In this document: in pieces, positions 1-37,256 of the stretch
How positions within the stretch are numbered: position 1 is the stretch's first letter
Layout: each line of letters begins with the position of its first letter
IMG/VR virus record: IMGVR_UViG_3300005264_000101
Coordinates: 1-37,256 of that record
Length of the DNA: 37,256 nt
Reading direction: 5' to 3' (one strand)
Origin: a virus
Program-made: the position numbers and the translations under genes
Notes under the pieces: generated by a model
Database searches by the model: none
What the model was told of the DNA's origin: nothing
The model's input: the letters and a program-made list of their open reading frames with translations, nothing else

Positions 1-34
1 ACTTGATAAGGCTCTTATTTTAAAAAATGGCTTT
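1..34. repeat. 34-bp direct repeat, left copy
   Basis: The first 34 bases recur perfectly at 36890-36923. After base 34 the copies diverge but share a further CGTGCCAAA block (45-53 and 36932-36940). The rest of 1-108 is AT-rich leader of the sliding-clamp gene; I see no convincing promoter in it. Because the left copy starts on base 1, the repeat may extend further left in the real genome. It is not a simple terminal redundancy, since unique sequence continues for over 300 bases beyond the right copy. Confidence 0.85.
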
Positions 35-108
35 CTAAAAATCGTGCCAAAGGTATTCACCATATGTGTATAGATAAACAAATAAAACAGATAATGAGGA
101 GCAGAAAG

Positions 109-1230
109 ATGAAATTTATAGTTGACAAAGCAGAGTTTTGTTTTTTTTTAAAACAGGCTCAATCACTAACCACGCGTCAAGCGGGCATTATGATAACGGC
201 GCATACCGACCATATTATTATTACCGCAACAAATTTAGAGACGTCTTACAGGGCTATTTGCCTATCGGATGTCCAAACCACGGGGACTGCGGTACTAAAA
301 TCAACAAAATTATTGGAGATAGTGGCCTTGTTCCCTGACGATTTTGTACCAATTGAGCGGATCAAAGGCCGCCGGGCTGGGGTTAAGATCGGCGCCGGAC
401 GAACATCACACACTCTGCTGGATATGGATATTGATGATTTTCCCGACCATGTGCGGCCCAACTGTGTCAATTTTGTGCATATAGGAGCGGACAGGCTAAA
501 ATGGATGCTCAACCTCGCCACGGCGATAAAACCGCATGCAGGCGAAAAAAGGAATTATTGTCTCTCCGCTCGGCTCGAAGCGGTTAACACTCCATATACT
601 ATGATCCGGGTATTAGCTACAGACGGCAACACTCTATCCGAGGTTAAGATCCCGGTCGGATGGAATGGCGGGCAACCATTTCAGCCGTCATTGATACCCA
701 TTGGCGGGCTTGCAGTCATTGAAAAACTCACGAGCATGAGACAAGACCGGGAACACCTCGAGTTTGGATTTATGGACAATCACCTCATAGTGCGTTTTGG
801 TTCGGAGACGGTTACTGTGCGTTTGTTGACCGGGGATTACCCCGAGGTTGAACCAATACTAAACATGAATTTTGTGTACGAAGTCGAAATCAATCGTTTG
901 AAATTTTTAGCGATTTTAAAACGAATGTCTATATTGGCCGATTCAAAAATCCAATTTACCCTCAAAAAAAACACGCTTACCATCACAACCAGCAACCTCG
1001 AGTTGGGAGATTCGGCGGAGAGTATGGAGTTATGGGACCCTGATTTTGATTTTGGTTGTGACCCACCAAACATTACACCGAGCATTACAACCTATTTTAA
1101 CCCCTCACTATTTATCAGATGTTTGACACGGTTGCACGATCAATGTATCACGTTTTGTTTTACTAATGCCAAAAGTTCGTTTTGCATTGTAGCAGATGGT
1201 TTTAAACAAATAATTATGCCGATGCACTAA
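109..1230 (+). CDS. dnaN: DNA polymerase III beta subunit (sliding clamp)
   Basis: A 373-residue protein, close to the 366 residues of E. coli beta. The N-terminus (MKFIVDKAEF) starts the first clamp domain, ATNLETSYRA fits the conserved 'ATDLE' segment, and the C-terminus (IIMPMH) fits the conserved 'MPMRL' tail. Beta dimerises into a ring around DNA and tethers the replicative polymerase. The start at 109 is chosen because GAGGAG (96-101) lies 7 bases upstream; the open frame goes back to 64 but that ATG has no good ribosome site. The gene stands between the origin-like region and the structural operon. No polymerase or clamp loader is visible here, so the clamp presumably works with host enzymes (inference). 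The family call is firm. Confidence 0.93.
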   Translation: MKFIVDKAEFCFFLKQAQSLTTRQAGIMITAHTDHIIITATNLETSYRAICLSDVQTTGTAVLKSTKLLEIVALFPDDFVPIERIKGRRAGVKIGAGRTSHTLLDMDIDDFPDHVRPNCVNFVHIGADRLKWMLNLATAIKPHAGEKRNYCLSARLEAVNTPYTMIRVLATDGNTLSEVKIPVGWNGGQPFQPSLIPIGGLAVIEKLTSMRQDREHLEFGFMDNHLIVRFGSETVTVRLLTGDYPEVEPILNMNFVYEVEINRLKFLAILKRMSILADSKIQFTLKKNTLTITTSNLELGDSAESMELWDPDFDFGCDPPNITPSITTYFNPSLFIRCLTRLHDQCITFCFTNAKSSFCIVADGFKQIIMPMH

Positions 1231-1237
1231 AAAAAAC

Positions 1238-1266
1238 TTGACATGGGTTATTAGGTGTGTTAATTT
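1238..1266 (+). promoter_or_regulatory. Sigma70-type promoter after the clamp gene
   Basis: TTGACA at 1238-1243 and TAATTT at 1261-1266 are separated by 17 bases. No gene starts before 1465, so a transcript from here would begin with about 190 bases of leader containing the hairpin at 1318-1352. It could give a short non-coding RNA or add to the downstream promoter. Confidence 0.6.
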
Positions 1267-1317
1267 AGGATTAATCATAATATTCCTCTCCCCGGTTCGT
1301 CCCGGGCTTCCGTTGTG

Positions 1318-1352
1318 CGAAGGACACGAGTCGCTCAAACTCGTGTCCTTCG
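1318..1352 (+). terminator. 14-bp perfect hairpin, probable terminator
   Basis: Perfect inverted arms 1318-1331 (CGAAGGACACGAGT) and 1339-1352 with a 7-base loop, followed by TTTGTTAT. It sits between the clamp gene and the structural operon and would end rightward transcripts from dnaN or from the 1238 promoter. The U-tract is short, so an RNA-stability or attenuator role is also possible. Confidence 0.6.
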
Positions 1353-1373
1353 TTTGTTATGCCATCAAAAAAT

Positions 1374-1389
1374 TGTTTCACGTGAAACA
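1374..1389. promoter_or_regulatory. parS: parS site 1 (ParB-binding palindrome)
   Basis: Perfect 16-bp palindrome TGTTTCACGTGAAACA, identical to the chromosomal parS consensus bound by ParB/Spo0J across most bacterial phyla. It lies 26 bases upstream of the -35 box of the structural-operon promoter, separated by an A/T tract. It is one of four identical sites in the window; no parB gene is present. Confidence 0.9.
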
Positions 1390-1415
1390 TTAAGTTTTTT
1401 TTTAAAAAAAAAGAC

Positions 1416-1444
1416 TTGACAACAACCATAACCAATATTATAGT
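1416..1444 (+). promoter_or_regulatory. Promoter of the structural operon
   Basis: TTGACA (1416-1421), a 17-base spacer and TATAGT (1439-1444), with an A/T-rich tract upstream and the first morphogenesis gene starting at 1465 behind an AGGAGG ribosome site (1452-1457). This is the likely start of the head and tail operon. The parS site just upstream suggests possible modulation by ParB (inference). Confidence 0.75.
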
Positions 1445-1464
1445 AATAATTAGGAGGTTACCAT

Positions 1465-1686
1465 ATGGCGTTTTTGACGTGGAAAATATATCACAGCAAA
1501 TTGTTAGACGCTTTATCAGACGGACCCCCGTTTGTATCCCAGTCATTAAACGGGAATAAACAAATCACATTCCAAAGTTTAAAATTAATTCAGGAGCATA
1601 TCCAATGGGCGGCACAGATGGCGGCTGATGAGACCAGCCCCGGTATGGCAAGACGCACCTTGGCCGTCAATCAGAGGAGTACATAA
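1465..1686 (+). CDS. gpW-like head-tail joining protein
   Basis: A 73-residue protein immediately before the portal gene, the place of lambda gpW (68 residues). The layout also fits gpW: a short N-terminal helix, a central basic/polar beta segment (NGNKQITFQS) and a second helix (LKLIQEHIQWAAQM). gpW binds under the portal and is needed for head completion. Strong AGGAGG ribosome site 7 bases before the ATG; the stop overlaps the portal start (TAATG). Assignment rests on size, position and pattern, as identity is low. Confidence 0.6.
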   Translation: MAFLTWKIYHSKLLDALSDGPPFVSQSLNGNKQITFQSLKLIQEHIQWAAQMAADETSPGMARRTLAVNQRST

Positions 1687-3161
1687 TGTCATTTTTATCA
1701 AAACTCCGTTCTATGTGGCCAGACCGGAGTGTTAGGCGAGATTATGCCGCCGCCCGTGATACACGGATGACAGGGGCGTGGCATCCTACAGAACAAGGCA
1801 TCAATGACATTCTACGTACCAGTAGGCGAGCCGTTAACGCCCGTGTCCGCCAATTGAGCCGTGATATGCCGCAATTTAACAGGGCTGTCAACAAAGGTGT
1901 TGAGTTTGCAGTTGGTGACGGAATCCATTTCAGTAGTAATGTCAAGGATCCGCTCACGGGTAAAAAAGATAAAAATATTTGTACCAAAATTGAGGATGCT
2001 TTTCGTTGGTGGTCTGATGAGTGCGATATTTCAGGCAAACTCCATTTACACGAGATGGTCGCCCTGACGGAGCGGCAATTTTTAGAGTGTGGGGAGTTTA
2101 TTTTAGTTAAAGACTATCTCCCCGCTCACGGACGGATCACGCCCTTAGCTATTAGGTCTGTTGAGCCTGACTGGCTGGACGAGGGGTTTAGTACGGGGTC
2201 AAAGACCTCGGATACCGCCCTCGACCAGGGGATAGAATTTGATAAAAACACAGGCCGGCCTATGTATTATCATTTCTCCTCACCCGCTGGCTGGAGCGAT
2301 TACGATATTTCAAAATCGGTTGCGGTCAAAGCCGATCGGGTTTTACACGGGTTCCAGCCACTCCGGCCAGGGCAACTGCGGGGGATATCGCCTTATGTTG
2401 CGGGCGTTTTAATGGCTCGGTCATTTCACGAGTTGCTAGGCAACGAGCTGGACGGAAGCGCGATGGCATCCAAGTGGTTGGCTTTTATTACAAAATCCGA
2501 TCCTCTCCGTGCACAAATGGGATTTGGGAAAAACGCCGACGGGGATAGGATTGAGGAGTTACAGAATGGGATCATAGAGTATATTAACCACGGGGAGACG
2601 GTAAACCTATCTTCACCGAACCGCCCAGGAGACAATTTTCATGCGTTTGCAAAACTATTAAATCAACTGTTCGCCTTAGCTACTGACACCCCATATGAGT
2701 TACTAACAGAGGACTATTCTGGGCTTAATTATACCGTTTTAAGAGCCAAACGGAATGACCATGAGCATGCCCTGCGGGTGAAATGGGCACGACTTATCCG
2801 TCACCAATACCAGCCATTGTTTAATTGGTTTCTGGACGATGCTGTTTTACATGGGCGGTTATATTTACCTAATTATTTTGACAATCCATATTTGTATAGA
2901 GCGGCTAAATGGCAACCTCCGGGGATGGCTCCGATTGACCCACTCCGGGAAGCTAAAGCAGCCGCTGAAAACATTGCAAACGGATTAATGTCTCCGCAAC
3001 GGATAACGGCGGCGCGGGGAATTGAGTTGGAAGACATTTATGAGGAGATCAGGGAGGCGGAGGACATGCGCGACAAAAAAGGGATTGTGCTGGGTCACCC
3101 AGATGTCTCAATGAATACAGCACCCAACGAAATTGAGAAAAAAATAGGAGCTTCAAAATGA
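1686..3161 (+). CDS. Portal protein, lambda gpB family
   Basis: A 491-residue protein of the lambda-type portal family. Family features include an N-terminal basic segment with many arginines, the block 'MPQFNRAVNKGVEFAVGDGI' (residues about 59-78), and near residues 345-352 the segment YSGLNYTVLRAKR, corresponding to the conserved 'ySs.R' region of these portals. Portals form the dodecameric ring at one vertex through which DNA is packaged and to which the tail attaches. Translation is coupled on both sides: TAATG overlap with the gpW-like gene and ATGA overlap with the protease-capsid gene. Confidence 0.9.
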   Translation: MSFLSKLRSMWPDRSVRRDYAAARDTRMTGAWHPTEQGINDILRTSRRAVNARVRQLSRDMPQFNRAVNKGVEFAVGDGIHFSSNVKDPLTGKKDKNICTKIEDAFRWWSDECDISGKLHLHEMVALTERQFLECGEFILVKDYLPAHGRITPLAIRSVEPDWLDEGFSTGSKTSDTALDQGIEFDKNTGRPMYYHFSSPAGWSDYDISKSVAVKADRVLHGFQPLRPGQLRGISPYVAGVLMARSFHELLGNELDGSAMASKWLAFITKSDPLRAQMGFGKNADGDRIEELQNGIIEYINHGETVNLSSPNRPGDNFHAFAKLLNQLFALATDTPYELLTEDYSGLNYTVLRAKRNDHEHALRVKWARLIRHQYQPLFNWFLDDAVLHGRLYLPNYFDNPYLYRAAKWQPPGMAPIDPLREAKAAAENIANGLMSPQRITAARGIELEDIYEEIREAEDMRDKKGIVLGHPDVSMNTAPNEIEKKIGASK

Positions 3162-5074
3162 TGATTTACAGAGCGGCAGAAATTACAAAAACGGTAGAAG
3201 GCGATAACCGGACAATAGAAGTGGTGGCGGCGACCGAGGACGGGGTTGCCGTCAATGGTTGGCATGAGTATTTACAGATGTCTGGTGTCCAGTTGCCAGC
3301 CGACAGGCAGGTTCCGCTGTTAGATACCCATAGGCGGGAGGGTATAGGTTCAATCAGGGGTTCCGCCCGCAATTTGAGGGTGGAAAACAACGAGCTGTTA
3401 GCAACCGTGCATTTTGACAAAACGGCGGAGATGGAATTTTCCAAATACAAAGATGGACACGCTACTGATTTTTCAGTCGGGCTTAACTACATCGAGCGGA
3501 CCCCAGTCCCCGCTGGCAAAACAGATATTATAAATGGTGTGTCGTATACAGGACCGGCGATTGTCCACACAAAATGGATATTACGTGAGTTGTCAATGGC
3601 ACCTATTGGAGCGGATGAGTCGGCAAAAATTCGCCGGACAATGCAAACATTTTTAACAGGTGGAGGAGGAGTTATGTCAGACAAAAAAGATGACAAAAAA
3701 ACAATGGTTCGCCAATGGATGGAGGGCGAGGGGTTACCGGTGGATGCAGATGACGCAACAGAATTAGAATTCATGCGCAATAGAAGTGCCCTTGATCCCG
3801 AGCGGGTTGAGCGGGCGGCTAACGATGAGCGGCTAAGGATTGTGGGGATCAACTCATTGATTGACAAATACGGAGACGGTTCTGAACCATATTCGAGACT
3901 CAGGGCGGCGGCTATAGATGATGGCAGTTCAGTTGACCAAGTTCGCCTTCAGGTCGACAAAATTTTTGACCGCACACCGAGCGGCCTTGATTTCCACGGG
4001 GTGGATGTCATAACTCACGGCGAGGATTCCTCTGATAAATTCACACGGGCGGCACGAGATGGCCTTCTGCTACGGGCTGGGGTCGACATCAAAAAACCAG
4101 TTCCTGGGGCAACTGATTTAAGGGGTTTTTCCCTGCAGGAATTGTGCCGAGAAAAACTACGGAGTACCAATCAGTCGGTTGGCGGTAACTTTGTCAAACG
4201 GGCTATGTCCACTGATGATTTCCCGGCTCTTTTTGCAAATGTTGCTAATAAAACAATGCTAAAAACATATCAGGAGCGAGAGCCAAACTGCTGGAATTTT
4301 TGTACCAAAGGAACGGTTTCGAACTTTTTAACCCAAACGGGAATTCGTTTGAGTGCCTTCCCCGAGCCGAGGGAGGTTAAAGAAGGCGTGCCTTATAAGC
4401 GGATTTCGTTATCTGATGGCAAAGAGGAGCTTTATATCTCCTCATTCGGGGAAATAATTCCGTTTACGTTCCAGGCTATGAAAAATGACTCTTTACGGGC
4501 TTTGACCGATACATCCGTCAAAATTGGCAATATGTTTGCACGGCTAATCAATACTATAGGATACGCTCCATTGGTGAACAATCCTGTTATGGGAGACGGA
4601 GTGCCTTTATTCCACGCTTCCCACGGGAACTTAGCTACAGGAGCGGATGCCGCCCCGCCAAGCCTTTCTACACTCACGGCTGGAATTGAAGCAATGGGCG
4701 GGCAGACGGACATTAGCGACAATGCCGAGATTGACATCAACCCTAATCAAATTATCGCTCCAAAAACTTTATTCGGGACAATTGCGCCGTTACTAACCTC
4801 GACCCATTTTGCAGACTCAGCGGCGGATACCACCCGAGATAACTATCTGAAGGGATATTTTGACACTATTACATACAGCCGCAAACTAACAGGTGATGCG
4901 TGGTTTTTGTGTGATGGTAAACCGATTGAAATTGCATTTTTGGACGGGGTTTCAACTCCCAAAGTCGAACAAAAATCAGGCTGGGATGTTGACGGGATGG
5001 AGTGGAGGGTATCCATGCACCTGGGGTCAAAATGTTGGGATTGGTTACCTATTTACAAAAATCCAGGGGCATAA
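3158..5074 (+). CDS. Prohead protease - major capsid protein fusion
   Basis: 638 residues in three parts. Residues 1 to about 165 resemble caudoviral prohead serine proteases: DTH (His58) after a hydrophobic strand and DFSVG (Ser106) are the likely catalytic residues. Residues about 172-300 are charged and probably helical, like a scaffold or delta domain. Residues about 330-638 resemble HK97-fold major capsid proteins (MVP block FPALFANVANKTMLKTYQE; GVPLFHASHGN near 480-490). Protease-capsid fusions are known in phages. Start at 3158 overlaps the portal stop. A strong internal start at 3674 would yield capsid without protease. Confidence 0.88.
   Translation: MMIYRAAEITKTVEGDNRTIEVVAATEDGVAVNGWHEYLQMSGVQLPADRQVPLLDTHRREGIGSIRGSARNLRVENNELLATVHFDKTAEMEFSKYKDGHATDFSVGLNYIERTPVPAGKTDIINGVSYTGPAIVHTKWILRELSMAPIGADESAKIRRTMQTFLTGGGGVMSDKKDDKKTMVRQWMEGEGLPVDADDATELEFMRNRSALDPERVERAANDERLRIVGINSLIDKYGDGSEPYSRLRAAAIDDGSSVDQVRLQVDKIFDRTPSGLDFHGVDVITHGEDSSDKFTRAARDGLLLRAGVDIKKPVPGATDLRGFSLQELCREKLRSTNQSVGGNFVKRAMSTDDFPALFANVANKTMLKTYQEREPNCWNFCTKGTVSNFLTQTGIRLSAFPEPREVKEGVPYKRISLSDGKEELYISSFGEIIPFTFQAMKNDSLRALTDTSVKIGNMFARLINTIGYAPLVNNPVMGDGVPLFHASHGNLATGADAAPPSLSTLTAGIEAMGGQTDISDNAEIDINPNQIIAPKTLFGTIAPLLTSTHFADSAADTTRDNYLKGYFDTITYSRKLTGDAWFLCDGKPIEIAFLDGVSTPKVEQKSGWDVDGMEWRVSMHLGSKCWDWLPIYKNPGA
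3674..5074 (+). CDS. Internal in-frame start: protease-free capsid form
   Basis: An ATG at 3674 in the same frame as the fusion gene is preceded by GGAGGAGGAG (3662-3671), one of the best ribosome sites in the window. It would give a 466-residue product beginning MSDKKDDKK, that is, scaffold-like segment plus major capsid protein. The principle is known from lambda C/Nu3, where an in-frame internal start makes the scaffold. This would supply many capsid subunits per protease copy. Inference from the sequence; not proven. Confidence 0.6.
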   Translation: MSDKKDDKKTMVRQWMEGEGLPVDADDATELEFMRNRSALDPERVERAANDERLRIVGINSLIDKYGDGSEPYSRLRAAAIDDGSSVDQVRLQVDKIFDRTPSGLDFHGVDVITHGEDSSDKFTRAARDGLLLRAGVDIKKPVPGATDLRGFSLQELCREKLRSTNQSVGGNFVKRAMSTDDFPALFANVANKTMLKTYQEREPNCWNFCTKGTVSNFLTQTGIRLSAFPEPREVKEGVPYKRISLSDGKEELYISSFGEIIPFTFQAMKNDSLRALTDTSVKIGNMFARLINTIGYAPLVNNPVMGDGVPLFHASHGNLATGADAAPPSLSTLTAGIEAMGGQTDISDNAEIDINPNQIIAPKTLFGTIAPLLTSTHFADSAADTTRDNYLKGYFDTITYSRKLTGDAWFLCDGKPIEIAFLDGVSTPKVEQKSGWDVDGMEWRVSMHLGSKCWDWLPIYKNPGA

Positions 5075-5077
5075 AAA

Positions 5078-5093
5078 TGTTTCACGTGAAACA
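5078..5093. promoter_or_regulatory. parS: parS site 2
   Basis: Perfect TGTTTCACGTGAAACA in the 48-base gap between the capsid stop (5074) and the decoration gene (5123), so it does not disturb a coding frame. Identical to the other three sites in the window. Confidence 0.9.
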
Positions 5094-5122
5094 ATATTTT
5101 TTAATAGAAGGGGGAGAAAAAA

Positions 5123-5512
5123 ATGAAAACAGCACCTTTAGAACCAAAACAAACTCAGGCTTGGTTTGAGTATGATTTTGCAGTTAATGGCGGAGCGGTT
5201 GGAACAGTCAATCTACCCGTTGCGATACCTGTGGGTTCCATAATCCGCCATGTCTATATTGATGTTATAACTACATTAACATCGGCAGGGTCGGCGACTG
5301 TTGCCCTCGGCATTGTTGCCGCAGGCGATACGAGGGCGGCAACAGCAATAGCCAGCCTGACCGCCGGTAGCCTATTAGATGGCATCCCAGACGGAACGGC
5401 ATCTACGATGCTCCGGACAACAGCGGCTTCTGGTTTAATTGTTACAATTGCTGTGGCTGATTTAACTGCTGGTCAGTTTAGAGTTGTTGTTGATTACGAT
5501 ACAATAGAGTAG
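5123..5512 (+). CDS. Probable capsid decoration or head-fibre protein
   Basis: 129 residues, rich in Ala, Thr, Gly and Val, predicted mostly beta: alternating segments such as GTVNLPVAIPVGSIIRHVYI and a C-terminal GQFRVVVDYDTIE. Directly after the major capsid gene, the position of lambda gpD or gpFI. Ribosome site GGGGGAG before a run of A. No transmembrane or signal segment. I do not recognise a named family; decoration or head fibre is inferred from position, size and composition. Confidence 0.55.
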   Translation: MKTAPLEPKQTQAWFEYDFAVNGGAVGTVNLPVAIPVGSIIRHVYIDVITTLTSAGSATVALGIVAAGDTRAATAIASLTAGSLLDGIPDGTASTMLRTTAASGLIVTIAVADLTAGQFRVVVDYDTIE

Positions 5513-5515
5513 CCG

Positions 5516-5893
5516 ATGCCTTTAACCGTGGCGGAAAATTTAATAGTTGACGTGTTTGCAACACATCTCAGCATGTGGGGTGTTGACGCAATATTCACAA
5601 CCTCGACCCCGCCTGGCGGGTCGTACCCATTGCGGGTTTGGCTGGAGCGTGATATTGACTATCAAATTTCTGGGTACGAAACTGAGACGTGGGAAAAAAG
5701 AACAAAAATTACTTACCGGCCAGCGGATTTGATTACTATAGCTCCTGAAAATCCGTTGGACATTAACGATCCTCCCAATCCTGTGCCAGGCGATACATTT
5801 GCGATTGCAGGGCGCGGGCTTTTTGAAATCGTTTCTGTCGAACAGGCGGATTGGCTAAAAATTGAGGTTTGGGTTCTACCGGTGGTGCCATAA
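5516..5893 (+). CDS. Head-tail joining protein, FII-like
   Basis: 125 residues in the lambda gpFII position. Late segments GDTFAIAGRGLFEIVSVEQADW and a hydrophobic C-terminus fit the small beta-barrel head-tail attachment proteins, which describe an oxidised or 'defined' coordinate followed by a strand pair. These proteins cap the portal/gpW complex and form the site to which the tail docks. The start is 3 bases after the preceding stop and the stop overlaps the next ATG (TAATG). Family call is tentative; role is supported by gene order. Confidence 0.5.
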   Translation: MPLTVAENLIVDVFATHLSMWGVDAIFTTSTPPGGSYPLRVWLERDIDYQISGYETETWEKRTKITYRPADLITIAPENPLDINDPPNPVPGDTFAIAGRGLFEIVSVEQADWLKIEVWVLPVVP

Positions 5894-6516
5894 TGGTAAA
5901 CAGGGGATTAGAGATTAATTTGTCTGATGTTGATATGCACGAGATTGAAGCTCTCCTGAGTCGATTTTCAAACTCTCAAAAATTAATGGCAAGGGCCATA
6001 AACCGTACAATGCTGAGTGTCCAGACAAAAACTGTTAAAAAAATTGGGGAGGAGTTAGCAATTAAACCACCTAACAGTAGTCCCGCTAAACGGATTAAGC
6101 GTGATTTTAAAATGGTTAAAGCCACAGCACGGCGGGACACAGAAGCTTCTTTGTCCGCCACCGGTAAACCGTTGCCGCTCTCCAATTTTAGCCCGGTACA
6201 GGTTTTGTCTGGTGTTAGAGTTAAGATAAAAAAATCGGGTGGTAGAAAGGTCATCAAAGGCGGTTTTTTGGCTAAACCTGCTGGGAGCGGTACTAAAAAT
6301 GTTTTTATGCGGAGATATCGGCGGGACCATCTGCCAAAGCCTGTGAGACCTAACAGAAAATATCCCCACCGGCTACCTGTTTTGTTTTTGAGCGGACCGA
6401 GAATAGAAGATATTTACGCACGCCATTTCCCCGAGATTACTGCTGATGCCGGGGATATATTTATGACGAAATTGAGGGCGGTTGTTGAGGATGAAATTTT
6501 AAGAAATAATTCATAA
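5893..6516 (+). CDS. Minor tail protein Z-like (tail completion)
   Basis: 207 residues, strongly basic, with an N-terminal segment (LLSRFSNSQKLMARAINRTMLSVQTKTVKKI) typical of lambda gpZ-type proteins, and a C-terminal segment RIEDIYARHFPEI. gpZ-family proteins act at the head-proximal end of the tail. I place the start at 5893, where ATG overlaps the previous stop, and not at the upstream in-frame ATG at 5869, which lies inside the previous gene. Neighbours on both sides are head-tail genes, in agreement. Confidence 0.75.
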   Translation: MVNRGLEINLSDVDMHEIEALLSRFSNSQKLMARAINRTMLSVQTKTVKKIGEELAIKPPNSSPAKRIKRDFKMVKATARRDTEASLSATGKPLPLSNFSPVQVLSGVRVKIKKSGGRKVIKGGFLAKPAGSGTKNVFMRRYRRDHLPKPVRPNRKYPHRLPVLFLSGPRIEDIYARHFPEITADAGDIFMTKLRAVVEDEILRNNS

Positions 6517-6528
6517 AGGAGAAAAAAA

Positions 6529-7533
6529 ATGTCGGATAAAATGTTACGGTATCAAGCCGGGGAGACCATCGCTGGGATGGCAGAGCTAACTGATTCGGGG
6601 GATCAACAGAGTTTCAACTCCGTGGCGGAGCGGTGGTGTATGAACGGGGACTATAAACCTGTGATTGTTGCCAATGGAATTTTGACGGGCGGGCGAGTTT
6701 TTGAGCCTGTGAGCGGGTCTGATGATGTTGTTGACTATAAGGCCCTGACACTAAACCTAAACGGGGTCGAGGGCGTAGCAGTTAGTGCCGGTACAGATGA
6801 GCCCATAACCCGTGGTGGCGGAGCGTCCACGCAATATATTATCAATGCCCTGACAATCACAGCGGCTGGCGCTGTGGCGGTAGTAGTTGGGACAGGAGCG
6901 GCATCCTCATTTTCAGAGACGATTGGTGCGGCAGGCGGCCCACCATACATTCCGGTTGATTCGGTCATGTTTGCCCAAGTGCGTTTGAGTAGTTCCGTTT
7001 CTGCGGCGATCACATCGGATGAGATTTTCATGACACCTGGCCCGCACAAGGAAATGGGTAATAATCCGTCAGTCTCTATTGTCCCGTACAGGGTAGAAGA
7101 GGGCGCCTTAACCTATGCTGGCGTTGACTTTGCGCAAAATTTACCCAAAATCCATACTGGCAATTTGCCTAAAAAAACTTACGCTCAATTTTATACACCG
7201 TCAATGATCGAACTTCAGGATGCCTACGATTTTAAGGGCTCGTTGGAAAGTTCGTCTTTGAATTCGAAAGAGACTTATACCGGCACGAAGGGTAGCCGGA
7301 GCACAACACTAAACGCCGGGAGTTTCAAATTCCTGCCTAACAATCTCGGCGATAATATTTATTTCCGAATGGGCCAAAACCTATATTTTGAGTACTACGA
7401 TGATCGTAACAGCGACCAATATATTTTGACCCAGGGTTATGCAGACGAAGACACTACATATCCGGCGAAAGACATCACCGAGACAAGCGTTAACCTTGTC
7501 TCCGAACGCAGAAGCGAAAGGATTATAGCCTAA
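6529..7533 (+). CDS. Major tail (tube) protein
   Basis: 334 residues, beta-rich, between the Z-like gene and the G-type chaperone gene, which is the lambda gpV position. Ribosome site AAAGGAG before a run of A. The N-terminus (MSDKMLRYQAGETIAGMAELTDSG) and the middle repeated Ala/Val/Thr strands (TITAAGAVAVVVGTGA) suit a tube protein with an added domain; it is longer than lambda gpV (246). Stop overlaps the next ATG. The exact family is not recognised, so the name rests on order and size. Confidence 0.6.
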   Translation: MSDKMLRYQAGETIAGMAELTDSGDQQSFNSVAERWCMNGDYKPVIVANGILTGGRVFEPVSGSDDVVDYKALTLNLNGVEGVAVSAGTDEPITRGGGASTQYIINALTITAAGAVAVVVGTGAASSFSETIGAAGGPPYIPVDSVMFAQVRLSSSVSAAITSDEIFMTPGPHKEMGNNPSVSIVPYRVEEGALTYAGVDFAQNLPKIHTGNLPKKTYAQFYTPSMIELQDAYDFKGSLESSSLNSKETYTGTKGSRSTTLNAGSFKFLPNNLGDNIYFRMGQNLYFEYYDDRNSDQYILTQGYADEDTTYPAKDITETSVNLVSERRSERIIA

Positions 7534-8009
7534 TGGACACAACATTATTTATGACTACAAAATTTACGGAGCGGAAGGTTTTTTGTCCGCTCCCGAAGTT
7601 GAAACATTTTTTCACTGATGGTGCTCTCGCGGGGTTTACGTTGAAAAATTTAACCTCGGCGGAATGGTATAAATGTCAGGAAGCCGTAGGCAGAAACCGG
7701 AATATTTTGGAACTAATCGGAAATCTTGCGAAGGCATCCACCGCTCCAGGCGAGATGGTTTCTGCTATTAGCGATTTTGTTGCTGATGATAAAACCCTGC
7801 CAGATGATTTTGTTTTAAACCTAAATTTATTCGTTTACGGGGTTGCGGAACCAAAAGTGGATCATGAATTCGCCAAAAAGTTTGCAAAAAATTTTCCGAT
7901 GGATTTTACCGCCGTCACTAACAAAATTTTTGGCTTATGCGGGGAAGGAGCGGAAGTAAAAAAAAAGCCCTCCTCCTCTGGGGTCGCTCCGAAATCAGAA
8001 ACGCCTTAA
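7533..8009 (+). CDS. Tail assembly chaperone, gpG-like (zero-frame product)
   Basis: 158 residues, mostly helical, immediately upstream of the tape measure gene: the position of lambda G. Such proteins coat the tape measure during tail assembly and are absent from the virion. The last 13 residues (PSSSGVAPKSETP) lie beyond a slippery site; a minority of ribosomes would instead shift -1 there. Start overlaps the tail-tube stop (TAATG). Confidence 0.8.
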   Translation: MDTTLFMTTKFTERKVFCPLPKLKHFFTDGALAGFTLKNLTSAEWYKCQEAVGRNRNILELIGNLAKASTAPGEMVSAISDFVADDKTLPDDFVLNLNLFVYGVAEPKVDHEFAKKFAKNFPMDFTAVTNKIFGLCGEGAEVKKKPSSSGVAPKSETP

Positions 8010-8131
8010 ATATTTGTCATTTGCAAGGCGGCTTTTTGTATCAACATTTCCAACATTTGTTGCCGTTTGATAGGGTCACATCTCTGGAGACTGAATTGTG
8101 GTCACTACACTACGGAGCATTAAATGAGTAG
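7533..8131 (+). CDS. gpGT-like frameshift fusion (tail assembly chaperone)
   Basis: A -1 shift on A AAA AAG at 7961-7967 joins codons 7533-7967 (145 residues) to the frame that continues from 7967 to the stop at 8131 (54 more residues, beginning ALLLWGRSEIR), giving about 199 residues. The downstream frame has no start of its own and fills exactly the space before the tape measure gene. In lambda and most long-tailed phages a fixed ratio of G to GT is required to load the tape measure protein. The T part contains FDRVTSLETELWSLHYG, fitting a helical T domain. The shift itself is inferred. Confidence 0.82.
7945..7967 (+). promoter_or_regulatory. Programmed -1 frameshift signal
   Basis: The heptamer A AAA AAG (7961-7967) is in the correct phase, after codon GTA (7956-7958). 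An internal Shine-Dalgarno-like AAGGAG (7945-7950) lies 10 bases upstream. The same two parts, in the same spacing, stimulate -1 shifting in E. coli dnaX. I did not establish a downstream RNA stem. Confidence 0.8.
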
Positions 8132-8143
8132 GGGTTATTTGAC

Positions 8144-10870
8144 ATGGCATCAGCACTAGAACAGCAGATCAGGATAGTTTTCCAGGGCCAAGATCGGACT
8201 TCTACGGCCATTCGTTCGGCTACCAAAAATCTGGGACAATTAGAGGGTGCTACTAAATCGCTTGCGGCACCGTTGGCGAGTATGGGGGCGACAGCACTAA
8301 AAGCGGAAGCCGCCTTGATTGCAGTTGGCACGGCGGCTGGGGTTTATGCTCTCTATAAATTTTCAGAGTTTCAGACCGCAACCACCGGACTGGCGAAAGT
8401 TTTAGGGACGGCAGGTCCGGAGGCGGATGCTTTAGGTAATAGCATGATCAAAATGTCTAATGCTACAGGGGTCTCCTCATCAATACTGATTGACACGGCC
8501 ACGGAATGGAAACGGGCGGGGTTTGAATTGGGAGAGTTAAACCAATTAACTGATGATTCGGTCAAGTTTTTTACCGCCGCAGGGGAAGCCGAATTTGACA
8601 TGGGCATGGCAACGAGTTCACTCATCAAAATAATGAAGGGATATAATCTAGAAGCGTCTGAAGCCACGGAAATAGGGGATACGCTGTCTTTCGTGGCTAA
8701 CAATAACGCTACTTCCGTTGGCATGCTGAGCGAAGCGATGGCCCGTGCATCGGCGAGCGGGAGAATCGCAGGTTTGAGTTACAAAGAGCTGGTTTCATAT
8801 ATGACACCAACCATCGAGGTTTTTCAGAATGGGCAAATAGCGGGGACGGCGTGGAATGCGTTGTTGCAACGGATGATTAGCGATACCGCTCCGGTAAAAG
8901 AAGGATTCAAGCAACTCGGCTTGTCCCAGAGGGAACATAACGGTGAACTAAAAAACGGTTCTGTTTTGTTAAAGGAGGTTTCAGGAGCGTTTAGGGATTT
9001 AGCAGATAGCGAAAAGGCTGAGGTTGCAATGAAAATAGGCGGGATAAAGCAATCTGCTAAATTGTTGACCACCCTCGCCAATCAAACAGCACAAATAAAA
9101 ATACTAGACGAAACGACCAGAGCATCCGGAAATATGTTTAGAGAGTATGGCATCAGAATGCGGGACATGGAAAAACAGGTTGACCGAGTTGGGGTCAGTT
9201 TTAACAACTTTCTCCTGCTCATTGGCGGTAAATTTGCACCCGTTGCAACCGAACTCCTCAAATCCACGGGTGAAATCGGTTCCGCCTTGCAGACAATGGT
9301 CTCTTCGGATACTTTTGATCCCATTTTTAGGGAAATAGTCGCCTTTGGTGATGGGCTGGCTGACAATTTATCTGCAATAGCAGAAATAATTCCTGAAGCG
9401 TTCGCCAATGTCAATTTTGACGAGCTGATGGGTGCTTTTTCTTCATTAGGCGAGGAGATTGGCAAAACGTTTGACGGCGTGGATTTAACAACCATCACGG
9501 GCTTAACCTCTGCTATCCAAACCGTGGTCGACATTGCAACAGGCGTAACAAATGTAGTGGCTGGGATGGTGCAATCATTCAAACCGTTTTTTGAGAGTAT
9601 CTACCAGGGCATAATACAAATAAAAAATTTAGACTCGGATACACAAAAAGCGTTCGGAAATATTCTCGCTTCCGCCCAATTGATTATGGGTTTAGGGGTT
9701 AAGGTGGCTGCGGTCTTTTTTACTATGCAACAGGCGGGGACCGACATGGGTAGCACAGTAGCTATCGTTGTCGGCGGTATCCGGTTGGTTGTGAACGGTT
9801 TACAGATTGTTTTTGACAGTCTCGCTTCGTTTGTGGTGGGTACATTCGAGTTAATAGTAGATAATTTTGGGACGCTCCGCAATACAGTAGGGACCGTGAT
9901 CCCAGGGTTAGGGATTGCAATGGATATGGTCAGCTCAAAAACTGACGGATTCAAAAAATCCATTGAAGGCATGAATGACGCTATAAAACAGGATCAGCAA
10001 GATCAGTTCGCCGATATAGATGATGCCATAAAAAAAATGAATATGTCCCTATCGGCACCGGTGGCAAAAACGAAAGAATTAAACGAAAATATAGACGATT
10101 TAAGCGGCGATGCTATTGACGAAACCGATAAGAGCCTGAAGGATTTTGTCCTTGACGCTCAGGTAGCGGCGACTGAAATTGATACACTATCTACCGCCAC
10201 CAGCGAACCCAAACCAGTCAAGATAGAGGTTGACACAACCGAAGTCGGGCCAGCGGCTGTGTACATCGAACAGCAACTCCCCACGGGTGAAAAACGATAT
10301 ACAAATATTGGTATCAGGGTCAACGCAGAGGATATGGCCAAAGGCAAGGCCGAGATTAAAAAGGCGGTTCCCAAAGATCAGACTATAAAATTAAAATTAG
10401 AAACAGATTTACAACTCGCCAAAATGAAACATCAGTCGGATACAATGCAGGCGATGTTGGAATTTGACGCTAAAATCAAGATGGCGCGAATCGAGTCTTC
10501 TACAAAAAAAATGGTCGCGCAGGCGAAAATGGTTTCAGATGCGTTTAAATCCACGGGCGATGTTATCAATAAAACATTGTCATTAAAGGCTGGCGGGGAT
10601 TTAAACCAATTGGAGCAATACAAACTCGACTCCGTACTCAGGGACGAAATGTCCATGAGAAAAGAAATGTTTGAACTGCAAAAACAGATGCTGGAAGCGA
10701 CAATTAAGACCGAGAACCTGAAGGCGGAACGTTTGGTGGATGGGGAGTTTGAAATCAAGGTTACCGCTGATGATATCCGTCCACACGCCGAAGCTATTTT
10801 ATTGGCCGTTGTTAAAACTGCGCGGATTAAAGCTAGTGCAGAGGGCCTAAACCAACTACTAGGTATCTAA
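8144..10870 (+). CDS. Tail tape measure protein (TP901-type core)
   Basis: 908 residues. Residues about 75-300 match the TP901 tape-measure core pattern (MSNATGVSSSILIDTATEWKR; AMARASASGRIAGLSY; the GIKQSAKLLTTLA segment). Hydrophobic stretches lie near residues 515-600, and a long helical charged C-terminus near 760-860. The protein sets tail length and is ejected with the DNA; at roughly 0.15 nm per residue it implies a tail around 130 nm. The start follows the GT stop by 12 bases with a weak GGGG ribosome site, suggesting coupling with GT translation. Confidence 0.92.
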   Translation: MASALEQQIRIVFQGQDRTSTAIRSATKNLGQLEGATKSLAAPLASMGATALKAEAALIAVGTAAGVYALYKFSEFQTATTGLAKVLGTAGPEADALGNSMIKMSNATGVSSSILIDTATEWKRAGFELGELNQLTDDSVKFFTAAGEAEFDMGMATSSLIKIMKGYNLEASEATEIGDTLSFVANNNATSVGMLSEAMARASASGRIAGLSYKELVSYMTPTIEVFQNGQIAGTAWNALLQRMISDTAPVKEGFKQLGLSQREHNGELKNGSVLLKEVSGAFRDLADSEKAEVAMKIGGIKQSAKLLTTLANQTAQIKILDETTRASGNMFREYGIRMRDMEKQVDRVGVSFNNFLLLIGGKFAPVATELLKSTGEIGSALQTMVSSDTFDPIFREIVAFGDGLADNLSAIAEIIPEAFANVNFDELMGAFSSLGEEIGKTFDGVDLTTITGLTSAIQTVVDIATGVTNVVAGMVQSFKPFFESIYQGIIQIKNLDSDTQKAFGNILASAQLIMGLGVKVAAVFFTMQQAGTDMGSTVAIVVGGIRLVVNGLQIVFDSLASFVVGTFELIVDNFGTLRNTVGTVIPGLGIAMDMVSSKTDGFKKSIEGMNDAIKQDQQDQFADIDDAIKKMNMSLSAPVAKTKELNENIDDLSGDAIDETDKSLKDFVLDAQVAATEIDTLSTATSEPKPVKIEVDTTEVGPAAVYIEQQLPTGEKRYTNIGIRVNAEDMAKGKAEIKKAVPKDQTIKLKLETDLQLAKMKHQSDTMQAMLEFDAKIKMARIESSTKKMVAQAKMVSDAFKSTGDVINKTLSLKAGGDLNQLEQYKLDSVLRDEMSMRKEMFELQKQMLEATIKTENLKAERLVDGEFEIKVTADDIRPHAEAILLAVVKTARIKASAEGLNQLLGI

Positions 10871-11770
10871 ATGAAAGAACGAATCAACACATTGATACAA
10901 ATTTCTGACTGGGAGCATACCGTTTCGCCCCTAATCGGATATATGGACTCTATTATTTCTGACACATTCGGTAATATTTCAGCACGTCTGGACGGAGAGC
11001 TTTTAACTGCCCAGCGCAAAGGCCCCGCCGAGGAGATAGCCTACACAAGTGCGTGGCCACCTGTTCCCACCTGTGATGGCGGGTACTCACTCCAAAATTT
11101 AGGATTTTCCCACGGCGGGCGGAGGTTTAGCATTGTGATGGAACTCTCCCCTGACCAAAAAAACATCCTTGATGAATTGAAAACGAAGAGCCGATACCAA
11201 TGGATTTTTCTACCAGAGGGCATTTTTCAGGGGTTAATCGAGTCCGTGGCATGCCCTGTGTTGTCTGGTAAATACAAGATTGTTTTTCATGTTGAGAAAA
11301 AAATATCAGAGGAATATTATCCGTTATTGGCAGACTGGACCGTATCATTTACGCCTACTGATGGCTGGAGCATCGCCAGTTTTTCAGAGTTTGGAAATGA
11401 GTATGACTGGGTGACGTATTTTTATACTAGCACCGGCTGGCTCTGCGGAAGCGAAGGTGATTGCGGTTATTTTACAAACTGGATTAAACCCGATTTTATT
11501 TTTGCCGCCGATAGTCTAAAAATTGAAATAGATTATGACGGATACACATACCCTGGCGGGTATATTTGTGTATCCGTGGTGTACACCGATAGCTTTTACA
11601 ACGAAGTGTGGACATCCGTAGGCGCCGCCGGAGAATATGAAATAGACATTACAAACTCTGCTCATGGTGCCGTGGCGGAGGTTGTTTGCGTCAATTTTGA
11701 AGCGGGAGAATGTGATACTTGCTTTTGCAACACCTTTATAAAAAAAATGTCATGGGGAGGGTTTAGATAA
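10871..11770 (+). CDS. Distal tail protein of unknown family
   Basis: 299 residues starting directly after the tape measure stop (TAAATG). Residues about 88-145 show the pattern FSIVMEL...LDEL...WIFLPEG.FQGLIES...GKYKIVFHVEKK, which resembles a segment of the protein at 12291 and, loosely, the gpU/distal-tail fold of other phages. The C-terminal half is aromatic and cysteine-rich (CGSEGDCGYF; AGECDTCFC). Location right after the tape measure suggests a tail tip or distal tail role. I do not recognise a named family. Confidence 0.55.
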   Translation: MKERINTLIQISDWEHTVSPLIGYMDSIISDTFGNISARLDGELLTAQRKGPAEEIAYTSAWPPVPTCDGGYSLQNLGFSHGGRRFSIVMELSPDQKNILDELKTKSRYQWIFLPEGIFQGLIESVACPVLSGKYKIVFHVEKKISEEYYPLLADWTVSFTPTDGWSIASFSEFGNEYDWVTYFYTSTGWLCGSEGDCGYFTNWIKPDFIFAADSLKIEIDYDGYTYPGGYICVSVVYTDSFYNEVWTSVGAAGEYEIDITNSAHGAVAEVVCVNFEAGECDTCFCNTFIKKMSWGGFR

Positions 11771-12297
11771 TGGGTTATATTGACTACCAATCATTGTTAA
11801 TGATAATGAGGGATGAGGGTTTGAGCCTTGAGCCGTATCTGTGCCCTGCGGGTGTTCTAACTATCGGGTATGGACACAGCTTAACAGGAGACGGATTGGC
11901 TGTGTATCATAAAATAACAAAAAATATAAATGTAGAAAAGATTAGTTTGAAAAATGCTTACGATCTCCTGCTCGTTGATTTTGTTAAAATAAAAACCGAC
12001 TTAGGTAAAACTGATAATTTCAAAAAGGCGCTTCCGCTCTCGCCTCACCGGGTTTGCGTTTTATACAACATGGCGTTTAATTTAGGAGTGTCCGGTCTCA
12101 TGGGGTTTAAAAAAATGTGGGCGGCTCTTCATGCGTTCGATTTCAGGACGGCGGCACTCGAAATGCTGGAGTCTAAATGGGCGTTACAGGTTAGCCACAG
12201 AGCTATGGGATTGTCTCTAATGATGCATCAAAACATCCCAGATCATCTTGCCGTTGTAAGCAACTGTAATTTTGAGTTGGAAAAGACAAAATGTTAA
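11770..12297 (+). CDS. T4-type lysozyme (glycoside hydrolase 24)
   Basis: 175 residues aligned end to end with T4 lysozyme: Glu16 (RDEGLSLEPYL), then Cys25 at the place of T4 Asp20, and Thr31 (VLTIGYGHSL) at the place of Thr26; spacing E-8-C-5-T is exact. The C-terminal lobe matches too (MAFNLGVSGLMGFKKM; LESKWALQVSHRA). It cleaves the glycan strand of peptidoglycan. Known family members tolerate Cys in place of the Asp. No signal peptide. It lies inside the distal tail operon, so it may be a tail-borne lysin for entry, the release endolysin, or both. Start overlaps the previous stop. Confidence 0.88.
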   Translation: MGYIDYQSLLMIMRDEGLSLEPYLCPAGVLTIGYGHSLTGDGLAVYHKITKNINVEKISLKNAYDLLLVDFVKIKTDLGKTDNFKKALPLSPHRVCVLYNMAFNLGVSGLMGFKKMWAALHAFDFRTAALEMLESKWALQVSHRAMGLSLMMHQNIPDHLAVVSNCNFELEKTKC

Positions 12298-13277
12298 TTC
12301 AAATAGCGACAGAGGCAACCGGCGGAACGATTACAAAAACCTTGCTGGACGGGTCTGATTTAGAGCTTCCGGGTCCGATTATACAAGGCACGGCCCTTTT
12401 TGACGGTCGGTATAAACTAACCAAAAATGGGTGGACCGCTGGCGGACATATTTTCAAATTGTCCCTTGATTTGGGTTATAGTGATGTTCGCTTTTTGCGG
12501 GGGCTAATGGAAGCGGGAACTATCACAGTTTTATCAATGCCATCAGGGGTTTATAATGGGTTCATAAAAAAAATGACGGACGATGGAATAGTTTATTTCC
12601 AGGTTTATGAACAAAAAACAAGGGCGGTAGATCAAGATAGTTTTTTACCAACTGAAGTTGATTTTTACAGGGCATACATAGGCGGCGGAACATGGTCTGC
12701 TTATGATGCTCAAAACAATGTTTATACTGATTTTAACTCGGTTTTATGGTACGAAATCCCGGCGAGATTAATTTCTATTTCGTCCCAGGTTGTTTGGATT
12801 GAGGAATATCAAAATTGGGATACCTGCTCCGTTGCTATCCAGGTGGCAACCGACCTTACTATCGCTCCTGATTTAACACCTGGCCTAAATACCCTGATGA
12901 TTAAACAAACAACATCTATTGACGCAGACGGTGTTGAGACACAGGAGCCGGTTGATTGTGTCTTTAGCTCGATGATTACGGCGGTGTCTTTGAGCCGTGG
13001 TGCTAAAAATGAGGCTCTCACGCTCCAGGCACAAGTCCGTTTTTTGCAAAATTCACCGCCTGCCCCGGTGGTTACAAATATTACTGGGTGGGTGTCTTCA
13101 CAAACTACAAACCAATGGGATGGGAGTAATAATTTCATTCTCCCGTCTGGGGTTTTTGATTACATTTTGCATCCGGTGTATAATAACAAAATACAAAATG
13201 ATTACACTCTGTATCGGTTTAACCGGTGCCGTTATGATATAACTCCGAACCGTAAAATGATAACAGTAGGAGACTAA
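12291..13277 (+). CDS. Distal tail protein with a gpU/Dit-like segment
   Basis: 328 residues; start overlaps the lysozyme stop by 7 bases. Residues about 52-110 (IFKLSLDLGYSDVRFLRGLMEAG...VYNGFIKKMTDDGIVYFQVYEQKT) follow the same pattern as residues 88-145 of the protein at 10871, suggesting distant paralogues. The remainder is beta-rich, and the C-terminus has many aromatic residues (HPVYNNKIQNDYTLYRFNRC). Lies between lysozyme and the 889-residue tail protein. Role in the tail tip is inferred from position. Confidence 0.5.
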   Translation: MLIQIATEATGGTITKTLLDGSDLELPGPIIQGTALFDGRYKLTKNGWTAGGHIFKLSLDLGYSDVRFLRGLMEAGTITVLSMPSGVYNGFIKKMTDDGIVYFQVYEQKTRAVDQDSFLPTEVDFYRAYIGGGTWSAYDAQNNVYTDFNSVLWYEIPARLISISSQVVWIEEYQNWDTCSVAIQVATDLTIAPDLTPGLNTLMIKQTTSIDADGVETQEPVDCVFSSMITAVSLSRGAKNEALTLQAQVRFLQNSPPAPVVTNITGWVSSQTTNQWDGSNNFILPSGVFDYILHPVYNNKIQNDYTLYRFNRCRYDITPNRKMITVGD

Positions 13278-13316
13278 ATGGGATTTGCAGCACCGTTCCC
13301 GTATTGTGGTGTATAA
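13278..13316 (+). CDS. 12-codon mini-ORF, possible coupling leader
   Basis: The stop of the preceding gene (TAA, 13275-13277) is followed without a gap by ATG and an open frame MGFAAPFPYCGV ending in TAA at 13314-13316, only 2 bases before the ATG of the next large gene. That gene has no visible ribosome site of its own, so re-initiation after this mini-ORF is a plausible way to translate it. It could equally be chance. Confidence 0.3.
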   Translation: MGFAAPFPYCGV

Positions 13317-13318
13317 TT

Positions 13319-15988
13319 ATGGGTAAGGCAGAAATAATAGAGAGCCACGGGGAGGGGAGATATACCGTCCGCATAAATTATTCCCGGTGGGAGTATGATA
13401 GCCAATTTTCTGCAATAGAAGAGCGAATTGTGCAACTGCAAGCGATTATTCCCACACTCGAGGGTAAAGACAAGATCGTAGCGGGAGCGGGGTTAAAGGC
13501 CGCCGAATATGGCAAACAGCGGCTGGAGTTGTTGATGCCTGAAGATACCGAACTAATAGCGTGGTGTGCCGATTATTCCGTTGTTTTGAGCGGTGAGGTC
13601 GGCACTGCTGAACCGCCAGGGGAATTCAAGCGGCGTGGCGGTGATTGGGGATTTCTAAACATTCTCCCCGGACACGAGGGCGGCGCCGATTATGATAAAA
13701 ATAGAGACGGGCAATTAATGCCGGTTTTTACTGTGCCTGATTGGAGCTGGCTTTTAAACAACTGCATAACTCCAGGGTGGCAAAAATTCAAGCCGTTGTA
13801 TAGGTATGGCCAAATAACCGACATTGATAGAGACAACAACAATTGCGGATTAAATTTATATGCGGCGGAGAGTTATGGGGACGGTCTCAATATAAACCAG
13901 ACCGAAACCCTGAGTGGGGTTCCGTTTGAATATATGGAGTGTAACCACCTTGTTTTTGAGGTTGGGGACGATGTTTTGATAAAATTTAACGGTCAAAACT
14001 GGGCGGCTCCGGTGGTTATAGGTTTTAAACAAGAGCCCCGCCCGTGTGATTTAAAATTTTATTTACGGCCCACGATCGATGGTAACATATTAAGGCGCGG
14101 CGGCTGGGGTTTTTATTTCAGATTTGTTGATAAATCAGGCGCTTGGCAGACGACACGGACTATTTATGTGTATGTCAATAGTGTGGGGAGCGTGGGTGAC
14201 GGCTGGTCTGGATGCGGCGGCATATTTGACCTCACCGAGTGGGATACTACTATCCCGTTAGAATTGCATGTCCGGGCGCAACGCAACCCAGAGGCGATGG
14301 CTGTAGGCCCTACATTTCCCAAATCGTGGGAGGAAGGCAATTTTTTGTCCCGTGGTTTTAGCTATTACAAAATCTACGAGCCTGAAGATGACACCCGCTG
14401 GGATGTGGTTCCTGAAAAATTTCGTTTTGGAATGGTCCAGCGGCATATAGATATGTTATTACCACCGCAATTTAAAACATATTGGCATACCAGCGGAATG
14501 GGCGGTGGCGTTTACTCAGGATTTTATTATGTCAAAGGCGGGCTTGTTGACGGAGAAGAGCATCCACCCTACATAACAGAGTACATTAGCGACCCGCCGA
14601 AACCGAATGAGTTCGATCCACCGGCTGAGTGGCAAAATTTCCCATATTCATTGCGCTCCAATATTGACACGGTTGGGGAGTTGGACCCAAATCTAAAATT
14701 GTATGGTGACGAAGTCCACCAGTTCACTCCAGGCCCGTTATTAGATAGAGTTGATTTAAGCCCGCACCCGGTAACGATAACAACCGAGAGCGGGGCGGAG
14801 AAGGAAGTTTTAGTTGGCGGCTCCTCTGACAACGCATACCCGTACGAAGGCGGGCGCGTCCGAATAGAGAGCGTCCGTGTGGGTTTATTCAATGTTAATG
14901 ATTTTGACGGTGGGGATTATGAGTTGGAAAGAAGTACATCTTCCCGCCAGCCTGATAACTGGTGGGGTTACTATCCTCCGTATGATTTTAGCAACGGATG
15001 TTTTGATGAATGCATTACAGAAACCAACATGGGGTCAACTAAATATACCAGAGTCGAGACTATCTGCAAAACATTAACAATAGATGACATAACGAATGGC
15101 CTGACAACAGGAACTGTTTTTGATCGAGATTACAACACAACAAAAAGAGACGTCCGAATTCTCGATTATGATTTTGATTTTGGAATGACGGCTTTGGAGA
15201 TGAAATATCCAGCTAAAAAATATCGTGATGAAGTCGGGGTGTGGAAGGACGTTGGCATCGCATATTCGGCGAAAGGCATTGGGACGAACGAAGTCCTCGG
15301 ATTTCCAGAAAAACAAGATGATTTCCACCAGTCGGATCAATTAATGGATTTAAAAATTATGAACGCCTTGACGACCGGGCGGACTTTAAATACCGATGCG
15401 GAGCGGATACATTGTTTGTTACCATATAAAGAGCATCAGCTAATGTATTCAGGACAATATTATCCGTTTCACCATTTCACTCCGCCACCGGATAGGTTTG
15501 AAACCACCCAGCTTTTTTGGCAGGTTACGAATGACAATGAAGAAAATTTACTCGAGAACATGATGGATTGCTATTACTCAAAAAGGCGGAATTGGCACTA
15601 CCCGCTCTTCCCGCCATACGAGCCGGGGTGGAATAGATGTGCGGATTTTCACGAGACAAAAATGGTGGTCATGGGCATTGAGACTATTAATGATTTAGAA
15701 TTAACTCGTTACTCTGACCTGTTGACGGACGACCTGAAAAATAATTATATGCACATCATGCCAGCTCTCGATCCGAGTGAAGGCCCAACTCCGGCGGGTC
15801 GGTCAGACATTAGAATTGACCGGACTTATCTCGCCCACCATGAGCGCAATTTTTACAGACCAACGGAATATGATACAGTTGGGAAGGGAAAAGGCGAGCT
15901 TGTCCGGTCTGATAACCCACGCCCGACACAAAACAATGGCGGTGATTTTTTTGTGGAAAAAATATTAATGCCAGCAGGTTGGTTCTAA
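13319..15988 (+). CDS. Large tail protein (hub or tail-tip candidate)
   Basis: 889 residues. No known family is recognised. Residues about 210-235 (FEVGDDVLIKFNGQNWAAPVVIGFKQEP) look like an OB or SH3-type beta barrel, which is common in tail hub proteins; the region that follows is Trp-, Tyr-, Pro- and Gly-rich. Start at 13319 is preferred over 13304, which lies in the mini-ORF in another frame; neither has a good ribosome site. Position after the distal tail genes and before the fibre fits a tip or receptor-linking protein. Confidence 0.5.
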   Translation: MGKAEIIESHGEGRYTVRINYSRWEYDSQFSAIEERIVQLQAIIPTLEGKDKIVAGAGLKAAEYGKQRLELLMPEDTELIAWCADYSVVLSGEVGTAEPPGEFKRRGGDWGFLNILPGHEGGADYDKNRDGQLMPVFTVPDWSWLLNNCITPGWQKFKPLYRYGQITDIDRDNNNCGLNLYAAESYGDGLNINQTETLSGVPFEYMECNHLVFEVGDDVLIKFNGQNWAAPVVIGFKQEPRPCDLKFYLRPTIDGNILRRGGWGFYFRFVDKSGAWQTTRTIYVYVNSVGSVGDGWSGCGGIFDLTEWDTTIPLELHVRAQRNPEAMAVGPTFPKSWEEGNFLSRGFSYYKIYEPEDDTRWDVVPEKFRFGMVQRHIDMLLPPQFKTYWHTSGMGGGVYSGFYYVKGGLVDGEEHPPYITEYISDPPKPNEFDPPAEWQNFPYSLRSNIDTVGELDPNLKLYGDEVHQFTPGPLLDRVDLSPHPVTITTESGAEKEVLVGGSSDNAYPYEGGRVRIESVRVGLFNVNDFDGGDYELERSTSSRQPDNWWGYYPPYDFSNGCFDECITETNMGSTKYTRVETICKTLTIDDITNGLTTGTVFDRDYNTTKRDVRILDYDFDFGMTALEMKYPAKKYRDEVGVWKDVGIAYSAKGIGTNEVLGFPEKQDDFHQSDQLMDLKIMNALTTGRTLNTDAERIHCLLPYKEHQLMYSGQYYPFHHFTPPPDRFETTQLFWQVTNDNEENLLENMMDCYYSKRRNWHYPLFPPYEPGWNRCADFHETKMVVMGIETINDLELTRYSDLLTDDLKNNYMHIMPALDPSEGPTPAGRSDIRIDRTYLAHHERNFYRPTEYDTVGKGKGELVRSDNPRPTQNNGGDFFVEKILMPAGWF

Positions 15989-16003
15989 AAGGAGGTTGAA
16001 AAA

Positions 16004-16594
16004 ATCAAAATTTTAAATTTGTATGCGGGTGCGGGCGGTAATCGTACCCTGTGGGGTGATAAACATGACATCACAGCCGTAGAAATAGACACGGAGATTG
16101 CCAAGTTTTATAAAACCCGTTTTCCCCGTGACGATGTGATAACGGGCGATGCCCATGATTTTTTATTGTTGCATTCCGGCGAATTTGACTTTATCTGGTC
16201 TTCCCCGCCATGTCCGAGCCATAGCAGGATGCGACCCGTTTTATTGGCTCAGGGATTTCCACCTGTTTATCCTGACATGTCCCTATATCAGGAGATCATA
16301 TTTTTAAAACATTTTTGTAAGGGGCTGAAATGGATTGTAGAAAACGTGGTGCCATATTATGCACCGTTAATAGCGGCCGATTTTAAAATCGGTCGCCATA
16401 ACCTCTGGACTAATTTTGCTGTTGAAAAAACCTCGACTGAAACCAGCAAAATTGGGCGGTTCACGACCCGAGAACACCGGGAGCAAAAAGGCATTGATTT
16501 ACGAGGCACTGCCATAAAAAACAAACAGAGTGTATATCGTAGTTGCATTATGCCTAAATTCGGTCTTCATATTTTGGAGTGTGCTACGAGGTAA
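16004..16594 (+). CDS. C5-cytosine DNA methyltransferase-like, apparent ATC start
   Basis: 196 residues with cytosine-5 methyltransferase motifs: motif I (KILNLYAGAGG, residues 2-12, SAM binding), motif IV with catalytic Cys70 (SSPPCPSHS) and motif VI (ENV, 113-115). It is much shorter than typical enzymes (300 or more) and I do not see motif VIII or X, as in the compact versions known from phages. A near-perfect AAGGAGG (15989-15995) sits 8 bases before ATC at 16004; no ATG, GTG or TTG occurs in frame there. The next candidate, TTG at 16019, would cut off the first strand of motif I. Likely modifies phage DNA against restriction. Confidence 0.8.
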   Translation: MKILNLYAGAGGNRTLWGDKHDITAVEIDTEIAKFYKTRFPRDDVITGDAHDFLLLHSGEFDFIWSSPPCPSHSRMRPVLLAQGFPPVYPDMSLYQEIIFLKHFCKGLKWIVENVVPYYAPLIAADFKIGRHNLWTNFAVEKTSTETSKIGRFTTREHREQKGIDLRGTAIKNKQSVYRSCIMPKFGLHILECATR

Positions 16595-16606
16595 AAAGGA
16601 GATTTT

Positions 16607-17335
16607 ATGCTAACAAAAAAACAAAAAATAATTGATGTAATCATGCAAAAATTGGAGCTTGTTACACAGGATAACGGGTATAACACTAACGCCGGGCTGG
16701 CGTGTTATTGTTCTACGTCCTCTATCCCCGCCAGTCACGAGTCGTCAATTTGTTTATGGCCAGCGGTGGAAGAAACCGACACCCTATATTCAGCGGAATT
16801 GTTAAAACAACCGGTGGTTATTGAGTTGATGCAAACCATCCCAGACAACTCTCTATCAACTGGTAACCAACCATTGGCCGAGCGTGGGATCGCAGATATC
16901 AAGGAGGCGGTGCAAGGGAGCCAATATTTATTGATATTTACAAACGGGAGCATTGACCCTGCTGACTACACAGATGTCCAGTTGGTAGGTGATACCAGCG
17001 GTGCTGTGGCGTACCTCGGGGTGGCGGAACTAATATCGGGTGACTATGAACACGGGGATGCGGCGGGAATTTTCCATTGTCGCCGACTGGTGGACCGCAA
17101 TGTCCCATTCACACCCGCTGAAAATGTTAGTATTGTCTCTGGGCCGTCTGCAATTGCAGGGGTTACTGATTACACCGTACAGAGCGCGCTCCCGGGCATA
17201 GATGGGTTGGCAAAAAAAGTTGAATTTGTTAGTGCCGGCGTTGCATCCTGGCCGGAGAATAAAAAAAGGCGGTTGACAGTTTCCGCAGAGTATAATATAT
17301 TTTACAAAACCCACAGGGGAAACCCGTATTTTTAA
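16607..17335 (+). CDS. Virion protein, tail-terminator-like N-terminus
   Basis: 242 residues after a good AAGGAG site. The N-terminal part (MLTKKQKIIDVIMQKLELVTQDNGYNTNAG, then a hydrophobic strand LLKQPVVIELMQTI) has the pattern of phage tail terminators. The second half has the motif GDTSGAVAYLG...GDYEHGDAAGIFHCRRLVDRNVPFTPAENVSIVSG, a beta-repeat type found in many virion proteins. No terminator gene is present at its usual place between the Z-like and tail-tube genes, so this could be it, displaced. Tentative. Confidence 0.45.
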   Translation: MLTKKQKIIDVIMQKLELVTQDNGYNTNAGLACYCSTSSIPASHESSICLWPAVEETDTLYSAELLKQPVVIELMQTIPDNSLSTGNQPLAERGIADIKEAVQGSQYLLIFTNGSIDPADYTDVQLVGDTSGAVAYLGVAELISGDYEHGDAAGIFHCRRLVDRNVPFTPAENVSIVSGPSAIAGVTDYTVQSALPGIDGLAKKVEFVSAGVASWPENKKRRLTVSAEYNIFYKTHRGNPYF

Positions 17336-17354
17336 CAAAAAGGGGGGGGCAGTT

Positions 17355-17747
17355 ATGAAGAACTTTTTGATTGTGCTTTTAGCATGCTTTTTGAGTGTGG
17401 CTACAATTAGTGCAAATATGACTGTGGTAAAGCGCATTTTTGAGGATAGTGTAGTGTCGGGGTCATCATCATTGGTTTGCACTCCGATTAATTTGTCAGA
17501 GGACGCTGGGCAGGTGTCCCTACAATGGACGCTGGCAGGCTCCGGGACTGTTACAATAGATTATCTGGTATCAAATGATGGGATTAATTTTTATCGGCCA
17601 ACAACGGCCATTGGCATTGTTACAGGAGCCACAGCGGGGAGCGGGCTGGCGGCCTTCTACCCAGAGTTTGCAAAATTTATATCAATTAGGGTTTTAGAAA
17701 CTGCTGGATCGTCCATAACTATTAACGCATGGTTAGCCATGCAATAA
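17355..17747 (+). CDS. Exported small beta-sandwich virion-type protein
   Basis: 130 residues. The N-terminus (KN, then FLIVLLACFLSVAT, then ISA before Asn21) is a typical Sec signal peptide. The mature part resembles small phage structural domains: SGTVTIDYLVSNDGINFYRP and FYPEFAKFISIRVLETAGSSITINAWL. The ribosome-binding region is a run of eight G (17342-17349) ending 5 bases before the ATG. The signal peptide is unexpected for a virion protein; export to the periplasm or cell surface is implied. Neighbouring fibre gene also has one. Confidence 0.65.
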   Translation: MKNFLIVLLACFLSVATISANMTVVKRIFEDSVVSGSSSLVCTPINLSEDAGQVSLQWTLAGSGTVTIDYLVSNDGINFYRPTTAIGIVTGATAGSGLAAFYPEFAKFISIRVLETAGSSITINAWLAMQ

Positions 17748-17766
17748 CCATAAAGGCGGTGGCAAA

Positions 17767-19341
17767 ATGCAAAAAATATTATTAGGGTTCGGTGTTGTTT
17801 TAGCGGGTTTGCTAATGATGATTGACCGTGCTGATGCGTGGTCTGTGCATGGTCGACAAACGGTTTATGATCCGACTGCCAGCGGTTTGAGTGCGTACAA
17901 TGTGCAGGATGCGATTGACGAGATTGCGGGAGGGGTTACTCCTGGCGGTGGCTTTGAGATGCCAGCGCACATGGTATTAGTTGATAGCGGCAAACCAGAG
18001 ATTGCAGGTGAGAGGTATCAAACATGGGCGGCGGCGGATGTTTATGTGGTGGCGCAAACTCCAAGTGCGGCGAATGTCTGGGCTATAAAAATTACAGGCT
18101 CAAACGCTGAAAATATTGTAGTTCGCCCGTATATCAACATCGTAGGTGTAGGAGATGCAACAGCTCTCACTGGCAATTTAACCTCTGGCTATGCTATGGC
18201 TGGGCCAGGTCTCCCGCCCTCGGTCATTTATAACTGTAAAATTTCAGCCCTTGCTTCGGTCACTCCGTATGGTTTGCGGGCGTATAATTGTACGATTTTG
18301 GGAACGTCAGGAGTTGCCTACACCGGCGGTCTCATTTCCTCTGCGTGTGCCTTTATGGGCGGTGATTATAGCTATGCAATTGTTTCTATCCAAACAAATG
18401 ATGTTATTTATGGCGGGGTTTATGGCGGCGGTGGTGGTCCATTTGCAATAGACAACACTACCATTTACGGCGGAACTTTTACTAATACCAATATGGCAAA
18501 CTGCGTAGTTAGCGAAATATATGGGACGGCTGTAACACTAAACGGATTAACGGCTAAGAATTCGACCTTGAACATCCCATCAGCCACAGTCAACAACGGG
18601 GATTATACTATCACCGGTGGGAGCTTGACGGCTCCGGTGGTCAATAATGCCGGAACTTCAAGATGGGAATTGTTTGATGTTGCCCTTGCAGGCGGCCCGA
18701 TCAATTTGATTACTGACGCAAGCGGGCCCCTACACCACAGAATGACTGGGTGTTCAGCCATCGCCGAACCATTCTCCATAAACCTATCTGAGACGGGTGG
18801 TGGTTGTGGAGCCGCCTATAATAGTGGCAATACTAATTGTGCGATAGTGTCAGTTGACACTGCTCCCGTGATAACGCGGGGAGTTATGTATGACAATACG
18901 GTTTCTGGCCTTCCCGGATTTGAGACAAATACGGCGATTGATGCTCTTGCAGGCATCGCACAACCGAAGTTCACTGTTGCCGTAGCCAAAGCTGGTTCTA
19001 AATTTAGTAGCATCCAAACAGCGATTAACTCTATTACGGTTGGTGCTGGAGAAAAATATGTTGTGTTAGTGTATCCGGGCATCTACATCGAGAACGTGGT
19101 TTTGAAAACAGGCGTAAACTTGCTTGGAGTTAGCGGCGGGTCTGGGGCCAAGATAGCCTCTGCCAGCGGAACAACATTGGATTTAGGGAGCGGATATAGT
19201 CATGTACAACAAATGGAGATCGAGACCACATCTACTACTGATCGTGCAATAACTCTATCCGGTGGGTTGCATATTTTAACCCATTGCAAAATAACGGGAG
19301 CCTATAATGCAGGTGACCATCGAGACCACATCTACTACTGA
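17767..19341 (+). CDS. Fibre N-terminal fragment: signal peptide and beta-helix
   Basis: 524 residues as encoded. Residues 1-24 form a Sec signal peptide ending ADA before Trp25. Residues about 33-57 (VYDPTASGLSAYNVQDAIDEI) and about 374-397 (MYDNTVSGLPGFETNTAIDAL) are two copies of a motif common at fibre domain starts. Between and after them are pectate-lyase-like beta-helix repeats with IY/GG turns and KFSSIQTAINSI...VLVYPGIYIENV...GVNLLGV. The last 9 residues are out of the original frame after the 100-bp duplication. Confidence 0.75.
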   Translation: MQKILLGFGVVLAGLLMMIDRADAWSVHGRQTVYDPTASGLSAYNVQDAIDEIAGGVTPGGGFEMPAHMVLVDSGKPEIAGERYQTWAAADVYVVAQTPSAANVWAIKITGSNAENIVVRPYINIVGVGDATALTGNLTSGYAMAGPGLPPSVIYNCKISALASVTPYGLRAYNCTILGTSGVAYTGGLISSACAFMGGDYSYAIVSIQTNDVIYGGVYGGGGGPFAIDNTTIYGGTFTNTNMANCVVSEIYGTAVTLNGLTAKNSTLNIPSATVNNGDYTITGGSLTAPVVNNAGTSRWELFDVALAGGPINLITDASGPLHHRMTGCSAIAEPFSINLSETGGGCGAAYNSGNTNCAIVSVDTAPVITRGVMYDNTVSGLPGFETNTAIDALAGIAQPKFTVAVAKAGSKFSSIQTAINSITVGAGEKYVVLVYPGIYIENVVLKTGVNLLGVSGGSGAKIASASGTTLDLGSGYSHVQQMEIETTSTTDRAITLSGGLHILTHCKITGAYNAGDHRDHIYY

Positions 19342-19418
19342 TCGTGCAATAACTCTATCCGGTGGGTTGCATATTTTAACCCATTGCAAAATAACGGGAG
19401 CCTATAATGCAGGTGACC
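19219..19418. repeat. Perfect 100-bp tandem duplication in the fibre gene
   Basis: 19219-19318 and 19319-19418 are identical; the flanking bases differ (AT against AC afterwards). Period 100 is not a multiple of three, so the reading frame is lost in the second copy and a stop appears at 19339-19341. Confidence 0.95.
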
Positions 19419-19475
19419 ACCAGACCACATTAATACAAAATACAAATGGGGCGTTGTATATCAGGGCCGGGAGCA

Positions 19476-19569
19476 ATATCGATATTGACCGCGCTGGTCC
19501 TGGTGTCATCAGAGCACTCTATATATCGATATTGACCGCGCTGGTCCTGGTGTCATCAGAGCACTCTAT
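19476..19569. repeat. Perfect 47-bp tandem duplication in the fibre gene
   Basis: 19476-19522 and 19523-19569 are identical. The 47-base shift, added to the 100-base one, restores the upstream frame. Copy boundaries show at most one base of shared sequence, so no long homology guided the event. Confidence 0.95.
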
Positions 19570-19731
19570 ACAACGGGTACGGCAACGGTTTATTTTGAAA
19601 ATAGCAATGTCAATATTAAATCATCTGCGGTTGGTGCGGCGGACGATATTATCATTTTTGATGATGCACGGACTGGCGGAACTTTTAGTATCAGCTCCGG
19701 TTGCAATATTAACGCAACCTTTACCGGCACA

Positions 19732-21312
19732 ATGCCAGCCGGAGATATTGTTTTTTTGAGGTCAACTAATCCGGGGTTGGAAACATTAATCCGGGGTTCG
19801 TATGCACGGTTATTGGCTACGGGCGGAACCGGGAATAGTTATATTTATCAACTGGATTCCGGCGGTAACTCTGGGGTTATTTACTCGGGTACTAACTCGT
19901 TTCAATCTACCGGATTTGCAAATAATTATTTTACAGATGTTGATACCGGAGATGCTGTTTACAGTTTCGATTCGTTACGGTTAGGCGAGGTTGACTTGGT
20001 TTCATCCGCCACGCTGGGAGCTGGAATTACAGAGTTTGTAACATCACCTAAACCGGGTGACATCCAGTTGTCTGGTACCGTGGTTCAAAAAGTAATCGAT
20101 ATTGCTGTTGACTACGGGGCTACTGAAAATTGGAAATTCAATGTCATGTTAATGGACACCGACACGAGCGATAAAACAGTAACTTTTCCAGCCGATATTT
20201 CAGGTTTTTCAGAGGGCGAGAAACGATTATTATTTAATACCGGAACGGAATTACTAAAAATAGAGCCAAACGGCAATACAGTTGACGGCTCAACTGCGGC
20301 GAGGGTTGTGTATTCTGGTGGGTTTATCCAACTTCAAAAACTCGGCGGTAACATACGGATAACAAGTTCGAAAAATATTAATTTTGACATTGAACCGGAT
20401 GACATAGCAAATCTTGAGGTATGGATTGAGCCGTTTGACGGAACCACCGTAACAAAAACAGGTGATTTAATTGACCAAATCAATGATAAATCTGGAAACG
20501 CACACCATTTTACTGGCTCCGGTGTAACAAGACCCGATATAAATGAGGATGGTATCATTAACGGCAAAGATTCGATCTTGTTTACCAATACAGAGCTGAT
20601 CACGGCGGGCGATATTGAGGTACATAATAACTCCGTTGGGCGTGGCCTTTATGTTTGCTGTGTCTTAAAACCAGAAGCGTCCGGGGATTATCCTATAACT
20701 AAATATACCAATGCACCCTCAAACCAATATGAATGGTATATGGGGACATCACGGTCGAGAGTTTATGACACCCTGACCGGTACCTATTCAACGGGACTTG
20801 CAACTCTCGATTACGGGAATTGGCAATTGGTAGAATTTAAATGGACAACAGGCGAGGGGATAAAAATTTACGTTAATGGTGCTTTGAGGGCAACCAGTAC
20901 TGTAACCATCACCGATATCGAGGACGGGACGGCCGATTTAATCTTAGGGGATGCAGACGGATTAGCAGGGTACGCAGGCGAAATAGGCGGTCTTGTTATC
21001 TACTCACGGCAACTAACAAACGCAGAGCAACAATCTATCCGGAATTATTTTGCAGGGCGTTTGAGCATGACGGATATAATCCCAGTTTCTACCCAAACAG
21101 ATTTATGGGATCGGGATGATGTAACCAATACATTGATACCCGAGAACGAGAATGATAACATAAATGTAGGGACCGGTGCTGTGAGGGCCACGCGCCTTGA
21201 CTTCGTCCCGTCAACCGTCCCTTCTACCCCAGCAACTGGATATTGTTATTTTGATAGCACCAGCAACAAACTCACCTGCTGGGACGGTACAGCATGGCAA
21301 GAGGCTTGGTAG
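19732..21312 (+). CDS. Fibre C-terminal fragment with lectin-like domain
   Basis: 526 residues from the first ATG, though the same frame is open from about 19568. After a beta-helix end, residues about 225-445 resemble a concanavalin/LamG-type lectin domain: IEPFDGTTVTKTGDLIDQIN near its start, then WQLVEFKWTTGEGIKIYVNG, and IGGLVIYSRQLTNAEQQSIRNYF at its end. The C-terminus GYCYFDSTSNKLTCWDGTAW is a motif common at ends of phage fibres. The domain probably binds a host glycan. No ribosome site precedes 19732, so it may not be made unless the duplications are removed. Confidence 0.7.
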   Translation: MPAGDIVFLRSTNPGLETLIRGSYARLLATGGTGNSYIYQLDSGGNSGVIYSGTNSFQSTGFANNYFTDVDTGDAVYSFDSLRLGEVDLVSSATLGAGITEFVTSPKPGDIQLSGTVVQKVIDIAVDYGATENWKFNVMLMDTDTSDKTVTFPADISGFSEGEKRLLFNTGTELLKIEPNGNTVDGSTAARVVYSGGFIQLQKLGGNIRITSSKNINFDIEPDDIANLEVWIEPFDGTTVTKTGDLIDQINDKSGNAHHFTGSGVTRPDINEDGIINGKDSILFTNTELITAGDIEVHNNSVGRGLYVCCVLKPEASGDYPITKYTNAPSNQYEWYMGTSRSRVYDTLTGTYSTGLATLDYGNWQLVEFKWTTGEGIKIYVNGALRATSTVTITDIEDGTADLILGDADGLAGYAGEIGGLVIYSRQLTNAEQQSIRNYFAGRLSMTDIIPVSTQTDLWDRDDVTNTLIPENENDNINVGTGAVRATRLDFVPSTVPSTPATGYCYFDSTSNKLTCWDGTAWQEAW

Positions 21313-21313
21313 C

Positions 21314-22129
21314 ATGGCTATAAAAGAACAGGCGGAACTTGGGCGTGTCAAAAAGAGCCTTGACGCTCTCACTATGTTTTTGAGGGTGGTTTCAGATTTT
21401 GGGTGGTCTGCTGTATTAGCGGCACTATTCATTTTCTCCGTTGGCGGAACTGTTTACACCGCCTTTGAATACGGGCTTCCCCGTCTGGATAAAATGATCG
21501 AACACAATTTTTCCATAACGGAACAATTTGTAACGCAATCAAAAAACATAAACAACGAGATGAAGTTGATGAACGAAAATCTGAACGCCCTTATTGATGC
21601 TGTATTACAGGGTGAGAACGGCGACTTTGATACTCAATACATCATGCAGGCCAATAAATTTATTATAGATATATTATCGAAAATGTTAAACAAACATGAT
21701 GCGGAACGAGTGCAACTATTGCGGGTCCATAACGGCACCCACGGGAGTAGAAATGAACTTCCGTTCCAGTTTTTTTCATGCACACACGAGGTTACTAACA
21801 AATACGTAGCCGGCGTAAAAAAGAATTTGCAACGGATATATTCCGCCGATTTAAATGAATTGATAACTAGTTGCTACGATATCGGGCGGTGGACTGCGGA
21901 GATCAATGACGTGGTGGACAAAGGCACTAGAAGGTTTTTCCAAAATCAAAACGTGCTTTTTGCCACAGTTATACCGGTCTGGGGTGGGCGGCAACAATTA
22001 TCAGGGTTGTTGATCATCCAATGGGGTAGACGCCCTTTAAACGGCCTAACAATCCCCGCTATGCTGGGCAAAATGGATGCCCATGACATAAGCATTTTTT
22101 TAGACATTAGTAAAAAGGGAGAATTATGA
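21314..22129 (+). CDS. Membrane-anchored protein, possible GAF-like domain
   Basis: 271 residues: one transmembrane segment (WSAVLAALFIFSVGGTVYTAF, residues about 31-51), then a coiled region to about 95, then a globular domain (VQLLRVHNGTHGSRNELPFQFFSCTHE; LFATVIPVWGGRQQLSGLLIIQWG) with the strand pattern of a GAF fold. The start is taken at 21314, one base after the fibre stop, with AAGAGG at 21299; the upstream in-frame frame lies inside the fibre gene. Just before a lipoprotein at the end of the late operon, so a holin-related or lysis role is possible; unproved. Confidence 0.55.
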   Translation: MAIKEQAELGRVKKSLDALTMFLRVVSDFGWSAVLAALFIFSVGGTVYTAFEYGLPRLDKMIEHNFSITEQFVTQSKNINNEMKLMNENLNALIDAVLQGENGDFDTQYIMQANKFIIDILSKMLNKHDAERVQLLRVHNGTHGSRNELPFQFFSCTHEVTNKYVAGVKKNLQRIYSADLNELITSCYDIGRWTAEINDVVDKGTRRFFQNQNVLFATVIPVWGGRQQLSGLLIIQWGRRPLNGLTIPAMLGKMDAHDISIFLDISKKGEL

Positions 22130-22404
22130 AAACTGTAATATTGGCAATAGCAATAATGATGGTGACGGCCTGCGTGCCGTTAAAACGGGCTTATGACAAA
22201 GACCCAATTGGTACTATAAATAATGCACTAAAAATCGGGATGTCTGTTACGCAGATGGTCGGGGTGCTGGGAGCAGCCCGTATGGTATCGCACCCAGAAT
22301 GGGCGAATGCCAGCAATGATGCTGGAACTGTTTATTATTATGACTGCTGTATAGTCAACGTGATAAATAACAAGGTCGCCAAAATTAAAAAATTGAAACA
22401 ATAG
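22126..22404 (+). CDS. Small lipoprotein, SmpA/BamE-like
   Basis: 92 residues. Signal peptide MKTVILAIAIMMVTAC with a lipobox (VTAC, Cys16). The mature part (IGMSVTQMVGVLGAARM...GTVYYYDCCIVNVINNKVAKI) follows the SmpA/OmlA/BamE-type pattern, in which a helix 'GMT..QV...LG.P' precedes strands ending in 'Y.DG.V..I'. The start overlaps the preceding stop (ATGA). Lipoprotein at the end of the late operon could be an outer-membrane spanin-like lysis factor or a surface-exclusion protein; the sequence does not decide. Confidence 0.6.
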   Translation: MKTVILAIAIMMVTACVPLKRAYDKDPIGTINNALKIGMSVTQMVGVLGAARMVSHPEWANASNDAGTVYYYDCCIVNVINNKVAKIKKLKQ

Positions 22405-22517
22405 CAAAATGGAACTTTTAGTAGCAAATCTATGAAAATACCTTTATAACCGACCATACACCGCGACAACACAGCATCCGCCATCCTAAAATCCCGGCTC
22501 AATCCGCCTGACCAGAT

Positions 22518-22546
22518 TTGACAATGGCAATGGTTTTTGTTATCAT
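22518..22546 (+). promoter_or_regulatory. Promoter of the recombination/packaging operon
   Basis: TTGACA (22518-22523), 17-base spacer, TATCAT (22541-22546). It is the only strong promoter in the 178-base gap after the lipoprotein gene and lies 36 bases before the exonuclease start at 22583. Confidence 0.75.
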
Positions 22547-22582
22547 CCCCACCATAGAAACGAACTCAAGGAGATTTTGGAA

Positions 22583-23473
22583 ATGACGATCAGGAGGATA
22601 ACTAATAATAAATATCACTCCCTTTCGGAGTTGGGGAGCAGTAGCATAGTTGACATTTATACAAAATCGGTTTGGCATTGGCGGAATAAAATCGCCACGG
22701 AAACGCCGGCCATGATTTTTGGGTCTGCCTATCACAAAAAACTTTTAGAACCGGATTTGTTCGAAAATGAATACTGTGAGAGGGGGAAACAGGTCACTCT
22801 CCCCAAATTGATTAGCCCCGTGATGTGTTTGCCTGATGGTATCAAACAACGGCGAGGTAAAAAATTTGATGCCTTTAGGGCGGAGAACCCAATAGGCACA
22901 ATCCTAACCCAAACCGAGTGGGATTGGTATCAACTAAAACAAAACGGTAAGCAACCGTTGTCGGCGGATGCAATGCAAACACTAGAGGGTATGCAATGTG
23001 CATGGGCGCTCCCGCAACACAATGAAGCGGCCGACATACTCTGGGGATGGGATGCTATGCGAAACGGTTTAGACCCGCCGCATAAAGAATTTGAACTGTC
23101 ATTTTTTTTTAAATATCATGGGGTGGCGGCAAAATGTCGCCCTGATGTTTGGTATCCTGACGGAAGAAAAATTTATGACCTTAAAACTACGATTAATGCA
23201 TCACCTGATGAATTCAGGCGGACTGTTTTGTACAGACGGCACTATGATATACAAGCCGCATGGTACACGGCTGGCGTGGAAAATGTTACAGGCGTAAAAC
23301 ATAAATTTGTCTGGATTGCCCAGGAGAAAACATATCCATTCGGGGTTGGTATTTATACGGCTGGTGACGGAATAATCGAATCGGGCAGGCGTAAAATAAA
23401 TATTGCATTAGAAAAACTAAAAACAAATGAAAACGGTACCGACGTTGGATACCCATCGTTGGAATTTAACTAA
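22583..23473 (+). CDS. RecE-like PD-(D/E)XK exonuclease
   Basis: 296 residues. A PD-(D/E)XK nuclease core: His51 (GSAYH), acidic residues near 169-171, RPD (Asp188) and DLK (Asp199, Lys201). The family (exodeoxyribonuclease VIII-like, DUF3799) degrades one strand of double-stranded DNA to leave a single strand for annealing. Start at 22583 is chosen for the AAGGAG ribosome site at 22569-22574; a TTG at 22577 is in frame but too close. Followed by a RecT-like gene, the usual partner for single-strand annealing recombination. Confidence 0.85.
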   Translation: MTIRRITNNKYHSLSELGSSSIVDIYTKSVWHWRNKIATETPAMIFGSAYHKKLLEPDLFENEYCERGKQVTLPKLISPVMCLPDGIKQRRGKKFDAFRAENPIGTILTQTEWDWYQLKQNGKQPLSADAMQTLEGMQCAWALPQHNEAADILWGWDAMRNGLDPPHKEFELSFFFKYHGVAAKCRPDVWYPDGRKIYDLKTTINASPDEFRRTVLYRRHYDIQAAWYTAGVENVTGVKHKFVWIAQEKTYPFGVGIYTAGDGIIESGRRKINIALEKLKTNENGTDVGYPSLEFN

Positions 23474-23487
23474 AAGGGAGGAACAAG

Positions 23488-23655
23488 ATGATTAAAAAAA
23501 TCGTGGGCACTATCATTACATGGGCTGTTGTCGTGATGTTTATGATATTGAGCGGCGGGTTACAGGGTTGCAAAGACGAAGCGGACGGTCCGATTGAGGA
23601 GAAGGGCGGATTTGTCTATCAACAAACAGAGCAGGAGGATATATATTATGGATAA
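23488..23655 (+). CDS. Small lipoprotein (55 residues) in the recombination operon
   Basis: ATG at 23488 after GGGAGGA (23475-23481); the frame stops at 23653-23655, overlapping the next start by 8 bases. Signal segment IVGTIITWAVVVMFMILS followed by lipobox LQGC (Cys28), then a charged short tail ending QQTEQEDIYYG. The mature peptide would have about 28 residues. Small phage lipoproteins such as T5 Llp and phi80 Cor block receptors against superinfection, which is a possible role here (inference). Confidence 0.6.
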   Translation: MIKKIVGTIITWAVVVMFMILSGGLQGCKDEADGPIEEKGGFVYQQTEQEDIYYG

Positions 23656-24343
23656 ACAGTTACAAAAATATACGGGCGGTGATGGTATTGACAGCCAACC
23701 TGCCCAAAATATTTCGGTCTTTTTTAATCCTGTTAAATTCGATTATTTTCAGCGGGTTGCAAAATTGCTCCAGGCATCCAGCCTGTTACCAGATCAATTT
23801 AAAACCATACCAGACATAGTGATTGCCCTTGACCTCGCCGAGCAGATGCGATTAAACCCGTTTATGCTGATGAGGAAAATGTATGTGCTAAATGGTAAAC
23901 CCGGAATCGAAACTCAGGTCTTAATCTCGCTCCTAAACAATAGCAACTTGTTCACAGCTCTCGATTACCATTTTGAAGGCGAAGGGGATGATCGCGCCTG
24001 TTACGCCTCTGCAACGCGGCTTTCAGACGGGAAGGTGGTCAAGGGGCCAGAAGCCAGCATTAAAATGGCAAAAGCGGAGGGTAATTTTACCAATACAAAA
24101 AAAACTTGGATGAAAACAAAATGGGAGACTCGCCCGGATTTGATGCTCAGATACAACGCAGCGAGTATGTTTGTGTCTGTACACGCCCCCGAATTGCGGC
24201 TGGGAATGCAGTCGGATCAGGAGCCACCCGTGGACGTAGTTGACACGGTTGATGATGTTGGCGACAAAAGACCAGAAACGATATTAGAGAGCCGCCTTGA
24301 GTACTCTATCACTCCAGAGATGGAAGAGGTTATAGAAGGATGA
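23648..24343 (+). CDS. RecT-like single-strand annealing protein
   Basis: 231 residues. The segment 'LNPFMLMRKMYVLNGKPGIETQVLISLLNNS' and downstream beta strands follow the RecT family pattern; the C-terminal quarter is acidic and Val-rich. RecT-type proteins coat and anneal single strands made by the exonuclease. Start at 23648 has AGGAGG (23633-23638) 9 bases upstream; the longer frame from 23594 lies mostly inside the lipoprotein gene. Stop overlaps the helicase start (ATGA). Confidence 0.8.
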   Translation: MDKQLQKYTGGDGIDSQPAQNISVFFNPVKFDYFQRVAKLLQASSLLPDQFKTIPDIVIALDLAEQMRLNPFMLMRKMYVLNGKPGIETQVLISLLNNSNLFTALDYHFEGEGDDRACYASATRLSDGKVVKGPEASIKMAKAEGNFTNTKKTWMKTKWETRPDLMLRYNAASMFVSVHAPELRLGMQSDQEPPVDVVDTVDDVGDKRPETILESRLEYSITPEMEEVIEG

Positions 24344-26139
24344 CCCTCCGCCCGTATCAAAAAGATGCCGTGGATGCTATCTGGACGGCAATGAGTACCG
24401 ACCAAAATATCCTGCTCTCGGCAATAATGGGAGCAGGAAAAACCATTATCACGGCGGCGATAATTGACCGCCTATGTAGGTTGACGAATTATAGAGTAAT
24501 CATAATGGCGCACAGGTCGGCTCTCGTTGAGCAGTTCCGGCTGGCGATAACGACCTTTACTGATATTCCTGAACGCAGAATCGGAATCGCCTGTGCGGGG
24601 TTGCAGTACAAAACGATTATAGACAGACAAATCTGTATCGGCACAGTAGGGACTGTCGCCGCCCGTGTGCAGAGCCTAAAAGCATTCGATCTGATAGTTG
24701 TTGATGAGGTGCATACAATCGAACGCCCTCAATATAAAAAAATAATATTGCCGAGACTGAGAGCGATTAGACCCGGTTGCCGCCTGTTAGGATTGACTGC
24801 TACCCCGTGGCGGATGCAAGGCTTTATTTATGGTATGGATGATGAAGGCAAAAACAAAAAAGAATTTAAAAAAATTAATCACAAAATCACCTACGAAGCC
24901 TTGTTAACCGGCGGGTATTTGATGCCGTTAAAGGCAAAAATTATCAGAAATAAACAACTAAAAAAAGACTTGACAACAGTAGGGGTGACCGGATCGAGCG
25001 GGGACTATAAACAGGGCAGATTAGGTGAGAAAATGGAACTGTATGTTGATTCCGTTTACGAGAGTATAAAAAAATATGGTCAAGATGATAACTATATTTA
25101 TAAAAAAATAGCAGTCTTTGGGACGACAATCGCCCATTGTCAAAAAATTTATGACACAATTTCGCCCTTCTGGAAAACAGTTTTGGTCCACTCAAAACAA
25201 AACCAAATAGAGAACAAAAAAGCGGAACTTGATTTCCGGGACCCTGATGGTGCAAGGGTGATAATCATTATCAATAAATTGGCGGAAGGATGGGATTATC
25301 CACCAACTGATATGATTATCGGAGCTCGCCCGTCATTGTCTGGTGGCCTAATGTTGCAAATAATTGGGCGTGTACTACGCAAAGCAGAAGGAAAAAAACA
25401 AGCACTGTTTGTTGATTTAGCAGGGGTTCTCGACACCTTCGGAACCGATTTAGATAATTTTGTTCTGGGGTTTCATGACAAAAAGCGGACGATAAAATTA
25501 AAAATTTGTGAGGGGTGCGACACTCCAAACAACATTAGTATCGAATTTTGTCAGGAGTGCGGGCAATCTTTTTTGAGGTGTCCAGCCTGTAAATATACAC
25601 TCGAGACGGAAGCCACGGCGTGTCCGGGTTGTGATACGATTGTTTATGGATGCCCGAGATGCCGTACCTATAGTAGTACTAACTATGATAAAATACCGTG
25701 TGCAATTTGTGATTATGTTTTCAGGCCGCCGGTGACGGAGGTTGAGGAGAAGGGGACCAAAGACCACGGGATCGCGGGCAAAAAAATAATAGACACCGAT
25801 TTTACAACTAACGGGGTGACAAGACCCGTTACCGTGGCGAATATTAGCTATGAAAAACAACTATCACACGCAAAGCCGCCGTATATCAGAGTTGACTATA
25901 AAATCGGTCGTCAAACGATTAGCGAGTGGTTGTTGCCAGAGCATAAAGTGATGAAGAGTGTATTCAAAAAATGGTGGCTTGGCCGTGGCGGAAGATATCC
26001 TGTCCCTGAAACGACCAAGGCTTTTTTTAACAGGGAGAATGAAATATATAAACCGACTGAAATCGTAGTTAGGTATAAATCATCAGGATTTGCCGTTATA
26101 ACTCATAGAGGATTAAAATGGAACGGAACCCAGAATTAA
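24340..26139 (+). CDS. SF2 DEAD/DEAH-type helicase with zinc-ribbon tail
   Basis: 599 residues with superfamily 2 motifs: I (AIMGAGKT, 28-35), II (DEVH, 122-125), III (TATP, 153-156), VI (QIIGRVLR, 340-347). After the helicase core come six CxxC pairs (Cys390/393, 404/407, 414/417, 428/431, 438/441, 454/457), enough for three zinc ribbons, probably for binding DNA or RNA. Similar helicases act in phage replication and recombination. Overlaps both neighbours (ATGA at the start, 22 bases at the end). Confidence 0.88.
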   Translation: MTLRPYQKDAVDAIWTAMSTDQNILLSAIMGAGKTIITAAIIDRLCRLTNYRVIIMAHRSALVEQFRLAITTFTDIPERRIGIACAGLQYKTIIDRQICIGTVGTVAARVQSLKAFDLIVVDEVHTIERPQYKKIILPRLRAIRPGCRLLGLTATPWRMQGFIYGMDDEGKNKKEFKKINHKITYEALLTGGYLMPLKAKIIRNKQLKKDLTTVGVTGSSGDYKQGRLGEKMELYVDSVYESIKKYGQDDNYIYKKIAVFGTTIAHCQKIYDTISPFWKTVLVHSKQNQIENKKAELDFRDPDGARVIIIINKLAEGWDYPPTDMIIGARPSLSGGLMLQIIGRVLRKAEGKKQALFVDLAGVLDTFGTDLDNFVLGFHDKKRTIKLKICEGCDTPNNISIEFCQECGQSFLRCPACKYTLETEATACPGCDTIVYGCPRCRTYSSTNYDKIPCAICDYVFRPPVTEVEEKGTKDHGIAGKKIIDTDFTTNGVTRPVTVANISYEKQLSHAKPPYIRVDYKIGRQTISEWLLPEHKVMKSVFKKWWLGRGGRYPVPETTKAFFNRENEIYKPTEIVVRYKSSGFAVITHRGLKWNGTQN

Positions 26140-26651
26140 AATCAAAAGAAGAGTTCGCATTCGCCGCATGGATTGATGAACTGTTGAAAATAGGGGTGGT
26201 GCAAACATGGAAATATGAGCCGGTTACGTTTACTCTGGCAAAAAGTAAACGTACAACAGCTGGCGGAAAACAAAAACATTTATGTAGGGGGTGTGTCTAC
26301 ACTCCTGATTTTTCGTTTTTCGTCGCAACGGATTTCCAGCAAAAATTTGAGGAGAAAACTGGAATGGTTATGACACCGCCGTGGCCAGAGGTGGCCAAAG
26401 GTTCGTCTTCCGGCTGGTTTTTGGTCGAGACTAAAGGGCAAAAACCCAGGCAGGCAGACACTTTTAGTATCAAAATGAAATGGCTCTTGGAAACTAAAAA
26501 ATTATATGTAAACAAGGTGATTCCGATCAAACTTTTCCAGAAAACTTTCGTCCCAGAAAATAGAGCGATTGATTATTGCTACGGTATCAGGGGTAATTTG
26601 AGGAAGCCGTTTACTAATTGCATGGTCGGTGCAACGGAATGGGTGGGGTAA
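26118..26651 (+). CDS. DUF1064-like PD-(D/E)XK nuclease
   Basis: 177 residues with nuclease-type motifs: N-terminal Glu (KEEFAFAAWIDELLKIG), TPDF (Asp64) and VETKG (Glu104, Lys106), the order of the PD-(D/E)XK core. DUF1064 proteins are commonly phage-encoded and are suspected Holliday-junction or recombination nucleases. Fits beside the helicase and the RecT-like gene. A CRGC pair (57-60) lies before the core. Its stop is close to the small terminase start (1-base gap). Confidence 0.7.
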   Translation: MERNPELKSKEEFAFAAWIDELLKIGVVQTWKYEPVTFTLAKSKRTTAGGKQKHLCRGCVYTPDFSFFVATDFQQKFEEKTGMVMTPPWPEVAKGSSSGWFLVETKGQKPRQADTFSIKMKWLLETKKLYVNKVIPIKLFQKTFVPENRAIDYCYGIRGNLRKPFTNCMVGATEWVG

Positions 26652-26652
26652 A

Positions 26653-27234
26653 ATGGAGTTGATGACAGTCAAAGAATATGCCTTGCATCGGGGCGTAAAT
26701 TTTGGGACGGTTTACCGTAACATAAAGCTGGGGATGTTTGACGGTGCGATGGACGGTAAAAAAATAGATGCCGAGGTAGCAGATACGATTTGGGCTGTTG
26801 ATGAGCACCAAAAACGAGGGCATAAAAATGGACACCCCGCGAAGGCTATCAAAAAACCTTCTCCAAGTGCAAAAAAACCTTCTATCTCCAAGGAAAAAAA
26901 GATAAAGCCGATGGCCGAAACCGAAACTATCCACGAGATCAAACGGCAACGAGAGTTGGTAAAATTGCAGGCGGACGCTCTGTCCCTAAAAATAGCACAA
27001 GGGAAAGTTTTTGAGCGTGATGACATTAATAATAGCTTATTTTTCGCCCTGCGGGCCATTAGGAACGAAATCCTGAACCTGAAAGAACGGATCGTGCCGG
27101 TTATCAGAGCGGCTCAAACAGACCACGCCGCTGGTCAAATAATGGGTGAGGAGTTAAACGCTTTATTGACAAAAATTGCAGAAACTTCCGCCCATCCAAA
27201 CCTACCTAAATTTAAGGAAAATCAAAATGGATAA
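26653..27234 (+). CDS. Terminase small subunit, Nu1-like
   Basis: 193 residues. N-terminal winged-helix-type DNA-binding domain (MTVKEYALHRGVNFGTVYRNIKLG, 4-27), a linker of lysines, serines and prolines, then a helical segment IKRQRELVKLQADALSLKIAQGKVFERDDI (about 96-125) typical of Nu1-type small terminases, which recognise cos and recruit the large subunit. Start at 26653 follows the previous stop; the frame back to 26629 lies in the nuclease gene. The large subunit is separated from it by a methylase gene. Confidence 0.8.
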   Translation: MELMTVKEYALHRGVNFGTVYRNIKLGMFDGAMDGKKIDAEVADTIWAVDEHQKRGHKNGHPAKAIKKPSPSAKKPSISKEKKIKPMAETETIHEIKRQRELVKLQADALSLKIAQGKVFERDDINNSLFFALRAIRNEILNLKERIVPVIRAAQTDHAAGQIMGEELNALLTKIAETSAHPNLPKFKENQNG

Positions 27235-28117
27235 ATACAGCAGGCACAGCAGCTATGGCAATGGCATTAGGTATGATGGTAATAAAGGACGCCTATATAA
27301 ACAGTTGAAACCGTTTCTGCCATCGGAATTTAACGCATATATTGAGCCGTTTGTCGGCGGTGGCGGGATGTTCTATAGTCTGGTGTGTGACGGAGTTTTA
27401 GATAATGTAAGCTATGTTTTTTTAAATGACAAATCAAAAATTATTTATTACCTATTTAAATATTTGCTAAAACGCGAAACGAATGATGAACTCTATAACA
27501 TGGCGGTTAATGATTTCAAAAACCGTCCAGACTGGGAGTTATACAGAGATGATGTTAAAAATTTTGCAGAAAAAGATCAACTTTGTTTGTTGGATGCTTA
27601 CAAATGGCTTTATCATAAATATTATGGTACGATTTTTGGTTATGCCGATGAATATACCCACGCAAAAACACAGTTATTAATGGCTATTAAAAATATGCTG
27701 GTGAATAAAAATGTGTCATTGACTTGCGCCGATGCAATCAAATTTGTGCGGGGAATGCAGACGCGATACAGAGATGGCAGCAGGCGGAATGAAAGACCGT
27801 TTTATTTTATTGACCCGCCATACATGAATTCCGCCACACGAGATTACAAGGATGAAATTTTTAATGTAGATGATATGGCCGGTCTTATTAAAACAATTAA
27901 AAAACGGATGGGAAAACTGTATGACGATGGATTTGCCAAGGTTATGATAACGCATACAAGGCACTCCGCCCTCGAGAATTTGTTGACCGGTGAAGGATTT
28001 AAAATTCACCCGCTCCGTGAGTTCAAGGATGCTCTCAAAAGTGGGCAAGAATTTGTAGCAATTAATTATGATATAAATGATGTTCATGGCGAGTTGTTTT
28101 GTTACAAACCCAAATAA
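27227..28117 (+). CDS. DNA adenine methylase (Dam/D12 class)
   Basis: 296 residues: SAM-binding motif PFVGGGG (41-47) and catalytic DPPY (196-199) in the order of the D12 class (motif I first). The RYDGNKGRLY N-terminus (15-24) is the usual 'KwaGgK' region. It starts inside the small terminase gene, overlapping by 8 bases, and ends 15 bases before the large terminase gene. Methylation probably protects phage DNA from restriction or marks it for packaging (inference). The start at 27227 has AAGGAA upstream. Confidence 0.88.
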   Translation: MDKYSRHSSYGNGIRYDGNKGRLYKQLKPFLPSEFNAYIEPFVGGGGMFYSLVCDGVLDNVSYVFLNDKSKIIYYLFKYLLKRETNDELYNMAVNDFKNRPDWELYRDDVKNFAEKDQLCLLDAYKWLYHKYYGTIFGYADEYTHAKTQLLMAIKNMLVNKNVSLTCADAIKFVRGMQTRYRDGSRRNERPFYFIDPPYMNSATRDYKDEIFNVDDMAGLIKTIKKRMGKLYDDGFAKVMITHTRHSALENLLTGEGFKIHPLREFKDALKSGQEFVAINYDINDVHGELFCYKPK

Positions 28118-28132
28118 AAGGAGGAAAAGAGC

Positions 28133-29992
28133 ATGACAAACCCAATTAGTGAGGTAGTAAAACGGGCCTTAATGCCTGACCCGTTAATGACGCTATTAGA
28201 GTATGCCGACAAACACATGGTATTACCCATTGGTTCCCCGGAGCCGGGACAATACAGGTCAGACAGGGTGCCTTTTGTTAAAGAAATTTTAACCAAACTC
28301 TCACCAACCCATCCGTGTCGAGAGGTTTGTTTCCAGAAACCAACGCAAATTTCAGCAACCACCATCGGAATGATTTTACAGTTTGGCGTGGCTCAGTTAT
28401 GGCCTGGAGCATTAATGATAGCATTCCCAACCGACAGTCTGGGTCAGAGTTTTAGCAAAGACAAAGTCGAACCGGCGATGGAAGCAATGCCCGAGCTCCT
28501 CAAACTCGTCCCTAAAAAAAATGCACGGGCTGGCGGGAATACAACAATGTGGAAAAAATTTCCAGGCGGATCGTGGACTTATGTAGGAGCTGAATCGCAA
28601 ACGGCGGGTCGGAGCCGTACTATCCGTTATTTGATATTGGACGATCTTGATGGGTATTGTGCCAACATGAGCGGGCAGGGCGACCCGTTGCAAATTTTGC
28701 TGGGGAGATTGTCAGGGCCAGGTAAAAGTAAGTCGAAAGTCTACTATAATTCCACTCCAACGATAGCAGGCGTGGGCATAAACAAAATCTATAATGATAG
28801 TACACAGGGCAAATATTTTATCTCGTGCCCTCTGTGTAATGCACAGCAACCGCTGGTCTGGGGTGGAAAAAATGAACCGAGAGGAATAAAATTTGTCAGG
28901 AGTGAGAGTTCTACGATTGATGTAATAGATGTTTGGTACCAATGCGAAAAATGCAAAGGCCGCATTGAGGAATTTCATAAGACCGAAATTTTGAAAAATG
29001 GAGTTTGGCGGCATAAATACAAACGGGAATTGGAAGGATTTCAAATATCATCTTTTTACGCTCCGGCTGGATGGATTAGTTGGGGTGATTGTGTTAGGCA
29101 ATACCTTCAGGCATACAAGGATAAATTAAAATTAATGGCCTGGAACAACAACATCGCCGGGTTGCCGAATGAGGAGACTGGTTACACGCCTGAATGGTCC
29201 CTACTCCGCCAATCAGCGGAACCATATAAACCGTGGACAATCCCAACAGACGGGCCAGGGATGCTTTGTTGCGGAGTTGACACTCATAATAACAACCTGA
29301 CCTTAGTAATTCTATTTTTTGGCCGTAACGAGGAGTGCTGGCTGGTTTGGTATGGAGTGATCCACGGCGACCCTGAGTCTGCGGGTGTCTGGGATCAATT
29401 AGACCAAATAATGAATAAACCCATCCAAAACCTAAAACAAGAGGTTTTTAGAATCGGGTCTTGTCATATTGATTCCGGGGGTCAACGTACACAATGTGTT
29501 TATAATTATTGCAGGCGGAGAGGTATCACAACACAGGCAGTGGTGGGGTCAAGCCACGCAAATAGACCGGCGCTTGGAAGCCCGTCAACTAAAGATGTTT
29601 TATGGCACGGAAAAAAAATAAAATCAGGGGTTCAGCTGTGGCCGGTGGGAACCGACACCTGTAAGGATTTGATTTACAGCCGGCTGGCGAGTCCCGACAC
29701 TCCGTCAAAATACCATTTTTATGAGGGTCTCCCCGATCAATTTTACCTTGAGTTGACTGCGGAGAAAAAAGTTACTCATTTTGTAGATGGTTATCCAAAG
29801 CAAAAATATATTGCTACCCGGGACAATCACGTCCTTGACTGCATGGTTTACGGCTATACGGCGGCGTTGCGGGCTGGCATCCAATTTGTTGACTGGGCTA
29901 CTGCTGGCGTAACAACGTCAGCAACAGCCGCAACAGCCGCACCCAATAGGAAAAAACAAAACGTGAAGGTGGCTAAACCGCCCATGTGGTAG
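28133..29992 (+). CDS. Terminase large subunit, GpA family
   Basis: 619 residues. ATPase part: deviant Walker A (QKPTQISATT, 68-77), Walker B (ILDD, 168-171). Two cysteine pairs (CPLC 232-235, CEKC 271-274) suggest a zinc finger, as is common in lambda-type GpA proteins. Nuclease part begins near Asp383 (CGVDTHNN) and ends with DNHVLDCMVYGYTAA near residue 590. This enzyme cuts and packages DNA, and the family usually makes cohesive ends; I could not place the cos site. AGGAGG ribosome site. Convergent with the DUF3987 gene, only 8 bases away. Confidence 0.93.
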   Translation: MTNPISEVVKRALMPDPLMTLLEYADKHMVLPIGSPEPGQYRSDRVPFVKEILTKLSPTHPCREVCFQKPTQISATTIGMILQFGVAQLWPGALMIAFPTDSLGQSFSKDKVEPAMEAMPELLKLVPKKNARAGGNTTMWKKFPGGSWTYVGAESQTAGRSRTIRYLILDDLDGYCANMSGQGDPLQILLGRLSGPGKSKSKVYYNSTPTIAGVGINKIYNDSTQGKYFISCPLCNAQQPLVWGGKNEPRGIKFVRSESSTIDVIDVWYQCEKCKGRIEEFHKTEILKNGVWRHKYKRELEGFQISSFYAPAGWISWGDCVRQYLQAYKDKLKLMAWNNNIAGLPNEETGYTPEWSLLRQSAEPYKPWTIPTDGPGMLCCGVDTHNNNLTLVILFFGRNEECWLVWYGVIHGDPESAGVWDQLDQIMNKPIQNLKQEVFRIGSCHIDSGGQRTQCVYNYCRRRGITTQAVVGSSHANRPALGSPSTKDVLWHGKKIKSGVQLWPVGTDTCKDLIYSRLASPDTPSKYHFYEGLPDQFYLELTAEKKVTHFVDGYPKQKYIATRDNHVLDCMVYGYTAALRAGIQFVDWATAGVTTSATAATAAPNRKKQNVKVAKPPMW

Positions 29993-30000
29993 CCGCATAA

Positions 30001-31395
30001 TTAATTTAAATATAATGTCATTTCAGCCTTATTCGTGCCTTCGGTATAAATCTCACCAGCGGCTTCCAGCGTAGAAATTTGCTCATCATAACAATTAGCG
30101 TTACCATCCAAAAGCCTTGAGGAAATCAACTGCCTACGCAAACAACTTCCGCCTTTTTTAGCAATGTATTCTATCACTTTTCGCGCTTTTGCTTGCTCCT
30201 CAGACTCGCCCAGTTCCGTCTCATACAGCTGCACAGTGCTGTTGATAGAAACGGTTGCAAAATCAATAGCCGCCTGCAGGGTTTCTTCACTAATGGTTTC
30301 TGTGTCTGTGTCCATAAACGGTTGCAAAATCATACACAATTTTAAAACATTCGCCGGGAGACGATAGTAGAATTTCATCACCTGATCTCGGTGCCGCTCG
30401 TTGCACCCCTCGACCACGGCCTTGATATGGTCAATCCATGTTTGTAGTGCACTATAGATGTTATCGCCCACATGATATTCTACTGTTTTGCCGTGGATAA
30501 TCCTCATTAGCCGGGCGTGGATTTGAAACTCATTCTCCTCATCAATGACCGCTTGCGGCGGTTTGACAATTAGTTTTTTGTAATCCTGGTTTGGGTAAAA
30601 CATCATAAACCGAGGTAGGAAGCCGCCGGAGTGATCGGTGTCTTCAAGACATTTTACTAGCGGCTGGACGGCGGAAGCCGCATTAATAGTCACATACGGT
30701 TTTTCAATCAGACCCCTGTTCTCGACTCCTGTACCCCGTGTGTTGCGGATTTGATATGGAACCACTCCGTACGCATTCGTTAAAAAGCTCTTAAAACCAG
30801 TGTTGTGATTTCTCGCCATCATTGACAAAAACTGCGTGAACTCGGCATCGCAAACCATGCCGCCCCTAGAGTATTCCAAAATATCCTGAAATCCCTGGAG
30901 CGAGGAGTCGAATAAATTATAAATGACCTGTTTTGACATCTCGTCTATAATTAAACTTTTATACTCGGCCACAATTTTGTCTTTTTGTTTGCTATTGATA
31001 ACAGCATCATCACGCTCCGCCTGGAGTTCGGAAACCCGTTGCATAATACTATTATTGTATTTGATTGCAAACCGTGCGCCACCGGTCTCAGAATCAATGA
31101 CGGTGGATTTAAATGTGCCTGAGCCGCTAATAGACAGGCACCAGATGTTAGGATATAACCACCCGGCATAGTGCCGCACACGCGCGCGGGTGCCTATCAT
31201 GCTGGATATACCGCATAGTATAGAGTGGACAAACATAATTGGTTCGCCGCCCGGATTGTAATCCCGCAAATCCTGCAAATAACCACTAATCATAGGCGGG
31301 AGATTAGAGGGGTTGTAGTCATCACACGGCGATTTTTTTTTCTGGGCGATCGCCTTCGCTTTCTCGCGACTCGTTTTTTTCAAATTTTCGTTCAT
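30001..31395 (-). CDS. DUF3987-family P-loop protein (replication primase/helicase-like)
   Basis: 464 residues with a P-loop-like SGSGTFKST (90-98) and the DUF3987 layout: N-terminal 'WLYPNIWCLSISGSGTFKS', a central GGMVCDAEFTQFLSMM acidic strand (Walker B region), and 'SAVQPLVKCLEDTDHSGGFLPRFMMF', which resembles the region around an arginine finger. Such proteins are frequent in phage and element replication modules. It is the last gene of the leftward operon, start overlapped by the preceding gene, with AGGAG before the ATG. No separate initiator gene is seen in this window. Confidence 0.75.
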   Translation of the reverse strand: MNENLKKTSREKAKAIAQKKKSPCDDYNPSNLPPMISGYLQDLRDYNPGGEPIMFVHSILCGISSMIGTRARVRHYAGWLYPNIWCLSISGSGTFKSTVIDSETGGARFAIKYNNSIMQRVSELQAERDDAVINSKQKDKIVAEYKSLIIDEMSKQVIYNLFDSSLQGFQDILEYSRGGMVCDAEFTQFLSMMARNHNTGFKSFLTNAYGVVPYQIRNTRGTGVENRGLIEKPYVTINAASAVQPLVKCLEDTDHSGGFLPRFMMFYPNQDYKKLIVKPPQAVIDEENEFQIHARLMRIIHGKTVEYHVGDNIYSALQTWIDHIKAVVEGCNERHRDQVMKFYYRLPANVLKLCMILQPFMDTDTETISEETLQAAIDFATVSINSTVQLYETELGESEEQAKARKVIEYIAKKGGSCLRRQLISSRLLDGNANCYDEQISTLEAAGEIYTEGTNKAEMTLYLN

Positions 31396-31789
31396 TTGTT
31401 CTCCTGATTATTTTGAATGTTTTAGTGATAAACACAGATATAGGCACGCCGTCAATCCCAACGTGGGCATCTTTAGGCAACTGTAAGGACGTTGAAATGT
31501 CTGGGAAATCTAAATGTCTATCCTCATAGTAACTAACAGTTTTACCAAAATTAATCCGCCTTTTTTGAACTTCGCAAACCGGGGACTTGAGCCACGGGAG
31601 CGGCGGCGGTATATCTATTACCATCTGATACGCCACCAGAGCCGGATTATCGACTCTCGGTGTCAAAACTATAATATCACCCGTGGGTTTAATACGGGTC
31701 ATAGACAAACCCGCTGGGCCGCAAATGATTAGAGTTGGTGACGGAAGTGCCTCAAACTCTCGCCACCGGAGCGGTAAGAGAAACTTCAC
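31322..31789 (-). CDS. Unknown protein coupled to the HTH and DUF3987 genes
   Basis: 155 residues with a GTG start at 31789 overlapping the stop of the upstream HTH gene (GTGA), so translation is probably coupled; its last 25 codons overlap the DUF3987 gene start in another frame. Segments such as SLTIICGP-type strands early and GKTVSYYEDRHLDFPDI later are seen, but I recognise no family. The C-terminus is strongly charged (many Glu, Lys, Arg). Reality of the gene is supported by the tight fit, not by homology. Confidence 0.5.
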   Translation of the reverse strand: MKFLLPLRWREFEALPSPTLIICGPAGLSMTRIKPTGDIIVLTPRVDNPALVAYQMVIDIPPPLPWLKSPVCEVQKRRINFGKTVSYYEDRHLDFPDISTSLQLPKDAHVGIDGVPISVFITKTFKIIRRTNERKFEKNESRESEGDRPEKKIAV

Positions 31790-32034
31790 GATTCGATTCC
31801 CAATCGTTTTTTTTCTTCGTCTGGGATAATCATCTCGCCCCTGATATTATGATCACAATGTTCGCACCTATAGCTACTACTCAAAAAATCAATCAGCACC
31901 TGGCCGTAAATATGACCGCCATTGGCTATGATTTTACCCTGTTTAATCCAGCGATAGATCGTTACTAATGATCGATCAAAAAGTACCGCTACCTCTCTAT
32001 ATGTGTATAAACCGTCCCTGTTTATTTTTTTCAT
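31786..32034 (-). CDS. HTH (excisionase/MerR-like) regulator with a Cys pair
   Basis: 82 residues. Helix-turn-helix region YTYREVAVLFDRSLVTIYRW (10-29) followed by a wing (GKIIANGG) as in excisionase/AlpA-type regulators; CEHC (57-60) could bind a metal. True start is 32034: the frame could be extended to 32073, but those codons read through parS site 3 (MFHVKQ) and are non-coding. The ribosome region is a run of ten G on this strand (32040-32049). First gene after the parS-overlapping promoter; paralogue at 36229. Probably an early transcriptional regulator. Confidence 0.75.
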   Translation of the reverse strand: MKKINRDGLYTYREVAVLFDRSLVTIYRWIKQGKIIANGGHIYGQVLIDFLSSSYRCEHCDHNIRGEMIIPDEEKKRLGIES

Positions 32035-32056
32035 TTTATCCCCCCCCCCTTTTTTT

Positions 32057-32072
32057 TGTTTCACGTGAAACA
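32057..32072. promoter_or_regulatory. parS: parS site 3
   Basis: Perfect TGTTTCACGTGAAACA, 23 bases before the HTH start in the leftward leader and 83 bases (centre to centre) from site 4. Identical to the other three sites. Confidence 0.9.
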
Positions 32073-32123
32073 TTTACCCGGGAGCTTGTTGCGATAATTT
32101 TCGCCTTTTTGCGATCTATCATC

Positions 32124-32152
32124 ATTATAAAACCCGGATTGTTTCACGTGAA
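32124..32152 (-). promoter_or_regulatory. Leftward promoter whose -35 is inside parS site 4
   Basis: On the minus strand, TATAAT (32129-32124) and TTCACG (32152-32147) are 17 bases apart. The -35 is inside parS site 4 (32140-32155), so ParB binding would compete with RNA polymerase. The promoter serves the HTH gene, the 31322 gene and the DUF3987 gene. The -35 is weak (4 of 6). Confidence 0.55.
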
Positions 32153-32155
32153 ACA
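32140..32155. promoter_or_regulatory. parS: parS site 4
   Basis: Perfect TGTTTCACGTGAAACA overlapping the -35 box of the leftward promoter. Together with site 3 it forms a pair 83 bases apart in the same leader. Confidence 0.9.
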
Positions 32156-32180
32156 TTTTTATCAACTTGTGACCGTGAAG

Positions 32181-32471
32181 TTATTTTTTTGGCATCCATC
32201 CCCATAACCCGTCCACATAGCAATCCGATTGCAAATGCCATTTGGTCTCCCCGGTCATAACATACCCCGCAAATGGTGTTTGGTGGTCATCCCATTCATC
32301 TACAAAAAATCCACCTTTAGCTCGCTCCCCAACCCCGCCTGTTATAACAATAGGATCATCCGCACCATAATGATCCTGCGTCCGTCCATATCCTATTGAC
32401 ACAGCACCCTCGGTTGCAACTATTTTTGTTACTCTCCATACTGTTTTTTCCAATTTTGTCCATTTAATCAT
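32181..32471 (-). CDS. Small protein of unknown family
   Basis: 96 residues, starting MIKWTKLEK after AAGGAGG; the longer frame from 32498 has no good ribosome site. Beta-rich and aromatic (KTVWRVTKIVA; GWDDHQ-type patches; SDCYVDGLWGWMPKK). No membrane segment. It is the last gene of the first part of the leftward operon, before the parS-containing promoter. I do not recognise it. Confidence 0.6.
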   Translation of the reverse strand: MIKWTKLEKTVWRVTKIVATEGAVSIGYGRTQDHYGADDPIVITGGVGERAKGGFFVDEWDDHQTPFAGYVMTGETKWHLQSDCYVDGLWGWMPKK

Positions 32472-32528
32472 AAAAACCTCCTTTTTGTTTTTGATCATAA
32501 CCCTGACATCAAGAAAATGATCTTTTAA

Positions 32529-32723
32529 TTACACCACTTCACAAGATTTTTTGATATCTCTAATGACATCCATAACCTGATCTCTCGTTCCGTAATACAT
32601 ACGAGTTTTTTTCTCCTCAAACCACCACATTTGCCGTCCATTGAGGCTGTTAGTTTCCGTTCTAAAAGTTAATCTTTCGCCCTGCAAACTGATAAATTTA
32701 AAAGTTTCTTTCCAGATTTTCAT
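32529..32723 (-). CDS. Very small protein of unknown family
   Basis: 64 residues, basic and aromatic, with the fold-like order KETFKFISLQGERLTFRT, then MWWFEEKKTRMYYGTRDQVMDVI. Start with AAGGAGG followed by the same leader as the gene at 32984, a shared 31-base module. No family recognised; position in the accessory cassette suggests a host-interaction role. Confidence 0.6.
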   Translation of the reverse strand: MKIWKETFKFISLQGERLTFRTETNSLNGRQMWWFEEKKTRMYYGTRDQVMDVIRDIKKSCEVV

Positions 32724-32751
32724 AATAAACCTCCTTTAGGTTACCCGGCGG
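32721..32751 (-). repeat. Repeated gene-start module (copy also at 32982-33012)
   Basis: The 31 bases 32721-32751 are identical to 32982-33012. Read on the minus strand they contain AAAGGAGG, TTTATT and the ATG of the gene, plus half of the GC-rich hairpin that ends the neighbouring copy. At 32744-32751 only CCCGGCGG remains, followed by GAACTTG, as though the rest of the hairpin had been lost by a deletion of about 17 bases. Confidence 0.85.
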
Positions 32752-32984
32752 GAACTTGTTTGATCATCCCATTTAGCATAATCAAAATTACCGCTAAATG
32801 TCAAAAACCCTCGCCGCCGGCTGAGCATATTGCCGCTGTCATCATAAATGCAGATAGTACACCCACCATAGCCAGGCTGTTCAAGGACTTTTTTTTTGAC
32901 CGCCGTTAAATCAGGCGCCTGTATATCAATCCAACTGCTAACAGCATCACCAACTACATCAGAGTACTCAATCCTGTAATCCAT
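32736..32984 (-). CDS. Small protein of unknown family
   Basis: 82 residues after the shared AAAGGAGG module. Sequence MDYRIEYSDVVGDAVSSWIDI then a central LTAVKKKVLEQPGYGGCTICIYDDSGNML, a beta-helix-beta order; CTIC (52-55) is a Cys pair. No family recognised. Operon neighbours are likewise unknown small proteins. Confidence 0.6.
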   Translation of the reverse strand: MDYRIEYSDVVGDAVSSWIDIQAPDLTAVKKKVLEQPGYGGCTICIYDDSGNMLSRRRGFLTFSGNFDYAKWDDQTSSRRVT

Positions 32985-33004
32985 AATAAACCTCCTTTAG
33001 GTTA

Positions 33005-33030
33005 CCCGGCGGTCAATGAAGGCCGCCGGG
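33005..33030. repeat. Intergenic hairpin module, copy 1
   Basis: Arms CCCGGCGGTC (33005-33014) and GGCCGCCGGG (33021-33030), a 10-bp stem with one wobble pair and loop AATGAA. It lies in the gap between two genes of the leftward operon. In RNA it would be a very stable stem-loop; terminator, processing or REP-like element are possible. Confidence 0.85.
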
Positions 33031-33037
33031 AGCTTGC

Positions 33038-33295
33038 TTAATCATTTAACATTGCAATACCAAAATTTTTAACATCGTCCAGAGTAACAGGTTGATCAAA
33101 GCCGTCAAACCAATCAGTATTAAAATCAAAAACTATTTCATCATCATCATAATCATGCAACCCGGACCCAATAGCAACCCATCCGGTCTGATCAATAATC
33201 CACACCGGGTTAACTGGCCAGGTGCCGCCGTTTAACAAATTTGCTAATTGTTGATCTACATCCGCCAACTCTGATTTGTTTACTAATGTACTCAT
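33038..33295 (-). CDS. Extremely acidic small protein, DNA-mimic candidate
   Basis: 85 residues from MSTLVNKSEL; 16 Asp/Glu against 2 Lys and no Arg, net about -14. Acidic clusters HDYDDDEIVFDFNTDWFDGFD. Such charge is typical of DNA-mimic proteins that inhibit restriction enzymes or other DNA-binding host factors, but other explanations exist. Start at 33295 has AAGGAG; the frame to 33334 would run through the hairpin. No family recognised. Confidence 0.6.
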   Translation of the reverse strand: MSTLVNKSELADVDQQLANLLNGGTWPVNPVWIIDQTGWVAIGSGLHDYDDDEIVFDFNTDWFDGFDQPVTLDDVKNFGIAMLND

Positions 33296-33323
33296 AATAA
33301 ATCTCCTTTTTTTTAAATTTTCC

Positions 33324-33349
33324 CCGGCGGTCAATGAAGGCCGCCGGGA
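33324..33349. repeat. Intergenic hairpin module, copy 2
   Basis: Same 26-base hairpin as copy 1, base for base (CCCGGCGGTC, AATGAA, GGCCGCCGGG), in the gap between the acidic gene and the DUF4375-like gene. Confidence 0.85.
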
Positions 33350-33355
33350 GCTTGC

Positions 33356-33868
33356 TTAATCATTAAATGTATTTAAAAATGTTTGATATGCGTCCTCAAT
33401 GTTTGATATAGCATAGTAATCGTTATCTATGCCTGTGGTCCTCTCCTCATCATAACCATCATCATATTCGCCGCTACCGTCGCATTGATAACAATCAGGG
33501 TCATCACCGAGGCAATGGCAGGTCTCCATCACACCCTCATCCATATTATCGGAGATATCATTCCATTGGTCAAAAACGTCGTCCAGCTCGTTAAATCCGG
33601 GAATGCCTTTTTTGATCCCCATGTTGATGTATGTTCGGATATCCTCAGTATCCATAGCAAACCCGTTTAGATACCATTGGTCAAACCCACCGTTATGTAT
33701 CTGATGGTGTAGGTTACCCAATTGTACTGCGGCTCTGTATAATGGACCTAATTGATCAGCGGCTAACAACCGGCCGGCTGGATGATCAACAAACTCGGGA
33801 GTGCCTCTCCATAACTCATACGCAGTTTCCATTAGCCTCTGGTGGTTTAACGGTGATAATGTTTTCAT
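33356..33868 (-). CDS. DUF4375/DMP19-like acidic protein with Cys motif
   Basis: 170 residues. The segment HNGGFDQWYLN (58-68) fits the DUF4375 (DMP19) signature. DMP19 of Neisseria is a DNA mimic that blocks a repressor. Cysteines at 117, 119, 126 and 129 (CHCLGDDPDCYQCDGSG) look like a metal site similar to DnaJ-type. The C-terminal third is rich in Asp, Glu and Tyr. AAGGAG before ATG. May block a host repressor or nuclease (inference from family). Confidence 0.65.
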   Translation of the reverse strand: MKTLSPLNHQRLMETAYELWRGTPEFVDHPAGRLLAADQLGPLYRAAVQLGNLHHQIHNGGFDQWYLNGFAMDTEDIRTYINMGIKKGIPGFNELDDVFDQWNDISDNMDEGVMETCHCLGDDPDCYQCDGSGEYDDGYDEERTTGIDNDYYAISNIEDAYQTFLNTFND

Positions 33869-33900
33869 AATAAATCTCCTTTTTTTGTTTTTAAAGTTTG

Positions 33901-33926
33901 CCCGGCGGCCTTCATTGACCGCCGGG
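33901..33926. repeat. Intergenic hairpin module, copy 3 (inverted)
   Basis: CCCGGCGGCC, TTCATT, GACCGCCGGG: the reverse complement of copies 1 and 2. It lies between the DUF4375-like gene and the next gene upstream, so the modules appear in both orientations. Confidence 0.85.
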
Positions 33927-33936
33927 AATTAATTAA

Positions 33937-34371
33937 TTATTCAATTTCTCCAAAAATTTCTTCTATCCCATTGCTGAGTGCGGCCTGTTTTGCTCCTGAC
34001 AACTGTTTGGCTGATTCACAAATCACATTGCCTGCCATAGTTTCAACCATTAGGTCTAATATCCCCATACGCGCTGTTTTGGATTTGTCTATATAAATGG
34101 TATGGCATCCCCTGATTTCGGCAGGTACATCCATATACAACCGAGTATGGATGCCGCCACTCCATTCATTCAGGTCGGCACTACTGAGGGTTACAGTCCG
34201 TGTCCCAAATTGGATGTCAGTCTCAACAATAGGTATAACATCATTCAGCGCGGCCCTTGCCTGACAAAAACATGGACCCCATACAATTTCCATTACCGGG
34301 CAGTTAAATTGTAAAGCCGCATTTTTCCTGATTTGCCATGCCATTTTATTTATTTCACTCAGATTTTTCAT
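33937..34371 (-). CDS. Unknown protein in the leftward accessory operon
   Basis: 144 residues. N-terminal helix (NLSEINKMAWQIRKNAALQFNC), two cysteines CFC (34-36), then a beta-rich middle (FGTRTVTLSSADL) and a strand ending IYIDKSK. Good AAGGAGG before ATG. No family recognised. Second gene of the leftward operon. Confidence 0.6.
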   Translation of the reverse strand: MKNLSEINKMAWQIRKNAALQFNCPVMEIVWGPCFCQARAALNDVIPIVETDIQFGTRTVTLSSADLNEWSGGIHTRLYMDVPAEIRGCHTIYIDKSKTARMGILDLMVETMAGNVICESAKQLSGAKQAALSNGIEEIFGEIE

Positions 34372-34392
34372 AATTTCCTCCTTTAATTAATA

Positions 34393-34830
34393 TTAAAATA
34401 ATACTGCTATAACTATGGCATCTGCGATCACGACCTCATTTTCATCCGGTGCCCCATGTTCGGCTGTCCTGTCCCCTGCTATTATGTAGCAATGACCGTC
34501 AACAAAAAGCTCATCATCCGCGTATGCGTCGTCCTGGCAGTAACTTTTTTGCCACTCGTTGCTCCCCTCATCGGTGATAGACCATGCGCTCGTGCCCTCT
34601 AATTGTTCTGCCCGCTCATATTCGTCAGAGCCATAAACAGGGAATTCCCTCTCATCCTGACGGTCATAATTATGTTTTGACCAATCACATTCATCCCCAA
34701 TTTTTCTCAGTTTGTTCTCGAACCTCAAACCATAAAATGAGTACTCAGCATGCTCATCGGCTAATTTTTGGTTAATGTTATGTTTTTCAATTACATTTTC
34801 AATTTTTTTTGTGATGTTTTTAATTTTCAT
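34393..34830 (-). CDS. Unknown highly acidic protein, first gene of the leftward operon
   Basis: 145 residues, about 33 Asp/Glu against 16 Lys/Arg. The basic N-terminal helix (MKIKNITKKIENVIEKHN) contrasts with an acidic middle (ECDWSKHNYDRQDEREF; DDAYADDELFVDG) and a hydrophobic C-terminus (VVIADAIVIAVLF). Strong AAAGGAGGAGG ribosome site. Closest gene to the origin-like region; likely among the first made. A possible minus-strand promoter (TATAAT 35002-34997, no good -35) lies upstream. No family recognised. Confidence 0.6.
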   Translation of the reverse strand: MKIKNITKKIENVIEKHNINQKLADEHAEYSFYGLRFENKLRKIGDECDWSKHNYDRQDEREFPVYGSDEYERAEQLEGTSAWSITDEGSNEWQKSYCQDDAYADDELFVDGHCYIIAGDRTAEHGAPDENEVVIADAIVIAVLF

Positions 34831-34898
34831 AATTTCCTCCTCCTTTAATATTTAATATTTGTTATCTGCATTTATACTACTGCATACTGCATGCCATA

Positions 34899-34927
34899 AT
34901 TTGATAATATTTGATAAAATTTGATAA
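34899..34927. repeat. Three ATTTGATAA repeats spaced 10 bp
   Basis: ATTTGATAA at 34899, 34909 and 34919, so one copy per helical turn. AT-rich in-phase repeats of this kind are typical of DNA-unwinding elements at origins. Confidence 0.75.
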
Positions 34928-35281
34928 AACCTTGTAAACCTGTAATACTGTAAGGCAAGATTTAATATTTATTTTAAAAATATTGATAAGACCAAAATTA
35001 TAATAAATAAAATGCTTGACATTGACAAATTTTGTAATCCTTGCAAACCCGTGGTTATCAGCCATCTATGAAGCCCTTTTTATAACATATGTTTTATTTA
35101 AAAATAAATCCTTGTTGTTGCCTTATTATCAAGGCTTCGCACGAACCCCTGCAACTTATGTTGCACCCATTTTGTCCTAACATAGTGCAAACCTTTGATA
35201 ACAGCCTGTTCACAAATTCGGACTTTATTGCTAATTTTTCTAAAATTGTGATAAAACTCAATGGTATCAAACCACCACGCC

Positions 35282-35327
35282 AACCCCTGCAACTTTGGTT
35301 GCCAGATCAACTTATGTTGCAGGGGTT
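35282..35327. repeat. 12-bp inverted repeat AACCCCTGCAAC
   Basis: Perfect arms 35282-35293 and 35316-35327 with a 22-base loop. A further AACCCCTGCAAC at 35144-35155 is followed by TTATGTTGC, a short inverted half. The repeats make the two small overlapping open frames here unlikely to be genes. Confidence 0.7.
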
Positions 35328-35581
35328 TAAAATTTATCAACAAAAACAAACAGTTACGCCATCTAACAAAAAAAGGTAAACAATACCACGGTTAAAGGGG
35401 CGTTGAGTAGTTTACACAACAAAAAAGCACTATTTCAATTTTTAAACCCCTAATTATCAACGGTTGTTGTTTTTTCAATCCCAGCAAAGCCACGGTTAAA
35501 AGGGCGTTGTGTAACTTTAATTGCTGTATGTTTATTGTTTATAGGGGTTCACAGGGTTTCTATAAAAAATATTGTGTAATA

Positions 35582-35597
35582 TTGTGTAATTACACAA
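35582..35597. repeat. Palindrome TTGTGTAATTACACAA
   Basis: Perfect 16-bp palindrome, preceded by an extra half-site (ATTGTGTAAT at 35571-35580). One of three related palindromes with core TTG(A/T)GTANNTAC(A/T)CAA. Imperfect relatives: 35402-35420 (half-sites 3 bases apart) and half-sites near 35504 and 35776. Confidence 0.8.
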
Positions 35598-35833
35598 CGC
35601 CGTAACCTATTGATTTTATTATGTTATTTATATTATATATAGTATATATATAGTATATATATAGTATGTACCATATAGTATGTACCATATAAAGGGGGGT
35701 ATAGGGTGTACACCCACGGTTACCAACGGTTTCCGGGGATTTTAGGAAAGGGGGGGGGAGAAGCGGGGTAGCAATTTACACAACAAAACTAAAAAAAACG
35801 CTGTGAAGCCGTGGTACTGTAAGCAAAAATGGC

Positions 35834-35851
35834 GTTGAGTAGCTACTCAAC
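35834..35851. repeat. Palindrome GTTGAGTAGCTACTCAAC
   Basis: Perfect 18-bp palindrome preceded by an iteron-like copy (about 35800-35823). The spacing of iteron to palindrome matches the next unit at 35867-35920. Confidence 0.8.
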
Positions 35852-35904
35852 AAAAAGATTGTCAAAATCTTGTAAACCCGTGGTATTGTAAGACAAAAAT
35901 GGGT

Positions 35905-35920
35905 TTGAGTAATTACTCAA
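35905..35920. repeat. Palindrome TTGAGTAATTACTCAA
   Basis: Perfect 16-bp palindrome preceded by an iteron-like copy (35867-35892) and followed directly by three TATTAGTCAA repeats. Probably an operator or initiator site. Confidence 0.8.
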
Positions 35921-35950
35921 TATTAGTCAATATTAGTCAATATTAGTCAA
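35921..35950. repeat. Three tandem TATTAGTCAA repeats
   Basis: Three exact 10-bp units (35921-35930, 35931-35940, 35941-35950), ending 45 bases before the -35 of the rightward promoter. In-phase spacing suggests protein binding or local unwinding. Confidence 0.9.
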
Positions 35951-35995
35951 CAAAAAATAAAAATGGAAATATTATTATTTAATGTCAAAAAAGGC

Positions 35996-36024
35996 TTGAC
36001 AATGTCATTATTATATTTTATACT
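35996..36024 (+). promoter_or_regulatory. Rightward early promoter
   Basis: TTGACA (35996-36001), 17-base spacer, TATACT (36019-36024), followed by AAGGAGG and the ATG at 36054. Next to the palindromes and in-phase repeats, so it is a likely regulated early promoter. Confidence 0.8.
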
Positions 36025-36053
36025 ATTATCTAACAACAAAAAAGGAGGTTTTT

Positions 36054-36239
36054 ATGATTAAAATTATGAGTAGATTTGGCGGGCATGGAGTGGACACCAC
36101 CGAGGAGGCGGCCTTGCAATGGGCGAAACACAAAATGGCTACGATGGTATGCGGGTGTACCAAGGGCCGGCTGCATCAGGTTAATAAATTTTTGGTTGGA
36201 ATTCAATTTACGCTGGAGGATTTAACACATGGAGATTAA
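36054..36239 (+). CDS. Very small early protein of unknown family
   Basis: 61 residues with a strong AAGGAGG site. MIKIMSRFGGHGVDTTEEAALQWAKHKMATMVCGCTKG: two cysteines CGC (33-35) in the middle, then a beta-like end KFLVGIQFTLEDL. It is the first gene of a short early operon, overlapping the next gene by 11 bases. No family recognised. Confidence 0.6.
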   Translation: MIKIMSRFGGHGVDTTEEAALQWAKHKMATMVCGCTKGRLHQVNKFLVGIQFTLEDLTHGD

Positions 36240-36450
36240 ACCTAATCAGATATATACATACTCTGATATTGCTAAAATTTTGAGTAAATCGGCCAATACG
36301 GTTGCGAGGTGGGTGTCTACCGGCCGTATGATCGGCTCCGGTGGTTTTGTTGTGGGGTCATCAGTAATAGACATGATTACTGGTCAAAGCAAACAAAGCA
36401 AGCGGGGAAAAAAACGATTTAAACAAACAAAGGAGGAGGATAATGATTGA
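36229..36450 (+). CDS. HTH (excisionase/AlpA-like) regulator
   Basis: 73 residues: helix-turn-helix YTYSDIAKILSKSANTVARW (9-28), wing-like GRMIGSGGFVVGSSVIDMI, then a basic tail (SKQSKRGKKRFKQTK). The pattern aligns with the protein at 31786 (YTY, RW, GG, G, VID in the same order), indicating paralogues. Probably a DNA-binding regulator of early genes or the origin. Small partner genes overlap it on both sides. Confidence 0.72.
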   Translation: MEIKPNQIYTYSDIAKILSKSANTVARWVSTGRMIGSGGFVVGSSVIDMITGQSKQSKRGKKRFKQTKEEDND

Positions 36451-36622
36451 TTTTAATAAAGAGGTTGGCGAATTGGCTATGAGGCTGCATGGCGAAATGG
36501 AAGACAGGTACGACGTTTTAAGAATGAATGGGCATACTACCAGCGGAGCATATGCCGAAGTGGTAGAGGAACTAACCCAAAAAATGGCACAATGGCACAA
36601 CGAGAGGAGAAATGGAAAATGA
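36443..36622 (+). CDS. Small helical protein of unknown family
   Basis: 59 residues (MIDFNKEVGELAMRLHGEMEDRY...), mostly helical and charged, ending EELTQKMAQWHNERRNGK. AGGAGGA (36432-36438) is just before the ATG, which overlaps the HTH stop by 8 bases. Its stop overlaps the next ATG (ATGA). No family recognised; expression is supported by ribosome site and overlaps. Confidence 0.6.
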   Translation: MIDFNKEVGELAMRLHGEMEDRYDVLRMNGHTTSGAYAEVVEELTQKMAQWHNERRNGK

Positions 36623-36861
36623 TATCATATCCCAAAATTAATCAATATGTAATGGTTTGGTATAGGCAAAGTAACCGCCATTTGCCATATCACGGCCAAA
36701 CTGGTCGAGTAGTTCTGGCCGGGAGAGGACGTCCCCGGAACCATTTACTGAAAATGCAGACTGGTGAGATGGTCTCCGTACCGTGTGGGAACCTACGGGC
36801 TGTACAGACTATAGACACACGCCCAGTTATCAGGGGTTCAGAGGATACAGGAAAAAAATAG
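36619..36861 (+). CDS. Small basic beta-barrel-like protein
   Basis: 80 residues. INQYVMVWYRQ...GQTGRVVLAGRGRPRNHLLKMQTGEMVSVPCGNLRAV has the strand-turn pattern of small SH3/KOW-type barrels. Start at 36619 overlaps the previous stop; AGGAG (36605-36609) is 9 bases before it; an in-frame start at 36592 lies in the previous gene. Last gene of the early operon. The pattern hints at nucleic-acid binding, unproved. Confidence 0.55.
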   Translation: MISYPKINQYVMVWYRQSNRHLPYHGQTGRVVLAGRGRPRNHLLKMQTGEMVSVPCGNLRAVQTIDTRPVIRGSEDTGKK

Positions 36862-36889
36862 GTACTGATTTCAGTATGTTATGACAACG

Positions 36890-36923
36890 ACTTGATAAGG
36901 CTCTTATTTTAAAAAATGGCTTT
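36890..36923. repeat. 34-bp direct repeat, right copy
   Basis: Identical to bases 1-34 of the window, followed by a similar CGTGCCAAA block. It lies 29 bases after the last early gene, while the left copy lies before the sliding-clamp gene. Confidence 0.9.
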
Positions 36924-37115
36924 TAATTGACCGTGCCAAAAACGATGCCTGATACCAACGGGTTTACAGAGACCAAAATCTATAACTATCTGTTTTTATT
37001 AAATTTTCATGATGCTAAATTACAGAGTACCTGAATTTACTGGCAAAAATGACAATCGCAAAAAAAAACAACACTTTACATCAAAAATCCAGCAAACCCA
37101 CGGCCCTCTATACAA

Positions 37116-37256
37116 AAAAAGGTTTTTTTTTTAACCTCTTTATCTAGTAAGCCCTTTGAAGTATGTTTTTTTCCTGAAGATTTTTTTCCTGAAGATTTTT
37201 TTCTTGTATATATATATAGTATTATAAGATAAAGAGGTTAAAAAAAAAACCTTTTT
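37116..37256. repeat. 30-bp perfect inverted repeat ending on the last base
   Basis: Arms 37116-37145 and 37227-37256 are exact reverse complements around an 81-base loop. Each arm contains AACCTCTTTATCT and a run of ten T (or A). As the right arm stops on the last base, the true element may be longer, or the end may be a place where assembly broke. Confidence 0.9.
37166..37202. repeat. Two and a half 15-bp units in the loop
   Basis: TTTTTTTCCTGAAGA occurs at 37166-37180 and 37181-37195, with a third T7 run to 37202. It lies in the loop of the inverted repeat. Confidence 0.9.

Follow-up and report, generated by a model that had tools for sequence, protein, structure and literature searches.

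The window analysed here is the entire IMG/VR virus record IMGVR_UViG_3300005264_000101, a stretch of 37,256 bases from an uncultured phage. Family scans (PHROG/Pfam) recognised genes for Terminase GpA, a lambda-type portal, a fused protease-capsid and a tape measure protein, and further genes code for an exonuclease VIII-like protein, a helicase, a beta clamp and two methyltransferase-like proteins. A small replication operon lies on the minus strand, and parS sites are found beside it and in the structural operon (Table 1). Queries with the portal, terminase and beta clamp against viral or genome contigs found no close relatives of the phage. An alignment-based capsid search returned distant relatives only (best 34–36% identity over the capsid), the nearest being one viral contig and a prophage-like region of Desulfatitalea. 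The phage genes scanned included no recognisable integrase or replication initiator and gave no other hint of stable lysogeny, so that the long-term segregation of this phage is uncertain.

Elsewhere in the window, an AT-rich noncoding stretch of 1.2 kb (34831–36053) is rich in iterated repeats, holds three 16-bp palindromes (TTGWGTARYTACWCAA) and is likely a replication origin or operator region. A 34-bp direct repeat is found at the contig start (1–34) and near its end (36892–36925), with differing sequence beyond. The contig end coincides exactly with that of a 35-nt inverted repeat (37116–37256; 94% complementary), which could reflect either an assembly fold-back or a genuine end structure.

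Table 1 Features of the window at and around the parS sites
Feature	Position	Strand	Details
Strong intrinsic terminator	1317–1353	+	15 pairs; upstream of parS site 1
parS site 1	1374–1389	.	Exact match; between terminator and structural-operon promoter
Structural-operon promoter	1416–1444	+	TTGACA, 17 nt, TATAGT; 11/12 consensus match
parS site 2	5078–5093	.	Exact match; in 48-bp gap after capsid/protease gene, just 5' of ribosome-binding site
DUF3987 protein, primase/helicase-like	30001–31395	−	Last gene of operon; Pfam PF13148, E 4e-21; PHROG 3022/2373
155-aa gene, same operon	31322–31789	−	Listed ORF, start provisional; no Pfam/PHROG family match
HTH_17 (excisionase/MerR-like) DNA-binding protein, 82 aa	31786–32034	−	First downstream gene; Pfam PF12728, E 2.5e-6; PHROG 2474
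parS site 3	32057–32072	.	Exact match; inside predicted 83-nt leader of HTH gene
Promoter-like site overlapping parS site 4	32124–32152	−	TTCACG (32152–32147), 17 nt, TATAAT (32129–32124); 10/12
parS site 4	32140–32155	.	Exact match; perfect 16-bp palindrome

parS sites and the search for ParB

The 16-bp palindrome of chromosomal-type parS, TGTTTCACGTGAAACA, through which bacteria segregate their chromosomes, occurs in the phage in four exact copies. Allowing up to three mismatches, we found no other parS match in the whole window, while shuffled sequence gave a mean of 0.28 such matches and never reached four. The sites are far above chance expectation. All four fall wholly within noncoding DNA, which makes up 6.8% of window positions. 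This placement alone is not specific to parS and is not taken as proof, since a control palindrome searched for in other viral contigs was also mostly found in gene gaps (10 of 11).

After loading at parS, ParB slides along the DNA as a CTP clamp. A six-frame search of the record for the ParB_N domain, which was positive in 10 of 14 control genomes, yielded no candidate, and ParA, ParB and integrase families were absent from Pfam scans of most phage genes. A phage-plasmid with its own ParABS, of the P1 type, was therefore rejected. With several parS sites and no ParB of its own detected, the phage resembles phi29 and belongs to a known, little-studied kind, the parS-bearing phages without ParB. 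Since the phage lacks a ParB, the natural ligand of the sites would be the ParB of the host, which the phage probably borrows.

Promoter-like sequences at sites 4 and 1

As the original prediction stated, the minus strand carries TATAAT 17 nt from a TTCACG that lies within site 4, a pair that scored 10/12 in our scan. The −10 box is perfect; the −35 box is weak (4/6) and built from parS letters. Transcription is predicted to start at ~32117, giving an 83-nt leader that contains site 3 and runs up to the HTH_17 gene. The location of site 3 in the same leader, 83 bp from site 4 (start to start), was likewise borne out, as was that of site 1 just upstream of the structural-operon promoter, whose −35 box begins 26 bp downstream of the end of the site. 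Consensus scans found no promoter at site 2, midway through the structural operon, and no promoter box overlapping site 3.

We estimated how often such an overlap arises when the parS letters are kept fixed and the 60 bp on each side are shuffled. A promoter match of at least 10/12 overlapped one or more of the four sites in 3.5% of trials (uncorrected for the choice of pattern), and a 9/12 match did so in 39%. Matches of 10/12 are common in the window (20 in total), and TATAAT at a spacing of 16–18 nt, on either strand, occurs at 0.7% of noncoding positions. Read from sequence alone, a promoter thus overlaps parS at site 4 and adjoins it at site 1. The comparison with shuffled flanks is suggestive; the overlap at site 4 is real in the sequence, yet may be due to chance.

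The leader RNA is predicted to fold with −21.8 kcal/mol (z −4.0), with a CUCCC pairing to a G tract and the site-3 hairpin enclosed by this CUCCC:GGGGG pairing. The tract is a run of ten G on the minus strand (32040–32049), preceded by eight A, in the ribosome-binding region of the HTH_17 gene. It could slip, varying expression of that gene.

parS sites in other viral records

The parS pattern gave at least 120 matches in viral contigs, some of which may be misassigned host DNA, compared with 11 for a control palindrome matched in composition and core. The reversed pattern was found in none of 50 parS-bearing viral records. A ParB-domain match was absent from 46 of the 50 records checked, our phage included (that is, from 45 of the 49 others). 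Matches in named phages first appeared with weak E-values, and direct reading then confirmed seven records only. Four sites within one mismatch were read in phi29, three within one mismatch and one with two mismatches in PZA, and two in B103. Butyrivibrio phage Arian has three exact sites, all in gene gaps, and an ssDNA phage record has five exact sites, three of them directly 3' of stop codons. In two records that were read in part, a large Bacillus phage carries four sites and a Lactobacillus phage two. The trait is lineage-specific, since ~2.5 Mb of DNA surrounding the distant capsid relatives of our phage held no parS at up to one mismatch.

The arrangement of sites varied among these viruses. 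A contig that is phi29-like in its head, collar and polymerase genes has parS in three close pairs, one of them right behind the major head gene. A 116-kb viral contig (GC 0.64) with no ParB match and no close named relative has 24 sites within one mismatch, mostly TGTTTCACGTGGAACA; in the part that was read these form two arrays with roughly one site per gene gap.

At 134 strand-sites in other viral contigs, −10-like hexamers were no commoner at the spacing seen at site 4 than elsewhere, and there were no perfect ones. The gaps that hold parS were codirectional in 55 cases, divergent in 14 and convergent in 12, close to background gap DNA (67, 21 and 12%), with no preference for the promoter-rich divergent gaps. 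Both tests relied on a crude gene caller. With neither a −10 peak at this spacing nor a divergent-gap preference, a general linkage of phage parS sites to promoters was rejected, and their shared purpose is apparently not promoter control.

Possible roles of the sites and comparison with known systems

We consider it fairly probable, from the exact sites and the missing ParB, that the host's own ParB docks and loads at the four sites and that they serve in positioning or retaining the phage genome. Host ParB-CTP would load at the four sites and slide along the phage DNA, and the phage genome would then be treated like host origin DNA and be positioned, retained at division or, as is reported for phi29, trapped in the spore. 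Borrowing the centromere protein of the host would be a simple route to retention, positioning or spore hiding for a phage that carries no partition genes. On site 4, ParB would cover the −35 box, and the small replication operon, with its HTH_17, unassigned and DUF3987 genes, would probably be transcribed less. Such repression is plausible because ParB represses parS-adjacent promoters in Pseudomonas (PMC5521831), and it would be a side effect or a secondary use of the sites rather than the reason for them.

The original prediction went further, proposing that ParB could silence or tune both operons. If regulation were the purpose of the sites, ParB bound at site 4, together with ParB loading from site 1, would tune or repress the replication and structural operons in response to host partition state or CTP, a reading that we regard as rather unlikely. 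The perfect TATAAT beside site 4 and the short distance from site 1 to the best structural promoter speak for it. So do the repression of promoters beside parS3 and parS4 in P. aeruginosa (PMC5521831) and the silencing by KorB and KorA of promoters up to 1.5 kb away (PMC11790492). The sites themselves, on which the proposal builds, have held up, and no ParB was found in the phage. Against it, however, the coupling comes down to one weak-to-moderate promoter match with a −35 box of 4/6, of a kind that shuffled flanks produce in 3.5% of trials; site 2 has no promoter and site 3 no overlapping box; and parS sites in parallel phages are uncoupled from promoters. In addition, KorB requires a clamp-locking partner, none being known in the phage, and phi29 offers a purpose other than regulation, namely genome capture. 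It seems improbable, too, that unrelated phages (phi29-like lytic, temperate-looking dsDNA, large and ssDNA) have repeatedly acquired host parS without ParB and that one copy here doubles as the −35 box of the replication operon, with a host protein both holding the genome and gating the replication genes. If parS does gate this promoter as well, a link between the host cell cycle and phage expression could be tested by a single point mutation.

Other explanations leave promoters aside or replace host ParB. Many replicating copies of parS might act as decoys that draw ParB and SMC off the host chromosome and disturb host segregation to the benefit of the phage. Stable inheritance is no obvious need in an ssDNA phage or in phi29, reported as virulent (PMC9437464), and both carry parS; but four copies in a 37-kb genome is a modest number, and we judge this quite unlikely. 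It is very unlikely that the sites are operators of a phage-encoded regulator, such as the HTH_17 protein, that match parS by coincidence. They do flank or precede phage operons, and the HTH gene immediately follows sites 3 and 4. However, operators are usually degenerate whereas all four sites are letter-perfect to the consensus of chromosomal-type parS, and the noncoding region at 35 kb has a palindrome family of a different kind. We give hardly any credence to the palindromes being leader hairpins, of which the one at site 3, within the CUCCC:GGGGG pairing, would hide the ribosome-binding site. The stability of the leader fold and the position of sites 2 and 3 just 5' of ribosome-binding sites fit this account, but a hairpin has no need of exact parS letters, the palindrome and the G10 tract account for part of the z-score, and site 1, being upstream of its promoter, is outside the leader of that transcript.

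Loading of host ParB, our preferred reading, can be set beside four known systems. In RK2, the CTPase clamp KorB acts together with KorA to silence promoters up to 1.5 kb away (PMC11790492). KorB, like ParB, is a clamp of the ParB family able to occlude RNA polymerase at promoters, but it binds operators of its own and requires KorA, and no such pair was found in the phage. A second is the chromosomal ParB of P. aeruginosa, which represses the promoters of PA0011 and PA0013 via the adjacent parS3 and parS4 (PMC5521831). Both cases have a parS palindrome that adjoins or overlaps a promoter; the P. aeruginosa case is chromosomal and was shown with reporters, whereas that of the phage is predicted only. 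The borrowing of a partition protein by a mobile element has a parallel in SGI1, whose parS copies stabilise it by means of the ParABS of its helper IncC plasmid (PMC10954446). There, the ParB of another replicon is lent by a plasmid, whereas the phage would borrow from the host chromosome.

The fourth system is phi29, whose entrapment in the spore is ascribed to host Spo0J (= ParB) in PMC9437464, citing Meijer et al. 2005. Our phage, a tailed phage with a GpA terminase, is unrelated to phi29. Two of the phi29 sites fall within annotated genes, for a collar protein and an endolysin, whereas all four sites of our phage are in gaps. In the phi29 type of ParB use, the genome is captured into host spores while Spo0A holds back the lytic genes. 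Nevertheless, both genomes have several parS sites of host type, four within one mismatch in phi29 and four exact ones here, with no ParB annotated in the former and no ParB domain found in the latter. phi29 is the sole case found in the literature searched, and, judging from our survey, the practice may be shared by many unrelated phages.
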